Positions 1-64,000 of a stretch of DNA of 64,000 bases are shown in pieces (within the stretch, counting starts at the first letter, position 1; each line of letters opens with the position of its first letter). Origin of the DNA: Rhodococcus sp. (in: high G+C Gram-positive bacteria). GTDB taxonomy: Bacteria; Actinomycetota; Actinomycetes; Mycobacteriales; Mycobacteriaceae. A program made the position numbers and the translations under genes. Where the stretch lies: the NCBI RefSeq assembly GCF_023264675.1, contig NZ_JAHFVG010000005.1, positions 1-64,000 on the forward strand. The letters are read 5' to 3'. The notes beneath the pieces were generated by a model. The model did no database searches. It saw nothing but the letters and a program-made list of their open reading frames with translations, and was not told the origin of the DNA.

Positions 1-2764
1 CCGCGTTGTCACGCAGCAACCGTGCCTTGGCATTGCGACGGATCGTACCGGAGGTGACGAGGCAACCTGCGATGTTTCCGACCTTCGAGGAGCGGAACAG
101 CGCGCGGATCTCGGCCTGGCCGAGTGCGACCTCTTCGTAGATCGGCTTGAGCATGCCCTTGAGGGCCTTCTCGATCTCGTCGATCGCCTGGTAGATGACC
201 GAGTAGTACCGGATGTCGACGCCCTCACGGTTGGCAAGCTCGGTCGCTTTACCCTCCGCACGAACGTTGAAGCCGATGATGATCGCGTTGGATGCCGACG
301 CCAGGTTGACGTTGGTTTCCGTGACGCCACCGACACCGCGGTCGATGACGCGCAACTCGACCTCGTCGTCGATCTGGATTCCGAGCAACGCCTCTTCGAG
401 AGCCTCGACGGTTCCCGAGTTGTCACCCTTGAGGATCAGGTTGAGCTGTGAAGTCTCCTTCAACGCTGCATCGAGATCATCGAGGCTGATCCGCTTGCGA
501 CTCTTCGCGGCCAGCGCGTTGCGCTTGCGAGCGTTGCGTCGATCGGCGATCTGGCGAGCGATACGGTCCTCGTCGACCACGAGCAGGTTGTCGCCTGCCC
601 CTGGAACCGACGTGAAACCGATGACCTGGACGGGACGCGACGGCAGTGCCTCGGTGACATCCTCGCCGTGCTCGTCGACCATCCGACGAACGCGACCGTA
701 TGCATCGCCTGCGACGATCGAGTCACCGACACGCAGGGTTCCGCGAGCGATGAGCACCGTTGCCACCGGACCGCGACCACGGTCGAGGTGTGCCTCGATG
801 GCGACACCCTGCGCTTCCATGTCCGGGTTGGCGCGCAGATCCAAGGAGGCGTCTGCGGTCAACAGCACCGCTTCGAGAAGGGCATCGATGTTGGTGCCCT
901 GCTTGGCGGAGATGTCGACGAACATGGTGTCGCCGCCGTACTCCTCGGCGACGAGACCGTATTCGGTCAGCTGCTGCCGGATCTTGTCCGGGTTGGCGCC
1001 TTCCTTGTCGATCTTGTTGACCGCGACGACGATCGGCACGTCTGCTGCCTGAGCGTGGTTGATCGCTTCCACCGTCTGCGGCATGACGCCGTCGTCGGCT
1101 GCGACAACCAGGATCGCGAGGTCGGTGGCCTTCGCACCACGAGCACGCATAGCCGTGAAGGCCTCGTGACCCGGAGTATCGATGAACGTCACGAGACGCT
1201 CGTTGCCTTCGAGCTCGGTCAGCACCTGGTAGGCACCGATGTGCTGCGTGATGCCGCCGGCTTCGCCTTCGCGCACCGCGGTGTTACGAATCGAGTCGAG
1301 CAGCCGGGTCTTACCGTGGTCGACGTGACCCATGACGGTGACGACGGGGGGACGCTGCTCCAGATCGTCCTCGCCGCCTGCATCCTCGCCGTAGGTGAGG
1401 TCGAAGCTGTCGAGCAGCTCGCGATCCTCGTCTTCCGGGCTCACGACCTGCACGACATAGTTCATCTCGCCGCCGAGCAGTTCCAGCGTCTCGTCGTTGA
1501 CCGACTGAGTCGCCGTCACCATCTCGCCGAGATTGAACAATGCCTGGACCAATGCCGCCGGGTTGGCGTCGATCTTGTCCGCGAAGTCGGACAGCGATGC
1601 GCCGCGAGCGAGACGAATGGTCTCACCGTTGCCGCGAGGCAGCCTGACGCCGCCGACTGCGGGAGCCTGCATGCTCTCGTACTCGGCGCGTTTCGCCCGC
1701 TTCGACTTGCGTCCACGCCTCGGTGCGCCGCCTGGGCGTCCGAATGCGCCTGCTGCTGCGCCGCGCTGGCCCGGACGGCCACCGCCGCCGGGACGTCCGC
1801 GGAAGCCGCCTGCCGGAGCTCCGCCTGCCGGAGCTCCACCGGGAGCACCCGGTGCGCCACCGCCGCGGTAGCCACCGCCGCCTGCGCCGCCACCCGGACG
1901 TCCGCCCGGTGCGCCACCGGGACGACCCGGGCGACCTGCTGCAGGTCCTGGACGAGCCGAACGTGTGGGCATTGCACCCGGGTTCGGACGAGGAGGCATG
2001 GAGCCGGGGCTCGGACGAGGTCCGCCCTGGCCTGGTGCCGGACGAGGCCCACCCTGGCCTGGTGCCGGTCGGCTACCACCTTGAGGTGCAGCCGGGCGAG
2101 GTCCGCCCTGTCCCGGAGCCGGACGACCACTGCCACCGGGCCGCGGTGATCCGGCTGCCGGACGAGGAGCGGGACGCTCGGTCGGTGCCGAGGAGTAAGG
2201 GTTGTTTCCCACCCGAGGTGCCTTGGGGCCCGGCTTGGGCCCCGGTGCGCCTGGTCGAGGAGCAGAAGGCGCCGCGGGAGTTGCCGACGCCGCCGGAGCT
2301 GCTTCGGCCTCTGCCTGCGGTGCCGGTGCCGGTGCGGATTCCGCTGCCGGTGCCGGTGCCGCGGGGCGGGCCGGTGCCGGAGTGGGTCGTGACGGCGCCG
2401 GTGTAGGTGCTGCCGGTGCTACAGCCTCGACGGGTGCTGCCGGAGCAGCCTGCGTCTCGGGTGCTGCGGGTGCTGCCTCTGCCGGGGACGCCGGACGAGG
2501 GGCCGGCTTCGGGCCGGGGCGCGGTCCGCCCGGCTTCGCGCCGGTGCTCGGCTTCGGGGCGCTGCTTGCGGCGCGACCGTTGGTAGGTGCTGATTCCGAT
2601 TTCTCGGACGGGAACGACTCACGCAGTCGACGCGCGACCGGCGCTTCGACGGTGGACGATGCAGATTTTACGAACTCGCCTTGCTCTTTGAGCCGTGCGA
2701 GTAGTTCCTTACTGGTGACACCGAGTTCTTTAGCCAACTCGTGCACGCGGGCCTTGCCTGCCAC
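1..2764 (-). CDS. infB: Translation initiation factor IF-2 (3' end outside window)
   Basis: GTPase that delivers initiator fMet-tRNA to the 30S subunit. It reads from a GTG at 2764 ([16 protein letters not shown]), the typical IF-2 N-terminal helix domain, followed by a long Gly/Pro/Arg/Ala-rich linker (about 2550-1700) and then the G domain; the G1 motif GHVDHGKT lies near 1330, about residue 478. About 921 codons are present; the C-terminal end lies beyond position 1, probably fewer than 100 residues judging from usual actinobacterial IF-2 length. It is the last visible gene of the rimP-nusA-ylxR-infB operon. The low-complexity linker produces long open antisense frames that are not genes. 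Confidence 0.97.
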
Positions 2765-2861
2765 TGCTCTCCTCACTGAGAGGCCGAGCGAGGCATGGTG
2801 CCCGCACGACCTCGGGTTATCTCCGATGGACGTTCATCGTTGGTGCTTCACGGTGTGCTCA

Positions 2862-3272
2862 TCAGTGCTGTTGCCTGTTCTTCTCGACGGGTAGTGCTCT
2901 GTCGCCCTGTTCCTCGCGTTCCCGTGACTCCCGCTCCGCTGCGACACCTTCTACGAAAGTGGTCACCGCGGACGCATCGACCGATCCGGTTACACGAAGC
3001 GCTCTGCCGAAAGCTCGGCGCCGTTCTGCATTGTCGAGGCACTTCGGGTCGGGATGCAACCAAGCACCACGACCGGGAAGCCGGTGCGTGTCATCGGGGA
3101 CGATCACGGATTCCGAGGATCCCGCATCATTTTCCGGCCGACGAATCACGACCCTCAACAGATCGGCGGACGAAACTCGTTCCTTGCACCCGACACACGT
3201 TCGCACCGGCCGACGAACTGTCGCCGAACCGGTGCTCTCATGACTCGATGCATGGAGTTCATTTCGAACCAT
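2862..3272 (-). CDS. YlxR family (DUF448) RNA-binding protein
   Basis: Small basic protein of 136 residues with the family signature RTCVGCKER near residue 25 and GRGAWLHPDPKC in the middle. YlxR proteins are usually encoded between nusA and infB, as here, and are thought to bind RNA or act as nucleoid-associated regulators; the exact role is not certain. The ATG at 3272 is followed by about 20 poorly conserved residues before the core, so a later start is possible. The C-terminal tail is rich in Glu/Arg. It lies 44 bp downstream of nusA and 97 bp upstream of infB in the same operon. Confidence 0.9.
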   Translation of the reverse strand: MVRNELHASSHESTGSATVRRPVRTCVGCKERVSSADLLRVVIRRPENDAGSSESVIVPDDTHRLPGRGAWLHPDPKCLDNAERRRAFGRALRVTGSVDASAVTTFVEGVAAERESREREEQGDRALPVEKNRQQH

Positions 3273-3316
3273 CGACCACTCTACCGCTGTATTGCCTCGA
3301 ACTCCGCATTCCGACC

Positions 3317-4327
3317 TTACGCGCTGGTCGACTCGGGTGCCGCGGCCGCGTCACTCCGAATATCGATACGCCATCCGGTCAGACGAGCAGCAAGGCGGGC
3401 GTTCTGGCCCTCCTTGCCGATAGCCAGTGACAGCTGGTAATCGGGAACGACGACACGGGCAGCGCGAGCCGCCGCGTCGACCACCGTGACCGAGACAACC
3501 TTCGACGGCGACAGTGCATTCCCCACGAATCGTGCGGGGTCCTCGTCGAAATCGATGATGTCGATCTTCTCGCCCGCCAACTCACTCATCACGTTGCGTA
3601 CGCGCTGCCCCATGGGGCCGATGCATGCGCCCTTCGCATTGAGTCCCGACACCGTGGACTGGACCGCGATCTTCGACCGGTGTCCGGACTCACGCGCCAC
3701 CGCGATGATCTCCACCGACCCGTCGGCGATCTCGGGAACCTCGAGGGCGAACAACTTACGAACCAGATTCGGATGTGTTCGCGACAGCGTGATCTGTGGC
3801 CCGCGCTGCCCGCGTGCGACGCCGACGACGTAGCACTTCAGGCGCTCGCCGTGCTCGTAGCTTTCGCCGGGAACCTGCTCGGCCGGCGGAAGCAGACCGT
3901 CCGCGCCGTTCGCATCACTGCCGATGCGAACGATGACCGTGCCTTTCGCGTTCGCCCGCGTATCGCGCTGAATCACGCCGTTGACGATCTCACCCTCGTG
4001 GGTGGAGTACTCGCCGAACGATCTCTCGTGTTCTGCGTCGCGCAGTCGCTGCAAGATGACCTGGCGCGCCGTGGTCGCTGCAATTCGACCGAAGCCCTCC
4101 GGGGTGTCGTCCCACTCCGAAATGGTGTTGCCGTCTTCGTCGATCTCCTTGGCCATCACCTTCACCGAACCGGACTTGCGGTCGACGTCGATCCACGCAT
4201 GCTGCTGGTGGCCTTCGGTATGCCGGTACGCGGTCAGCAATGCAGTCTGAATCGTCGAGATCACGGTCTCGATGGAGACCCCTTTCTCCGCCTCGATCGC
4301 GCGCAGCGCTGCAATGTCGATATTCAC
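3317..4327 (-). CDS. nusA: Transcription termination/antitermination factor NusA
   Basis: 336-residue RNA polymerase-binding protein acting in pausing, termination and antitermination. Visible parts: N-terminal RNAP-binding domain (about 1-110), S1 domain (about 115-185), and two KH domains (about 190-330) with [12 protein letters not shown] and [18 protein letters not shown]. It lacks the C-terminal acidic repeats of E. coli NusA, as is usual for actinobacteria. The GTG start at 4327 overlaps the rimP stop by 4 bp, indicating translational coupling. Confidence 0.97.
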
Positions 4328-4899
4328 TTGTCGGACCCTTCTTCCGGTGTTTCCACGTTCACGATCTCGTCGGAGTCGGCCGGGGCAGGCCGCCCGCCGA
4401 CAACCCCACCCGCCAACTCCATCTCGTCGGCTTTCGGCCGCGAGAACTCTACTTGCACAACAGCCTTGACGACTTTCGACAGTTCGATGCTTCGCGTGGC
4501 GAGCACACCCTTGGTCCGGGTGACGAGAGTCACCGAGTCACCGTCGAGCGGCCCTACACGCCCTTCGAGCTTCTGATCTTCCAGTTCGATTCGAACTGCT
4601 CTCCCTCTGGCGCGACGCCAGTGGCGGTCCTCCGTCAGCGGACGGTCGATTCCAGGCGTGGTGACTTCGAGCGTGTACGGCGCTTCGCCGAAATCCGACA
4701 CGCCGTCGAAAATCTCGGCGATATCCCGGCTCAGGGCGGGCAGCGCGTCGAGGTCGATGCCTTCTTCACGATCGACCATGATCTTCACGGCACTGTGGCG
4801 GCCGGCAGACACCACGGTGACGCCCTCGAGGTCGAAACCCTTGCCGTGGACTAGATCGGACAGGAGCGCAACGACCCTCTCCTCGGTCGGAACAGGCAT
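4324..4899 (-). CDS. rimP: Ribosome maturation factor RimP
   Basis: 191-residue factor needed for 30S subunit maturation. The start MPVPTEERV at 4899 was chosen because a GAGGAG Shine-Dalgarno lies 10 bases upstream; the frame stays open much further upstream but that part is low-complexity and antisense to the lipoprotein gene. The motif [14 protein letters not shown] is the RimP hallmark. It is the first gene of the rimP-nusA-ylxR-infB operon. The stop overlaps the nusA start by 4 bp. The C-terminal 25 residues are variable. Confidence 0.95.
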
Positions 4900-5033
4900 C
4901 GTGGTGACACTCCTCGTGAAGTTGTGGGTCGGATCAGCTCGAACTGTGAACGTACAGCCTAGCGCCCTTCCGAGGCCTTCGTGACCAGGTCCGGATGTGC
5001 AGGATCCGAAGCGAACCTGGCACCATATGGGGC

Positions 5034-5534
5034 GTGCCGACGTCCCCGCTCCCCCGTTCGCTCTCTCGCCGTGCAGCGTTCCGGCTGACAGCGGGCGCAG
5101 TTCTGACGACGGTCGGGCTGGTGACGACCACCGCATGCTCCTCGGGCGAGGACGTAGCGGCAACGGTCGACACACTCTCCACCCACCTCCGGCTTGCACG
5201 CCGCGACGCAGCCGCGGCGGGGGCGTTGATCGCCGTGCTTCCTGCCGACGCCGACTCCTTGACCGTCGTACAGACCGAACGCACCGCACACGCGGACGCG
5301 CTCCAGACGGAGATCGATCGGGTGGCGGGTGGACCACAGGAAACGTCGACCACGGTTTCGACCACCACTGCCGCTCCTGCACCGCCTCCGACACTGGACG
5401 AGTTGAAAACGTATCTGTCGGAATCACAGCGAGGTGCGGCCGACGCGTCCCGCAACGAATCCGGATACCGAGCAGGCCTTCTCGGTTCCATCAGCGCTGC
5501 GTGCGCCGTCGAATCCACGGTGGTGCTCGCATGA
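5034..5534 (+). CDS. Putative Tat-type lipoprotein, function unknown
   Basis: 166 residues from a GTG at 5034. The N-terminus holds an SRRAAFRL twin-arginine stretch, a hydrophobic segment and a lipobox-like TTAC followed by SSGED, so it is probably exported folded and lipid-anchored at the outer face of the membrane. The mature part is helical, with a Thr/Pro/Ala-rich linker (TTTAAPAPPPT). It overlaps the ferritin-like gene downstream by ATGA, so the two are probably made and work together. Position between rimP and proS matches the Rv2843/Rv2844 region of M. tuberculosis (from memory). No enzymatic motif was seen. Confidence 0.75.
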   Translation: MPTSPLPRSLSRRAAFRLTAGAVLTTVGLVTTTACSSGEDVAATVDTLSTHLRLARRDAAAAGALIAVLPADADSLTVVQTERTAHADALQTEIDRVAGGPQETSTTVSTTTAAPAPPPTLDELKTYLSESQRGAADASRNESGYRAGLLGSISAACAVESTVVLA

Positions 5535-5971
5535 GCGATCTGGGCGACGAGCAGCAGGCGCTGGTGGACGCATTGAACGCGGAATATGCCGCGGTGTTCG
5601 CGTACGGAATCGTCGGCGCGTTCTCCAATCCCGCGCGGGCCGACCTCGTGGCCCAGAACGCCGCAGCACATCGCGCGCGCCGCGACTCGACCATCGATGC
5701 ACTGAAGGCCGCGAGTGTCACTGTCCCCCAGCCCGCTACGGCCTATTCCATTCCGTTCACCGTGACAGACGCCATCACTGCTGCCCAATTGGCGGCACAA
5801 GCCGAGGTGGACACATCCGTTGCCTGGCGCTCGGTGATCGAACGCAGCGATTCCGGTCCCACCAGAGAGACCGGAACCACTGCACTCACCGAAGCTGCCC
5901 TGCGGCTTGCGAACTGGCGTCAGATCCTCGGCGTGGTTCCGTCGACGACCGCATTTCCCGGTCAGCTTTGA
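5531..5971 (+). CDS. DUF4439 ferritin-like domain protein
   Basis: 146-residue all-helical protein beginning MSDLGDEQQALVDALNAEY. The pattern of E-Y-x3-F-A-Y and later H-R-A-R-R-D is that of the DUF4439 ferritin-like superfamily (four-helix bundle); metal binding is plausible but unproven here. The ATG overlaps the stop of the upstream lipoprotein gene by 4 bp. Its last 86 bases overlap the 3' end of the MFS gene on the opposite strand. It probably functions with the upstream lipoprotein; substrate unknown. Confidence 0.8.
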   Translation: MSDLGDEQQALVDALNAEYAAVFAYGIVGAFSNPARADLVAQNAAAHRARRDSTIDALKAASVTVPQPATAYSIPFTVTDAITAAQLAAQAEVDTSVAWRSVIERSDSGPTRETGTTALTEAALRLANWRQILGVVPSTTAFPGQL

Positions 5972-7379
5972 TTCGACCTGGCTTCGGACGACCTGGCATG
6001 AAGGCCGCGGCGACGATGCCCACCGCCACTGCGCCTGCTCCGACGAGTAGCGCGGGCGCAAGCGCGTCGGTATAGCCGGTCGGGGTCAGCGATCCGCCCG
6101 CGCCGAGGAAGACTGCGGTCAACACTGCAATTCCGAGCGCGACGCCGATCTCCCTGATGGTGGAGTTCGTGCTGCTCGCGGTTGCATGATCGACCTCGGC
6201 CATATCCGCCAGTACCGCTGTTGCCGAGGGTGCAAAGGTGAGACCCATTCCGACACCGGCCATGGCAAGCGCGGGGACCATCGAGACGTAGTCGGTGCCC
6301 GGTCCGAGAATTATCGCCATCCACACCAGCGACCCGGATTGGAGCACGAGCCCGCTCACCAGCAACGCACGAAGTCCCAAGCGAGGGGCGAGGATACCGG
6401 CCAACGGCGCAACAACCATCGGTGCCGCCGTCCACGGCAATGTTCGCAATCCAGCCTGAAACGGGGTGTACCCCATGACAATCTGTAGGTACTGGGAGAG
6501 CAGGAACACCGCGCCGAACATGCCGAGCGTGAAGGCGATTCCGATGACGTTCGCGAGCGAGAAACTCCGGGAGCGGAACAACCGCAAGGGCACAACCGGG
6601 AACGCCGTTCGCGCCTGCCTGGTTACGAATCCGCCGACGAAAGCCGCGGACCCGACGAACGAGAGCAGCACCTCGGCCGACGCCCATCCGTCGTCGTTCC
6701 CGTGCACGACGGCCCACACGAGCAGAAAGACTCCCGCTCCGGCCAGAAGGATTCCGAGGATGTCCAGCGGCTGGGTTCGCCCACGGGACTCCTTCAGCGC
6801 GACGAGAGCGAGCGGCACCGCGACGAGCGCCACGGGAACGTTGATCCAGAAAATCGCTTCCCAGGAGATTCCATCCACCACGGCGCCACCCACCACGGGC
6901 CCGAGAGCCACACCGAGTCCCGACACTCCACCCCAGATACCAATGGCCAGAGCGCGTTTCGTTGCAGGCACGACTCCGGCCAGTAGCGTGAGCGAGAGCG
7001 GCATGATTGCCGCCGCCCCGGCACCCTGCACGGCCCGGGCAGCGATCAACATCGCCGGAGTCGTTGCCAGCGCCGATGCGATCGACGCGAACGTGAACAC
7101 GGCAATTCCGCCGAGAAACACCTTCCGCCTGCCCCATCGATCGCCCAGAGTTGCTGCGGCCAGCATGAGAGTGGCAAAGCTCAGCGTGTATGCGTTCAGG
7201 AACCACTGCAGTTCACCGACCGATGCGTTCAGGTCGGCTTGAATGACGGGCAGTGCGCTCGTCATCACGAGATTGTCGAGCGTGGCCATGAACATCGGCA
7301 GGGATGCGGCGACGAGGCCGACCCAGATCGGAATTCTGCGACCGGTGGAGCTGTGAGGCGGAGAAGTTGTCGTCGACAT
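5886..7379 (-). CDS. MFS transporter, DHA2-type (14 TM) drug exporter
   Basis: 497-residue major facilitator with fourteen predicted hydrophobic segments. MFMATLDNLVMTSALPVIQ in TM1 and LGDRWGRRKVF in loop 2-3 are the DHA2/QacA-family motifs A and D1, and WEAIFWINVPV the motif after TM5. The ATG at 7379 (MSTTTSPPHSS) is preferred; the reading frame extends upstream but into the control region. A promoter with TTGACA, a 17-bp spacer and TAGCGT lies at 7484-7456, and a perfect palindrome fills that spacer, so the divergent TetR gene most likely represses it. The C-terminal tail after the last helix is basic and overlaps the DUF4439 gene antisense. Substrate unknown. Confidence 0.93.
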   Translation of the reverse strand: MSTTTSPPHSSTGRRIPIWVGLVAASLPMFMATLDNLVMTSALPVIQADLNASVGELQWFLNAYTLSFATLMLAAATLGDRWGRRKVFLGGIAVFTFASIASALATTPAMLIAARAVQGAGAAAIMPLSLTLLAGVVPATKRALAIGIWGGVSGLGVALGPVVGGAVVDGISWEAIFWINVPVALVAVPLALVALKESRGRTQPLDILGILLAGAGVFLLVWAVVHGNDDGWASAEVLLSFVGSAAFVGGFVTRQARTAFPVVPLRLFRSRSFSLANVIGIAFTLGMFGAVFLLSQYLQIVMGYTPFQAGLRTLPWTAAPMVVAPLAGILAPRLGLRALLVSGLVLQSGSLVWMAIILGPGTDYVSMVPALAMAGVGMGLTFAPSATAVLADMAEVDHATASSTNSTIREIGVALGIAVLTAVFLGAGGSLTPTGYTDALAPALLVGAGAVAVGIVAAAFMPGRPKPGRIKADREMRSSTEPRRGSDASSQAAGQLR

Positions 7380-7455
7380 CGAGTGCACCTTCCTCGAACA
7401 TGCGGCATACCCGCCGCGACACCTGGTAAGCATCGAATGATTACTTATGCGACCG

Positions 7456-7484
7456 ACGCTAGTTATCAACTGATAACCTGTCAA
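7456..7484 (-). promoter_or_regulatory. MFS promoter with TetR operator in the spacer
   Basis: On the minus strand TTGACA (7484-7479) and TAGCGT (7461-7456) are separated by 17 bp. The spacer contains the perfect inverted repeat GTTATCA-AC-TGATAAC (7462-7477). On the plus strand the right arm reads TGATAAC, a possible -10 element 8 bp upstream of the TetR ATG, which has no clear Shine-Dalgarno; a leaderless TetR transcript under autoregulation is therefore plausible. Sequence observation plus inference. Confidence 0.7.
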
Positions 7485-7485
7485 T

Positions 7486-8073
7486 ATGGCAGCGCCGACG
7501 AAATCACGCATGGACGTCAACGACCGCCGCGCACTGGTCTTGACCGCGGCCACTCGAGCGTTCGCACGCGGTGGATACGCCGGGACGAGCACCGATGCCG
7601 TGGCCAAGGAAGCCGAGGTGTCGCAGCCCTACGTGGTTCGAATGTTCGGCACCAAGAGCGAACTGTTCAGGCTTGTATTCCAGCGGTCCATCGACGGAAT
7701 CATGGAGGCGTTCGACGCGGTGTTGACGGCAGGTCATTCCACCGACGACATCTGGGCTGCACTCGGAGCGGCGTACACCGAGCTGGTGGCCGACCGAGAC
7801 CTGCTCCTCGTTCTGATGCACGGATTCACCGCGGGAGCGGCACCGGAGATCGGTGCACAGGGCCGAGCGGGCATGTCGGCGATCTACGCCCAGATCGTGG
7901 ACGGAACGGGGTGTGCGCCGGAAGATGCCCGACAGTTCATCGCCCACGGAATGTTGCTCAATTGCCTACTTGCAATGCAGGCACCCGAGTTCGCCGAGAA
8001 GGACTCACCTCTCGGCGAACTGTCGGACTGCGCATTCGGTCCCGGACTGGAACGATTGAAGCCCCCGAGCTAG
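7486..8073 (+). CDS. TetR/AcrR family transcriptional regulator
   Basis: 195 residues with an N-terminal helix-turn-helix (about 16-60: LTAATRAFARGGYAGTSTDA, then VSQPYVVRMFGTKSELF). The C-terminal ligand domain is TetR-like without an assignable ligand. It is divergent from the MFS exporter with a palindrome in the 106-bp gap, the usual arrangement for a local repressor of an efflux pump. The stop overlaps the stop of the convergent acyl-CoA dehydrogenase gene by 4 bp. Confidence 0.92.
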   Translation: MAAPTKSRMDVNDRRALVLTAATRAFARGGYAGTSTDAVAKEAEVSQPYVVRMFGTKSELFRLVFQRSIDGIMEAFDAVLTAGHSTDDIWAALGAAYTELVADRDLLLVLMHGFTAGAAPEIGAQGRAGMSAIYAQIVDGTGCAPEDARQFIAHGMLLNCLLAMQAPEFAEKDSPLGELSDCAFGPGLERLKPPS

Positions 8074-9791
8074 GCCTTCATCTCGTAGACACCGTCGTAC
8101 GTCAGTACTTCGTTCCACACTGTCTCGAAGCGTCCCTGATCGACTACCGGCTTGCGGATTGCACCGAGCGCCCACGACTGCTGAGCCTCGGTCGACGACG
8201 GCTTTCCGTACAGCGCAACGGCGTAACCGGAGAAGTCCCTGATCTGAAAGTCGAAGATCTGATCGACGAGCTCGGTCGACACGGAGTCGGCAGCCTCGAG
8301 AACGAGGTGACCGTAGACGACCAACGAGAACAGGTGCCCGACGTTGAGCAGGAAGTCGAGGTCCTTCTGCTGGCCTTCGTCGGGTGCCGCATCGGTCAGG
8401 AACTGCTTGAACGCAAGCACCTGTTCGTAGAATCGGCCGACATTCGGCAGATGCGAGTATTTTTCGTAGACCGGAGCCCAGTCGTGGAACCGCACCTTCC
8501 CCGCGCCGCGCGCAGGGCCCTGAGCGAAGAAGAAAGTGTCGTCGATCGCATCGTCACGTACACCCACTTCCGCGTACTCGGCGGGTGCGAACATGTACGC
8601 CGGCATGAACTTCAACATCAGAGCAACGTTGACATGCACTGTCCCCTCGAGTTTCGGCAAGGTACCGATCAGCTGTGCGGCTTCGCGGAAATACGTGTCC
8701 TTTTCGTACCCCTTGGCCGCGATGACGTCGTGTAGTGCCCGAACCGCCGTTTCGCCTTCGGAGGTGACCTTCGCCTTGGTCATCGGATTGAACAGCAGGT
8801 ATCGACGGTCCTCCAGGCTTGCGCTCCTGAAGTAGTCCGTGGCTCGTGCACTGAAGAGTTTCATCGCGATCACACGCGCGTAGGCGTCGACGAAACTTGC
8901 ACGCACGTGCGGAAATTCGGTGACCCGATTGCCGTAGAGGATCCGGTTGTGCGCGTGAGTGATCGCCTCGTGGAACGCGTGTTCGGTGATGCCGATGGAT
9001 CCGGTACAGAGGTTGAACTTGCCGACGTTCACCGTGTTGAGTGCCGCGGAGAATGCGTCGGCTCCCGTGTGCAGAATGTCCTCGGAACGGACCGGGTAGT
9101 TCTCGAGCACGAACGTGCTGACGAACATCTGCCCGTGAACGACGTTGTCCCGCAGCGAATAGTTGTCGTGGTCGCTGTCCGCAACGAAGAAGACGTACGC
9201 ATCGGGACCTTCGATGTCGGTCCGTCTGCCGAAGACGGAGACCATCCCGGCCACGTTCCCGTTACCGATGTAGTACTTCTCCCCCGATGCCGTGAATTCG
9301 ACACCATCCGTGGCGCTTGGTTCGAGGAGGAGATCGGTGGAGTAGACGTCGGCGCCGTGGGCCCGCTCGGACAGGCCGAAGGCCATGACGCCACCGTCGT
9401 CGAGTACCCGAGCGGCGCGCTTCTTCGCTGCCTCGTTCTCGCTCATCCAGATCGGGCCGAGCCCGAGCACCGTGACCTGCCACGCGTACCAGTACGACAA
9501 CCCGTAGAACCCGAGGATCTCGCTCAACACAGCGTTGCGCGAGGCATCCCAGCGCTTGTTCGGGTCACCGTCCGCGTACTCGGCCGGGGTACAGAAGGTC
9601 GCGAAGAGCTTCTCCTTTGCGACGAACTCCAGGAAGTCGCCCGTCCACACAGCCCCGAGATCGTCGGCGAGCAGACGTTTCTTGCCGCGGTCCTCGAACC
9701 AGTCGATCAGGGCCGTCAACTGCCGGGCGGTCTCGTCGTCGAAACCCGACGTGTCGAGTTTCGTTGGATCGAACAGAGCAAGGTGCGTCAC
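8070..9791 (-). CDS. Acyl-CoA dehydrogenase family protein
   Basis: 573-residue flavoprotein, longer than ordinary acyl-CoA dehydrogenases (about 380-400), like the large actinobacterial FadE subtypes. The middle contains the FAD/acyl-CoA region (GVMAFGLSERAHGADVYSTD, ASGEKYYIGNGN) and the helical C-terminal domain with NLCTGSIGITEHAFHEAITH and YGNRVTEFPHVRASF. Presumably it oxidises an acyl-CoA thioester using FAD with an electron-transfer flavoprotein; the substrate cannot be read from the sequence. It stands alone, with proS upstream on the same strand (97-bp gap). ATG start at 9791. Confidence 0.9.
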   Translation of the reverse strand: MTHLALFDPTKLDTSGFDDETARQLTALIDWFEDRGKKRLLADDLGAVWTGDFLEFVAKEKLFATFCTPAEYADGDPNKRWDASRNAVLSEILGFYGLSYWYAWQVTVLGLGPIWMSENEAAKKRAARVLDDGGVMAFGLSERAHGADVYSTDLLLEPSATDGVEFTASGEKYYIGNGNVAGMVSVFGRRTDIEGPDAYVFFVADSDHDNYSLRDNVVHGQMFVSTFVLENYPVRSEDILHTGADAFSAALNTVNVGKFNLCTGSIGITEHAFHEAITHAHNRILYGNRVTEFPHVRASFVDAYARVIAMKLFSARATDYFRSASLEDRRYLLFNPMTKAKVTSEGETAVRALHDVIAAKGYEKDTYFREAAQLIGTLPKLEGTVHVNVALMLKFMPAYMFAPAEYAEVGVRDDAIDDTFFFAQGPARGAGKVRFHDWAPVYEKYSHLPNVGRFYEQVLAFKQFLTDAAPDEGQQKDLDFLLNVGHLFSLVVYGHLVLEAADSVSTELVDQIFDFQIRDFSGYAVALYGKPSSTEAQQSWALGAIRKPVVDQGRFETVWNEVLTYDGVYEMKA

Positions 9792-9888
9792 GCTGATGCC
9801 TCTCCTAGTCGGACCTGCACGCTCGGGTCACGTCGCAACCTCCGCTGCCATCCGAAGCTACCAGCGAGTAACCGACCGGGCAGGAAAA

Positions 9889-11640
9889 TCAGGAGCCGGC
9901 TCGAACCGCCTTGACGATCTCGGCGACGGCAGTGTCCTTCTCCAGCTCGCGGCTTTCGCCGGTGAACCGATCGCGAAGCTCCACCTTGCCCTCGGCCCAG
10001 CCACGCCCAACGACCACCACGAGCGGCATCCCGAGCAACTCGGAGTCCTTGAACTTCACGCCAGGCGAGGCTTTGCGATCATCGAAGAGCACCTCCAGCC
10101 CTTGAATGTCGAGTTGTGAGGCGATGGCCTCGGCGCCTTCCCGTGCGGCCTCGTCCTTGTTGGCGATGACGAGATGAACATCGAAGGGTGCGATCTCGGC
10201 GGGCCAACGCAGACCCTTGTCGTCGTGCATCTGCTCGGCCACCACGGCCACCATGCGCGAGATTCCAACGCCGTAGGAACCCTGAACCAGACGAACAGGC
10301 TTACCGTTCTCGCCGAGCACGTCGACGCTGAACGCATCGGTGTACTTGCTGCCGAGCTGGAAGATGTGGCCGATCTCGATCCCACGTGCAGTGACGAGCG
10401 GACCACGACCGTCGGGGGACGGATCGCCGTCGCGCACCTCGGCCGCCTCGATCGTTCCATCCGGAGTGAAGTCGCGGCCGGCGACGAGATCGACCACGTG
10501 CTTACCCGAGACGTCGGCACCGGTGATCCAGGACGTGCCGTCGACGATCCGGGGGTCGACGAGATAGCGAACTCCGTTGGCCTGCAGGGCGCGTGGCCCG
10601 ATGTAGCCGCGGACCAGGAAAGGATTCGCTTCGAAGTCGGCGTCTCCCAACAGTTCGAACTCGGCCGGCTCCAGCGCTGCTTCGAGGCGCTTTTCGTCGA
10701 CCGCGCGGTCACCTGGCAGCCCGACGGCGAGCAGTTCCCACTCACCACCGGGTAGGCGGGTCTTGAGCAGGATGTTCTTCAACGTATCCGCGCCGGTGAC
10801 CGTACGCCCGAGGTCTGCAGAATTGGCCCAGTCCACGAGCGTTGCGATGGTCGGAGTGTCTCCCGTCTCGTAGTCCACCGCAGCAGGCAGGCCCTCGAGG
10901 GGAAGTGACGCGGGTGCCGGCGTCGTGACAGCTTCCACGTTGGCGGCGTACCCCGACTCGACGCATCGCACATAGGTGTCCTCGCCGATGTCGCTTTCGG
11001 CCAGGAACTCTTCGGAAGCGCTGCCACCCATCGCACCGGACGTAGCGGCGACGATCACGTACTTCACGCCGAGGCGAGCGAAGATTCGCTGGTAGGCCTC
11101 ACGGTGTGCGTGGTACGACGCCTTCAGGCCGTCTTCGTCGAGATCGAACGAGTACGAGTCCTTCATGACGAATTCGCGACCGCGCAAAATGCCTGCACGT
11201 GGGCGTTCTTCGTCGCGGTACTTGGTTTGGATCTGGTACAGCGTGACCGGAAGGTCCTTGTACGAGTTGTATTCGCCCTTGACCGTCAGCGCGAACAGTT
11301 CCTCGTGCGTCGGCCCGAGCAGCATGTCCGTACCCTTGCGGTCCTTCAACCGGAAGAGCGCGTCGCCGTATTCGGTCCAGCGATTGGTCGTCTCGTAGGG
11401 CTCACGAGGCAGCAGCGCAGGCAACGAAATCTCCTGCGCACCGATCGCATTCATTTCCTCACGAACCACACGCTCGACTTCCCGAAGCACCTTCAGACCG
11501 AGCGGCAACCACGAGTAGACCCCCGGCGCGATACGACGGACGTAACCGGCGCGCACCAACAGCTTGTGACTGTCGACTTCGGCGTCGGCCGGGTCGTCGC
11601 GGAGAGTACGGAGGAACAGCTTCGAAAGACGGGTGATCAC
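9889..11640 (-). CDS. proS: Prolyl-tRNA synthetase (bacterial type)
   Basis: 583-residue class II aminoacyl-tRNA synthetase. It begins [20 protein letters not shown], has motif 2 around [20 protein letters not shown], an insertion (editing) domain at about 225-400, motif 3 near [16 protein letters not shown], and the anticodon-binding domain at the C-terminus ([17 protein letters not shown]). Length and insertion domain are those of bacterial-type ProRS. In M. tuberculosis proS is next to efpA-cysG; here about 11.7 kb of other genes separate proS from efpA. Confidence 0.97.
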
Positions 11641-11688
11641 GGGGTACGAGAGTAGTCGGTGCCCCGCCGGTGGGTAACGTTGCTCCCC

Positions 11689-12432
11689 GTGCTGATTCTG
11701 CTGCCTCCGTCCGAAACGAAGTCCGACGGCGGCGACGGCTCCCCTCTCGACCTCGACTCGTTATCGCTTCCTACCCTCAATCCGCTTCGTCGGAAGCTTG
11801 CCGATGCGCTCGTCGCATTGTCGGACGATGTCCCGGCGTCGAATGCGGCGCTCGGTCTCGGACCCACTCAGGCCGACGAGATAGAACGCAACGCGGCACT
11901 ATGGGTGTCGCCCACCGCCCCGGCACTCGGCAGATACACCGGGGTGCTCTACGACGCTCTCGATGCTCGTTCGTTCACCCGAGCCGGCCGCGCCCGAGCA
12001 GCATCGCGGCTCTGGATCGGCTCGGCGCTGTTCGGGGCGCTTCGCGCCTACGACCCGATTCCGTCCTACCGATTGTCCGGTGGATCGAAGATTCCTGGAT
12101 TCGGCACACTCGGTTCGCATTGGAAGCCTGCACTCGCCGACGCTGTGCTCGCCGAAGCGGACGGGCTCGTCGTCGACCTCCGCTCGGGTACCTACCAGCA
12201 GCTCGGACCGGTACCGGGCGCGATTACCGCAACCGTCTTGACGGAGAAGCCCGACGGGACCCGATCCGTGGTGAGCCACTTCAACAAGCACCACAAGGGT
12301 GTCCTTGCGCGAGCACTGACCCTGACCACCGCCGAACCGAAGGACGTCCGCGGCCTTGCACGGGTCGCGAAGAAGGCAGGTCTGCGCGTCGAGGTGGCAT
12401 CAGCGACCGAGCTGATCGTGCTCACCGAATGA
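11689..12432 (+). CDS. yaaA: Peroxide stress protein YaaA (DUF328)
   Basis: 247-residue cytoplasmic protein of the YaaA/UPF0246 family, which in E. coli limits intracellular iron during peroxide stress and binds DNA. The GTG at 11689 gives the typical N-terminus [11 protein letters not shown]; an upstream in-frame GTG would add about ten residues without similarity. Later family features are [20 protein letters not shown], the VDLRSGTY motif and [13 protein letters not shown]. It is divergent from proS (48 bp) and its stop overlaps the next start by ATGA. Confidence 0.93.
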
Positions 12433-13649
12433 ACCCCGTCCCCGCATTGCTCCGCCGAGGAGCCGACGCGTCCTATGGCAAGGGCCGGGACCTGCGGATC
12501 GTGGACGATGTCGCCGACCGGTTGATCTCTCTGGAAAGCCACGACGCATCGGCGCTGGCCTCGTTGGCACTGACCAACATGATCGACACGATGTACGAAG
12601 CCGGCTGGCAGCCTTTCGACCTGCTTCATATCGTCAGACGACAACAGACGGTCGCCGTGTCCTCTCTCGCCGCTGCCGCGCTGCTCCACCAGTCGGATCT
12701 GACCGACGCCCACGACAGGGCTCCGGAGCGCTGGGTCGATCAACTGTCCGACATCTGCGCCGCGTACCCGAAGGCTGCATCGAGGGTCGATGCGTCTCCC
12801 AGTTTTCTCGCGGCACTGCTGAAGGCGAGTGGCAAGACCGACTACATCGCCGCCAACGATCAATGGATTGCAGTCCTCGCACTTCTCGGACAGTGGCAAA
12901 CACTCCCGCGCTGGCCCAAGATCGGACCGTTTCCGTCTCAGTGGCCCACTCGGCGTTCGGCACCGTCGCCTGCCTCTGTCGGCAGCGACAAGCCGAACGC
13001 CAAAGCACTCGGCCGTATCAGGGGATTGCTCGCCAAAGCCGACGCCACCGATTTCGAAGAGGAAGCGGAGACTCTCACAGCCAAGGCACAGGAGTTGATG
13101 ACGCGGTACTCCATCGATTCGCTGTTACTGACCGAAGGAAACGTCACCGTCGTCAGCAGGCGCCTACACGTGGACAATCCGCACGGTCCGCCCAAAGCCC
13201 AACTGCTGCACGGAGTCAGCACGGTCAACCGGGTGAAGACCATCTGGGACCCCGAATTCGCGATCGCGACCCTGGTCGGTTCTCCGATCGACGTGGAGCA
13301 GACGGAAATACTGTTCACCTCGCTGCTGATCCAGGCGACCAGATCCCTCGCGCACTCCCCGAAGGCAAAACGCCGCAAAGGTTCTGCCTCAGCGGCTTTC
13401 GGCAAGGCCTTCCTCTACGCGTACGCGGTCAGGATCGGTGAACGACTCGCGGAGGCCGATGAACACGCAGTCGAGGAGGCGTCGGAGCATTCCGGCAACC
13501 TTCTCCCCATGCTGGCGGCACAGAGCGTGGCCGTCGACGAAGAATTCGACCGACTGTTTCCCCGAGTCAGAACCATGAGGGGGCCGCGACTCGACGCCGA
13601 GGGCTGGGAGTCGGGGCACGCAGCCGCCGACGAGGCCGAACTGCAGTAG
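12429..13649 (+). CDS. DUF2786 domain protein
   Basis: 406 residues. The recognisable part is a DUF2786 segment at about 195-235 (KALGRIRGLLAKADATDFEE then EAETLTAKAQELMTRYSID). The N-terminal 180 residues are helical and unassigned; the C-terminal part includes a basic stretch (SPKAKRRKGSASAAF). DUF2786 proteins occur widely in actinobacteria and phages with no known function. The gene is translationally coupled to yaaA and ends 24 bp before the convergent reductase gene of the NRPS operon. Confidence 0.85.
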   Translation: MNPVPALLRRGADASYGKGRDLRIVDDVADRLISLESHDASALASLALTNMIDTMYEAGWQPFDLLHIVRRQQTVAVSSLAAAALLHQSDLTDAHDRAPERWVDQLSDICAAYPKAASRVDASPSFLAALLKASGKTDYIAANDQWIAVLALLGQWQTLPRWPKIGPFPSQWPTRRSAPSPASVGSDKPNAKALGRIRGLLAKADATDFEEEAETLTAKAQELMTRYSIDSLLLTEGNVTVVSRRLHVDNPHGPPKAQLLHGVSTVNRVKTIWDPEFAIATLVGSPIDVEQTEILFTSLLIQATRSLAHSPKAKRRKGSASAAFGKAFLYAYAVRIGERLAEADEHAVEEASEHSGNLLPMLAAQSVAVDEEFDRLFPRVRTMRGPRLDAEGWESGHAAADEAELQ

Positions 13650-13673
13650 CTCCTCACCCAGCGCCGAACGTTC

Positions 13674-14777
13674 CTACTTCGCGAATGCGAAGCCCTCACT
13701 CGAGCTCTGAATCTCGAGCACTGGGTAGTCGATGTATCCGGCGTCGCCTCCCCCGTACAGTGCGGTGTCGTCCAGGGCGTTGTACGGTCCGCCCGACTGA
13801 ATTCTCGCCGGTAGATCAGGGTTTGCGAGGAACAACGCCCCGAAGCACACGGCGTCGGCTACTCCTGTGGCGAGAACCCCGTCGGCGATCTCGGCCGTCA
13901 CCGGGCCGGAGTCGGCGTGCTCGTGCGGATTGAGCACGAGCGCGCCCGTCCACTGCTCTCGGAGGGCAGTGGTGACGGATCGATTGCCCGATTCCATGAC
14001 GTGGAGATACGACAGGCCCGGAAGCCGATCGACGAAGTGTCGGTACAGATCGAGCGTGTCGGACTCGGCAATGTCGTTGTAAGGATTTGCCGGTGAGATT
14101 CGCACGCCGACACGGTCGGCGCCGATCGCCGCCGCCACAGCATCGATCACCTCGGCTGGGAATCGGACCCGAGACTGGATCGAGCCGCCATACGCGTCGG
14201 TGCGGACATTGGTGTTGTCCGCGAGAAACTGGTGCAGCAGAAATCCGTTGCCTGCATGGATTTCGACACCGTCGAATCCCGCGTCGATGGCACCCTCCGC
14301 TGCCGATACGAAATCCGCTGTCGCCTGTTCGATGTCGTCCACCGAAAGCGCTGTCGGCGTGGGATAGTCCACTGGACCGGCCGGTGAGAAGCAGGTGCCT
14401 GCAGCCGCGATCGCCGAGGGAGCAACCGACATGTGCGCCGACGGGTACAGACTTGGATGCCCGATTCGGCCCGAATGCATCAACTGCGCCACGATGCGTC
14501 CGCCTGCCGCGTGCACGCCGTCGGTGACTGCTCGCCAGGAGTCGATCTGCTCCGCCGAGTGCAGGCCAGGCGTCGCGGTGAAGCCTTGGCCGACGACGCT
14601 CGGCTGAATTCCTTCGGTGACGATGAGACCGGCACTCGCACGCTGCGCATAGTAGGTCGCCATCGACGGCGTCGCACAGCCATCGATGGTTGCGCGATTA
14701 CGGGTCATCGGGGCCATGACGAGTCGATTCTTCAGCTCGATCGCGCCCAGATCGGTCGGTTCGAAGATGGTGGTCAT
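13674..14777 (-). CDS. Old yellow enzyme family alkene reductase
   Basis: 367-residue TIM-barrel FMN oxidoreductase of the NemA/OYE class, which reduces activated C=C or nitro groups with NAD(P)H. Signatures: [15 protein letters not shown] (FMN-binding N-terminus), [11 protein letters not shown], the [17 protein letters not shown] substrate/FMN motif with the His/Asn pair, and [12 protein letters not shown] near the end. It is the last gene of the NRPS operon; its ATG overlaps the psuG stop by 4 bp, so it is likely co-translated and may act as a tailoring reductase on the NRPS/PsuG product. This role is inference: OYEs are also general detoxification enzymes. Confidence 0.92.
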
Positions 14778-15736
14778 GCTGCTCCAGTCCCGTGCGTCGT
14801 GTGGGTGTTCGCTGAGGTATGACGTGCGTGAGCGGCAGCGAGAATGCCGCCCACCTCGGCGGTGCTGATCAGCACCGCCTTGTTCGCTTCCGATGTTCTG
14901 CCGCCGGTCATGTCGTCGACGGCTCGCATCAAATATTTGGTGATCGCATTTCCGCGAATCCCGTCACGTTCGGCAGACCGGAGGGCCGTGCCGATCGCGA
15001 TTTCGGCGAGTTCGCGGTCGACGGCGTCCTCGGATCGGGGCGGTGTGGTGATCAGGACACCACCCGACCCGCCTGCACTCCAATAGGTTTCGACGATTCT
15101 CGCGACGATGTTCTCGTCGTCGACGCGATGCGGACTGCGGATTCCGCTCGATTCGCAATAGAAAGCCGGAAAGTCGTCCGATCGATACGACACGACAGGC
15201 ACACAGTGCGTCTCGAGGAACTCCATCGTCAGCGGCAGATCGAGTATCGCTTTGGCACCGGCACACACGATCGCGACTTTCGACCGGGTGAACTGAATGA
15301 GATCGGACGACACATCCATCGTCTTCTCGGCGCCGCGATGCACGCCGCCGATCCCCGCCGATGTGAAGAACTTGATTCCCGCAAGTTCTGCTGCGACCAA
15401 GGACGATGCGACGGTCGTTGCGCCGGTGATGCCGAGTGCCAACGCAACCGGGAGGTCTCGACTGCTCACCTTGGGTATACCCCGAGTGGACGCATAGCGC
15501 TCGATGTCGGCCCCGGTCATCCCGATGGACAGATGTCCGTCGTCGATCCCGATCGTCGCCGGAACAGCCCCTCCGGTTCGGACTGCGCGCTCCACCTCCG
15601 CTGCCGTGCTCGCATTGTCCGGATAGGGCAGGCCGTGAGTGATGACGTTGGACTCGAGAGCGACTACCGGCGTCCCACTGTGGAGTGCTTCGGCGACCTC
15701 CTCGGTCATTCGCAGAGGAACCCTCGACGTCTTCAT
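14774..15736 (-). CDS. psuG: Pseudouridine-5'-phosphate glycosidase (PsuG/IndA type)
   Basis: 320-residue enzyme that reversibly joins ribose 5-phosphate to a pyrimidine-like base by a C-C bond. The catalytic set known from E. coli PsuG (Glu31, Asp149, Lys166) appears as Glu28 ([13 protein letters not shown]), Asp145 (DVSSDLIQF) and Lys162 ([11 protein letters not shown]), with the same 17-residue spacing between Asp and Lys, so the enzyme should be active. Homologues called IndA or MinB sit next to indigoidine-type NRPS genes and are used as C-glycosynthases in minimycin formation. Here it overlaps both the NRPS and the reductase gene by 4 bp. The HAD phosphatase that usually accompanies it is not present. 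Confidence 0.95.
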
Positions 15737-18700
15737 GCTCGCTCCTGCGCAGTGATCTGTACTCCCGTGGATTCGAGGGCCGGTACGTCGTCCAGTGCAC
15801 GGTCCGAGTGACCGACCGTTCCGCGGATGGCGGCTGCGAGTTCGCCGACACCGGCGGGTCGAAGCACCGCGTAGTGGTCCGCGGTGAGCTGGATCAGTCG
15901 CGGCGGTGCCGTCGAGTATCCCGATTGCCCCTCGACGAAGGAATAGTCGTCACCGACCGCTTTGAAGATCGTGACCGGTGACCGAAGGCGTCGATCCGCC
16001 ATCTCGCGGAAGGTGTACTCGAATTCGTACGTCTGCTCCACGACACGAACGATGTTGGTGATCAGATCTTTCCCGAGTTCGGGAAGGAGCCCGTTCACGT
16101 ACGAAACGAACGTGTCCTCGTCGACCACGGTGGCCGCGCACCTGTCGAGCTCGCGACCCGAAATCTGGCCGGTGAACACCGAGAGGAGAATGGTCAGATA
16201 GCTGCGATCGTCGTAGCTGGCGTTACGGGCGCGGTCGGCGCCGTCGGCCTTGTCGATATCGTCGACAATGGGGTTTCCCGGGCAGATCAGAAACAGCTGC
16301 TCGACTTCGTGGCCGGCCTGCTCCAGCTGCCACGCCGCCTCGAACGCAACCCTCGCACCGAACGAATATCCCCACAGCCGGTACGTTCCATGTGGCTGAA
16401 TTCGGACGATCTCGGTCACGTCGGCAGCCGCCATCTCCCCGATCGTTCGATAGGCAGTCTCCCCTGTATTGATTCCATAGGCCTGAATCCCGTACAGCGG
16501 GCGCGTCGGGCTCGCCTCGGCCGCCAACAGGCGAAGATTCATCGGATATCCGCCGAGACCGGGCCAGCAGAACACCGGCGTCGAAGTACCCATGTTGTGC
16601 AACAACGACAGTCGGGACTCGGGACCGGACGCATGCCCCGCTATTCTCGCTGCGAGATCTCGAAGCTTCGGACGCTCCAAAATCACCTGGATCGGAAGCT
16701 TCACACCGAATTCGGCATTGATCCGATTGACCATCGCCACGGCGATGAGAGAGTTTCCACCGGCGGTGAAGAACTCATCCTCGACGGACACCGAGTCGTA
16801 ATGCAAAGCGCTGCCCCATACCTCGGCCAGCCAACGTTCGGTATCCGTTGCCGGTGCCACATAAGGCGCCGACGAATCGGCGGCGAGCACCTTCTCGGAT
16901 CGACCGAGCACTCCACAGTCGACCTTCCCGTTCGCAGTGAGTGGTAGTTCGTTCATCACCAGAATTCGATTCGGGATCATGTAATCGGGAAGGAAGTTCG
17001 CGAGCTCGTCCTTGATGATCTCGGCAGGCCCCTTCATGTGGACTGCATCTTCGTTCATGCCCTCGCTCGAAAGCTGATCCGCACTCACCGCTCCCCCGAC
17101 GCAGTAGTAGGACGGTCCGGTCGGCAATCCGCACGCGGTGAGAATGTCGTCGATGCGGCGAGCGGCAGGAAGCGGGTTTCCCGATTTGGAGCTGTATCCG
17201 GAGGACATGAGTCCGATCCCGACATCGACACCACGGCGCTGCAGGCGGTGGAGCGCAAGCCCGAGTTCGATGTAGTCCATCCACGACTCCCCGGCCCGAG
17301 ACACCAGCGCAATCGAGAAGCTCGCGCGGTCGTAGACCTGCTGATTGATCGCGATCACGTGTTTGCGTTGTATCAGAGAATCGGAGACGATTTCGAAGTC
17401 CGCGCCGTCGAATCGGTAAAGACACGACGCCATACCCTCGACCGCGCCGTGCGCTTGCACGTACACATCGACGTCGAGGGCCCTCATCGAATCCTCGGCA
17501 GGGCCGATGTCGAAGCTACCCAGGTATTCGTCACCTGCAGGCAGATCGAGTCGCTGGACAAGCGTCGGATCCGGTTGACCGGGCCGGACGGTCGATCCGT
17601 ATCTGCCGAGGGCGGTTTCGAAGACTCCGAGAAGATGCCCCGCCTCGAATTCGAGCACTTCCAACACGTTGTTTCGGTATACCGGTTCGATGGCACTCCG
17701 CCGACCGACGAGGTGGATCCGACTCGCCGGCACGTCGGCACCAGAACCGACCAGCACCAACGCGTGATCGATCGGATGGTAGTAGTAGACGCCGCGTTCG
17801 AGAGTGTCGTTGCCAGGCACCTCGAGATAGATCTGATCGGCGTACAACGCTCCCGGTGAGGCGTACGCATACTTGGGAAGCATTCGCTCCCGGCTACGGA
17901 ACTGCCCGAACCACCTCATGAGCTCGCCGAGATCAGCTGCACCGAGGTCCTCGAACGACCGTGAAGAGGCTTCGGTCGACCGAGTCGACAACAGATCGAG
18001 CAGCCGGTCACGCGACACCGGCCTCTCGCCATCGAAGAACCGATACGTTTTGCGCGCGAACACTTCTCGGCGCTGCCCTACTGTCTCGTCGCGACCCGGC
18101 AGCTCGATGACGCGTCGGCCGGCGAGCTCCGAGCTGGTCCGAACCCCCGAGTCGGCGAGCTGTGCCGCCAGCTGCAGCTTGCTCGATTTCGACTGGTGGT
18201 GGCTGCCATGGTTACCCTGGTCCATCAGGGCGGCTTCCTTGGGGTTGAGTTCGACACAGGCGACGAGTGTTCGACTCCCGGTTCGCGAGTCGTCGGTGAC
18301 GATCGCTGCGGCACGTCGAACCCACGTGTGTTCCTCGATCGACAGCGCGATCTCCTCCAGCTCCACGCGGTATCCTCGGAGTTTGATCTGATTATCGGCC
18401 CGCCCCGAGAACTGAACCGAACCGTCAGCATTCCAGTATGCGAGATCTCCTGTTCGGTAGAGCTTCTCGGTCGGGACAAATGGCGAACCGATGAATCGGT
18501 CGCGCGTCTGATCCTCGCGTCCGAGATATCCGCGGGCCAGCTGAACGCCACCGATGTAAAGTTCGCCGACTTCTCCGATATCGGCGGGCGCGAGACTTTC
18601 GTCGAGAATGAAGCACTGGGTGTTGTCGACGGGTACACCGATGGGTACCGATCCAGCACCCTCACGGATCGCCTCGGGATCGACCAGAAACGCGGTGGCG

Positions 18701-19641
18701 TTGATGGTGCATTCCGTCGGTCCGTAGAGATTGACCAACGATGACCATGGCAGTTCGTCGCAGAACATCCTCGCGAGCTGTAACGAGAGTGCTTCACCCC
18801 CGGAGAACACACGAGAGAGGCTCACGCAGCTTCGAAATCTCTCGGAGTCCAGCAACGCAAGCAACAATGTGGGAACACATTGAAACGTCGTGACGCCGTG
18901 CGCGTTGATGGAATCGACGAGTGCATCGGTGTCTCGGTAGATTCCGGGCGAGCCCATCACAACTCGACTGCCGACTGCAGGGGCGAGGATTTCCCACTGT
19001 GCGGCATCGAAGCTCATCGGCGTCTTCTGCAGGACGACCGCACCGTCACCCAGGTGTCCGCAGGAGTGCATCCAGTTGATCTGGGAGACGATGCTGCGAT
19101 GTTCGATCATCACGCCCTTCGGCCGCCCGGTACTGCCCGATGTGTAGATCACATAGGCCAGATCTCCGGGACTCGGGCGAGCCGACGCAGCCGACGGCGT
19201 CCTCGGCCGAACAGTCTCGAGCGACACGACACGTGTTCCCGCAGGAACCATGTCGGCCAGGTGAGCTCGCAGATGTTCCTGAGTGACGACGACGGTAGTG
19301 CCACTGTCCTCGATCATGTAGCGCAGTCGATCGTCCGGATACTCGGGCGACAACGGTAGGTAGGCAGCGCCGGCGAACAGAATGCCCCAGGCGCCGACCA
19401 TCGTCTGTGCGGAGGGTTCGACGTACAACCCGACGCAGTCGTCGGCGCCGACACTCATGTCTCGTAGGTGTGCAGCGACGTGCTCGGCACGGTCACGTAG
19501 GTCGGAGAAGGTCAGGTTGCCGTCGGCAGCAACGACGGCGATGGAATCGGGTCGAGTCTCGGCTTGTCGTCGCAGCAGGTCCGGAAGGCTGGCGACGAGG
19601 TGGGCGGCGTGTATGCGTGCATCGAACTGTCTGGTATCCAA
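15733..19641 (-). CDS. indC: Single-module NRPS, indigoidine synthetase type (A-Ox-T-TE)
   Basis: 1302-residue NRPS with the architecture of BpsA/IndC/MinA. Adenylation domain about 20-435 with [11 protein letters not shown] at 166-176, [11 protein letters not shown] near 304 and [13 protein letters not shown] near 413; an FMN oxidase domain inserted between A8 and A10 (about 470-875, with [10 protein letters not shown] at 473 and [13 protein letters not shown] at 813); A10 Lys906 in NGKVD; carrier domain with phosphopantetheine Ser964 (GGNSL); thioesterase with Ser1093 (GYSFG), Asp1231 or 1232 and His1256. All catalytic positions are intact. Family chemistry: L-glutamine is activated, cyclised and oxidised to a 3-amino-glutarimide-type monomer, which dimerises to blue indigoidine or is diverted to minimycin. 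The start is a TTG at 19641 with AGGGG nine bases upstream; no better in-frame start is near. The last 20 residues extend beyond the known family end. A separate phosphopantetheinyl transferase would be needed and is not in the window. Confidence 0.95.
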
Positions 19642-19699
19642 CGGGAATCCCCTGTGAGTCGGAACGGCAGTAGGTGTCGAACGCAGAACTGGCGAGATT

Positions 19700-20605
19700 T
19701 CAAACGGATTGAGTCGGTTTCACATTCAATCGTGCCGCATGGCGGCGGGTTCGGATCGGTTGAGCGACGACCACAGCTGCGATGACGACGGCAGCACCGA
19801 TCAGTTGCACCGGTGAGAGTGATTGGCCGAGAACAAGATACCCCAGCAATGTCGCAGCAAGGGGGCTGGCGAACGACAGGAACGAGACCGCGAGTGCAGG
19901 TAGCTTCTCGATGCCACGAAACCATACCGCGTACGCCAGCAGTGCACCGATCACACTCAGGTAGAGGAACCCCGAGACGTTCCGTGCTGTGATGACATCC
20001 GGAAGACCTTCTCGAACCAACATGAACGGCAACAGAACTGCGCCACCCACAGTGAGCTGCCACCCGGTGAACGTCAACACTCCGACACCGTCCGGCCTAC
20101 CCCATCGCTTGGTCAACACGAGTCCGGTTGCCATGCTTGCGGCCCCCGCGAGTCCGGCGAGTACACCCACGAGATCCAGACCGGCAGTCGGCTGAAGCAC
20201 GAGTAGCCCGACACCGAGAGCGCCCATCACACAGGAGACGATGTGAATTCCGCGAATTCTTGCCCCCAGCAGTCCCACTCCGAGGAGAAGCACGATCATC
20301 GGTTGCACACTCATGACGAGTGCCGCTACACCGCCCGGTAAATGATATGCCGCAACGAACAAGAAGTAGAAGAATGCACCGATGTTCAGCACTCCAAGCG
20401 TGAGTGCACGCCACCACCAAATACCCTGCGGTAGAGCACGTCCCACAGCGACGAGAATCAGGCCGGCGGGCAGCGCGCGCACGACCGACGCCAGCAGTGG
20501 GCGATCAGGCGGCAACAGTTCGGTGGTTACGAGATAGGTGCTCCCCCACACTGCGGGCGCGAGCACGGTCAGCAGCGAATCGCGCACTGCATTGCTCGTC
20601 TTCAT
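19700..20605 (-). CDS. EamA (DMT superfamily) transporter
   Basis: 301 residues with ten hydrophobic segments in two EamA repeats; APAVWGSTYLVTTELLPPDRP is the repeat-1 signature and SPVQLIGAAVVIAAVVVAQP lies near the end of repeat 2. The ATG at 20605 overlaps the stop of the uracil phosphoribosyltransferase gene by 4 bp; an upstream extension of the frame is antisense-like and ignored. It ends 58 bp before the NRPS start. In this setting it is the likely exporter of the cluster product, parallel to the transporter MinT of minimycin producers; direction and substrate are inference. Confidence 0.93.
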   Translation of the reverse strand: MKTSNAVRDSLLTVLAPAVWGSTYLVTTELLPPDRPLLASVVRALPAGLILVAVGRALPQGIWWWRALTLGVLNIGAFFYFLFVAAYHLPGGVAALVMSVQPMIVLLLGVGLLGARIRGIHIVSCVMGALGVGLLVLQPTAGLDLVGVLAGLAGAASMATGLVLTKRWGRPDGVGVLTFTGWQLTVGGAVLLPFMLVREGLPDVITARNVSGFLYLSVIGALLAYAVWFRGIEKLPALAVSFLSFASPLAATLLGYLVLGQSLSPVQLIGAAVVIAAVVVAQPIRTRRHAARLNVKPTQSV

Positions 20606-21315
20606 CGGGCAGGCCCACCGTGCACCGTGCCGAAGAACCTGTCGCCGAAATCCCCGATACCGGGGATCATGAATGCTTGCTCGTTCAAACGCTCTTCGAC
20701 GGAGGACGTCACGATCTGGACGCGTGGACGTGCACGGCACACCGCGTCCAGACCCTGCGGTGACGCTAGGAAGTTCACGAATACGATCCGGTCCTCTCGG
20801 ACACCGGCTTCGACGAGAACGTCGATCGCGGCGAGAGCCGAGCCGCCCGTGGCAAGCATGGGTTCGAGCAGAAGAACATGACGAGACGCGATATCATCGG
20901 GGAGATGTGAGTAGTAGAGGCGGGGTAGTTTCGTGCTCTTGTCGCGTTGGACCAGGATTTTTCCGATGCTGACCCCGGGATACAGTTCGCGGAACGCCGA
21001 TTCCATGCTTTCACCCGCCCTGATCACGGGTACGGCGCAGACTCTGGACGCACACCGAAGGCCTCGGTACGTCTCACCCACGGGAGTGGTCACCTCGTGA
21101 TAGTCGAACGGAAGCAGATCGACGCCGGCTTCGAGAAGTAACCGGTTGATCCTTCCGGCGTAGTTCACGAAGTCTTCCTGGGAAGCATTCCGGTCTCGGA
21201 TGATCGTGTGCATGGCACGCAGTTGCTTGGTTTGGACGAGGAGGTGGACGTTCGCGCGATCACGGATCGGTGTCGTCAACGTCGCGGACGCCTCGCGCAG
21301 CTCAGTGAATGTCAC
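20602..21315 (-). CDS. Uracil phosphoribosyltransferase (cluster copy)
   Basis: 237-residue UPRT that makes UMP from uracil and PRPP. The PRPP loop reads EPMLATGGSALAAID, with Glu where the standard form has Asp, and the uracil site reads PGIGDFGDRFFGT, a GDFGDR form I associate with eukaryotic FUR1-like enzymes rather than the GDAGDR of usual bacterial Upp. It is about 30 residues longer than housekeeping Upp (208-209). Within the NRPS operon it corresponds to MinD, which protects minimycin producers by enlarging the UMP pool. The 12-bp gap to the upstream TrpF-like gene and the 4-bp overlap with the transporter support co-expression. Confidence 0.93.
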   Translation of the reverse strand: MTFTELREASATLTTPIRDRANVHLLVQTKQLRAMHTIIRDRNASQEDFVNYAGRINRLLLEAGVDLLPFDYHEVTTPVGETYRGLRCASRVCAVPVIRAGESMESAFRELYPGVSIGKILVQRDKSTKLPRLYYSHLPDDIASRHVLLLEPMLATGGSALAAIDVLVEAGVREDRIVFVNFLASPQGLDAVCRARPRVQIVTSSVEERLNEQAFMIPGIGDFGDRFFGTVHGGPAR

Positions 21316-21327
21316 AGACTTTGCCCT

Positions 21328-22002
21328 TCAGTCGATTTCGGCGAATGCTTCGCGAGCGCGCACCACGAATTCACGAACCTTCGCGGGATCCTTTCGGCCG
21401 TCTGCACCTTCGAGCAGCGAATGTGCGTCGACCGCAGCGGGACGTACCTGCCTGATGGCGTCGGCGACGTTGGCAGGACTGAGTCCCCCGGCCATCATGA
21501 GTGGCTTGGGCGATCGAGCAACGAGTTCAGCACTTACCGACCAGTCGTGCAGCAGCCCGGTGGCCCCTTTCGCCCCGGTACGTGGATCGAAGGTGTCGGT
21601 GATGAACATGTCGACGACATCGGCAGTTCGATCGACCTGCGCCAACAGTTCCTGGGCGTTGTCACTGCGAACGACGAGACTCTTGAGGACATAGAGCTCG
21701 GGTGCGATGTCCTTCAGGATGCGCAATTCGGTGTCCGCGACGTCGCCGTGCAGTTGCACCGAACGAACGCCGAGTTCACCGCAGAAGGCAGCAATCTCGG
21801 CGGCGTCCGTCAGATAAGAGATCAACACCCCCTGATGTGGAGCCGGGAGCCCCGCGATGGCTTTCGCAGCGTCGTGCTCGGTGATGTCGTCCTTCCCCGA
21901 GGGCAGTCGAAGCGGAAATCCGAGCCAATCGACACCGGACTCACAGAGCATCCGAGCCTCTTCGTCGTCGATGATGCCTGCGACCTGCACCAGTGCGTTC
22001 AT
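21328..22002 (-). CDS. TrpF-like (phosphoribosylanthranilate isomerase fold) protein lacking the catalytic Cys
   Basis: 224-residue (beta/alpha)8 protein aligned along its length with PRAI: GVDWLGFPLRLPSGKDDIT, SVQLHGD, FITDTFDP, LMMAGGLSPANVADAI and VRPAAVDAHS match PRAI landmarks. The N-terminal KxCG motif, whose Cys is the general base in TrpF, reads VQVAG here, so Cys is replaced by Ala8; the Asp of the DT motif is kept. The start at 22002 has a GGAGGA Shine-Dalgarno and overlaps the nitroreductase stop by 4 bp. Standard tryptophan-pathway activity is therefore doubtful; it may act on another phosphoribosyl or pentulose compound in the cluster pathway. No trp genes are nearby. Confidence 0.85.
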   Translation of the reverse strand: MNALVQVAGIIDDEEARMLCESGVDWLGFPLRLPSGKDDITEHDAAKAIAGLPAPHQGVLISYLTDAAEIAAFCGELGVRSVQLHGDVADTELRILKDIAPELYVLKSLVVRSDNAQELLAQVDRTADVVDMFITDTFDPRTGAKGATGLLHDWSVSAELVARSPKPLMMAGGLSPANVADAIRQVRPAAVDAHSLLEGADGRKDPAKVREFVVRAREAFAEID

Positions 22003-22679
22003 GCGTTCCTCCAGGAAGTGTCGGTGTTTGCAGTTCGGTAGTGCTGGTAATGCACCGAGGACGACACCGGCCGTCGACCCGGATGACGCCTCTCCTCGGC
22101 AGCGAATCCGAGCGGAAGCAGCAGTGCGACTGCGATATCGGTGCGGTCGTCGAGGCCGATCACTTTCTTGACCTCGGACTCGTCCCACCCGTTCATCGGT
22201 GAGCTGGCAAGCCCCTGCTCGGTGGCTGCGAGCATCGCGAAGCTCGCAGCGATCATGGCGTCCTTGACGGCGTACTCGCGTTCGAGGCCACGCTCGGCGA
22301 GGTCGAGCTGAAAAGCGTTGCTCGATTCTGCCGAACCCACGACGAATTGTTCCGACCATGCTTCGTTGCGACGCGCCGAGTCGAACACGTCGGTGTTGTC
22401 CCGTCGCCAGGCATCGATTTCGGCAAGGAACACCAGGACGACCGGCGCCTCTCTCGGGTGCGGCTGGCCACCGGTCGCGTCGACGAGTCCTGCCCGGATC
22501 TCCGGGTCACTGGCCACGACGATGGAACGACCCTGGTAGTTCCAGGCGGACGGCGCTTCCAGAGCAAGCTCGAGCACGCGGTCGAGACTGTGTGTCGGTA
22601 TCGGATCGGGCAGGTAGTGGCGGTGACTTCGGCGTGACCTGATGGCATCCGAAACGGAAATTCCCTCTGAAGGTCTCAT
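21999..22679 (-). CDS. Nitroreductase family FMN oxidoreductase
   Basis: 226-residue protein with the nitroreductase fold: AIRSRRSHRHYLPDPIP at the N-terminus (FMN phosphate binding Arg/Ser), EAPSAWNYQGRSIVV, and EQGLASSPMNGWDESEVKKV with LLPLGFAAEERR near the end. Members use FMN and NAD(P)H on nitro, quinone or ene substrates, or dehydrogenate biosynthetic intermediates. It is the first gene of the seven-gene NRPS operon, 16-40 bp downstream of the operator/promoter region, with ATG at 22679. Possible role: redox tailoring or detoxification of the reactive glutamine-derived monomer; inference only. Confidence 0.9.
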   Translation of the reverse strand: MRPSEGISVSDAIRSRRSHRHYLPDPIPTHSLDRVLELALEAPSAWNYQGRSIVVASDPEIRAGLVDATGGQPHPREAPVVLVFLAEIDAWRRDNTDVFDSARRNEAWSEQFVVGSAESSNAFQLDLAERGLEREYAVKDAMIAASFAMLAATEQGLASSPMNGWDESEVKKVIGLDDRTDIAVALLLPLGFAAEERRHPGRRPVSSSVHYQHYRTANTDTSWRNA

Positions 22680-22694
22680 GTCTCGTTCCCGAAT

Positions 22695-22770
22695 ATTTCG
22701 ATGTCGAATCGTTTGACAGCGAAAGCGTAAGCCGAGTGCTACCGTCTGTCAAACAGTTCGATGTCGAAAT
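22695..22770. promoter_or_regulatory. Divergent MarR/NRPS-operon control region with paired operators
   Basis: Two 25-bp arms (22695-22719 and 22746-22770) form an inverted repeat with four mismatches, each containing the palindrome TTCGATGTCGAA (22697-22708 and 22757-22768, exactly 60 bp apart) and a TTTGACAG element facing inward. On the minus strand TTGACA (22752-22747), a 17-bp spacer and TACGCT (22729-22724) form a good promoter for the NRPS operon whose -35 lies inside an arm. The plus-strand copy of TTGACA (22713-22718) could drive marR, with a weaker -10. This is the layout expected for MarR control of both genes. Confidence 0.75.
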
Positions 22771-22800
22771 AACCGGCACCGCAGGTACGAGGAGAATCCG

Positions 22801-23301
22801 TTGACCGATGCAGTCGATTCGTTTCTGGCGCAGTGGCAACGAGAGCGGCCCGAGATGGAGGCATCGCCCATGGGAGTAGTCGGACGTCTGTCACGATCCT
22901 CGCGATTGGTCGAGCACGAGATCCGCGACTACTTTGCCGGAGAGGGCATGGAGTCGTGGGAGTTCGACGTATTGGCAACCCTGCGTCGTTCTGGTCCGCC
23001 GTACACCCTGACGCCGAAAGATCTCGTCGCGCGCACGATGGTCGGATCGGCCGCCATGACCAACCGGGTGGACCGTCTCGTCTCGAAGGAACTGGTGACG
23101 CGCGAGACCGACTCCGCGAACCGCCGCAGCATCTTGATCACGCTGACGGCCAAGGGCCACGAGGTGGTCGAGCGGGTGGTCGACGGCCATGTCGCCAACG
23201 CAGCGCGCCTCGTGGCGGATCTCGAGCCCACTGAGCGGGAAGAACTGGACCGGCTTCTACGAAAGCTGTTGGTCTCGCTCGGAGATACCGGCGCCGCCTG
23301 A
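22801..23301 (+). CDS. MarR family transcriptional regulator
   Basis: 166 residues with a winged helix: WEFDVLATLRRSGPPYTLTP, then MVGSAAMTNRVDRLVSKEL (recognition helix) and RETDSANRRSILITLTAKG (wing), typical of MarR. The start is a TTG at 22801 preceded by AGGAG six bases upstream. It is divergent from the NRPS operon with paired palindromes between, so it is the probable cluster regulator, likely released by a small aromatic or pyrimidine-like ligand; the ligand is unknown. It is convergent with efpA (25-bp gap). Confidence 0.93.
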   Translation: MTDAVDSFLAQWQRERPEMEASPMGVVGRLSRSSRLVEHEIRDYFAGEGMESWEFDVLATLRRSGPPYTLTPKDLVARTMVGSAAMTNRVDRLVSKELVTRETDSANRRSILITLTAKGHEVVERVVDGHVANAARLVADLEPTEREELDRLLRKLLVSLGDTGAA

Positions 23302-23326
23302 TACCGGAACCACCGCGAATCGAATA

Positions 23327-24829
23327 CTACGAAGACTGCGCGTCTTCCTGCGCGGCCTGCGCCTGCGCAACCTGCTGCGGGGTGAAGCGGATGAAGTAGG
23401 CCGAAATACCTGCAACCACGGCGCAGATTGCGCAGCAGAACAACGCGAACATGTAGCCGGAACTCAGCGCGTCGAGTTGGATGTCGTTCATGAGGCTGGC
23501 AGGGCCGGTGGTGCCGCCGAGGGACAGAGTGCGCGAGGTGACGAGGGCACCGACAATGGCGAGCGCTACCGGACCGCCGAGAGTCTGAGCGACGAGCGCG
23601 ATGGCCGTCAACGGTCCGATCTCGGTCGCCGGAACGCCTGCGATTGCGCAGAGCGGCAGCGGGATCGAAGCCATTCCCACACCGAATCCGATGCCGATCA
23701 CGGGGAAGAAGATCCCGGGGAAGTACGACGAATCGGCATCCATCGTCGTCACCGATACCAGTAGCCACCCGACCATGATCGCGGCGCCTGCCATGACGAG
23801 CCATCGCGGCTGGATGCGAACCACCAGTTGAGAGGTGATGAACGCGGCAGCGCCGAGCCCGAATGCGAACGGGACGAATGCCATGCCCGCCGCCAGCGGG
23901 CTGTAACCGAGTATGTCCTGTACGAACAACGCCACGAAGGCAGCAAGACAGAACATGACCCCGCCGGCGAAGAATATTGCCACGAACGTCGCGACACGAT
24001 TCCTGTCGGCGAACAGCGAGAACGGCAGAAGCGGATTGTCGGCGCGGCGCTCGACGAACAGGAAGAGACCGAGCAAGACGAGTCCCGCAACGAGCGATCC
24101 GACGACCACGGGGCTGAGCCACCCCAACTCGGTGCCCTCGCTCAACGCCAACACGACGCCGGTACATCCGAGGGTGCCGAGTATCGCCCCGGGAAAGTCG
24201 AGCGTCAGACGAACACTTTCGGTTTCCTTGAGCGAGACGACTGCCAGTATTGCGATGACGATGCCGATCGGAACATTGATGAGAAAGATCCAACGCCACG
24301 ACACCTGAGTGAGAGCTCCGCCGATGATGAGTCCGGCAATGGAACCGACACCGGTCATTGCCGCATAGATGGCGATTGCCTGGTTACGCACGGGACCGGG
24401 CGCGAATGTCGTCGCGACCAGAGCGAAGGCCGTCGGCGACGCGACCGCGGCACCGACTCCCTGCAATGCTCGTGCCGCAACGAGGGTCCCCTCGTTGACT
24501 GCCAGACCGCAGAGCAACGAGGCGACCGTGAACAGCACGACACCGCCGAGGAACATCCGCTTGCGTCCGAACGCATCACCGAGCCGCCCACCGAGCAACA
24601 TCAAGCCGCCGAAAGCCAGGGCGTACGAGGTGAGCACCCAGTTACGGCCCGCGTCGCTCAGACCCAGATCCGCCTGCAGCGGAGCCAAGGCCAGATTGGC
24701 GACGGTGCCGTCGAGCACCACCATGAGCTGGAGGCCGCTGAGCACAATGATGGCAAGGCCGAATGCCCTGGTCGTCACCGGATAGACGATCTGGGTTGCG
24801 GACGCTGCGGGCTGCGAAGGGTCAGGCAC
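23327..24829 (-). CDS. efpA: MFS efflux transporter EfpA
   Basis: 500-residue DHA2/QacA-type MFS protein with fourteen TM segments. It is assigned to EfpA because of specific shared segments (LSDAGRNWVLTSYALAFGG, SRTLSLGGTTGP, and the C-terminal FTPQQVAQAQ) and because it directly precedes cysG, as efpA (Rv2846c) does in M. tuberculosis. EfpA is a membrane exporter linked to lipid and drug transport. GTG start at 24829. cysG lies upstream on the same strand with an 11-bp gap, so both may be co-transcribed. Its closeness to the NRPS cluster is probably positional, although a contribution to export cannot be excluded. Confidence 0.92.
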   Translation of the reverse strand: MPDPSQPAASATQIVYPVTTRAFGLAIIVLSGLQLMVVLDGTVANLALAPLQADLGLSDAGRNWVLTSYALAFGGLMLLGGRLGDAFGRKRMFLGGVVLFTVASLLCGLAVNEGTLVAARALQGVGAAVASPTAFALVATTFAPGPVRNQAIAIYAAMTGVGSIAGLIIGGALTQVSWRWIFLINVPIGIVIAILAVVSLKETESVRLTLDFPGAILGTLGCTGVVLALSEGTELGWLSPVVVGSLVAGLVLLGLFLFVERRADNPLLPFSLFADRNRVATFVAIFFAGGVMFCLAAFVALFVQDILGYSPLAAGMAFVPFAFGLGAAAFITSQLVVRIQPRWLVMAGAAIMVGWLLVSVTTMDADSSYFPGIFFPVIGIGFGVGMASIPLPLCAIAGVPATEIGPLTAIALVAQTLGGPVALAIVGALVTSRTLSLGGTTGPASLMNDIQLDALSSGYMFALFCCAICAVVAGISAYFIRFTPQQVAQAQAAQEDAQSS

Positions 24830-24840
24830 GGGAGTTCACG

Positions 24841-26073
24841 TTACCGAGAGTTCACAGAAAAACCAGCAACGGTTCCGATTACCACGATCGCCGGTGGACG
24901 TATTCCCTCGTTCTTGACCTTCTCGGCGACCGTACTCAGATCGGCACGCACCTCGCGTTGAGTTCGCATGGTCCCTTCCTGTACGACGAGAACGGGCGTC
25001 GTGGCAGGCCGTCCGCCGTCGATCAGAACCTTTGCGAACTTGTCGATGCGCTCGACTGCCATCAACAGCACGATGGTCCCCTTCAGTCTTGCCACAGCGT
25101 CCCAGTCGACGAGCGAGTCGGGATGGTCGGGGGCGACATGTCCGCTGACGACGACGAACTCGTGCGTCACACCGCGATGTGTGACCGGCACCCCTGCCGC
25201 CGACGGCACCGAGATTGCGCTCGTGATTCCGGGCACCACCGTCACGGGAACGCCTGCCGCTGTCAGTGCTTCCAGCTCCTCGTAACCACGGCCGAACACA
25301 TACGGATCGCCGCCCTTGAGCCTGACGACGAACTTCCCGGCCTTGGCACCGTCGATGAGCGCCTGGTTGATCGCTTCCTGTGCCATCGCGCGGCCGTAGG
25401 GAATCTTGGATGCGTCGACCACCTCGACGTGCGGCCCGAGCTCGGCAAGCAGCTCCGGGGGCGCCAGCCGGTCGGTGACGACCACGTCGGCGTACGCCAG
25501 CAGTCGTCGACCACGCACGGTGATCAGATCCGGATCACCAGGCCCCCCGCCGACGAGCGCGACGCCCGCATGCGGAGCGTGAGCCGAGTCGGCAATGACC
25601 CCGGACTGAAGAGCTTCGACGACGGCATTGCGGACGGCCGCCGATCGACGGTGCTCACCGCCGGCGAGCACACCGAGCGTGAGTCCGTCGTATTCCGCAG
25701 ATGCAGGCGTCACGGCAGTGCCGTCCTTCGCGACATCGGCGCGAACGCAGAAAATTCGTGACCGTTCGGCCTCGGCAACGATCGCGGCATTCGTCTCGGC
25801 TTCGTCCGTGCACGCGATGGCGTACCACGCGCCGTCGATGTCGCCGTCTCGATAGCCGCGCAATTCCATGCTGACCTGACCGGAGGTAGCCATCGCCTCG
25901 ACCGCCGGGGTCGCCTCTTTCGTGATGATGTGCACCACCGCACCCGACGAGATCAACAGCGGCAACCGCCTCTGCGCCACAGTTCCACCGCCGACGACGA
26001 CAACCCGCCTGCCGAGGAGATTCAGGCCGACGAGATAGGGAGAATCGGTCGCATCGGATTCGTTTTCATGCAC
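24841..26073 (-). CDS. cysG: Siroheme synthase / uroporphyrinogen-III C-methyltransferase fusion
   Basis: 410-residue two-part enzyme. Residues 12-150: NAD-dependent dehydrogenase/ferrochelatase-like (Met8-type) domain with GRRVVVVGGGTVAQRRL. Residues about 165-410: SUMT methyltransferase with VALVGGGPGDPDLITVRG and the P-G-[IV]-T-S motif (VVPGITSAISVPSAAG). It supplies precorrin-2/siroheme and therefore feeds both sulfite/nitrite reduction and the cobalamin genes further along the window. Upstream of its ATG are 33-bp repeats. Confidence 0.95.
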   Translation of the reverse strand: MHENESDATDSPYLVGLNLLGRRVVVVGGGTVAQRRLPLLISSGAVVHIITKEATPAVEAMATSGQVSMELRGYRDGDIDGAWYAIACTDEAETNAAIVAEAERSRIFCVRADVAKDGTAVTPASAEYDGLTLGVLAGGEHRRSAAVRNAVVEALQSGVIADSAHAPHAGVALVGGGPGDPDLITVRGRRLLAYADVVVTDRLAPPELLAELGPHVEVVDASKIPYGRAMAQEAINQALIDGAKAGKFVVRLKGGDPYVFGRGYEELEALTAAGVPVTVVPGITSAISVPSAAGVPVTHRGVTHEFVVVSGHVAPDHPDSLVDWDAVARLKGTIVLLMAVERIDKFAKVLIDGGRPATTPVLVVQEGTMRTQREVRADLSTVAEKVKNEGIRPPAIVVIGTVAGFSVNSR

Positions 26074-26102
26074 GTATCAACGCTACCGCAGGCTTCTGTC
26101 GC

Positions 26103-26168
26103 GCTACTTCGGGTCACTCCGCAGGCTGCGCTCTCGCTACTTCGGGTCACTCCGCAGGCTGCGCTCTC
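26103..26168. repeat. Two tandem copies of a 33-bp repeat at the ABC-F 3' end
   Basis: Positions 26103-26135 and 26136-26168 are identical 33-bp units containing the core TCACTCCGCAGGCTGCGCTC. Read on the minus strand, the inner copy supplies the last codons of the ABC-F gene (RERSLRSDPK and the TAG stop at 26137-26139) and the outer copy lies in the intergenic space before cysG. A related 33-bp array occurs at 47272-47362, also at a gene end. Confidence 0.9.
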
Positions 26169-27840
26169 GCCTGACCCGCGTTTCGTCCCACACCGGCTCC
26201 TTCGATTCGTACACCCGACCATCGGAACCGAAGACCAGGAATCTGTCGAAACTTCGCGCGAACCATCGATCGTGGGTCACGGCGATCACCGTTCCCTCGA
26301 ATGCTGCGATCGCGTCCTGAAGAGCGTCGGCGGACAGCAGGTCCAGGTTGTCCGTCGGTTCGTCCAGCAGGAGGACGGTAGCTCCGGAGAGTTCGAGCAG
26401 AAGAATCTGCACACGAGCCTGCTGACCACCGGAGAGTACGTCGTACGACTGCTCGGCCGAGCGCGCCAAACCGTACCGGTCGAGTGCGCGTCCGGCAGCC
26501 TCTCGGCCCATTCCGTCGCGATGCTCGTTGCCCAGATGCAAGATGTCGAGCAGGGTCTTGCCCGCGAGGTCGGGGCGTGTGTGTGTCTGCGCGAACAGAC
26601 CTGGCCGCACTCGCGCGCCCAGCACCGCTCTACCGGTATGTGGGACCGGATCGAGAGCGAGTTCCTGCACGGGAAGATGCTCACGTTCGGGATCGGTGCC
26701 GCCACCGGCGAGCAACCGCAAGAAATGCGACTTGCCCGAACCGTTCGACCCGAGCACGGCGACGCGGTCACCGAACCAAATTTCGGCGTCGAAGGGTTTC
26801 ATCAACCCGGTCATTTCGAGAGCCGTGCACACCAGAGCACGCTTTGCGGTGCGGCCGCCGTGCAATCGCACGGTGACGCTCTGCTTCACCGGCACGGCTT
26901 CGGGCGGACCTGCATCCTCGAATCGAGCCAGCCGGGTCTGAGCAGCGTGGTACCGCGCGGCGACGCCGTCGTTGAACTTCGCCTTCTCCCGCAGCCGTAG
27001 AACGAGCGCTCGCAGCTTCACTCGCTCCTCGTCCCAGCGGCGCCGGAGCTCGTCGAGACGAGCATTACGGTCGTCGCGAGCGGCGTAGTAACTCCCGAAG
27101 CTGCTGCCGTGTACCCACGACGTCGCTCCGCTGAAGCCAGGCTCGAGAGTCACGATTCTGGTGGCGGCATTGGCGATGAGTTCGCGATCGTGACTGATGA
27201 ACAACACGGACTTGTCCGAGTCGCGAATAGTCTTTTCCAACCATCGTTTCCCCGGCACGTCGAGATAGTTGTCGGGTTCGTCGAGCAGAAGCAGCTGGTC
27301 GTTGCCGGCGAACAGGGCCTCGAGCACCAAACGCTTCTGTTCGCCGCCACTGAGCGTCGAGGCCGCGCGCCATTTCGCGCGATCGAACGGCATGCCGAGT
27401 GCCGACATCGTGACCTTGTCCCAGAACGGCTCCAGGTCGTAACCGCCGATGTCGCCCCAGTCCGAGAGCGCCGACGCGTACGCGAGTTGAGTCTTCTCGT
27501 CGTCGGTCTCGATCATCGCGTTCTCGGCATCGTCGAGCGCCTTCGCCGCTGTCCGTACAGCTGGAGCCGACACCGAGAGCAACAGATCGAGGACCGTTGA
27601 ATCGTCTCGAAGTTGACCGACGAACTGCCTCATCACGCCCAGTGTTCCCGACCGGGTTACCGCGCCCTCGTCGGCCGCTATGTCGCCGGCGACGATGCGG
27701 GTCAGCGTGGTCTTGCCGGTTCCGTTCGGCCCGATGAGAGCCGTCTTGGCCCCCTCGCCCACCCGAAATCCGACGCCGTTGAGAAGCTGCCGCCCGTCGG
27801 GAAGGAAGTAGTCGATGTCGGTCAGGTCGAGGTGGGCCAC
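26137..27840 (-). CDS. ABC-F family ATPase
   Basis: 567 residues, two ATP-binding cassettes and no membrane segments: Walker A GPNGTGKTT (about 37-45) and GSNGSGKSH (about 365-373), signatures LSGGEQKR and LSGGQQAR, and Walker B LLLDEPDNYLD and LLLDEPTDNLD. Between them lies the long charged helical linker (RRWDEERVKLRALVLRLREK), as in ABC-F ribosome-associated factors that influence translation or give antibiotic resistance. GTG start at 27840. Its final ten codons lie in the 33-bp repeat, so the C-terminus has been replaced or extended by repeat DNA. Confidence 0.93.
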   Translation of the reverse strand: MAHLDLTDIDYFLPDGRQLLNGVGFRVGEGAKTALIGPNGTGKTTLTRIVAGDIAADEGAVTRSGTLGVMRQFVGQLRDDSTVLDLLLSVSAPAVRTAAKALDDAENAMIETDDEKTQLAYASALSDWGDIGGYDLEPFWDKVTMSALGMPFDRAKWRAASTLSGGEQKRLVLEALFAGNDQLLLLDEPDNYLDVPGKRWLEKTIRDSDKSVLFISHDRELIANAATRIVTLEPGFSGATSWVHGSSFGSYYAARDDRNARLDELRRRWDEERVKLRALVLRLREKAKFNDGVAARYHAAQTRLARFEDAGPPEAVPVKQSVTVRLHGGRTAKRALVCTALEMTGLMKPFDAEIWFGDRVAVLGSNGSGKSHFLRLLAGGGTDPEREHLPVQELALDPVPHTGRAVLGARVRPGLFAQTHTRPDLAGKTLLDILHLGNEHRDGMGREAAGRALDRYGLARSAEQSYDVLSGGQQARVQILLLELSGATVLLLDEPTDNLDLLSADALQDAIAAFEGTVIAVTHDRWFARSFDRFLVFGSDGRVYESKEPVWDETRVRRERSLRSDPK

Positions 27841-27854
27841 CCGCCCAACCTATG

Positions 27855-29519
27855 TCAGTGGGTCAAGATCATTCTTTGAGTGGTAGTCAACGTCTGTGTG
27901 CCATCGGCGTCGACGTGGGCATGCTCGACGGCGAGGCGTGCAGCATCTCCGTCGGTTGTCAGCAGCATCACACCGTTGTCGAACCAGGGTCCCGCGTCCG
28001 CCTCCCACGTGAAACCGGCCGACGGTACTTTCGCGGCCCTCGCCAGCCTCGACAGCATTCTGGCGACACTGTTCTTGATGGCCAGACGGTTGACCGCACG
28101 GATCGGCAGGTTCAGCGGATTCCGAAACGGCGACATCGTCAACTGGTAAGTAGCAGGAGTGTCACCCCCGACTCCGAATTCGGCGCGGGCCACGTACGAG
28201 CAGTGCACGTCACCCGACAGCCACATGATCGACGACGGCGAGTTCGGCGCACGCGAGATCTCGCGCGTCAGAGTTGCCATGTCCGCGAACGACTTACCGA
28301 ATGCAGCCCAATGCTCTAGATCGAGTTCGATGCGAAGCTTCTCCCCCACCTTCGAGGCAAACTTCCCCCAACTCCCCTGCGCCACAGCTTCGTTCCACTG
28401 TTCGAGATGGTGCAGCGCGGGAAGCATGAGGTACGGCAGCGACGACCCGAACAGCAGGTGACGGGGTGACGACTCGAGCGCACGCTCACGCACCCACGCC
28501 CACTCGACGTCGTCGACCATCCGGCGGTCGTCCGGATCGAGGCGCCGTGAGCATCGAGAATCGATCATGACGAGTCGAGTGTTGCCGAAATCGCGATAGA
28601 AGCTCCACCGACCGGTGTCGGGGACGGAGTCGATACGGAGCGAGAAGTCCGCAAGGATGTGCTCGCGATCGGCGTCGGTCGGTGCCGTCCGGACGGCCTC
28701 GTACAGTTCTTCGTCGGCAAGTTCTTTCGGCGAGAGGTTGCCCAGATGTTGGTAGACCCAGTACGAGGAGAACGCCCCGACCACACGATCCTTCCACCAG
28801 GGCCTGGTTTCGATATCCGCCCTCCAGGACGCCGAGGAGTTCCAGTCGTCTCGAAGATCGTGATCGTCGAGGATCATGCACGACGGCACACTCGCCAGCA
28901 ATGTTCGCACCGGTTCGACGCCCCACGACTCGTGATAGAGCCAGGTGTACTCCTCGAAGTCGCAGATCTCGCTCTCCGCGTCGGTTCCTCGCGCCGACAC
29001 CGGACCCTCACCGGCATCGCGCCTGGCCTGTAGCCGTTCCAGGATTTCCGGGGACGGATCGTCCGCATAGACCTGGTCGCCGAGCAGCAACAATGCCTGC
29101 GGCCACTCGCTCGAATTCTGCTGCGACATCCTCGTGCCGAGCCCGGCGAGCGCATCGGCGCCGATGCGCTGCAGCGATTCGTCGCCGTAGTTGTCTCCGC
29201 GTCGGCAGGATCCGAACGCGAGAGTCACGGGCCCGTGCTCGTCGACGGTATGGATTGCTGCGGTTTTCCCGGCCTCGGGCCAGACGATCTCCTCACCGAA
29301 CTGCACGTCGTAGGTTATCGGCGAGTTCGCCGGCAACCCCTCCAGTGCCACCAACGCATAGTGATGCCCGTGCACTCCCCACGTCTGCGCGTGTCCAGAT
29401 GCCCCGACATCGGTTCGAACCACCACAGTGCCCGGGGCGTCGAACTCGAACCAGAAGGTCGCGTCGCTCGACCCCACATAGCGGACGAGCGGACCTAGTA
29501 CCAAAGAAGAAGACGTCAC
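27855..29519 (-). CDS. PhoD-like metallophosphatase/phosphodiesterase
   Basis: About 554 residues of the alkaline phosphatase D family. An N-terminal beta domain (SLVLGPLVRYVGSSDATFW) precedes the metallophosphoesterase core, with ALLLLGDQVYADD, MILDDHDLRDDW and WLSGDVHCSYV as metal-binding motifs (Asp, Asn/Tyr, His). No signal peptide or twin-arginine motif is visible, so a cytoplasmic location is likely. The start is GTG at 29519; an in-frame GTG at 29534 would add five residues, and neither has a strong Shine-Dalgarno. A decayed copy of the same gene lies at 32976-33221. Confidence 0.88.
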   Translation of the reverse strand: MTSSSLVLGPLVRYVGSSDATFWFEFDAPGTVVVRTDVGASGHAQTWGVHGHHYALVALEGLPANSPITYDVQFGEEIVWPEAGKTAAIHTVDEHGPVTLAFGSCRRGDNYGDESLQRIGADALAGLGTRMSQQNSSEWPQALLLLGDQVYADDPSPEILERLQARRDAGEGPVSARGTDAESEICDFEEYTWLYHESWGVEPVRTLLASVPSCMILDDHDLRDDWNSSASWRADIETRPWWKDRVVGAFSSYWVYQHLGNLSPKELADEELYEAVRTAPTDADREHILADFSLRIDSVPDTGRWSFYRDFGNTRLVMIDSRCSRRLDPDDRRMVDDVEWAWVRERALESSPRHLLFGSSLPYLMLPALHHLEQWNEAVAQGSWGKFASKVGEKLRIELDLEHWAAFGKSFADMATLTREISRAPNSPSSIMWLSGDVHCSYVARAEFGVGGDTPATYQLTMSPFRNPLNLPIRAVNRLAIKNSVARMLSRLARAAKVPSAGFTWEADAGPWFDNGVMLLTTDGDAARLAVEHAHVDADGTQTLTTTQRMILTH

Positions 29520-29645
29520 CCTCACACCCTGCACCCAGCATCACGCCTGCGCCACTGTTGCCGGTCACAGACGCGGTTCACCCGGAACATGGTAGGCACG
29601 GCCCAACGGAACAAATCGACCGCGTGCAGAGGGCCGATCATCGAT

Positions 29646-30740
29646 TCATGGTGTGGTCACCGCCAGGAGCACCCGATCGGACTCCGATTCGAAGCGAGTC
29701 CCCGCACGGTGTCCGCCCCACCAGAACCCGAGAGCGCCGATCGCCGCGGCAACCGGAACGGCAACGAAAGACGCCGCACCCCGCACAAGCGTCGCGAGGA
29801 GCACTCCCGGGACAGCAGCGAGGGCGAGGGCACCGTATCCGGCAATCGTCAGCAGAAAGGACGCACCGTTGAACGACCCTCGAAAGTTCATCGCCGCACC
29901 GTTCTTCGGTGCAGGAACCGGGTAGGGCGCGGACACCGAGACCAGTGCTACGACACCGGCACCGACCCCGAGCGAGGACAGTGTCACCGCGATCGGCACG
30001 GCAAGCCCATCGGCGCCTGTATCGCCGAGCACACGAACGAGCACGGCGGCGACCACTGCGAACGGTGCGACAACAATGCACCACGCGACTTGCCGACCGC
30101 GCACGTCCGCACGCGCGGAATCCGGCGTCATGACGAGGTGCCACATCGAACTGCCGTCGTATCCGTACCAGTTCACCCCTGAACCGAGCGCTGTGACGAA
30201 AACGAACCAGGCACCCCATACTGCAGAAAACGGAACGGACTCCGACAGCAGCGGTCCTATCCCCGACAGAAGGGCGCTGACCACAAGAGTGACCAGCTGC
30301 GTTCGCCTGGTCAGTTGTCCCCGCCAAAGCGAGAGTTCACGCTGAACGACGGCTCCCGTTCGTGTTGTGCGCCAACCGGTCTGCATCGGTGACCGACGTT
30401 CTTTCTCCCGAGAGTCGGTGGGTGCAGTTCTTCCCACCGACACTCCGACGAAATGCCGAACCACCAACCGCTGCCACGTCCATAGCAGCACTGCGTCCAG
30501 CGCAAGCAATCCGATCAGCGCGGCGATCGCGACACCCCATGTTCCCTTCGCTGCGGCGTCGACTCCTGCTGCGCCCCAGGCGAACGGGATCGACCGTGCC
30601 GCCGTCGACGCCCATCCGCCTGGGCTGTCCACAACCACATCGAGGTTGTTCAGAATCGGAAATTGAAGCATGTAAAGACCGCCGAACGCGCATCCGAACA
30701 TCAGCACAGCAAACTCACGCCGGCGACGGCTGTGCAGAAA
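29646..30740 (-). pseudogene. ABC-2 exporter permease, C-terminal part (frameshifted)
   Basis: This frame encodes SRRRREFAVLMFGCAFGG onward, with about seven hydrophobic segments, and continues directly from the protein in 30701-31237, but in the other reading frame. The join falls at about 30735-30740, where one base appears missing (around TTTCTG on the minus strand). The combined product would be about 530 residues, a normal length for a large ABC-2 permease. Either the gene is inactivated in this strain, or it is a sequencing error. The ABC ATPase upstream is intact. Confidence 0.7.
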
Positions 30741-31237
30741 GCCATCGTCAGAGCCGCCACTCTCGCGGCGGCGACCACGAGCACCACGGTCGCCGGCCAC
30801 GCAACCAACGCGATCGGCACCGCTGCAAGTGACTGCGCCGCTGCATGCACCGGAAGAACCGCAACCGCGACAGCCGTGACTGGCACCGTCATTCCGATCG
30901 CCGACGAGAACAGCAATCCACGTGCGAGTCGTCTCGGATCGATCGGCAGCAGGGTGAACTGTCGCGGATGCAGGTTATCGTCGGAAATCCCCGAGAGCAC
31001 GGGTCCGATCAGCCACGCGATGCCGATCCCGACCAGCGACATCGCCATGATGCCCGGGTTCCCTTCGCCGGACGCCGCGCGGGCGCACAGTGTGATCCCG
31101 TAGACCAAGCCCAGCGCGCCGAACACCGTGTTCACGACCGCGCGTCCACCACGGAAGCGCCGTTTGTACAGCGTCACTCGCATCGAGAGCAGAGTCCGAA
31201 ACAGGGAATCGTCCCCGGACTTCACGACCGCATCCAC
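30701..31237 (-). pseudogene. ABC-2 exporter permease, N-terminal part (frameshifted)
   Basis: 178 codons from a GTG at 31237 (MDAVVKSGDDSLFRTLLSMR) with about four hydrophobic segments, ending at a premature stop just after the frame shift near 30738. It overlaps the ATPase stop by 16 bp, so it belongs to the same transporter operon. The next frame carries the rest of the permease. A truncated product would lack most TM helices. Programmed frameshifting is not supported: no clear slippery heptamer is seen at the join. Confidence 0.7.
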
Positions 31238-31995
31238 GACAACCCTTGGCCTCCTCTCGACTCGGTGCCGACCAGCCTGACGAAGGCGTCATCGAGACTG
31301 GCGTTGCCGCGAACCTCGTCGAGAGTCCCGGAGGCGACGACGCGGCCACCGGTGATCACCCCGATATGGCTACACAGCTGTTCGACGAGAGTCATCACGT
31401 GGCTCGACATCACCACGGTCCCCCCGGACTGTGCGAACTGCACGAGAATGTTCCGGATCCCTGCGCCGGAGATCGGATCCACCGCCTCGAACGGCTCGTC
31501 CAACACCAACAAACGTGGTCCGTGTAAGAGCGCGGATGCAAGTCCGATCTTCTTGGTCATTCCCGCCGAGTAGTCGGCGATGACGGTGCGCCTCGCGTCC
31601 GTGAGGTCCAGCGCCCAGAGGAGTTCGTCACGACGAAGCCCGATGGTTCGCTCATCCATTCCTCGCAGGCGACCCAGGTATGTCAGCAGTTCGGTTCCTG
31701 TGAACTGCGAGGGAAGGGACAACCCGTCAGGAAGAACGCCGAGTAGTCGCTTGGCTGCGAGAGGATCCATCCACACGTCCTGGCCGGATACCAGGCTGCG
31801 ACCGTACTGCGGCCGCAGAAGCCCGACGGCCATCGAGAGCGAGGTCGTCTTACCCGCCCCGTTCGGGCCGACCAGTCCGAATATCGAACCTTGCGGTACG
31901 ACGAGTGAGAGGTCGTCGACCGCCGGTCTCCCCTCGAACGCCATACACAAGTGCTCGAGTTGTAGGGCTACAGGACTGTTCGTTATCTGGTCCAT
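31222..31995 (-). CDS. ABC transporter ATP-binding protein
   Basis: 257 residues, complete cassette: Walker A GPNGAGKTT (about 39-47), a signature degenerated to YSAGMTKKI, Walker B RLLVLDEPFE, and the switch His in VVMSSHVMTL. The C-terminus is the usual exporter tail. Pairs with the downstream permease, whose reading frame is disrupted, so the transporter as a whole may be non-functional. Substrate unknown. Confidence 0.92.
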   Translation of the reverse strand: MDQITNSPVALQLEHLCMAFEGRPAVDDLSLVVPQGSIFGLVGPNGAGKTTSLSMAVGLLRPQYGRSLVSGQDVWMDPLAAKRLLGVLPDGLSLPSQFTGTELLTYLGRLRGMDERTIGLRRDELLWALDLTDARRTVIADYSAGMTKKIGLASALLHGPRLLVLDEPFEAVDPISGAGIRNILVQFAQSGGTVVMSSHVMTLVEQLCSHIGVITGGRVVASGTLDEVRGNASLDDAFVRLVGTESRGGQGLSWMRS

Positions 31996-32030
31996 ACAAA
32001 CAGACTAACCGGTATCGAAGACCGGGCGCC

Positions 32031-32882
32031 TCACACGGTCGAGGGCAACTTCCCGGACAGGCGCTCCAGATAGGCCATCACCTCCGGCTCGGATTTGTCC
32101 GGCATGCCGTACACCACCTCGGTCACTCCCAGTGACTCCCAGCGAGACAACTTGTCGGCGTCCGGCTTGAAGTCGAGCACGATCACTTCGGGTTCACCGC
32201 TGCGTCCCGCCTCATGCCAGAGCCCGCGCAGCCGCGCAACGCGCGATTCGATGTCCTGCTCGCCGGGCGTGGTGATCCAACCGTCCGCCGACCGCACGAT
32301 CCAGGCGAAGTTCTTGTCGGTTCCCGCTGCGCCCACCAGCGTCGGAATCGCGCTTCCCTGAACTGGTTTCGGCCATGCCCAGCTCGGCCCGAAGTTCACG
32401 AATTCGCCGGCGAACTCCGCTTGCTCCGACGACCACAGTGCACGCATCGCTTCCAGATACTCCCGCAGCATCGTTCGACGGCGGCCGGCAGGGACACCGT
32501 GGTCGGTCAATTCGTCCACGTTCCAACCGAATCCGACACCGAGGTTGACTCGACCACCGCTGAGGTGATCGAGAGATGCGATGGATTTGGCCAAGGTGAT
32601 CGGATCGTGTTCGACCGGTATCGCAACCGCCGTCCCGAGCCTGATCGAACGAGTAACCGCAGCAGCCGTCGACAGTGATACCCAGGGATCGAGAGTGCGG
32701 GCGTATCGATCGTCGGGTAGCGACGAGTCGCCGGTCTGCGGATGCGCAGCTTCGCGCTTGACCGGAATGTGGGTGTGCTCCGGAACGTAGAACGAGTGGA
32801 AACCGAGCCGCTCCCCCTCCATCGCAGCCGCTGCCGGGGTGATTCCACGGTCGGAGGTGAACAGTACGAGACCGAAGCGCAT
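32031..32882 (-). CDS. LLM class F420-dependent oxidoreductase
   Basis: 283-residue luciferase-like TIM barrel beginning MRFGLVLFTSDRGI. Motifs GFHSFYVPEHTHIP and VNLGVGFGWNVDEL are typical of the actinobacterial F420-binding subgroup (TIGR03619-like). Such enzymes transfer hydride between F420 and a substrate; the substrate here is unknown. The ATG at 32882 lies 8 bp from a palindrome of the KstR operator form, suggesting regulation by a lipid/steroid TetR repressor. It stands alone, with the ABC ATPase 35 bp downstream. Confidence 0.88.
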   Translation of the reverse strand: MRFGLVLFTSDRGITPAAAAMEGERLGFHSFYVPEHTHIPVKREAAHPQTGDSSLPDDRYARTLDPWVSLSTAAAVTRSIRLGTAVAIPVEHDPITLAKSIASLDHLSGGRVNLGVGFGWNVDELTDHGVPAGRRRTMLREYLEAMRALWSSEQAEFAGEFVNFGPSWAWPKPVQGSAIPTLVGAAGTDKNFAWIVRSADGWITTPGEQDIESRVARLRGLWHEAGRSGEPEVIVLDFKPDADKLSRWESLGVTEVVYGMPDKSEPEVMAYLERLSGKLPSTV

Positions 32883-32889
32883 GGAATAT

Positions 32890-32903
32890 TAGAACGTGTT
32901 CTA
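32890..32903. promoter_or_regulatory. KstR-like operator upstream of the LLM oxidoreductase
   Basis: TAGAAC-GT-GTTCTA is a perfect palindrome that fits TNNAACNNGTTNNA, the consensus known for the cholesterol-catabolism repressor KstR. It lies immediately upstream of the ATG at 32882 on the minus strand. No kstR gene is in the window, so binding by KstR or a related TetR protein is inference. Confidence 0.55.
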
Positions 32904-32975
32904 GTCAGCTTGGCAAGCAATCGCAACGATGACGTTTCCTCGACCGATCTTCTCCACCACGAGCAGGCCCCCGAT

Positions 32976-33221
32976 GTCACAGATCTCGTTCTCGGCCTCG
33001 GTGCCGCGCGCACTGGAGCGTCCGTCCCCTGCTTGTCGCCGCGCCTGCAACCGCTCGACGATCTCCGGTGACCGGCCGTCGGCGTACACCATCGCCGAGC
33101 ATCAGCAGCGCCTGTGGCCACTCGCTCGGCCCCTGGTTCGCCATTCTGGATCCGAGACCGGCCAACGCGTCGGCAGCGATTCGCTGGCGGACGGACCGAG
33201 TACGAGCGGAGAAGACGTCAC
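32976..33221 (-). pseudogene. Decayed phoD-like phosphatase gene
   Basis: The remnant starts VTSSPLVLGP (from 33221), matching VTSSSLVLGP of the intact gene at 27855-29519, then jumps over about 104 codons to QRIAADALAGLGSRM, EWPQALLMLGD and, after a frameshift near 33092, VYADGRSPEIVERLQARR up to NEICD, where similarity stops. So it carries an internal deletion, a frameshift and loss of everything C-terminal, including most metal ligands. It fills most of the otherwise gene-free 388-bp span 32883-33270 together with the KstR-like palindrome. Confidence 0.8.
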
Positions 33222-33270
33222 GCTGCCCGAGTGGGGCTTGTGCGCCACTCGCCGGTCATACTGGTGCACC

Positions 33271-33708
33271 TCACATGTCGTAGCCGAAACGGATCTCGTA
33301 ACCTTCGGGCGATTGCCCTTCGATCGAGACGTGTGCCACTCCGGTAATCGCCGCCAGATCACCGGTACCGAGCCCGTCGACTACGGTCAACCGAGCCTCG
33401 ACGGCCCCGGCGTGCTGAGTCCCCTCGTGACGGAAGACGAGCGACCCTTCCCGCCCGTCGATCGATCCTACGAACCGCTCGAACCCGCTGATCGGTGCAG
33501 CATTGGGACCGTAGGAAATCAGGTAGGCGAGAGTGCCGGTACCCACCATTGCTCCGGTGTAGCCGTAGGACACCTCAGCACGGCTGAAACCTCTTGTCGG
33601 ATAATACGTATCGTCGTCTCGAACTACGCCCGTCTCCACATCCACCAGGACGTGCTCGTCCCAGGAAGCAATCGTGAAACGGGCGGTGGCCTGGTGTGAA
33701 TGCGTCAT
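33271..33708 (-). CDS. DUF3224 domain protein
   Basis: 145 residues of the DUF3224 beta-barrel family: ATARFTIASWDEHVLVDVET at the start, AEVSYGYTGAMVGTGTLAYL in the middle and AHVSIEGQSPEGYEI at the end, resembling allene-oxide-cyclase-like or lipocalin-type barrels. Function unknown. The ATG at 33708 (MTHSHQATARF) was chosen because similarity to the family begins there; the frame is open further upstream into the neighbouring gene. It lies just downstream of the cobalamin genes on the same strand but is probably independent of them. Confidence 0.85.
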   Translation of the reverse strand: MTHSHQATARFTIASWDEHVLVDVETGVVRDDDTYYPTRGFSRAEVSYGYTGAMVGTGTLAYLISYGPNAAPISGFERFVGSIDGREGSLVFRHEGTQHAGAVEARLTVVDGLGTGDLAAITGVAHVSIEGQSPEGYEIRFGYDM

Positions 33709-33740
33709 GATTTTCACACTATGGCGGCAGCGCACATCAC

Positions 33741-34127
33741 CTATTGAACATTCGCGCCAACGTCGATCCCGGCACACTGAGCGACCGCCACACTCACACC
33801 GCCGCGCGAGGCCTTGGCGACGACCAGTTGCCCACCCCCACTACCGGTGATCGCCGACGCCTCCGCCACGCTCGGCACCCCGACGGCCTCGCGAACCCGC
33901 ATCGACGGGGTCGGCACCTCGACGGCCCCCAGTTCGGCCGCCGAGAAGACGACACAGCGCACACCCAGATCCTGGGCCACGGCCTCGGCCAACGCCGACT
34001 TGGACTCGATCGTCGCGACAGCCTCGACGATCCAGGTCGGTCGAACCAGTTCCGCGATCAATTGGAGGCATTGGTCGACCGTTGCCGCGGCGCGGGCACC
34101 GAGACCCACGATGACATGCTCAGGCAT
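33741..34127 (-). CDS. CobE/CbiG-C-like cobalamin biosynthesis protein
   Basis: 128 residues with the CbiG C-terminal/CobE fold: EHVIVGLGARAAATV, ATIESKSALAEAVAQDLGV, VPTPSMRVREAVGVPSVAEA and a GGGQLVVAKASRGGVSVAVA segment. In the aerobic pathway CobE is an accessory factor thought to help ring contraction; in CbiG the domain accompanies the delta-lactone step. The start MPEHV at 34127 overlaps the cobB stop by 8 bp, making it the last gene of the riboswitch-led cobalamin operon. Confidence 0.85.
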   Translation of the reverse strand: MPEHVIVGLGARAAATVDQCLQLIAELVRPTWIVEAVATIESKSALAEAVAQDLGVRCVVFSAAELGAVEVPTPSMRVREAVGVPSVAEASAITGSGGGQLVVAKASRGGVSVAVAQCAGIDVGANVQ

Positions 34128-35529
34128 GCGCGAGGGAATATCTGGCGCAGGCATCGACGAACCGGCTCACCGATCGAGGACTCCCCGCCGGATGGGTGTG
34201 CAGGTACGACGCGTGGACGCCGCCCTGTACGAAGCCCTCACGAACAACACGTTTCTCGGCGACCGAGCTCGGGTTCTTCCAACCCCACGCCGGCGCGGCG
34301 TACTCGATTTCGTTGTCCACCAACATGGTCCGATGAAACTCGTGCCCTGTCACTCGCGCGCCTGCCGTGAACAGTACCGAATCCTCCAGGGCAACTGCGT
34401 CCCGATAGCCGAGAGTGAGGGCCTTGCCGAATCGCGCTTCGACGTCGAGAACGCCTGCCATCGCGTGGCCGTCGAGATAACGCGCCAGATACAGCAGGCC
34501 CGCACATTCGGCGTGAATCGGAATACCCTGGGCGGCAACCCGTCTCACGTCGGCCAGTAAGTCGGTGTTGGCCGCCAATTGCTCGGCGTGCTCCTCCGGA
34601 AAGCCGCCTGGCACGATTACTCCCGCAACCCGTTCGGGCAATCCGTCGGTCAGCGGATCGAAGACCACGACGTCGGCACCCGAAGCACGCAACAGTTCGA
34701 CGTGCTCGGCGTACCCGAAGGTGAAGGCCGCGCCGCCCGCAATGGCCACCACGGGGGCGCCGTCCGATCGACTGCCCACTTCGAGGTCGGCATCCCAGGT
34801 GTCACCGGCGACCGAGGAGCGTGCCAGTGCAACGACCGCGTCCAGATCGATGTGCTCGCGAACCAGCGCCGCCATCGCCTCGACGGCCGCTTCGGCGCGC
34901 GTTCCGTGCTCGAGTGCGGTGATGAGCCCCAGGTGGCGGGAGGGAACAGCCAGTTCGGTCATTCGCGGAAGTGACCCGAGCACCGGGACACCGACGCGTT
35001 CGCACGCCTGTCGCAGCACCTCCTCGTGCCGCGGACTGCCCACCCGATTGAGGATCACCCCGCCGATTCGCACGGAGGTGTCGAACGTCGAAAAGCCGTG
35101 CAGCACAGCGGCGAGGCTCTGACTGTGCCCGCGGGCGTCGACCACCAACACGACCGGCGCGCCCAGCATCGCCGCGACTGCAGCCGTCGATCCCTCGGCC
35201 GACGCCGCGCCGGTACCCGTCATGTCGATCTTGCCGTCGAACAGCCCCATGACACCCTCGACGACAGCGATGTCGCACCCGGCACTACCGTGCCGAAACA
35301 GCGGCCCGATCCGCTCGGATCCGACCATGACGGCATCGAGATTGCGGCCGGGCAAGCCCGTCGCCAATGCGTGGTAACCAGGGTCGATGTAGTCGGGACC
35401 GACCTTGAACGGAGCGACCGCAGTACCCGCAGCGCGCAACGCAGCCATCAGACCGGTGGCGACCGTGGTCTTACCGCTACCCGATGCCGGTGCAGCGATG
35501 ACGACGGCAGGAACCGAGGCGATCACCAT
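34120..35529 (-). CDS. cobB: Cobyrinate a,c-diamide synthase
   Basis: 469-residue glutamine-dependent amidase acting on the a and c carboxylates of cobyrinic acid. N-terminal P-loop/dethiobiotin-synthetase-like domain with APASGSGKTTVATGLM (about 13-28), and a C-terminal type I glutamine amidotransferase with HAECAGLLYLARYLDG (nucleophile Cys) and VQGGVHASYLHTHPAG. Its ATG at 35529 overlaps the cobO stop by 7 bp. The same order chelatase-cobO-cobB occurs in mycobacteria. Confidence 0.96.
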   Translation of the reverse strand: MVIASVPAVVIAAPASGSGKTTVATGLMAALRAAGTAVAPFKVGPDYIDPGYHALATGLPGRNLDAVMVGSERIGPLFRHGSAGCDIAVVEGVMGLFDGKIDMTGTGAASAEGSTAAVAAMLGAPVVLVVDARGHSQSLAAVLHGFSTFDTSVRIGGVILNRVGSPRHEEVLRQACERVGVPVLGSLPRMTELAVPSRHLGLITALEHGTRAEAAVEAMAALVREHIDLDAVVALARSSVAGDTWDADLEVGSRSDGAPVVAIAGGAAFTFGYAEHVELLRASGADVVVFDPLTDGLPERVAGVIVPGGFPEEHAEQLAANTDLLADVRRVAAQGIPIHAECAGLLYLARYLDGHAMAGVLDVEARFGKALTLGYRDAVALEDSVLFTAGARVTGHEFHRTMLVDNEIEYAAPAWGWKNPSSVAEKRVVREGFVQGGVHASYLHTHPAGSPRSVSRFVDACARYSLAHA

Positions 35530-36143
35530 TCGATGCCGCGTTGACCCTTACGGCCCGCATCCATCGGATGCTTGACCTTGGTCATCTCGGTGACGAGGTC
35601 GGCAGCGTCGATCAGCGCCTGCGGTGCGTCCCGACCGGTGATCACGACATGCTGATTTCCCGGTCGATTTCGCAATACCTCGACGACCTCGTCCACATCG
35701 ACCCATCCCCACTTGAGTGGATAGGTGAATTCGTCGAGGACGTAGAAGCGATGCGTCTCCTCCGACAGTCGGCGAGAGATTTCGGTCCAGCCGTCGGCCG
35801 CGGCGGCAGCGTGATCTACTTCGGATCCCTTCTTACGCGTCCAGGACCAGCCCTCGCCCATCTTGTGCCACTCCACGGCGCCGCCGGTTCCCGACGCCTC
35901 GTGAAGCTCACCGAGGATCTTGAACGTCGCCTCTTCGCCGACCTTCCACTTCGCACTCTTGACGAATTGGAACACCCCGACGTCGAACCCTTGATTCCAG
36001 GCACGCAGCGCCATCCCGAACGCGGCAGTCGACTTCCCCTTGCCGGGACCCGTGTGTACCGCGAGGACGGGTTGGTTGCGCCGCTGGCGCGTCGTCAGCC
36101 CGTCCTCGGGAACAGTTCCGGCGGCAGGCACTCCCTGTGGCAC
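35523..36143 (-). CDS. cobO: Cob(I)yrinic acid a,c-diamide adenosyltransferase
   Basis: 206 residues from GTG 36143 (VPQGVPAAGTVPEDGLTTRQ). The P-loop TGPGKGKSTAAFG and the VLDEFTYPLKWGW segment identify the CobA/CobO-type corrinoid adenosyltransferase, which attaches 5'-deoxyadenosine to Co(I) using ATP. The start lies 10 bp downstream of the chelatase stop; an open upstream extension is antisense-like and was rejected. Second gene of the cobalamin operon. Confidence 0.95.
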   Translation of the reverse strand: MPQGVPAAGTVPEDGLTTRQRRNQPVLAVHTGPGKGKSTAAFGMALRAWNQGFDVGVFQFVKSAKWKVGEEATFKILGELHEASGTGGAVEWHKMGEGWSWTRKKGSEVDHAAAAADGWTEISRRLSEETHRFYVLDEFTYPLKWGWVDVDEVVEVLRNRPGNQHVVITGRDAPQALIDAADLVTEMTKVKHPMDAGRKGQRGIEW

Positions 36144-36153
36144 GGCCGACCCC

Positions 36154-38106
36154 CTATGCCGCGGCGCGGACGACGTCCGCGACACGCTCGGCCGACAGGT
36201 CGGCGAGGCGGACATAACCGCCACCGAGGTGACGAGCAAAGTCGGCGGCCAGTCCCAGGCGAACCATTCCGGACTCGCAGTCGACCACGACGGACGCGAT
36301 ACCGTCGGATGCGATTCTCGATGCCGCGATGCGTGACCGCCCGACCGGGTCGACGCCGCCTGTGGCTCGACCATCGGTCAACGCGACCACCAGGGCACGG
36401 CGCTGCGGATCCCGGACCTTTTCGCGCAATACGACCTCACGGGCCTTCAGGAAACCCTGCGCCAGCGGAGATTTGCCACCGGTCTTCATTCGGCGCAGTC
36501 GCGTGACCGCGACATCGACGCTCGATGTCGGAGGCAATACCAATTCGGCGTCGCGGCCACGCACGGTGACGACGGCAACCTTGTCGCGCCGTTGGTAGGC
36601 GTCGCGCAGGAGCGAGAGCACGGCTCCGGTCACCGCGGACAGCCGGTCGCGTGCCGCCATGGAACCGGATGCGTCGACGACGAACACGATGAGATTGCCC
36701 TCGCGGCCCTCACGAAGCGCTCCTCGCAGATCGGCAGGTTCGAGCCGGAACCGCCCCGCGGTTCGGCCGCGGGTCACTTGCTGCTCCGCCGCCGCGAACA
36801 GGGTGCCGATCAAGTGAATTCCCTTGCCCCGCTCGGTGGTTGCGCGGACGGCTCGACCTTGCGCCGAACGCGACCGCGACCGCCGGCCGGGAGCACCCTC
36901 ACCGACGCCCGGAACTTCCATCAACCGTGCACGAAACTGCGATCCGGGCGCACCCGCATCGCGATCCCCCGAACCGTTGCCTGCAGGCTTCTCGGGCGAC
37001 GACCGATGCTCCTCGTCGGCCCCGGACGAGTCCGCATCGGCGTTCGCGCCACCACCGTCAGGGTCGGTGGGATCAGGTTCGGTCGGGTCAGGGTCGGCGG
37101 GATCAGGCTCGGTCGGGTCAGGATCGGGGGGATCTGGTTGCTCGGCCTGCTGCGCTGCATCACGCATCGCGTCGTCGAGCGCCTTCTCGTCGATGCCCGG
37201 CTCGTCGAACGGATCTCGGCGCCGTCGATGCGGCAGCGCGAGCTCCGCAGCCACTCGAACGTCGCTTTCTTCCACTGTCTTCGATCCGCGCCAGGCCGCA
37301 TGAGCCGATGCCGTCCGGGCGAGAACCAGGTCTGCGCGCATCCCGTCGACATCGAACGAGGCACACAACGCGGCGATGCGGCGGAGTTCGGTGTCGTCGA
37401 GGACAACCCCGTCGAGAACGTCCCGGGCATCGAGAATTCTGCGGGCGATGTCGGCGTCGTCGGATGCATAACCCGCCGCGAACGCATGCGGATCCCGCTC
37501 GTAGTTCAGGCGACGACGTACGACGTCCATCCGAACGTCGACCTCCCGAGACGCTCGGACGTCGACGGCAAGCCCGAAGCGATCCAGAAGCTGCGGGCGG
37601 AGTTCGCCTTCCTCCGGGTTCATGGTGCCGACCAAAACGAACCTGGCCGGGTGCGAGTGCGACACACCGTCACGTTCGATGTGTACCCGTCCCATCGCCG
37701 CCGCGTCGAGAAGGACGTCGACGAGATGGTCGTGAAGCAGGTTGACCTCGTCGACGTACAGCACTCCGCGATGGGCGGCCGCCAACAGACCGGGTTGAAA
37801 TGCACGTTCACCGTCGCGCAGCACCTTTTCCAGGTCGAGTGAACCGACCACCCGGTCCTCGGTGGCACCCACCGGCAGTTCGACCAGCCGCGCGGCGCGA
37901 GTGACGCCTCGATCCTCGATCGGCGGCAACAGAGTGGCCAATGCGCGCACCACCGTCGACTTCGCCGTGCCCTTTTCACCGCGCACCAACACACCGCCGA
38001 TGCCCGGGTGCACGGCGCAGAGAATCAACGCCAAGCGCAACTGATCCTGACCGACGATCGCGCTGAACGGGTACCCGGGCTGCGGCACCTCGATGTCCTG
38101 ATGCAC
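36154..38106 (-). CDS. Magnesium/cobalt chelatase subunit I-D fusion (AAA+ and VWA)
   Basis: 650 residues. AAA+ ChlI-like domain (about 10-310) with Walker [10 protein letters not shown] at 43-51 and Walker [14 protein letters not shown]; an Asp/Pro/Glu repeat linker (about 320-350, repeated [16 protein letters not shown] units); and a C-terminal von Willebrand factor A domain with [15 protein letters not shown]. This BchI/BchD fusion is found with cobO and cobB in actinobacteria and presumably powers a cobalt insertion step together with a CobN-type subunit that is not in the window. GTG start at 38106 with GGAG ten bases upstream; it follows directly on a cobalamin riboswitch. Confidence 0.94.
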
Positions 38107-38126
38107 GAGAAGAATTCTCCTTCGTT

Positions 38127-38146
38127 CCTCGGACTCCGCGCCGAGG
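38127..38146 (-). promoter_or_regulatory. Hairpin between riboswitch and chelatase RBS
   Basis: Arms CCTCGG (38141-38146 and 38127-38132, read on the minus strand) enclose an 8-base loop and lie just upstream of the GAAGGAG ribosome-binding site of the chelatase gene. No U-tract follows, so it probably belongs to a translational rather than a terminator-type expression platform of the riboswitch. Confidence 0.5.
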
Positions 38147-38149
38147 ATT

Positions 38150-38290
38150 TGAGATGCTCGCCGGACAGGCGAGCGATGTTCTGACGGCAGCTGTGCGGTG
38201 ATCTGGCTCGCGAGGAAGAGATCTCCTCGTTCACAGTGGCGGGACCGCGCCTGAATCTCACAGGACTTCCCCGCATCAGCTCCGTTGTCG
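38150..38290 (-). ncRNA. Cobalamin riboswitch
   Basis: The minus-strand leader of the chelatase-cobO-cobB operon carries the cobalamin aptamer landmarks in order: GATGCGGGGAAGTCCTGTGA, then GGTCCCGCCACTGTGA, the B12-box region GAGCCAGATCACCGCA, and the closing CTCGCCTGTCCGGCGAGCATC-like stem (given here only as the pairing GCTCGCC/GGCGAGC). Boundaries are approximate. It should switch the operon off when adenosylcobalamin is plentiful. Confidence 0.88.
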
Positions 38291-38312
38291 AAACTCTACT
38301 GCCGGTGTGTTT

Positions 38313-38789
38313 CTATGCCTCACTCCATGGCGTACCGCCGCCACGGCGCATGGGTGTGTGCGGAATTCCGTCTTCCAACACTTCCTCCCCGTCGGGAAGG
38401 AATCCGTGCTTTGCGTACATGTCGACGAGGTAGCTCTGAGCGTTGATGCGGCACGGCGCCGATCCGACCTCGGCCAGAGCTGCCCGCAGGATTCGCGTCG
38501 TGTGACCCTGACCCCGCGCCGAACGCTGAGTACACAGACGCCCGATCCGGAATGCCTTTTCGCCGTTGTCGTGCTCTTCCATCAGCCGCAGCGTGCAGAC
38601 GACTTCGCGGTCACGCTCCAGCCAGAAGTGCCGAGTTTCGGCGAGGAGGTCACGCCCGTCCAGCTCGGGGTACGCACATGCCTGCTCGACGACGAATACC
38701 TCGACGCGCAGCTTCAACAGGTCGTACAAAGTGTTGTTGGACAGGTCCAAAGCCCAGGACCGCTTGAGGGCAGCTGCTTGCGTAGTCAT
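38313..38789 (-). CDS. ElaA-type GNAT acetyltransferase
   Basis: 158 residues. LRVEVFVVEQACAYPELDGRD is the ElaA subgroup signature, and RIGRLCTQRSARGQGHTTRI the acetyl-CoA-binding loop (R/Q-x-x-G-x-G/A form: RSARGQG). The C-terminus reads YAKHGFLPDGEEVLEDGIPH, as in other ElaA proteins. Substrate unknown. It lies between mqo (12-bp gap upstream) and the cobalamin riboswitch, the same neighbours as Rv2851c in M. tuberculosis. Probably co-transcribed with mqo. Confidence 0.93.
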   Translation of the reverse strand: MTTQAAALKRSWALDLSNNTLYDLLKLRVEVFVVEQACAYPELDGRDLLAETRHFWLERDREVVCTLRLMEEHDNGEKAFRIGRLCTQRSARGQGHTTRILRAALAEVGSAPCRINAQSYLVDMYAKHGFLPDGEEVLEDGIPHTPMRRGGGTPWSEA

Positions 38790-38801
38790 CTGCTGTTGCT
38801 A

Positions 38802-40355
38802 TCACACGCCGCTGGGCTGCGCACTATGGGACAAATCGGCATGCTGCGCCGTCTCGTCCAGTGCCAGACCACGAGAGGTCCAGTCGAACACCTCACGGAA
38901 GAGGGCAGGATCCTCGGCGAGCTTCTTGCCCAACGACGGAACCATCTCTTTCAGCTTGGGCTGCCAGCCGTCGTACCGATCACCGAAGCACCGCTGAAGT
39001 ACGTCGAGCATCGCGGGCACCGCCGTGGATGCACCAGGCGATGCGCCGAGCAGACCCGCGATGGTCCCGTCCGCAGCATTGATCACTGCGGTACCGAATT
39101 CGAGGACGCCGCCGCGACCCTTCTTGCGGATGACCTGCACACGCTGGCCGGCGGTGACGATCTCCCAGTCCTTCCCGACGACCTCGGGGGCGAACTCTCG
39201 CAACGTCTCGACACGATCCGCCTCGGACTGCGCCAGTTCGCTGACGAGGTACTTCACCAGGCCGAGTTCGGTGACACCGACGCCGAGCATCGACATCAGG
39301 TTGCCGGGCTTGACCGAGCTGGGGAGGTCGGTCAGCTTGCCCTGCTTGAGGAACTTCGGCGACCAGCCCGCATATGGCCCGAACAACAAGCCCGGCTTGC
39401 CGCCGATGACGCGGGTGTCGAGGTGCGGCACCGACATGGGCGGAGCGCCGACGGATGCCTTGCCGTAGACCTTGGCCGAGTGCTGCGCGATCAGATCGGG
39501 ATTGGTGCAACGAAGCCATTCACCGCTGACCGGGAATCCGCCGAAGCCCTTGATTTCTTCGATTCCGGACTTCTGCAGCAGGTGAAGTGCGCCACCGCCT
39601 GCGCCGACGAAGACGAACTTCGCGTTGACGGTCTTCTTGGAACCGGTACGGAGATTGGCTACCTTCACGTCCCAGGTGCCATCGGACTGCTTGGAGATGT
39701 TGCGGATGTCGCTACCGAAGTGAACGGTTCCGCCGGACCCGGAAATGTAATTGAGGAGCTGGCGAGTCAGTGCACCGAAGTCGACATCGGTGCCCGAATC
39801 GCTCCAGTTCAACGCGACGGGGTCCGAGAAGTCGCGTCCCTTGCCCATGAGTGGAAGTCGCCGGGTGAACTCGTCGGCGTCGTCGATGTACTCCATGCCC
39901 TCGAACAGCGGGTTCGACGAGAGGGCGTCGTAACGGGCGCGAAGGTACTTCACGTTCTCGGCGCCGTGAACGAAGCTCACGTGCGGGATCGGGTTGATGA
40001 AGTTCTTCGGGTCGCTCAACACACCGGACTCGACGCTGTGTGCCCAGAACTGCCGCGAGACCTGGAACTGCTCGTTGACGTTGAGCGCCTTGGCGATGTC
40101 GACCGAGCCGTCTTTGTTCTGTGGCGTGTAATTGAGCTCACACAGCGCAGAATGGCCGGTACCTGCGTTGTTCCATGCATCACTGCTCTCGGCTGCAGCG
40201 GCATCGAGTCGCTCGTACACATCGATCGACCACTCGGGTTCGAGTTGCTTCAGCAACGCGCCGAGAGTGGCGCTCATGATGCCTGCGCCGACGAGAACCA
40301 CGTCGGTCTTGTATCGCTTGACCTGCTCTTCGTTCGAACGCTGTTCGTTTGACAC
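38802..40355 (-). CDS. mqo: Malate:quinone oxidoreductase
   Basis: 517-residue peripheral membrane flavoprotein that oxidises malate to oxaloacetate and passes electrons to the quinone pool. The FAD-binding start is [20 protein letters not shown]; family motifs include [18 protein letters not shown], the [19 protein letters not shown] segment and [19 protein letters not shown]. The GTG start at 40355 gives the usual N-terminal length. Divergent from a hydrolase gene with a 162-bp gap that should hold both promoters. Confidence 0.97.
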
Positions 40356-40517
40356 TGGAGAATCGACTTCCTTGTCCGTGAGTTCTCGTTACCGAGTTCT
40401 GCTTCAGGTGGCGGTTACGTTACCCGCCCGTACATACCCGTCCCGACGCGCTTTCAAAGCCTGCACTCGATTGTGCTCCGCGTCGGGTCCGCGGAGGGCC
40501 TACTACAGTTGTGATCT

Positions 40518-41558
40518 GTGACTACCTGGGTGCCCGATGTCCTCGGCGACGGCTACGAACAGACCACCATTGCGCTCGGCGGAGATCCGGACGGCGAGGG
40601 GCAGGTCGAGGCCACACTCGTCCGGTATTCGCCGCCCGATTCCCCCACGCCCGAACGCTCGGTCATCTACGTGCACGGGTTCACCGACTACTTCTTCCAA
40701 CAACACCTGGCGGAGCACTTCGCGGCGCAAGGATTTGCGTTCTACGCCCTCGACCTACGCAAGTGCGGTCGATCGCTCCGCGACGGCCAGACTCCGCACT
40801 TCGTGACCGATCTCGCGTTCTACGACGCCGAGTTGAACGAGGCACTGGCATTGGTCCGTTCCGACACCGACAACGCGTCGGTAGTTTTCACCGGGCACTC
40901 GACCGGCGGACTGATTCTGCCGCTGTGGTTGGACCGCCTGAACCGCCAGGAGGGTGGAACCGCCGCGCTCGGTATCGACGGCGTCATCCTCAACAGCCCC
41001 TGGTTCGACCTTCAGGGTCCGTCGGCGATTCGCAGCGTCGGCACCACCGCGATCGATCTGATCGGCCGGGTCAAAGCCAAGACTCCGGTCCCGGGCAACG
41101 GCCTCGACACGTACGGCCTCTCGCTCGCCAAATCCGAACACGGCGAGTGGGAGTACAACCTGGACTGGAAGCCTCTGTCCGGGTTCCCCGTCACCTTCGG
41201 GTGGATCCGGGCCATCAGACACGGTCACGCCAAGCTGCACCGAGGACTCGACATCGGTGTCCCTTCACTCATCCTGCGTTCCAAAGTGACCCGTTTCTCT
41301 CGTAAGTACAGCTCCGAGATCGACGTGGCCGACGCAGTTCTCGACGTCCGCCAGATCGCACGATGGGCCGGGTGCCTCGGCGACCGAACCACCGTCGTCC
41401 CCATCGAGGGTGCACGCCACGATGTGTTCCTGTCGAAGGAGGAACCACGTTCGCGGGCATTCGCCGAAGTCGACGAATGGCTGGACTGGCTGTATCGAAG
41501 CGCCCACATCGATCGCGATTCGGGCAAGGACCACCACGAGATCGGCACCATTTCATGA
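40518..41558 (+). CDS. Alpha/beta hydrolase
   Basis: 346 residues with a complete alpha/beta hydrolase core: VIYVHGFTDYFFQQHLAEHF (oxyanion region), VVFTGHSTGGLILPLW with nucleophile Ser in GHSTG, an acid in the RVKA-to-VPSL region, and late His in EGARHDVFLSKEE. It resembles monoacylglycerol-lipase-like lysophospholipases (family Rv2854). GTG start at 40518. Its stop overlaps the mtr start by ATGA, so it is co-translated with mycothione reductase. Confidence 0.92.
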   Translation: MTTWVPDVLGDGYEQTTIALGGDPDGEGQVEATLVRYSPPDSPTPERSVIYVHGFTDYFFQQHLAEHFAAQGFAFYALDLRKCGRSLRDGQTPHFVTDLAFYDAELNEALALVRSDTDNASVVFTGHSTGGLILPLWLDRLNRQEGGTAALGIDGVILNSPWFDLQGPSAIRSVGTTAIDLIGRVKAKTPVPGNGLDTYGLSLAKSEHGEWEYNLDWKPLSGFPVTFGWIRAIRHGHAKLHRGLDIGVPSLILRSKVTRFSRKYSSEIDVADAVLDVRQIARWAGCLGDRTTVVPIEGARHDVFLSKEEPRSRAFAEVDEWLDWLYRSAHIDRDSGKDHHEIGTIS

Positions 41559-42958
41559 GCGAGCAGACGAACTCCGAGCCCCGACATTTCGACGTCGCGA
41601 TCATCGGATCCGGTTCGGGGAATTCGATTGCGGATTCGCAGTTCGACAATCTGAAGGTCGCGCTGTTCGAAGAACACTCACCTTTCGGTGGAACGTGCCT
41701 CAATGTCGGATGCATCCCGACCAAGATGTTCGTCTACGCCGCCGAAGTGGCGCAGACGATTCGAGATTCGGCGCGCTACGGAATCGACGCCCGGACAGAC
41801 AAGGTGCGGTGGAAAGACATCGTCGATCGGGTATTCGGCCGTATCGATCCGATTGCCGCCGGCGGAAAGCACTATCGCGAGACCGGCAGCCCCAACGTCA
41901 CCCTGTTCTCCGGGCATGCCACATTCGTCGGGCCACGGACGATCGATACCGGCACCGGCGAAGTGATCACCGCAGACCAGGTCGTCGTCGCCGCCGGATC
42001 GCGGCCGGTCGTGCCCGAGCAAGTTCGCGACAGTGGTGTGCCGTTCCACACCAACGACGACGTGATGCGCCTACCCGAACTGCCGGAGCATCTCGTGATT
42101 CTCGGGTCCGGTTACATCGCAGCCGAATTCGCCCACGTGTTCGGTGCCCTCGGCTCGAAGGTGTCGATCGTCGCCCGCAAGGACAAGCTGCTGCGCGGTC
42201 TCGACGACGAAGTGTCCGACCGATTCACCGAACTCGCCCAGAAGAACTGGGACGTGCATCTGGATTCCGGCGAAGCGAAGGCCATCTCGGAGGGCGACCA
42301 GGTAGGACTCGAAATACGCGGTGGCACAAGAATTCTCGGCGATGCCCTACTGGTGGCCGTGGGCCGTGATCCGAACGGTGATCATATCGGCGCGGATGCG
42401 GGCGGCATCGAATTGGACGACGAGGGACGCATCGTCGTCGACGAATTCGGACGCACCACCGCGGACGGCGTGTTCGCTCTCGGCGACGTGTCCTCGGAAT
42501 ACCAGCTCAAGCACGTCGCCAACCACGAGGCGCGAATCGTGCAATACAACCTTCTCCAGCACGAGTGGGAGGACACGAGCCGGTTCCGAGCCTTCGACCA
42601 CCGTTTCGTCCCGGCCGCAGTGTTCACCCATCCGCAGATCGCCGAGGTGGGCATGACGGAGAACGAGGCACGGGAAGCCGGCCTCGACATCACCGTCAAG
42701 GTTCAGAACTACGGCGACGTCGCCTACGGCTGGGCAATGGAGGACCAGGAAGGTTTCTGCAAGATCATCGCCGAGAAGGGAACCGGCAGGATTCTCGGCG
42801 CGCACGTCATCGGCGCGCAGGCCCCGACGGTGATTCAGCCGCTGATCCAGGCGATGAGTTTCGGCTTGTCGGCGCAGGACATGGCGCGTGGACAGTACTG
42901 GATTCACCCGGGGTTGCCCGAGGTGGTCGAGAACGCGCTGCTCGGTCTCGACATCTAG
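41555..42958 (+). CDS. mtr: Mycothione reductase
   Basis: 467-residue FAD/NADPH disulfide reductase that regenerates mycothiol from mycothione. Redox-active Cys48 and Cys53 lie in GGTCLNVGCIPTK; the NADPH site is VILGSGYIAAEFAHVFGALG; the C-terminal dimer interface holds the catalytic His-Glu in HPGLPEVVENALLGL. The ATG at 41555 was chosen over a much longer open frame because it begins the FAD domain and overlaps the upstream stop. Presence of this enzyme marks the host as a mycothiol-producing actinobacterium. A long hairpin follows the stop. Confidence 0.95.
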   Translation: MSEQTNSEPRHFDVAIIGSGSGNSIADSQFDNLKVALFEEHSPFGGTCLNVGCIPTKMFVYAAEVAQTIRDSARYGIDARTDKVRWKDIVDRVFGRIDPIAAGGKHYRETGSPNVTLFSGHATFVGPRTIDTGTGEVITADQVVVAAGSRPVVPEQVRDSGVPFHTNDDVMRLPELPEHLVILGSGYIAAEFAHVFGALGSKVSIVARKDKLLRGLDDEVSDRFTELAQKNWDVHLDSGEAKAISEGDQVGLEIRGGTRILGDALLVAVGRDPNGDHIGADAGGIELDDEGRIVVDEFGRTTADGVFALGDVSSEYQLKHVANHEARIVQYNLLQHEWEDTSRFRAFDHRFVPAAVFTHPQIAEVGMTENEAREAGLDITVKVQNYGDVAYGWAMEDQEGFCKIIAEKGTGRILGAHVIGAQAPTVIQPLIQAMSFGLSAQDMARGQYWIHPGLPEVVENALLGLDI

Positions 42959-43030
42959 TGCCGCTTCGCGGCCCGTGTGCGCACGGTCGGCCTCTGGACC
43001 TACTGTCCGCACACGGGCCGCGAAGCGGCA
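42959..43030. terminator. Long hairpin between convergent mtr and hydrolase genes
   Basis: Perfect 23-bp arms (42959-42981 and 43008-43030; TGCCGCTTCGCGGCCCGTGT at the outer side) with a 26-bp loop begin right after the mtr stop and end 3 bp before the convergent hydrolase stop. It could terminate transcription from both sides, or be a copy of a dispersed palindromic element. Confidence 0.7.
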
Positions 43031-43033
43031 TTG

Positions 43034-43600
43034 CTACCAGGGGCTGGTGCGCAGCACTATCTCGGTAGCCAGCTCGGACGTCGCTTCGGACGGGATGTCC
43101 TCGACCCCGTCGAGTTGAACGACACGGAAGTCGCCGTACACGACGCGTCCGGTGCCGTCGGCCGATGCTCGGCGTAGCGAGCTTCCGATCACCAATGTCG
43201 TAGGAAGCTCCACCGCGGGGCAGCCGGCCTCGAGCACGGTGCCGTTCTCGTCCGCGATGGCCGGATGCGGTCGGTCGCACACGACCAGGCTGGTGAATTT
43301 TCCGAAGGTTCGCGCGGCCATGCTCCACGCGAGTTCCGCACCTTCCTTGCTGCCGACCAGGTGTACCCACGGCAGCGACAGCTCGGTGAGAATCTCGAGC
43401 ACGGCAGCCTGGTCCAGACCTGCAACGTCCTCCACCGCAATCGTTTTCAGATCCGAATTGTGCAGTTTTTCGGCTACACCGTCGTACACGTCCGGCCGGT
43501 CCCCGACGCCGGGCAGCAGCAGCACGGTGTGTCTCGAGTCCGGCCCAGCGATACGCAACGTCGAACTCCCGCCACGCGCAGACACTTGCTTGTAGTCCAT
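43034..43600 (-). CDS. Alpha/beta-hydrolase-like protein, nucleophile elbow atypical
   Basis: 188 residues starting MDYKQVSARGGSSTLRIAG at an ATG at 43600. The fold pattern is alpha/beta hydrolase (HTVLLLPGVGDRPDVYDGVA as strand 3/oxyanion loop, VHLVGSKEGAELAWSMA at the elbow), but the elbow reads GSKEG rather than G-x-S-x-G, so the usual serine position is not clearly kept. It may be a non-catalytic or differently acting member. Single gene, ending 3 bp from the long hairpin. Confidence 0.75.
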   Translation of the reverse strand: MDYKQVSARGGSSTLRIAGPDSRHTVLLLPGVGDRPDVYDGVAEKLHNSDLKTIAVEDVAGLDQAAVLEILTELSLPWVHLVGSKEGAELAWSMAARTFGKFTSLVVCDRPHPAIADENGTVLEAGCPAVELPTTLVIGSSLRRASADGTGRVVYGDFRVVQLDGVEDIPSEATSELATEIVLRTSPW

Positions 43601-43670
43601 GGGATACGACGCTACTGCACCGTGTGCGCGCCTGGTTCCCACCGGCGCACTCTTGCGTCACCACCCAATA

Positions 43671-43702
43671 GGTTCTATGGTTAGTTACATGAGTAATGAA
43701 CC
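43671..43702 (+). promoter_or_regulatory. Inverted repeat upstream of the GntR/ABC operon
   Basis: GGTTC (43671-43675) and GAACC (43698-43702) flank an inner TTAC-ATGA-GTAA palindrome, 34 bp ahead of the GntR start. YtrA-type GntR proteins usually bind such a site and repress their own operon; here that is inference. Confidence 0.45.
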
Positions 43703-43735
43703 AACTCACCAAGCCGACTCCGGTAGCTGAGACCG

Positions 43736-44095
43736 ATGGACGAGGGCAGGCCGCTCTTCATTCAGATCGCCGAACTGGTCGAGAACTCGATCATCGACGG
43801 CGGACTCGCCGACGAGGCTCAGGCACCGTCCACCAACGAGCTCGCAACCTTTCACCGCATCAATCCGGCGACCGCAGGAAAGGGTCTCGCGAAGCTCGTC
43901 GCCGACGGGATCCTCTACAAGAAGCGAGGAATCGGCATGTTCGTCACCACCGGCGCACGGGACGCGCTCCGCTACCGACGCCGTGACGACTTCGCACGTC
44001 AGTACATCGAGCCGCTGATCACCGAGGCCACCAAACTCGGCATGACTGTGGACGAGCTGAAAGCCATGCTCGACAAGTGGGAGGACACACCATGA
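43736..44095 (+). CDS. GntR family regulator, YtrA type
   Basis: 119 residues: a winged helix (about 5-70: PLFIQIAELVENSIIDGGL, APSTNELATFHRINPATAGK, LVADGILYKKRGIGMFV) followed by a short helical tail with no large effector domain, characteristic of the YtrA subfamily. It overlaps the ABC ATPase start by 4 bp. YtrA regulators typically control their own ABC exporter and respond to cell-envelope stress or antibiotics. Confidence 0.9.
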   Translation: MDEGRPLFIQIAELVENSIIDGGLADEAQAPSTNELATFHRINPATAGKGLAKLVADGILYKKRGIGMFVTTGARDALRYRRRDDFARQYIEPLITEATKLGMTVDELKAMLDKWEDTP

Positions 44096-45039
44096 ACGAT
44101 CCGACACTCGTCGACGATGCACCCGTCGTTGCTTCGGTTCGGCACCTCACCAAGTCGTACGGCGACTTCACCGCAGTCGACGACATCGGTTTCGACCTCC
44201 GAGCCGACAAGATCTACGGTCTCCTCGGACGAAACGGAGCGGGCAAGACAACGGTGATGCAGATGTTGACCGGACAGAGCCACACCACCTCGGGAACCGT
44301 CGAGATCTTCGGGTCACAGCCGTACGAAAACGCTGCCGCACTGAAGAACGTGTGCTTCGTCAAGGAAAGCCAACGGTATCCGGACGATTTCAAGGTCCGT
44401 CACGTCATCGCTTGCGCCGCAAGACTTCTGCCGCACTGGGACCAGCAGTTCGCCGACGAGCTGCTGCATGATTTCGATTTACCGCCGAACCGCAAGGTCA
44501 AGAAGCTCTCACGCGGCATGAATTCCGCGCTCGGCATCGTCCTCGGACTCGCTGCGCGCGCGCCGCTGACATTCTTCGACGAACCGTATCTCGGCCTCGA
44601 TGCGGTGGCGCGCCACATGTTCTACGACCGCCTGCTCGCCGACTACGCGGATCGGCCACGCACCATCGTGCTGTCGACGCACCTGATCGACGAGGTCAGC
44701 GATCTCATCGAGCACGTCCTTCTCCTCGACAAGGGCAAAGTCGTCATCGACGCCGACGCGGACGATCTGCGCGCGAGCGCGTTTGTCGTCTCGGGACCGA
44801 CCGATGCCGTGGACAGGTTCGTCGCCGACCGCACGGTCCTGCACCGGGAGTCGCTCGGAGGGGCGGCACGTGTCGCCATCGATGCGCGTCTGAGCACCGA
44901 GGACCGGACACGCGCAGGCGCGTTCGGGGTCAGTATCGATCCGTTGTCTCTGCAACAACTCGTGATTCGCCAGACGACCGCGAACGGAACGACGAACTCG
45001 ACGCGTTCGGAACTCACCGACCAGGAGTCAGCCTCATGA
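44092..45039 (+). CDS. ABC transporter ATP-binding protein (YtrB-like)
   Basis: 315 residues from ATG 44092. Walker A GRNGAGKTT (about 46-54), a modified signature LSRGMNSALG, Walker B PLTFFDEPYLGLD and switch His in IVLSTHLIDE. The region after residue 230 is an extra C-terminal domain as in other YtrB-like ATPases. It is coupled by 4-bp overlaps to the regulator upstream and the permease downstream, forming a three-gene exporter operon. Substrate unknown. Confidence 0.92.
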   Translation: MNDPTLVDDAPVVASVRHLTKSYGDFTAVDDIGFDLRADKIYGLLGRNGAGKTTVMQMLTGQSHTTSGTVEIFGSQPYENAAALKNVCFVKESQRYPDDFKVRHVIACAARLLPHWDQQFADELLHDFDLPPNRKVKKLSRGMNSALGIVLGLAARAPLTFFDEPYLGLDAVARHMFYDRLLADYADRPRTIVLSTHLIDEVSDLIEHVLLLDKGKVVIDADADDLRASAFVVSGPTDAVDRFVADRTVLHRESLGGAARVAIDARLSTEDRTRAGAFGVSIDPLSLQQLVIRQTTANGTTNSTRSELTDQESAS

Positions 45040-45731
45040 AACGGACACTCGACGTCGCACGTCTGCACATGGTTGCCTGGCCACTGATCATCGGCTGGCC
45101 GATAGCGGTGCTCGCTATCTCGTTCGCGATCAGCTACACGATCTTCGCGCTGATTCCGCCCACCGGCAACGAGTTCAATTTCACCGGATCAGTGCTGTCG
45201 ATGTACGGATTCGCCGTCGGCTTCTATATCCAGGCCATCACTCAGACGTTTCCCTTCGCCCTGGGCATCAGCGTCACGAGAAGGGAATTCTTCACCGCCA
45301 GTGCACTTGTCGGCGTTGCACAATCGGCAGTGCTGGCGACCATCGTGTTCGCACTCTCCGTCGTCGAGTCCGCCACCGGCGGCTTCGGTGTGCACCTGCG
45401 AATGTTCGGAATCTTGCGTTACGTGACCGACAATCCAGCGTGGGAGTGGATCGGCATCTTCTCTACTCTGCTTCTCGTGGCCGCGATCGGACTCTTCGTC
45501 GGCGTTCTCTACCAGAGATTCCGGATCACCGGACTGCTGGCATTGGCGCTGGCGGCGATCATCGGCTTCGGTGCGGCCGCCGTCGTCGTCACGTGGCAGC
45601 GGTGGTGGTTACCGGTGGGACGATTCTTCGTCGACACCCCAGCCGCCGTGCTGCTCGGAGCCGTTCCACTCGTCCTCGCCGCACTGTTCGCAAGCGCGGG
45701 TTGGGGAGCGTTCCGATCCGCTACCGCTTAG
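45036..45731 (+). CDS. ABC transporter permease (YtrC/D-like)
   Basis: 231 residues with six hydrophobic segments (for example IIGWPIAVLAISFAISYTIF and LLALALAAIIGFGAAAVVVT), no soluble domain and no catalytic motif. The start overlaps the ATPase stop by 4 bp. It is short compared with typical permeases, so it probably works as a dimer with the adjacent ATPase. Confidence 0.88.
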   Translation: MKRTLDVARLHMVAWPLIIGWPIAVLAISFAISYTIFALIPPTGNEFNFTGSVLSMYGFAVGFYIQAITQTFPFALGISVTRREFFTASALVGVAQSAVLATIVFALSVVESATGGFGVHLRMFGILRYVTDNPAWEWIGIFSTLLLVAAIGLFVGVLYQRFRITGLLALALAAIIGFGAAAVVVTWQRWWLPVGRFFVDTPAAVLLGAVPLVLAALFASAGWGAFRSATA

Positions 45732-45749
45732 ACGCGCAATCACTCGGAC

Positions 45750-47261
45750 TCACGCCGAACCGACGTCGATGCCGCGCTCGATGACCTCGAGTACGGCATC
45801 GACATCGAGGTTGTCCTCGACAAGATCGGCGAGAAGTTTGAGTTGACCCTCGCGCATCGCGGCAACCGAGGTGTCCGGTGCCACGACGAATCCTCCGCGC
45901 CCCGCCTGATCGGCTGTCCAGGACAGCAGTTGTCTCCGAAAGCAGTCTGATTCGAGCACACCGTGCCAATGGGTCCCGAGTACCGCACCTCGAACACTGC
46001 CTTCGTTCGTCCCGTCGGAATACTGCAGCAACGGTCCATCACCGTTGCGCACGACGCGTCCGTGATGAATCTCGTACCCTGCCACCGCGTTGTCGCCGAA
46101 ATGTGGCGATGTTCCAGCGACCCGGTCCAGCACTTTCTCCCGCTGGAACTCGATGTCGAGATCCAGCACACCGAGACCGTCGGACTTGCTCGTCTGGGAT
46201 TCGATGCCATCCGTTATCGACCTACCGAGCATCTGGTATCCGCCACAAATCCCCAGAATCGGACGCCCCTGCGCCGCACGCTGGACGATAGCGTCCGCAA
46301 GACCGTTGCGCCGCAACCACTCGAGATCGGACAACGTCGCCTTGCTACCAGGAACGACGACGAGGTCGGCATCGGTGAGCCGCGAAGGTTCGGTCACCCA
46401 ATTGACCGCGACGCCGGGTTCACATGCCAGCGCTTCGACGTCGGTGGTGTTGGAGATGCGCGGTAGTCGAATCGCCGCGACGCGAAGCCACTGCGACCCT
46501 GCGGGCCTCCGGGGTCGACCGACAGGGGCATCGGCGACGGTTCCGAGCGAATCCTCGGCGTCGAGCCACAAGTCGTCGGAATACGGGATCACCCCGTAAG
46601 TCGGTCTGCCGGTGAGAGTGCGGAGTTGTTCGAGGCCTGGCGCCAACAGGGCGGGGTCACCGCGAAACTTGTTGATCACGAACCCTTTGATCAGTGCCTG
46701 GTCCTCGGGCGACAGGATCGCGGTAGTACCGAAGAGGTGCGCCAGCACTCCCCCGCGATCGATGTCGCCGATGACGATCACCGGCAACGCAGCCGCCGTC
46801 GCCAATCCCATGTTCGCCAGATCCGTTGCACGAAGGTTGATCTCGGCAGGCGAGCCGGCTCCCTCACAAATCACCACGTCGTACTGCTTCCGGAGCGAGT
46901 TGAGTTCCTCGGCGACGACCGCGCGCAACGCCTGCCGATGTTCGATGTAGTTCGAGGCGGACACGTTCGCCACCGCCCGACCGCGCACCACCAACTGAGA
47001 AGTGCGATCGCTACCGGGTTTGAGCAGAACCGGATTGAACCTCACACTGGGTTCCAGGCCACATGCTGCGGCCTGCAACGCCTGTGCACGCCCGATCTCA
47101 CCGCCGTCGAGAGTCACAACCGAGTTGTTGGACATGTTCTGTGCCTTGAACGGAGCGACGGACACCCCGCGCCGGGCGAGCATTCTGCACATTCCGGCGA
47201 CGAGAACACTCTTCCCCGCATCCGACGTCGTGCCGGCAACCAGCAACGCACCGCGCATCAC
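45750..47261 (-). CDS. cobQ: Cobyric acid synthase
   Basis: 503-residue glutamine-dependent enzyme that amidates four carboxylates of adenosylcobyrinate a,c-diamide. N-terminal dethiobiotin-synthetase-like domain with [19 protein letters not shown] and [13 protein letters not shown]-terminal glutamine amidotransferase with Cys in [12 protein letters not shown] and a late [11 protein letters not shown]is motif. Two consecutive ATG codons at 47261 and 47258 are both possible starts. It is separate from the cobO/cobB operon and no riboswitch precedes it; its upstream region is the 33-bp repeat array. Confidence 0.96.
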
Positions 47262-47271
47262 AACGGCTCCC

Positions 47272-47362
47272 GGTTCATTCCGCAGGCTCCACTCACACCA
47301 GCCCGGTTCATTCCGCAGGCTCCACTCACACCAGCTTGGTTCATTCCGCAGGCTCCACTCAC
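47272..47362. repeat. 33-bp tandem repeat between map and cobQ
   Basis: Two full 33-bp units (47272-47304, 47305-47337; differing at the last two positions) and a partial third (47338-47362). Each has the core TCATTCCGCAGGCTCCACTC, closely related to the core of the array at 26103-26168. On the minus strand the map stop TGA (47359-47361) lies inside the last unit. All units encode SLRNEP in one minus-strand frame, like SLRSDP in the other array. Confidence 0.9.
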
Positions 47363-48234
47363 GGGAGCGTCAGAATCTCACTGCCCGTATCCGTGACCAC
47401 CAGCGTGTGCTCGAACTGCGCCGTCCACTTGCGATCATGTGTCACCACAGTCCAGCCGTCGTCCCACATCTCGGCGTTGATTCCACCGAGATTGATCATC
47501 GGCTCGATGGTGAAGGTCATGCCCGGTTCCATGACGGTCTCGACGGAAGGCTGGTCGTAGTGCAGAACAACGAGACCGTTGTGGAACGTGGTACCGATGC
47601 CGTGGCCGGTGAAATCCTCGACGACGCCGTACCCGAAGCGGTGCGCGTAGGACTCGATGACTCGCCCGACCACGTTGAGCGCACGGCCCGGCTTGACTGC
47701 CTTGATCGCGCGCATCGTCGCCTCGTGGGTGCGTTCGACGAGCAGACGCGCCTCCTCGGAGACATTGCCTGCGAGGAACGTGGCATTGGTGTCGCCGTGC
47801 ACACCGTCGATGTACGCGGTGACGTCGATGTTGACGATGTCTCCGTCCTGGATCACGGTCGAGTCAGGGATGCCGTGGCAGATGACCTCGTTGAGCGAGG
47901 TGCAGCACGACTTCGGAAAACCTTTGTATCCCAATGTCGACGGGTACGCGCCGTGATCGATCATGTATTCGTGGGCGATGCGATCGAGCTCGTCGGTGGT
48001 CACGCCAGGCGCCACGGCTTTGCCTGCTTCTTGTAGCGCCCGGGCTGCAATGGTGGAGGCGACGCGCATCTTCTCGATCACCTCGGGCGTCTGTACCCAC
48101 GGCTCGTTGCCCTCGACGGCAGTCGACTTCCACGCGTACTCCGGCCGTTCGATCGACTTCGGCACATCGAGGGTGGGCGACACGACGCCCGGCACGAGTG
48201 GCTGACGGGGCTTGCTCTCGGCGGTCACAGACAT
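47359..48234 (-). CDS. map: Methionine aminopeptidase type I
   Basis: 291 residues from ATG 48234 ([13 protein letters not shown]). An N-terminal extension of about 40 residues with an SH3-ligand-like Pro stretch precedes the catalytic domain, as in actinobacterial MapB. Metal ligands are visible in [19 protein letters not shown] (two Asp), [11 protein letters not shown] (His), TIEPMI (Glu) and the last Glu in [11 protein letters not shown]. It removes the initiator Met from nascent proteins. The stop lies within the 33-bp repeat. Confidence 0.95.
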
Positions 48235-48391
48235 GGCAACCAGGGTAGTCGTTGGCAGTCGAGTGGAGTGCTCTGGCCGGTGCAGGTTGCGCCGGCCAGC
48301 ACCGCGGAGGACGCGACGACAGCGCCGCCCTCTATGATTCAAGTCACACCAGATGGTCTGCACGTCAGACGAAGGATGGAAGGGACCAGCC

Positions 48392-49243
48392 GTGCCGAGC
48401 AACGACCTCCTCCGCCCCCGCGACGGAGATGCCCTTCGAGCCGAGCTGCGCCTGATCGCCGGCTCGTCTGGTGTGCCGGTGGTGTTCGGCGGTGAAGTCG
48501 CCCGCCACGAGCTTCATCTGAGCGCCTTCCACGGCACCCGAACCCGAGGACTGGACGGCCTGATCATCGCCAGCCGCTCCGGGCTCGGCGGCCGCGTCAT
48601 GGAGCAGCTTCAACCCGCCGCCGTCAGTGATTACGGCAATTCGCAGTACATCACTCATGACTACGATCGGCCCGTTCTCGGTGAGGGTCTGCGCTCGATC
48701 CTTGCCGTGCCAGTGGTGGTTGCCGGAATCTCACGCGCCGTCATGTACGCCGCGATCCGTGAACGAGGGCCGATCGGCACCAGGGTCGCCGACGCCATGA
48801 TGCAGGCCTCCAAGCGCCTCTCGCAGGAGATGACGGTTCGCGACGAGGTCGACCGACGGCTGAGGATGCTCGACGCGCGCGAGGGTCACCCCGAATCGAC
48901 TGCGACCGCCGAGGTGCTGCGCGACGTTCACGCGGAACTGCGTGTGCTGAGCCAATCGTGTGTCGACTCGGCGTTGCAATCCAAGCTTCGGTCCCTGTCG
49001 GACCGACTGTCGAGTGCACTGCACCCCGCAGAGGGCCAGGACGCCGGGCCGACACTCTCCACCCGCGAAAAAGATGTGTTGGCACAGATCGCGCTCGGCT
49101 GTACCAATGCCGAAGCCGCCGAGCGCCTCTCGCTCAAGCCCGAAACGGTCAAGTCCTATCTGCGCACGGTGATGAGCAAGACGGGGACCCGCTCCCGGCA
49201 CGAGGCAGTAGTGGCCGTACGGCGTCTGGGGCTACTGCCCTGA
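48392..49243 (+). CDS. RamA-like GAF/LuxR-type regulator
   Basis: 283 residues from GTG 48392 with AAGGGA 8 bases upstream. N-terminal GAF-like domain ([38 protein letters not shown]) and C-terminal LuxR helix-turn-helix ([39 protein letters not shown]). Length and similarity along the whole protein resemble RamA of Corynebacterium glutamicum (282 aa), a regulator of acetate and central carbon metabolism. Divergent from map with a 157-bp gap. Confidence 0.85.
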
Positions 49244-49256
49244 TGGGTACCAGGCT

Positions 49257-51080
49257 CTAGTTGTAGTCGGGGGGAAGTTGCTCGAACATCTCGCGAGTGA
49301 CCGCGACGGCGTTGTCCGACGACCCACCTCGCACGACGAGTGTCGCAAACGCCAGATCACCGCGATAGCCGACGAACCAGGCGTGTGATCCGCCTTCGAC
49401 CTCGGCCTCCCCTGTCTTTCCGTATACCTCGCCCTGGTCCGCGATGCGCTCGGCCGTGCCACTGGTGACGACGGACCGCATCATGCCCCGGAGTCCGTCC
49501 ACCATCGCGGGATCGATCGGCGGATGGTCACCGTCGATGGTCGTCTCGCGCCCGACGATCAGGTTCGGCACCGGAGTGGATCCACGGGCCACCGTGGCGG
49601 CGGCGAGTGCCATTCCGAACGTGGACACCACGACCTTTCCCTGACCGAAGCCGTCCTCGGTCCGCTGCACCAATTCCTCTGCAGGAGGGACAGATCCGGA
49701 GTCCGTGGGCAGTCCGACAACGTCGTAGTCGGGGCCGACACCGAACTGCGACGCCGCGACGGTCAGCGCGTCGGGTGTCATCTCGCTCGCCAGCTTGGCG
49801 AAGGCTGTGTTGCACGAGCGAGTGAATGCCGTGCTCATCGACACGTCGCCGAGCGAGAACTCGTTGTAGTTGGGGATGCTTCGCTCACCGATCTCGATTC
49901 GACCGGGGCACGGAACCGTCGTCTCGGGACCGGCGAGTCCGCTCGAGATCGCAGCACCGGCGGTGATGATCTTGAACGTCGAACCGGGAGGGTAGAGCCC
50001 CGACGACGCGACCGGGCCGTCACGGTCGGCTTCCTTGTTCTGGGCCACGGCGAGTATCGCGCCCGTAGACGGCGCAATGACCACCATCATCGCCTGCTCG
50101 GCACGGGCGTTCACAGCGTTCTGGGCAGCGACCTGGATGTTGCGGTCGAGGCTGATCGACACCGACGGTGCAGGTTCGGGAGGGGTGTCGGTCAGCACAT
50201 CGATATCGACACCGTTGCGGTTGACCGTGACCACGCTCCATCCGGCCTTACCGTCGACCTCGTCGACGACCGTCTTCTTGACCTGCGACACCAGATCGGG
50301 AGCAAAGGTGCGGTCGGTCGAGACGAGATCCGATTCGTCCGATGCCGTGACACCGGGCAAAGCCGCGAGTGATGCAGCCACACTCTGGTAGTCCTCATCG
50401 CGCAGCAAAGCGACAGGGTAGGCGCCGTCGGTCGAGGTGGCCGATTCGACGATCCCCTGTGCCGTGATCGTTGCATCGAACGGCGCCAGAATCGAGGCAA
50501 GCCCGGTAGCGGACGAGACGATGTTGCTCGTCTCACGCGCATCCACCTTGATGCGGTGCACGACGCCGGGAACGAGCACATCCGAACCCGACCGTTCGTT
50601 CACCCGTGCACGCGGCGGCGCAGTGGAGCGAAGGGCCATCGTCTGGGTGTCACCGAGCTCGGGGTGAACGTCCGTCGACGTCCACCGCACTCCCCACTTG
50701 CCATCGGTCCGACCCATCTGGAGCTCACCGTCGTAGGTCCAGACGCGATCTTTCGGCAGGTGCCATTCGTAGGAGTAGCCGACCTTCGCGGTGTCTCCGT
50801 TCACCTGAACCGACGTGGTCGACGCCGTCAGAGATTCGGCCTGCAGGTGCTCCCACGCGTCGTTCAACGCCGTCGCCGCCGAATCGGGCCGGTCGGTGTC
50901 CGCGGACGCGGTATCGATGTCACGCTCGGCGAATGCCGACAGAAATGCCTGAGCGGCGGGCTCGGGGCCGTCGGGGCTCGGGGTGCACGCGGAGACCGAC
51001 CCGGCGAGCAGCACGAGAGCAACGGCGGGTGCCACACAACGGCGAACACGCCGGACATCCGAGATCCTCATCGCGCTCAT
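49257..51080 (-). CDS. Penicillin-binding lipoprotein (transpeptidase)
   Basis: 607 residues. Signal peptide with lipobox LLAGSVSAC, then an NTF2-like/MecA-N domain (about 35-150), a dimerisation segment, and a class B transpeptidase domain with the active-site motifs S367-TFK (PPGSTFKI), S422-CN and K555-TG. It should be anchored outside the membrane and crosslink peptidoglycan; Rv2864c of M. tuberculosis is the counterpart in the same position. The start MSAMRIS at 51080 fits; MRIS at 51071 is an alternative. Confidence 0.93.
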   Translation of the reverse strand: MSAMRISDVRRVRRCVAPAVALVLLAGSVSACTPSPDGPEPAAQAFLSAFAERDIDTASADTDRPDSAATALNDAWEHLQAESLTASTTSVQVNGDTAKVGYSYEWHLPKDRVWTYDGELQMGRTDGKWGVRWTSTDVHPELGDTQTMALRSTAPPRARVNERSGSDVLVPGVVHRIKVDARETSNIVSSATGLASILAPFDATITAQGIVESATSTDGAYPVALLRDEDYQSVAASLAALPGVTASDESDLVSTDRTFAPDLVSQVKKTVVDEVDGKAGWSVVTVNRNGVDIDVLTDTPPEPAPSVSISLDRNIQVAAQNAVNARAEQAMMVVIAPSTGAILAVAQNKEADRDGPVASSGLYPPGSTFKIITAGAAISSGLAGPETTVPCPGRIEIGERSIPNYNEFSLGDVSMSTAFTRSCNTAFAKLASEMTPDALTVAASQFGVGPDYDVVGLPTDSGSVPPAEELVQRTEDGFGQGKVVVSTFGMALAAATVARGSTPVPNLIVGRETTIDGDHPPIDPAMVDGLRGMMRSVVTSGTAERIADQGEVYGKTGEAEVEGGSHAWFVGYRGDLAFATLVVRGGSSDNAVAVTREMFEQLPPDYN

Positions 51081-51143
51081 CGTAGTTCGGCGACGACACG
51101 AGATCGGTCAACGAATCGCAGTCTTCTCTGCTCGAAACTTCCG

Positions 51144-51980
51144 TCAGTCCAACAGAACCGTGGTGAACGTGGCCACCTGGCTCAGGCCGATGCGAGCATA
51201 GGCGCGACGCGCCGGAAGGTTGAAGCTGTTGACGTACAGGCTGGCGATTCTGCCGTTTCGTACGACCGAGTCGACCACCGCCGCGGTTCCGGCGGAGCCG
51301 AGGCCGCGGCCGCGATAGAGCGGATGCACCCACACACCCTGAATCTGGCCGACCGTGGAGGACTGCGAACCGATCTCGGCCTTGTAGACGACCTGGCCGT
51401 CCTCGAACCGAGCCCACGCCCGACCCGCAGCGATGAGACTGGCGATACGCCGTCGATATCCACGACCGCCATCGTTGGCGCGTGGATCGACACCGACCTC
51501 TTCGATGAACATTGCGACAGCCGCCGTCAGGTAGGTGTCGAGCTCGTCGGCGCGTACCAACCGAACGCCGGGGTCAGGCGGGTACACCGAATAGTGCGAT
51601 GTTGCCAGAAGGGGCTGCTCGCTCCGCAGTTCACGGGCGGCGCCCCAGTCGGCTTCGAGCATCTCCCACAGCGGCAGTGTCAGCTCGGCGCGCCCTACCA
51701 ACGACGAACACATCCTCGGACCTCGGCACGCACGGTCCGCGAACGACCGCAGATCGTCGATCGAGCCGAGCAGCGGGACCAGATTGGCGCCGTAGAAACA
51801 CAGGGACTCGTCCGGGCCCCCACGACTCCACATTTCCCCGTGAAACGTGCGCGGATCGAGTCCCGATTCCTGCACGCGTGCGGCGATCATGCACGAGGCG
51901 ATCGGATCCGCATCGAGCACCCGAAGAACGTTGGCGGTGTCCTTGCTGCTCAGCGGTTTCGCACCGAGAAGCTTCAGCAT
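51144..51980 (-). CDS. GNAT acetyltransferase with DUF4081 domain
   Basis: 278 residues: an N-terminal DUF4081 part (about 1-130) and a C-terminal GNAT fold (about 140-278) with GVWVHPLYRGRGLGSAGTAA as the acetyl-CoA loop. It corresponds to Rv2867c next to gcpE (ispG). Such proteins acetylate unknown amine substrates. Same strand as the ispG operon but separated from it by a hairpin (52054-52088), so it is probably transcribed on its own. Confidence 0.9.
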   Translation of the reverse strand: MLKLLGAKPLSSKDTANVLRVLDADPIASCMIAARVQESGLDPRTFHGEMWSRGGPDESLCFYGANLVPLLGSIDDLRSFADRACRGPRMCSSLVGRAELTLPLWEMLEADWGAARELRSEQPLLATSHYSVYPPDPGVRLVRADELDTYLTAAVAMFIEEVGVDPRANDGGRGYRRRIASLIAAGRAWARFEDGQVVYKAEIGSQSSTVGQIQGVWVHPLYRGRGLGSAGTAAVVDSVVRNGRIASLYVNSFNLPARRAYARIGLSQVATFTTVLLD

Positions 51981-52053
51981 CCAGGATCACCTCCGTCCAA
52001 CGCAGCCATGGCCGTCCACGACGGCCGTCATGGTGACAGATTGCCAGATTCAC

Positions 52054-52088
52054 GACTCGATGTGGGCCGTTCGCTCCCACATCGAGTC
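52054..52088. terminator. Hairpin downstream of ispG
   Basis: GACTCGATGTGGG (52054-52066) and CCCACATCGAGTC (52076-52088) are perfect 13-bp arms with a 9-base loop, 34 bp beyond the ispG stop on the minus strand. Without a long T-tract it is a probable actinobacterial-type terminator. Confidence 0.65.
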
Positions 52089-52121
52089 CGCGTCGTCGGC
52101 AGGAACACCGCCGGTCACCGT

Positions 52122-53285
52122 TCAGGAAACCGTGACCACCGGCGAACCCGCGTCCGCTCCCTCATCATCCTCGAACTCCTCGGCAATGCGCATTGCTTCC
52201 TCGATCAAGGTCTCGACGATCTGAGCCTCGGGCACAGTCTTGATGACCTTGCCCTTGACGAAAATCTGTCCCTTGCCGTTACCCGACGCCACGCCGAGGT
52301 CCGCGTCACGCGCTTCACCGGGTCCGTTGACGACGCAGCCCATGACGGCAACGCGCAGCGGGATGTCCATCCCCTCCAACCCGGCCGTCACTTGGTCGGC
52401 AAGGGTGTAGACGTCGACCTGCGCGCGTCCACACGACGGGCACGAGACGATCTCGAGTTTCCGGGGGCGCAGATTGAGCGACTGCAAGATCTGGTTGCCG
52501 ACCTTGATCTCTTCGGCGGGCGGAGCCGACAGCGATACTCGGATGGTGTCGCCGATGCCACGGGCGAGCAACGAACCGAACGCGACGGCTGATTTGATGG
52601 TGCCCTGGAATGCGGGGCCCGCCTCGGTGACACCGAGATGCAGCGGGTAGTCGCACTGCGCGGCGAGCTGCTCGTACGCCGCAACCATGATCACCGGATC
52701 GTTGTGCTTGACGGAGATCTTGATGTCTCCGAATCCGTGCTCCTCGAACAGACCGGCTTCCCACAGTGCGGATTCGACGAGGGCCTCGGGTGTGGCTTTC
52801 CCGTACTTGTCCATCATTCGTTTGTCCAGCGAACCAGCGTTGACACCGATACGAATCGGGATGTTGGCCGCAGCGGCCGCCTTGGCGACCTCTTTCACAC
52901 GGCCGTCGAATTCCTTGATGTTGCCTGGGTTGACGCGCACTGCGGCGCACCCGGCGTCGATGGCCGCGAAGATGTACTTGGGCTGAAAATGGATGTCGGC
53001 GATGACCGGAATCTGGCTTTTCTTGGCGATGATGGCCAGCGCGTCGGCGTCGTCCTGTGTGGGGCATGCCACACGCACGATGTCGCATCCGGATGCGGTG
53101 AGCTCCGCGATCTGCTGCAGCGTGGCGTTGATGTCGTGAGTTTTCGTGGTGCACATCGATTGCACCGAAATGGGGTGATCGCTTCCCACTCCGACCGATC
53201 CGACCTGCAGTTGACGAGTCTTACGGCGAGGTGCGAGTACGGGAACCGGCGGTGCCGGCATTCCCAATCCGACTGACACAGTCAC
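52122..53285 (-). CDS. ispG: 4-hydroxy-3-methylbut-2-enyl diphosphate synthase (GcpE)
   Basis: 387-residue MEP-pathway enzyme converting MEcPP to HMBPP with a [4Fe-4S] cluster. GTG at 53285 gives the expected length; the frame is open upstream but without similarity. Motifs: [16 protein letters not shown], the barrel VRVNPGNI, and the cluster cysteines in SCPSCGR and [15 protein letters not shown]. An acidic tail ends the protein. Third gene of dxr-rip1-ispG. Confidence 0.97.
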
Positions 53286-53357
53286 TTCGTTGCCTTCTTC
53301 CCTAGCTCTATCGAAGAGTCTAGTAGGTGATTGCGCGGGCTCCACTCGAGTCGCCGA

Positions 53358-54572
53358 CTAGAACAGTTGGATCGGGTTCACGATGTCCGCTGTGAGAGTG
53401 AGCAACATGTACGCACCGCCGAGGACGATCACCACATAGGTGACCGGCATCAGCTTCATGTAGTCGACGGGACCTCCGTTGGGCAAGCCGCGCCGGTTCC
53501 GGAAGAAGTTCCGGATCCGTTCGTACAGCGTCACCGCCATATGGCCGCCGTCGAGGGGCAACAGCGGCAACAGATTGAAGATTCCGAGGAAGAAGTTCAA
53601 GCTCGCCAGGAGCAGCACGAACACCTGCCACAGCGATCGCTCGACCAACTGGCCGCCGATCACGCTCGCGCCGACCACACTGATCGGAGTGTTGACGTCG
53701 CGTTCTCCGCCGGTGACCGAGGTCCACAGATCCGCGACCTTGCTGGGCATTTCGACGAGTCGGTGAGCAGTTTCGACGAACATGTCGCCGGTGAACGCCA
53801 CCGACGCGGGAATCGCGGCGAGAGGGTTGTACTTGGTGGGATAGAACTGCGCGAGTTGAACTCCGACCGCGCCGACCGTCCTGGACTCGCGGCCCGATTC
53901 GGTGCCATCGGACACCCAGCGCTGCACCTGCTGGACGTCCACGGGGAACGTGAGTTCGCTGCCGTTGCGTTCGACGACGAAATCCACTGTCCCCGAAAGC
54001 GGCTGAGTGGTCTTCACCACATCGGAGAAGTCGGCCGTCGGCGTCCCGTCCACCGAGACGATGACGTCGCCTTCACGGATTCCCGCCTCGAAGGCAGGAC
54101 TGGGTCCACTGCACCCCGGATACGTCAGATCCTCGTTCTGGGTGGCCGTGACACACGGCATCTGCCCGACGAGTGCGTCGGTGGGCGGGTTGAGGTTCGG
54201 AAGGCCCCACCCGACGGCGAGGACGAAGATGAGAACGAACCCGAGGACGAAGTTCATGCCGATGCCGCCGAGCATCACGACGATGCGCTTCCACGTCTTC
54301 TGTCGGTACATCGCCCGCTCGATCTCGTCGGGCTCCAACTCGTCGATGGCGGTCATGCCTGCGATGTCGCAGAATCCGCCTGCCGGGATCGCCTTGAGGC
54401 CGTACTCGGTTTCACCGCGCCGGAACGAGAACACTTTCGGGCCGAAACCGATGAAGAATCGACGCACCTTCATCCCGGTAGCGCGGGCCGCCCACATGTG
54501 GCCCGCTTCGTGGAGGGCTATCGAGGCCGTGATGCCCAACGCGAACAGAATGACACCGAGTACGAACACCAT
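53358..54572 (-). CDS. rip1: Site-2 intramembrane metalloprotease Rip1
   Basis: 404-residue membrane protease. Zinc motif H21-E-A-G-H25 in TM1, PDZ domain in the middle (GIREGDVIVSVDGTPTADFS), and the second active-site motif LLPLDGGHMA in a C-terminal TM helix; four TM segments. Rip1 in mycobacteria cleaves anti-sigma factors and controls envelope lipids. It begins 7 bp after dxr and is followed by ispG (72 bp), the same order as Rv2870c-Rv2869c-Rv2868c. Confidence 0.95.
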   Translation of the reverse strand: MVFVLGVILFALGITASIALHEAGHMWAARATGMKVRRFFIGFGPKVFSFRRGETEYGLKAIPAGGFCDIAGMTAIDELEPDEIERAMYRQKTWKRIVVMLGGIGMNFVLGFVLIFVLAVGWGLPNLNPPTDALVGQMPCVTATQNEDLTYPGCSGPSPAFEAGIREGDVIVSVDGTPTADFSDVVKTTQPLSGTVDFVVERNGSELTFPVDVQQVQRWVSDGTESGRESRTVGAVGVQLAQFYPTKYNPLAAIPASVAFTGDMFVETAHRLVEMPSKVADLWTSVTGGERDVNTPISVVGASVIGGQLVERSLWQVFVLLLASLNFFLGIFNLLPLLPLDGGHMAVTLYERIRNFFRNRRGLPNGGPVDYMKLMPVTYVVIVLGGAYMLLTLTADIVNPIQLF

Positions 54573-54579
54573 TTTTGGA

Positions 54580-55767
54580 CTAGTCCTTCCGATTCAACAG
54601 AGTGTGGGCGTGCCGACGGGCCCAGGAATCGGCTGCAAGTACTTCGTCGACGCCGGTCGGGGTCGCGGCCCATCGATCGCTGCCGGACTCGACCACGCGC
54701 TTGACGGTGTCGACGATCTGCGGGAATTCGATACGGCCGGCGAGAAACGCTTCGGCGGCAACTTCGTTGGACGCGTTGTAGACGGCCGTGGTGCACCCAC
54801 CGAGAATGCCTGCTTCGCGCGCGAGTTGGACTGCGGGAAAGACTCGATCGTCGAGAGGTTCGAAGTCCCACGTGAAGCCGGCCGTGAAGTCGAGTGAACG
54901 CGCGGCGCCGCGAACTCGGTTCGGCCAGCCGAGCGCCAGCGCGATCGGCAGTTTCATGTCGGGAGGACTCGCCTGCGCGATGGTCGAACCGTCGAAGAAC
55001 GTCACCATCGAGTGGACGATCGATTGACGATGAACCGTCACGTCGATCCGCTCGTACGGCACGCCGAAGAGCAGGTGAGTCTCGATCAGTTCGAGACCCT
55101 TGTTCACCAGTGTCGCCGAGTTGAGTGTGTTCATCGGGCCCATGGACCAGGTGGGATGAGCAGCAGCCTGCTGCGGTGTCACCGATGTCAGCTCAGTCTG
55201 CGACCACCCGCGAAACGGCCCGCCCGACGCTGTCAGAATCAGGCGCTCGACCTCCGCGGCCCGTCCGCCGCGCAGGCATTGCGCCAGTGCCGAATGCTCG
55301 GAATCGACCGGCACGATCTGACCGGGAGACGCCGCGGCAAGCACCAGCTCACCACCCGCTACCAGAGATTCCTTGTTCGCCAGGGCCAATGTGGCCCCGG
55401 TCTTCAGCGCAGCGAGGGTCGGCTCGAGTCCGCGCGAGCCCACCAGTGCATTGAGCACGATGTCCGCAGGCGTCGATTCGATGAGGTCGACGACGGCGCG
55501 GTCCCCGGTCAGAACGGAATCGAGCCCCAGTTCGCCGCCTGCGCTCGGATCGGCCACCGCCACGGCCGACACACCCGTGTCACGTATCTGCCGGCCGAGC
55601 AGATCGATGTTGCCGCCCCCGGCAGCGAGTCCCACCACTTCGAAAAGGTCAGGATTGGCTGCGATGACCTCCAGTGCCTGCGTTCCGATCGAGCCGGTAC
55701 TCCCCAGGAGCAGGACACGCGCTGGAGCGTTCGACGGTGTATCGACGGGTGTTCGCGGCTCTGGCAC
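54580..55767 (-). CDS. dxr: 1-deoxy-D-xylulose 5-phosphate reductoisomerase
   Basis: 395 residues; second enzyme of the MEP isoprenoid pathway, NADPH- and Mn/Mg-dependent, the fosmidomycin target. NADPH motif [16 protein letters not shown] at about 19-34, substrate/metal region [14 protein letters not shown] and TASGGPFRG, and the C-terminal helical domain. First gene of dxr-rip1-ispG; divergent from the DUF1990 gene with a 70-bp gap. Confidence 0.97.
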
Positions 55768-55837
55768 TCGTCCATTGTTCCTGATCGAATCTGAGAGTCA
55801 CCTATGCGGCCGAAATCTCGTGGCAGGCTCGGGTGTC

Positions 55838-56329
55838 ATGGACCTCTCCTACACCGAGATCGGTGCCACCCGCGGCAGGCTTCCCGACGGCTATCACCAC
55901 ATCGATCGGCGGGTCGCGATCGGTAGCGGTCGCACCGCCTACGCAGCGGCGGCACGCGAACTGCTCGGGTGGAACATGCATCGCAATTCAGGACTCGCGG
56001 TGGCGGCGGACAGCGCGACGGCAGAACTCGGATCGACGGTCGTGATGACACTCGGATTCGTCCGCATACCGTGCCGGGTCGTGTACGTCGTCGACGAGGA
56101 CACCCGTGCAGGCTTCGCCTACGGCACCCTCGTCGGCCATCCGGAGCAGGGAGAGGAATGCTTCGTCGTCGAGTACGACGAAGCCGACGCCACCGTGTAC
56201 GCCCACATCACCGCGTTCTCGAAGCCGGGCCGGTGGTTCACCAGGCTGGGCGGCCCCGCGGGTCGGGCGGTGCAGAAAGTTGTCACCGACAGATACTTCG
56301 CCGCATTACGAACGGCGACGCATCGTTAG
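55838..56329 (+). CDS. DUF1990 family protein
   Basis: 163 residues of the DUF1990 family: LSYTEIGATRGRLPDGYHH at the N-terminus, AARELLGWNMHRNSGL, RVVYVVDEDTRAGFAYGTLV and GHPEQGEECFVVEYDE are the family's conserved blocks. The fold is related to START/SRPBCC-type proteins; no biochemical role is known. The stop overlaps the convergent puuE stop by 4 bp. Confidence 0.88.
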   Translation: MDLSYTEIGATRGRLPDGYHHIDRRVAIGSGRTAYAAAARELLGWNMHRNSGLAVAADSATAELGSTVVMTLGFVRIPCRVVYVVDEDTRAGFAYGTLVGHPEQGEECFVVEYDEADATVYAHITAFSKPGRWFTRLGGPAGRAVQKVVTDRYFAALRTATHR

Positions 56330-57276
56330 CCTCGCGTCGGTGGATGTGTCTCGATCCAGTGCCGAGCGATATCCACTCGCCGTGTGATCCAGACCTTGTC
56401 ATGCGACTGAACGTGGTCGAGGAATCGCTCCAGTGCCGCAATACGAGCGGGGCGTCCGACCAATCGACAGTGAAGTCCGACCGAGAGCATCTTCGGGGCG
56501 CCTGCCTCACCCTCGGCGTAGAGGACGTCGAAGGCGTCGCGCAGGTGCGCGAAGAACTCCTCGCCCGTCGAAAATCCACCCGGCGACGAGAACCTCATGT
56601 CATTGGTGTCGAGGGTGTACGGAATCACCAGGTGATCCACCGATTCCGAGCCTCTCGCCACGCGGTCCCAATACGGGAGGTCGTCGGCGTACGAGTCCGA
56701 GTCGTACAGGAACCCGCCGTGCTCGACCACGAGAGATCGAGTGTTCGGCGAGTCACGGCCGGTGTACCAGCCGAGTGGCGTGTTGCCGGTGAGCTCGGTC
56801 AAGATGTCGACGGCCTCGGCCATGTGCTCGCGCTCGACGTGCTCGTCGATCAATTGGTAGCTCAGCCAACGAAGACCATGGCACGCAATTTCGTGGCCCT
56901 GTTCGACGAACGCGGCCACCGCCTCCGGGTTTCGCTGCATTGCGCGCGCGACGGCGAACACCGTCAGCGGCAGTCCACGGCGCTCGAACGCACGAAGAAC
57001 TCTCCACACACCGGCGCGCGACCCGTACTCGTACAGAGATTCCATGCTCATGTGACGATTGGGGAAGGCCTGCGCCCCGATCATCTCCGAGAGGAACGTC
57101 TCCGACTTGGTGTCACCGTCGAGAACGTTGTTCTCGGAACCTTCCTCGTAGTTCAGCACGAACTGCAGGGCGATACGTGCGCCTCCCGGCCACTGCGGAT
57201 CCGGCGGAGTGGATCCGTACCCGACCATGTCGCGTGGATAAGGGACGAGAGGGTGCGAAAGACGTTCCGTGGTCAC
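56326..57276 (-). CDS. puuE: Allantoinase PuuE / polysaccharide deacetylase family
   Basis: 316 residues with an NodB-like deacetylase fold of the PuuE subgroup: YPRDMVGYGSTPPDPQWPGG and LQFVLNYEEGSENNVLDGD at the N-terminus are characteristic, with EIACHGLRWLSYQ in the middle. PuuE hydrolyses allantoin to allantoate in purine breakdown. No urate, allantoin or ureidoglycolate genes are near, so the call rests on the protein alone. GTG/ATG region at 57276; divergent from the DUF2631 gene (155 bp). Confidence 0.85.
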   Translation of the reverse strand: MTTERLSHPLVPYPRDMVGYGSTPPDPQWPGGARIALQFVLNYEEGSENNVLDGDTKSETFLSEMIGAQAFPNRHMSMESLYEYGSRAGVWRVLRAFERRGLPLTVFAVARAMQRNPEAVAAFVEQGHEIACHGLRWLSYQLIDEHVEREHMAEAVDILTELTGNTPLGWYTGRDSPNTRSLVVEHGGFLYDSDSYADDLPYWDRVARGSESVDHLVIPYTLDTNDMRFSSPGGFSTGEEFFAHLRDAFDVLYAEGEAGAPKMLSVGLHCRLVGRPARIAALERFLDHVQSHDKVWITRRVDIARHWIETHPPTRG

Positions 57277-57431
57277 GAGCCGAGTCTCCCAGCATTTGCC
57301 GCGCAGCGCCCGGTTCGCTTGGGAACGCGCGGCGTACCCTGCTGGCTACGACGGACGGTCGTATGCCAATATTGAGCACACGCAACCCGCGCCAACCGAC
57401 GGCGCGGCGTCTGACCCGAGAGGATCGACCG

Positions 57432-57701
57432 GTGGCACAAGCCGAGCTGAACCCCGCTTCGTACGACCCGGTCGAGTACACCCACGAGGACATCGCCGAA
57501 GTGCCGTCGGCCAATTGGGGCTGGAGTGGCGAATCGAACAAGGCAGCACGTATCGCTGCCATCGTCATCGCAGCGTTCTTGCTCTTCATGATTCACGGCA
57601 ACCACACCGGCCTCGTCGAGGACCTCTGGCTCATCGGGTTTGCCGTCGCCCTCGTCGCCATCGTGGTCCGCGACGTCATCGTCAGGCGCAGGCCTCGCTA
57701 G
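57432..57701 (+). CDS. DUF2631 small membrane protein
   Basis: 89 residues from GTG 57432 with GAGAGGA upstream (the frame continues upstream but lacks coding character). VEYTHEDIAEVPSANWGWSG is the conserved DUF2631 segment, followed by two TM helices (AARIAAIVIAAFLLFMIHGN, LIGFAVALVAIVVRDVIV) and a basic tail. Counterpart of Rv2876; function unknown. A strong hairpin follows the stop. Confidence 0.85.
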   Translation: MAQAELNPASYDPVEYTHEDIAEVPSANWGWSGESNKAARIAAIVIAAFLLFMIHGNHTGLVEDLWLIGFAVALVAIVVRDVIVRRRPR

Positions 57702-57712
57702 ACCGCTCGATC

Positions 57713-57757
57713 CACGAGAAAGCCCGGTGCGAATTTCTCGCACCGGGCTTTCTCGTG
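57713..57757. terminator. Bidirectional terminator hairpin between DUF2631 and rlmN
   Basis: 20-bp perfect arms (57713-57732 and 57738-57757, inner part AAAGCCCGGTGCGA / TCGCACCGGGCTTT) with a 5-base loop. A-rich and T-rich edges on both sides fit a bidirectional rho-independent terminator for two convergent genes. Confidence 0.9.
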
Positions 57758-57771
57758 TGTCGGGGAATTGC

Positions 57772-58950
57772 TCAGTTCTCGGCGGCCAGCTGTCCACACG
57801 CCGCGGCGATTTCCTGCCCGCGCGTGTCTCGTACCGTGCACGAGACACCTTGAGCGATGACTCGTCTCACGAACTCGCGTTCGACGTCCTTCGGACTGGC
57901 GTCCCATTCGCTCCCCGGCGTCGGGTTCAGCGGGATCAGGTTGACGTGCACCCGCGATCCGAGAGCTTTGTGCAGTTTCTTGCCGAGCAGATCTGCCCGC
58001 CACGGTTGATCGTTGACGTTCTTGATCATCGCGTACTCGATCGACACACGGCGACCGGTCTGGTCCGCGTAGTAACGCGCCGCCGAGAGCACCTCGGCAA
58101 TGGACCAACGATTGTTGACGGGCACCAGCGTGTCCCGGAGTTCGTCGTCGGGAGTGTGAAGCGAGACCGCGAGGGTCACCGACAGACCCTCGTCCGCGAG
58201 CTTGCGAATGGCGGGTGCGAGCCCCACCGTCGATACCGTCACCGAACGCTGAGACAGACCGAGGCCGTCCGGGGCGGGCGAGACGATCTTGCGGACGGCA
58301 GCAACGACGCGCTTGTAGTTGGCCAAGGGCTCCCCCATGCCCATGAACACCACATTGGACAGGCGACCCTCGCCGCCGGAAACCGCGCCGTCACGTAGAT
58401 CGGCGGCAGCGGAGCGAACCTGGTCGACGATTTCGGCTGTCGTCAGATTCCGATCGAGTCCGCCCTGACCTGTCGCACAGAACGGGCACGCCATTCCGCA
58501 CCCGGCTTGGCTCGAAATGCAGAGCGTCGCGCGGTCCGGGTACCGCATCAGCACGCTCTCGAGCAACGTGCCGTCGTTCGCCTTCCACAACGTCTTGCGT
58601 GTATCACCGTCGTCACAGGCGAGATGCTTGATCGCCGTCAACAACGGAGGGAAGAGGTCAGCTCCCACCTTCTCCCGAACGGCCGCGGGAAGATCCGTCA
58701 TCTTCGTCGTATCGGCTTCGAGCCTGCCGTAATAGTGACGCGCGAGCTGATCGGCTCGAAATGCCGGAAGACCGAGTTCCTTGACCGCCGCACGCAATCC
58801 TTCGCGGTCGAGGTCGGCAAGGTGACGCCTCGGCATGCCGCGGCGCTTGTCCTCGAACACCAGCGGAAGGGCCAGTCGACCGTTCGGCGACGGGTTCTCG
58901 GCTGCGGTGTCGCCTGCTGGTGCATCGGATGCGGTAACGGAGTCACTCAT
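57772..58950 (-). CDS. rlmN: Dual-specificity RNA methyltransferase RlmN
   Basis: 392-residue radical SAM enzyme that makes m2A at position 2503 of 23S rRNA and at A37 of some tRNAs. The Cys cluster is [12 protein letters not shown], preceded by LCISSQA; other blocks are [13 protein letters not shown] and [18 protein letters not shown]. The resolving Cys lies near the end ([20 protein letters not shown]). N-terminal 30 residues are variable. ATG at 58950. Confidence 0.97.
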
Positions 58951-59098
58951 AATGCCTTCCAGTGTCCCACTACTACGCGATCTGTCCTACTCGGCGGATC
59001 GACGCTCGTCGGGACAGTTTCCGGTCCGATGCGCGGGGGTAACCGAATCGACAGCAGATGCGCGTGCATTCGACGCTCGCGTACGAAAGGATCAGACG

Positions 59099-59521
59099 AT
59101 GTCCACACCAGCAGGCGATCGCAACGACGCCACGTCGCTCGACCCGTCGAACGTTCCCGCGACGTACGACGATTCGGCGCCGTCGCCGATCACCACACCG
59201 GATTCGGACGAGCACAGCGCACCGGATCCCGAGGCCGTGCGCGACACCAGGCGGCCTGCCGGTACATCGCCCGAAGGCATCGCGCACACCAAAGCTGCAG
59301 CTACATGGACCGGTTTGGTCGTCGGCGCGATCGTGCTGGTGATTCTGCTCGTCTTCATTCTGCAGAACCTCGACGCGGTCCCCGTGAGCATCTTCGTCTG
59401 GACATTCGAGTTACCGCTCGGGGTATCCATGCTGCTGGCCGCCATCGCGGGAGCGCTCGTCATGGCATTGGCCGGTGGCGTTCGCATTCTGCAGATCAGA
59501 CGCGCAGCAAAGAAGAAGTAA
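59099..59521 (+). CDS. LapA (DUF1049) domain membrane protein
   Basis: 140 residues. A disordered acidic N-terminus (about 1-65, Asp/Pro/Thr rich), then TM1 (ATWTGLVVGAIVLVILLVFI), the LapA motif QNLDAVPVSIFVWTFELPLG, TM2 and a basic cytoplasmic end (RRAAKKK). ATG at 59099. In E. coli LapA acts in LPS assembly; in this Gram-positive-type host the role must differ and is unknown. Divergent from rlmN with a 148-bp gap. Confidence 0.88.
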   Translation: MSTPAGDRNDATSLDPSNVPATYDDSAPSPITTPDSDEHSAPDPEAVRDTRRPAGTSPEGIAHTKAAATWTGLVVGAIVLVILLVFILQNLDAVPVSIFVWTFELPLGVSMLLAAIAGALVMALAGGVRILQIRRAAKKK

Positions 59522-59613
59522 AGAAATCCGGTGAACACTATGCACACAAGCTGGCGCTGTCGAACTGAATCGATCACGATGGCAGTGCCCGATCTCACCG
59601 CAAGGAGCCTGAC

Positions 59614-60465
59614 GTGACCACTTTCATGGAGACCCCAGTGACATCTGGAGTATCGCCCGAGCGCGCTCGCTCGTGGCTACTGGTCCCGGCCACCAAGCCG
59701 GAAGCATTCTCGGCCGCTGTCGAATCCGAGGTCGACGCCGTCATCCTCGACATCGAAGATGCCGTCGCCCCCAACGCGAAGCCCGCAGCACGCGACGCCG
59801 TGGTGGCCTGGCTCGAAGCCGGAAACTCGGCGTGGGTCAGAGTGAACGACGCAACGACCTCGTTCTGGGCGGACGATCTGGCAGCCCTGTCCGGCCTGAA
59901 AGGTCTCGCCGGAATCATGCTGGCCAAGACCGAGAGCGGAAGTCAGGTCGAGGCCTCGGCGGCACGCCTCGCCGACGGCACCCGCATCCTCGCGCTGGTC
60001 GAATCTGCGATGGGTCTCGAAGCAACACCCGAGATCGCGCGAGCGGACTCCACCTTTCGACTTGCCTTCGGAAGCGGCGACTTCCGACGCGACACCGGGA
60101 TGAGCGACGAGCCTCTCGCGATGGCGTATCCGCGGTCGAGGTTGGTCGTGTCGAGCCGCGCCGCCAGACTTCCCGGTCCGATCGACGGCCCGACACTGAC
60201 CTCGAACGAGAGCATTCTGGCGCGTGATTCCGCGCTGACACTGTCGATGGGCATGACAGGCAAGCTCTGCATGCACAGCGAGCAGGCTCCGACCGTCAAC
60301 CGGGAACTCGCTCCTACACCGGGCGACGTGACCTGGGCCGACGATGTCGTCGACGCTCTCGGGGTCGACGGGTCGGGAGTCAAAGACGGAAGTGACCTCC
60401 CGCGCCTGGCGAAGGCACTCAAAATTCGCGAGGCTGCTCAGATCTTCGGCGTTCGCGCCGGGTAG
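59614..60465 (+). CDS. CitE-like HpcH/HpaI aldolase/lyase
   Basis: 283 residues from GTG 59614, of the citrate lyase beta/malyl-CoA lyase superfamily: SWLLVPATKPEAFSAAVESE, DAVILDIEDAVAPNAKPAAR (metal Asp/Glu), ALVESAMGLEATPEIARA (metal Glu) and LAFGSGDFRRDTG (Asp). It is shorter than malyl-CoA lyases and has no citrate lyase partner genes nearby, so it is a stand-alone CitE-like lyase; substrate unknown, probably a CoA ester. Convergent with the methyltransferase gene (3-bp gap). Confidence 0.88.
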   Translation: MTTFMETPVTSGVSPERARSWLLVPATKPEAFSAAVESEVDAVILDIEDAVAPNAKPAARDAVVAWLEAGNSAWVRVNDATTSFWADDLAALSGLKGLAGIMLAKTESGSQVEASAARLADGTRILALVESAMGLEATPEIARADSTFRLAFGSGDFRRDTGMSDEPLAMAYPRSRLVVSSRAARLPGPIDGPTLTSNESILARDSALTLSMGMTGKLCMHSEQAPTVNRELAPTPGDVTWADDVVDALGVDGSGVKDGSDLPRLAKALKIREAAQIFGVRAG

Positions 60466-60468
60466 CGG

Positions 60469-61182
60469 TCAGTACAGTTCGAGACCGGCGGGTTTGCGCC
60501 GCCGATGAAGTCGATAGCGCACATCGATGTCGAGGCCAGGGATGCTACGAGCAGCCCTGGCCGCTGTGCGTCCGGTGAACTCGATTCCCAGCACGTCACG
60601 CAGGGTGCGTCGATCCTCGAATCGCCACACGGTGTCTACACGTTCGAGCGCGAACCCCTGAGCATCGAAGAACGCCTCGACAGCCGTGGCATCGTATCGG
60701 GGTAGGTCCGCACGCATCCAGTCTCCGTACGGCGACGCCGAGACATCGAGGTCGACGACGACCAAGCTTCCTCCCGGCCGGAGCACACGCATCGCCTCGG
60801 TGATGCCCGGCCCGCAGCCGACACCGAAGAAATAGGCCGTCCGTGCGTGGACGATGTCGACCGACGCGTCCTCGAGTGGGAGCGACTCCGCGTGGCCGGA
60901 TCGTATGTCCACGTTGGCGAGTGCTGCGGTGCGCTCGCGGGCGGCACGCAACAGCGGCGCATACGGTTCGACGCCCACCACCTGTGAGGCGCGCTCGGCG
61001 AACGCCGGCAGGTGATAGCCGGTTCCACAGCCGACATCCACGATCGTGCGGCCGTCCCACGGAGCAATGCGGTGCAACGCGGCGGGAATTCGGCCGTCCA
61101 CGTCCTGAGCATCGTTCTCGGCCTCGTACAGACGCGGCCAATGCCAGATGTTGGGGCTGGGAATGGTTTTCGCGGTGCTCAC
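60469..61182 (-). CDS. Class I SAM-dependent methyltransferase
   Basis: 237 residues from GTG 61182, overlapping the cdsA stop by 4 bp; the frame upstream is open but this start matches the coupling. Motif I TIVDVGCGTGYHLPAF, then VVGVEPYAP (motif post-I) and VDIVHARTAYFFGVGCGPGI. The C-terminal basic tail (RYRLHRRRKP) is unusual. Substrate unknown; coupling to cdsA suggests an envelope-lipid or linked function but does not prove it. Confidence 0.88.
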   Translation of the reverse strand: MSTAKTIPSPNIWHWPRLYEAENDAQDVDGRIPAALHRIAPWDGRTIVDVGCGTGYHLPAFAERASQVVGVEPYAPLLRAARERTAALANVDIRSGHAESLPLEDASVDIVHARTAYFFGVGCGPGITEAMRVLRPGGSLVVVDLDVSASPYGDWMRADLPRYDATAVEAFFDAQGFALERVDTVWRFEDRRTLRDVLGIEFTGRTAARAARSIPGLDIDVRYRLHRRRKPAGLELY

Positions 61183-62135
61183 AACAAAATGGTGAAAACC
61201 AACCACGCCACGAACGCGGACGGCAGCAGCGAATCGAGCCGATCCATGATGCCTCCGTGGCCGGGAAGGAGCGTGCCCATGTCCTTGATCCGCAGGTCTC
61301 GTTTGACCTGCGACTCGATGAGATCACCCAGAGTGCCGGTCACGACCAGCACGACCCCGAGCAGGACTCCGATCATCGAGTTCGCGTCGAGAATGAGCGT
61401 CACGGTCAGCAACGATCCGATGATGCAGAACAGAAGCGAACCGGCGAGGCCTTCCCATGACTTCTTCGGGCTGATGGCAGGCGCCATCGGGTGCTTGCCG
61501 AACAGCACACCCGCAACGTAACCGCCGACGTCGGAGCACACGACCGCGATGAGAAACACCAACACCCGTCCCGCGCCCTGGTCGTCGAGAACCATCAGTA
61601 CCGCGAAGGAAGCCAACAGCGGGAGCCAGCAGGCAACGAGGATGGTGACCGCAAGCTCGCGAAGATAGTTCTTCGGCGCCGAGCCGAGTCCCTGCTGCAG
61701 CAGCAGCCACACCATGCACACAAGGACGGTTCCGGCCGTGGCACTCAACACACCGGTGGTTCCCCACGGCCATCCCAACCAGATGATGGCCTGCCCTCCG
61801 AGTATCAGAGGAATTCGAGGGACGAGTACACCGGCTTCACGAAGGCGCTTGGACACCTCGTAGGTAGCGACGGCCAGCGCAGCGGCCACGACGCCGATCC
61901 ACACCAGAGGCGCGAACACCATGATGAGGATCAGCGCGACGCCGAGTCCTCCACCTACCCCGATCGCGGCCGGGAGGTTGCGTCCGGCTTTGCCCGTGGC
62001 GGGGACGCTCGCGGGCTTCGCGGTGTCGGCATTCGAATCAGCGCCGGAATCGGGGCCGTTCGGCACCGACGGGTCGGGTACGGCCGAACCAGCTGGTCGA
62101 TCCGAACCCACCACGACGCCATCTCCTTGCTTCAT
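61179..62135 (-). CDS. cdsA: Phosphatidate cytidylyltransferase
   Basis: 318-residue integral membrane enzyme making CDP-diacylglycerol from phosphatidate and CTP. About 55 disordered residues (Gly/Ser/Asp/Pro) precede eight TM segments; the C-terminal CDS signature is SQVKRDLRIKDMGTLLPGHG followed by GGIMDRLDSL. ATG at 62135. Lies 30 bp downstream of frr and is coupled to the methyltransferase. Confidence 0.95.
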   Translation of the reverse strand: MKQGDGVVVGSDRPAGSAVPDPSVPNGPDSGADSNADTAKPASVPATGKAGRNLPAAIGVGGGLGVALILIMVFAPLVWIGVVAAALAVATYEVSKRLREAGVLVPRIPLILGGQAIIWLGWPWGTTGVLSATAGTVLVCMVWLLLQQGLGSAPKNYLRELAVTILVACWLPLLASFAVLMVLDDQGAGRVLVFLIAVVCSDVGGYVAGVLFGKHPMAPAISPKKSWEGLAGSLLFCIIGSLLTVTLILDANSMIGVLLGVVLVVTGTLGDLIESQVKRDLRIKDMGTLLPGHGGIMDRLDSLLPSAFVAWLVFTILL

Positions 62136-62165
62136 TCTTGCTCCCCGGACGCTGTCTGAACGAGG

Positions 62166-62723
62166 TCAGACCTCCATCAACTCGGCTTCTTTGCGCTTGA
62201 CGAGTTCATCGATCGACGCGGTGTACTTGGACGTGGTCTTGTCGAGATCGTTCTCGGCGCGGACCACCTCGTCCTCGCCTGCCTCGCCGTCCTTCTGGAT
62301 GCGCTTGAGCTCTTCCATGGTCTTACGGCGGACGTTGCGGATCGAGACCTTGGCGTCCTCGCCTTTGCCCTTGGACTGCTTCACGAATTCGCGACGCCTC
62401 TCCTCGGTCAGCTGAGGAACACCGATGCGAATCAAGTTGCCGTCGTTCGTCGGATTGACGCCGAGATCCGAGTTGCGAATCGCGGTCTCGATCGGGCCGA
62501 GCTGAGCAGGCTCGTAGGGCTTGATGACGACGAGCCTGGCTTCGGGAACGCTGATGCTGGCCAGCTGGGTGATCGGCGTCGGGGAGCCGTAGTACTCGAT
62601 GACGATGCGATTGAACATGCCGGGATTGGCTCGTCCCGTACGAATGGACGACAGGTCGTCACGGGCGACGGAGACCGCCTTCTCCATCTTTTCTTCGGCG
62701 TCGAAGAGCGCTTCGTCGATCAC
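62166..62723 (-). CDS. frr: Ribosome recycling factor
   Basis: 185 residues, the standard length. [20 protein letters not shown] and [18 protein letters not shown] at the start, and [20 protein letters not shown] and [19 protein letters not shown] in the tail-domain helices identify RRF, which with EF-G splits the post-termination ribosome. Between pyrH and cdsA as in most actinobacteria. Confidence 0.98.
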
Positions 62724-62799
62724 GGTCTGTCCTCCATCGTTCTCGCTGGTCTTCCAGCGTCTCCACGGTCGTTCGCTGCTGTTGACGACTCTCGCCCGG

Positions 62800-63528
62800 T
62801 CACGATGTGACCAGGGTTCCGATGCTTTCTCCTGCCACTGCGCGCGCGATATTGCCCTGTGTCAGGAGGTTGAACACCATGATCGGCATCTGGTTGTCCA
62901 TACACAGGCTGAACGCGGTGGCGTCGGCGACTTTGAGCCCCTTCTCGATCACCTGACGATGCGTGATGGAGTCGTACATCGTGGCGTCGGGATCTTCGCG
63001 GGGATCGGCCGAATAGACACCGTCGACGGCCTTCGCCATCAGCAGTACCTCGGCTCCGATCTCGAGCGCGCGCTGCGCCGCAGTGGTATCGGTGGAGAAG
63101 TACGGCATACCCATGCCGGCTCCGAAGATCACCACGCGCCCCTTCTCCAGGTGCCTGCGGGCGCGGAGGGGAAGGTACGGCTCGGCGACCTGGCCCATGG
63201 TGATGGCTGTCTGGACGCGGGTCGCGACGCCTTGCTTTTCGAGGAAATCCTGCAAGGCAAGACAGTTCATCACCGTTCCGAGCATGCCCATGTAGTCGGA
63301 CCGAGATCGGTCCATTCCTCGCTGCTGAAGTTCGGCGCCGCGGAAGAAGTTGCCGCCTCCGATGACGACTGCAACCTGAACACCGGTGGACACCACCTCA
63401 GCGATCTGCTCGGCTACGTTGTTGACGACGTCCGGGTCGAGGCCTACCTGGCCTCCGCCGAACATCTCACCACCCAGCTTGAGCATCACACGCTTGAACC
63501 CGGGGCGGTCGGTGGCGGGATCGGTCAT
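62800..63528 (-). CDS. pyrH: UMP kinase
   Basis: 242 residues of the amino-acid-kinase-fold bacterial UMP kinase (UMP to UDP). ATG at 63528 ([20 protein letters not shown]). Motifs: [50 protein letters not shown] and [20 protein letters not shown]. It is the only UMP-level enzyme of the main pathway in the window and is unrelated by position to the cluster uracil phosphoribosyltransferase. 76 bp upstream of frr. Confidence 0.97.
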
Positions 63529-63674
63529 TGCTCTCCTCGGTTCTCGCCTGTCGAATGCGCACGGTGAATCACGGGGCACCATGAAGACACCCTCACCCTT
63601 ATCCTGCCTTATCGCCGACGCGTTGGACGACACTGCCCACGACGCGTCTCAAATCCGACGCCCCCTCGGTTACA

Positions 63675-63716
63675 ACGATGCCGTCCGCACGACCCAGGTC
63701 GCACGGACGGCATCGT
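63675..63716. terminator. Hairpin terminator downstream of tsf
   Basis: ACGATGCCGTCCG and CGGACGGCATCGT (63675-63687 and 63704-63716) pair perfectly, with an additional inner CGAC/GTCG stem. On the minus strand it follows the tsf stop by 26 bp and separates tsf from pyrH. Confidence 0.85.
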
Positions 63717-63742
63717 CACCAGCTGCGTTCAGCCTCGACAAA

Positions 63743-64000
63743 TCAGCTTGCGCCGACCTCGAACCGCGAGAAGCGGGTGATGGTCACGCCTGCATCGTCG
63801 AGGATCGCCTTGACGGTCTTCTTCGAATCCTGCACCGACGACTGCTCGGTGAGCACGACATCCTTGTAGAAGCCGTTGACGCGCCCTTCGATGATCTTCG
63901 GCAGAGCCTGCTCGGGCTTGCCCTCTTCGCGTGCGGTTTCCTCGGCGATGCGGCGCTCGGTGGCGACGATCTCCTCGGGAACCTCGTCGCGGGTGACGTA
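63743..64000 (-). CDS. tsf: Elongation factor Ts (5' end outside window)
   Basis: The visible 85 C-terminal codons end with RFEVGAS and the stop at 63743-63745. [39 protein letters not shown] and [15 protein letters not shown] are characteristic of the EF-Ts core/dimerisation region, which exchanges GDP for GTP on EF-Tu. Its position next to pyrH and frr is the standard rpsB-tsf-pyrH-frr order; rpsB should lie beyond the right edge. Confidence 0.96.

Follow-up and report, generated by a model that had tools for sequence, protein, structure and literature searches.

A seven-gene operon in the soil-type actinobacterium Rhodococcus sp. probably links ribose through a C-C bond to a pyridine ring derived from glutamine. 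Its product most likely differs from the antibiotic minimycin and is an undescribed compound, because an enzyme that makes minimycin is lacking and an altered enzyme of the tryptophan pathway is present instead. We consider it reasonably likely that this product is a C-ribosylated 3-amino-pyridine-2,6-dione (azaquinone) metabolite, made by a route that parts from minimycin synthesis once PsuG has acted. Few routes are known to C-nucleosides, which are rare and have medical uses.

The operon was found in a stretch of 64 kb, here called the window. The earlier note on this DNA described seven minus-strand genes at 13674-22679, and all seven are open, placed and read as described (open reading frames, Pfam). 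The features of the locus are:

22801-23301, plus strand: MarR-family regulator, divergent from the operon (Pfam MarR_2/MarR)
22757-22768, strand not assigned: putative MarR operator 2, TTCGATGTCGAA (motif search)
22697-22708, strand not assigned: putative MarR operator 1, TTCGATGTCGAA (motif search)
21999-22679, minus strand: nitroreductase-family flavoprotein (NTR), operon gene 1 (Pfam Nitroreductase, 8.9e-26)
21328-22002, minus strand: TrpF-like protein of 224 aa with a PRA-isomerase fold (Pfam PRAI, alignments, AlphaFold2)
20602-21315, minus strand: uracil phosphoribosyltransferase, UPRT (Pfam UPRTase, 4.4e-73; nearest structures are solved UPRTs, 1.4e-69)
19700-20605, minus strand: predicted EamA-family exporter (Pfam EamA, two stretches)
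15733-19641, minus strand: single-module NRPS, A-Ox-T-TE, indigoidine-synthetase type (Pfam AMP-binding, PP-binding and thioesterase; alignment)
14774-15736, minus strand: PsuG-type C-glycosynthase (Pfam Indigoidine_A, 2.2e-106; nearest structures AlnA, 2.5e-77, and PsuG)
13674-14777, minus strand: OYE/NemA-like flavin reductase (Pfam Oxidored_FMN, 1.3e-72)

Four-base overlaps join NTR to TrpF, UPRT to EamA, NRPS to PsuG and PsuG to OYE, with gaps of 12 bases between TrpF and UPRT and 58 bases between EamA and NRPS; the EamA and TrpF starts were picked within longer reading frames, the EamA start Met at 20605 overlapping the UPRT stop. The seven genes are one operon. The earlier note would have been refuted had no relative kept the gene order; 10 further loci carry all seven genes in identical order, so the arrangement is beyond chance. 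Scans for sigma-70 promoters and terminators gave no more matches than in shuffled sequence.

The divergent MarR gene and the two palindromic TTCGATGTCGAA copies, absent from the earlier note, belong with the operon. Both putative operators lie between the MarR gene and NTR, and they are the only exact matches to TTCGANNTCGAA in the 64 kb (0.24 expected). Both sites also occur in two Rhodococcus relatives, where the MarR protein in the same place is 87-88% identical, against 41-57% in Streptomyces loci. Of 12 other clusters examined, five (L083, L099, L104, L167, L170) carry the motif in the corresponding intergenic region and seven lack it. MarR would repress the operon through these two sites.

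The earlier note's intact indigoidine-synthetase-type NRPS, coupled to a PsuG with a complete active site, holds up in detail. The adenylation code reads DAWQFGLINK, the glutamine code of indigoidine synthetases, and both the carrier-protein serine and the thioesterase serine are present. The Ox domain gave no match in the Pfam search and was assigned from an insert aligned with relatives and from what is known of indigoidine synthetases. Full-length relatives of the NRPS in two Rhodococcus congeners are 85-86% identical. PsuG keeps E28, K89, D141 and K162, and its catalytic positions are kept in all 49 distinct loci that pair this NRPS with PsuG.

Together with UPRT and a transporter, these two enzymes place the operon in a C-nucleoside-type pathway, and to that extent the earlier interpretation stands. 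The min cluster of S. hygroscopicus JCM 4712 likewise has a glutamine-activating A-Ox-T-TE NRPS, a PsuG-type C-glycosynthase and a UPRT with a role in self-resistance (PMC8724604). It also has a transporter, MinT, which may be of another family than the window's EamA exporter (Pfam). The label "minimycin-like" in its narrower sense is not supported. MinC, which combines a HAD phosphatase with DUF4243, belongs to the gene set whose part in minimycin synthesis has been confirmed (PMC8724604). In the window, tblastn with two HAD queries gave no min-type phosphatase and DUF4243 was not found; the whole 6.4-Mb genome gave no hit to PF14027, the DUF4243 family, with E <= 1, on which ground minimycin itself was rejected as the product. 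A tautomerase was also not found in the window, which differs further from the min cluster in having the TrpF-like protein, OYE, NTR and MarR. The min comparison used stand-ins, namely the min-type relatives L028, L030, L033, L094, L108, L110 and L111 and others. HAD phosphatase homologues do exist elsewhere in the window's genome. In two congeners such a gene adjoins OYE, and because a 56% identical copy lies elsewhere in the window's genome, dephosphorylation could still take place.

The TrpF-like gene marks a branch separate from the DUF4243 (minimycin-type) branch. The earlier suggestion of another end product, based on the TrpF-like, nitroreductase and OYE genes, is likewise supported. 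Among the 49 loci, 35 carry the TrpF-like gene, 12 carry DUF4243 with the HAD phosphatase, two carry neither and none carries both, gene presence being called by tblastn with fixed cut-offs within stretches of 10.8 to ~28 kb. The min-type HAD phosphatase was found in 12/12 DUF4243 loci and 0/35 TrpF loci. Some of the 49 were picked for having TrpF and others for DUF4243; the 32 chosen by neither marker, counted with the window, divide 23/7/2/0, and the 31 without it 22/7/2/0. Part of the survey was drawn from the best 80 of 342 confirmed loci and thus leans to the window's type. Before counting, seven loci were removed for having identical PsuG (L037, L163, L168, L169, L175, L176, L177; L169 and L034 are different strains), and three TrpF-like loci stand outside the 49, L104 and L165 at contig ends and L190, a damaged Agrobacterium vitis copy. 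On a quick PsuG tree with three long branches the two states interleave and need four changes. The either/or labels are clustered (6 changes against a shuffled mean of 13), so the loci are not independent.

The TrpF-like protein matches the PRAI profile and has the (beta/alpha)8 PRA-isomerase fold; its AlphaFold2 model has a pLDDT of 92, and the first 11 PDB matches in Foldseek are all PRA isomerases. In PRA isomerase, the Cys of the KICG motif is the general base and an Asp the general acid. Here Ala8 replaces the Cys and Asp136 is kept. All 24 cluster proteins aligned have QVAG instead of KICG, as do the added rows from A. vitis, C. aurimucosum, C. striatum and Streptomyces, so that the change from Cys to Ala runs through every aligned cluster member in two phyla. 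Asp136 is invariant in the alignment, as are many other positions. Compared with TrpF structures (1nsj/1lbm, 1dl3, 4aaj), the cluster protein shares the fold and the acid Asp but is ~31% identical, has Ala for Cys and carries His194, which is invariant in the subfamily. The Cys is kept in 4/4 alignable TrpF homologues that do not belong to clusters of this kind, including one from the window's own genome. That Cys-intact TrpF, at G000:C105, also rejects the cluster gene as the genome's only TrpF.

In old yellow enzymes, a His/Asn pair binds the substrate and a Tyr is the proton donor. H174 and N177 are invariant in the 15 aligned cluster OYEs, and all 15 have Phe (Phe179) for the usual Tyr. 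This Tyr is present in two solved OYEs compared and in 4/4 paralogues of the window's genome with the motif; two more paralogues gave no motif match. The branch thus has two enzymes, the TrpF-like protein and OYE, with unusual, branch-wide active-site losses. NTR is 56-88% identical to six aligned cluster homologues. Among the 35 TrpF-type loci, OYE was found in 16, NTR in 12, EamA in 22, PRPP synthetase in 16 and a tautomerase gene in 32, the three without it being the window and its two congeners. Roles of OYE, NTR and EamA may be specific to sub-branches, since these genes are absent from some TrpF-type loci. UPRT is present in 47/47 loci of both types and, by analogy with MinD, is a putative self-resistance gene.

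From the observed gene content, order, conservation, either/or pattern and residue changes, we infer the reactions, regulation and product. The NRPS would load L-glutamine, oxidize it and release it as an aminopyridinedione, and PsuG would form the C-C bond between this ring and ribose 5-phosphate; both reactions are proposed because the active sites are complete and homologues are characterized. The oxazine ring of minimycin would not be made because the min-type phosphatase and the DUF4243 protein are missing. Instead, the TrpF-derived phosphoribosyl-binding barrel, its base Cys lost and its acid Asp kept, may act on the 5'-phosphorylated C-nucleotide. The two flavin reductases, NTR and the OYE with its change from Tyr to Phe, would suit a quinone-like substrate and probably hold the ring reduced or reduce the product. 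EamA would export the product and UPRT would guard the UMP pool, as MinD does. Indochrome-type pigments are C-ribosyl azaquinones, and the most probable end product is a dark pigment resembling indochrome (a monomer or dimer of a C-ribosyl azaquinone), an antimetabolite that mimics uridine, or both; our search of open-licence literature returned a reference or passing mention for indochrome. More speculatively, and at this stage improbable to us, the PRA-isomerase descendant could be a C-nucleotide-modifying enzyme that, its acid retained but its C2' base gone, opens the furanose to a quinone methide but is unable to finish the Amadori shift, the intermediate being re-closed, coupled or, in OYE clusters, reduced by the Tyr-less OYE to a C-ribityl compound. 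If true, such chemistry would count as a new reaction type, and its C-nucleosides and pigments would form a family outside the DUF4243 route, partly spread by plasmids through two phyla.

Other readings fare less well. In an unlikely alternative, UPRT and the TrpF-like protein act as consecutive enzymes, like TrpD-TrpF of tryptophan synthesis, UPRT transferring PRPP to a ring nitrogen and the TrpF-like protein isomerizing the N-ribosyl product, with PsuG acting on another intermediate. In 37/37 loci the TrpF-like gene precedes UPRT on one and the same strand, at most 221 bases away in 35, and the PRPP synthetase genes noted above are in keeping with such chemistry. The Cys base is required for the Amadori shift, though, and the TrpF-like protein has lost it. 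Kosinostatin offers a precedent, its production being abolished on disruption of ksnC3, a putative PRA isomerase gene (PMC13099267), and its kstC genes being predicted to act on PRPP (PMC7918784). Against this reading, UPRT is equally frequent without the TrpF-like gene (12/12 DUF4243 loci), and there it serves self-resistance according to PMC8724604.

A little less probable again is an indigoidine cluster in which the NRPS yields the blue pigment, with the remaining genes as passengers or stress genes. This NRPS type also occurs alone, since 60 loci have no PsuG within the stretch examined (61 before L174 was left out as an unrelated NRPS; the flank was <5 kb on one side in 10 of the 61). Only one of these 60, the contig-end locus L104, has the TrpF-like gene, and the catalytic positions kept in PsuG and the invariant ones in the TrpF-like protein speak for both being in use. 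Presumably aur1 lies on S. lavendulae pSA3239, where the TrpF, UPRT, EamA, PsuG, OYE and NRPS of L034 are 53-75% identical to those of the window, although this locus is rearranged with NRPS last, has a tautomerase, PRPP synthetase and SARP regulator, and gave no NTR match. Its gene set appears to be the indigoidine genes reported within aur1, which favors the pigment reading; in the text available from PMC10409956 the product is named as a blue pigment only. Minimycin itself is very unlikely; in this reading the phosphatase and oxygenase that the operon lacks would be supplied by other parts of the genome. The shared min genes (PMC8724604) and the HAD homologues speak for it, but PF14027 is unmatched in the genome and DUF4243 adjoins PsuG in separate clusters, never with the TrpF-like gene in the 49 loci.

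The black pigment of Corynebacterium aurimucosum speaks for the azaquinone reading, which may in turn explain it. That pigment was ascribed to a region of pET44827, for which the accessible part of PMC2830990 gives annotation and a comparison of strains. The pET44827 locus (L191) reads MarR'-TrpF-UPRT-NRPS-tautomerase-PsuG-EamA and shares with the window a divergent MarR, TrpF-UPRT-NRPS-PsuG, EamA and the same change from Cys to Ala in TrpF, but it is only 36-53% identical, has the tautomerase and two further downstream genes, and gave no OYE or NTR match. The showdomycin cluster also has a PsuG-type C-glycosynthase and a glutamine-derived base, with trpF reported nearby, but differs by separate NRPS enzymes and a cyclase (PMC8724604, PMC13055916). 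For loci of the TrpF type, the open-licence literature gave neither a product nor a transcript nor an enzyme assay.

The TrpF-like gene serves as a one-gene marker for finding the branch. It occurs in just 3/37 congeneric genomes, the window's own included. A search with this gene alone found it in 4/394 Actinomycetes genomes (own included) and in 13 of 392 genomes drawn from one genus (G118), taken to be Streptomyces as the PsuG of G808 and G675 is identical to that of S. resistomycificus (L099) and Streptomyces sp. JJ66 (L083). All 16 non-own matches adjoin UPRT, and all but the contig-cut L165 also NRPS and PsuG. The minimycin-type branch was found in 6 genomes of the same draw, so this second C-nucleoside branch is the commoner one there.

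The gene set is compact and mobile. Related sets lie on A. vitis plasmids and on the C. aurimucosum plasmid, and within Rhodococcus the operon is located at different sites. On a Streptomyces BHT-5-2 plasmid (H1), which has the closest plasmid NRPS (61%), no other cluster gene was found in the 28-kb stretch, and the damaged A. vitis copy L190 gave no NRPS or PsuG match. A further point for the azaquinone reading comes from Streptomyces W1SF4 (L036), which compared with L034 lacks TrpF, UPRT, PsuG, OYE and PRPP synthetase as a group and has kept EamA, tautomerase and NRPS.

The seven genes that the earlier note had described were confirmed as one operon, in which four pairs of neighboring genes overlap by 4 bases and the other two pairs are separated by 12 and 58 bases.

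13674-22679, minus strand: operon of nitroreductase (NTR), TrpF-like, uracil phosphoribosyltransferase (UPRT), EamA, NRPS, PsuG (C-glycosynthase) and old yellow enzyme-like flavin reductase (OYE), seven genes
22801-23301, plus strand: MarR gene, divergent from the operon

Two copies of TTCGATGTCGAA lie between NTR and MarR at a spacing of 60 bases. The 64 kb contain no further exact match to TTCGANNTCGAA, for which 0.24 matches would be expected in total; at least two matches arose in 4 of 100 shuffles. Both TTCGATGTCGAA copies are also present in two Rhodococcus relatives. The motif lies in the same intergenic region of five Streptomyces clusters (L083, L099, L104, L167 and L170) and was not found in that region of L090, L112, L162, L172, L173, L191 or L192.

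The further proposal of a minimycin-like C-nucleoside stood in part: there is a strong gene-level case that the operon is of the C-nucleoside type, but it belongs to a separate TrpF branch. Work on oxazinomycin reportedly credits the DUF4243 protein with introducing the oxazine-ring oxygen. A review (PMC8724604) gives the min set as five genes (NRPS, C-glycosynthase, HAD/DUF4243 protein, UPRT and transporter) and assigns the corresponding step to the C-terminal part of MinC. The HAD/DUF4243 gene of this set was not found in the window, and PF14027, the family matched by DUF4243 proteins, had 0 matches in the window's genome at E <= 1. Minimycin itself was rejected as the product on these two absences.

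Among 49 distinct NRPS+PsuG loci, 35 have the TrpF-like gene without DUF4243, 12 have DUF4243 without the TrpF-like gene, two have neither (L029 in genome G066, and L112 of S. corallincola) and none has both. In L112, a HAD phosphatase gene stands in their place. The 32 loci picked by neither marker gave 23, 7, 2 and 0 in the same order with the window included, and 22, 7, 2 and 0 without it. UPRT occurs in 35/35 TrpF loci, 12/12 DUF4243 loci and one of the two others. A min-type HAD query matched all 12 DUF4243 loci, none of the 35 TrpF loci and one of the two others, and a second HAD query added two TrpF loci, both congeners.

L026:6-734: HAD phosphatase gene adjoining OYE
L027:5214-5930: HAD phosphatase gene adjoining OYE

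A copy of this phosphatase with 55-56% identity lies elsewhere in the window's genome (G000:C70:6351-7049). In 60 loci of this NRPS type without a PsuG match, some of them with short flanks, TrpF-like was found once (L104, at a contig end) and DUF4243 twice (L032 and L198). In L032 (S. clavuligerus pCLA1) and L198, the stretch has NRPS, tautomerase and DUF4243 genes and gave no match to PsuG, possibly a third arrangement.

The TrpF subfamily occurs in 13/392 Streptomyces genomes (E <= 2e-121; next match 1.5e-16) and DUF4243 in 6/392, the two draws appearing identical, with no genome common to both lists. Five of the six DUF4243 matches adjoin HAD, PsuG, UPRT and NRPS; the sixth (L198) adjoins NRPS only. 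Across Actinomycetes, the subfamily was found in 4/394 genomes (E <= 3e-121, own included), with weaker matches in four more from 4e-41 on. All 16 non-own subfamily matches adjoin UPRT, 15 also NRPS and PsuG (the exception, L165, is at a contig end), and none has DUF4243 beside it. On a PsuG tree with many near-copies and three long branches, the two states interleave, requiring 4 changes, at least 3 of them forced by well-supported branches, and so do not look like one old split. The labels are, however, clustered on this tree (6 changes for three labels vs a shuffled mean of 13).

The core enzymes are, as judged from sequence, intact. The NRPS retains the carrier-protein and thioesterase serines, and its adenylation code by alignment, DAWQFGLINK, is identical in 33/35 TrpF-type loci and differs at one position in the other two; this code denotes glutamine. 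PsuG best matched AlnA and a PsuG among solved structures, and its Glu, Lys, Asp and Lys positions are kept in 49/49 loci. The window UPRT (20602-21315) is far closer to 1upf/1bd3 (1.4e-69), presumably eukaryotic-type UPRTs, than to 1i5e (6.8e-38), presumably a bacterial Upp.

Two other enzymes are altered. All 24 aligned cluster TrpF-like proteins have QVAG where T. maritima TrpF has KICG, and all retain the Asp; His194 is invariant among 20 aligned. In PRA isomerase the Cys acts as general base and the Asp as general acid. QVAG also occurs in further members (two each from A. vitis, Corynebacterium and Streptomyces). Among TrpF homologues outside such clusters, Cys is kept in the 4/4 that aligned (a fifth, L174, gave no alignment), including the second one of the window's genome.

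G000:C105:23168-23722: second TrpF (L158), catalytic Cys intact

PMC13055916 reports trpF as absent from most Actinomycetota genomes. An AlphaFold2 model of the TrpF-like protein (pLDDT 92, pTM 0.89) had PRA isomerases as its first matches, consistent with a predicted fold of that kind. The 15/15 aligned cluster OYEs have NGF where other OYEs show NGY or HGY; Tyr is present in the 4/4 genome paralogues with the motif, and two more paralogues lack a motif match. Loss of this Tyr in OYE1 reportedly harms activity on enones and spares quinone-like acceptors, and from this behavior we propose that the cluster OYE would reduce an azaquinone.

Scanning with the Ox domain confirmed 342 stretches, and the 80 best were retained. 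Eleven loci share the order NTR-TrpF-UPRT-EamA-NRPS-(tautomerase)-PsuG-OYE (window, L026, L027, L072, L083, L099, L162, L167, L170, L172 and L173), the three Rhodococcus loci lacking the tautomerase. A second layout, TrpF-UPRT-EamA-tautomerase-PsuG-OYE-PRPP synthetase-NRPS, occurs in L034, L087, L105 and L171, and a shorter one, TrpF-UPRT-NRPS-tautomerase-PsuG, in Microbispora, Glycomyces, Actinocrispum and others. The arrangement on Corynebacterium plasmids L191 and L192 is MarR'-TrpF-UPRT-NRPS-tautomerase-PsuG-EamA; L192 is C. striatum pCs-Na-1, from a porpoise, with the same set as C. aurimucosum pET44827 (L191). Outside Actinomycetota, Agrobacterium vitis plasmid L189 has TrpF-UPRT-EamA-NRPS-tautomerase-PsuG-OYE beside an IS3 element, the cluster thus occurring also in Pseudomonadota. 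The set on another A. vitis plasmid, L190, is damaged: OYE matches in two pieces, and no NRPS or PsuG match passed the cut-offs in the stretch examined. In 37/37 loci TrpF-like shares its strand with UPRT and lies 5' of it; the two are no more than 221 bases apart in 35 loci and ~1.2 kb apart in L165 and L167.

The operon is present in 3/37 congeneric genomes, the window's own counted, and in the window it is an insertion between DUF2786-like and MFS genes. In G004, G006 and G008 the flanking genes are collinear (acyl-CoA oxidase-like, ProS, YaaA, DUF2786-like, MFS exporter, CysG and ABC-F, names in part assumed by us), and the DUF2786-MFS distance, at most 2.8 kb, is too small to hold the operon. 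G008 carries the operon on a different contig from these flanks, and in G023 none of them adjoins it; both have a HAD phosphatase gene directly after the operon.

In the open-licence literature searched, 'indigoidine' and 'phosphoribosylanthranilate' occurred together only in PMC2830990. A broader search, which led to kosinostatin work, gave no account of the TrpF branch among the matches listed (10 of 23), and trpF is reported near the showdomycin cluster in PMC13055916. From these results, the TrpF branch is a new form within the PsuG/indigoidine-synthetase kind, with unusual enzymes.

The natural reading is that the pathway runs to a C-ribosyl aminopyridinedione 5'-phosphate. The presence of UPRT in all TrpF-type loci examined points to intracellular formation of a UMP-like phosphate. 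Arthrobacter makes indochromes, which are blue C-ribosyl indigoidine-type pigments; the open-licence literature searched yielded no gene cluster for these. PMC2830990 ascribes the black pigment of C. aurimucosum to a region of pET44827. Among the genes of that region it names IndA, an NRPS, a phosphoribosyltransferase and a PRA isomerase homologue, the latter two of which it guesses to serve NRPS activation. That region is now seen to be a TrpF-type NRPS+PsuG cluster. Streptomyces sp. W1SF4 (L036) offers a natural loss of five genes as a group: EamA, tautomerase and NRPS are kept, and TrpF, UPRT, PsuG, OYE and PRPP synthetase are jointly missing, the remnant lying between the same neighbors, abhydrolase and SARP, as in L034 (S. 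lavendulae pSA3239). In L034 the apparent 'indigoidine genes' of the auricin cluster include these same five, so its product may be other than plain indigoidine.
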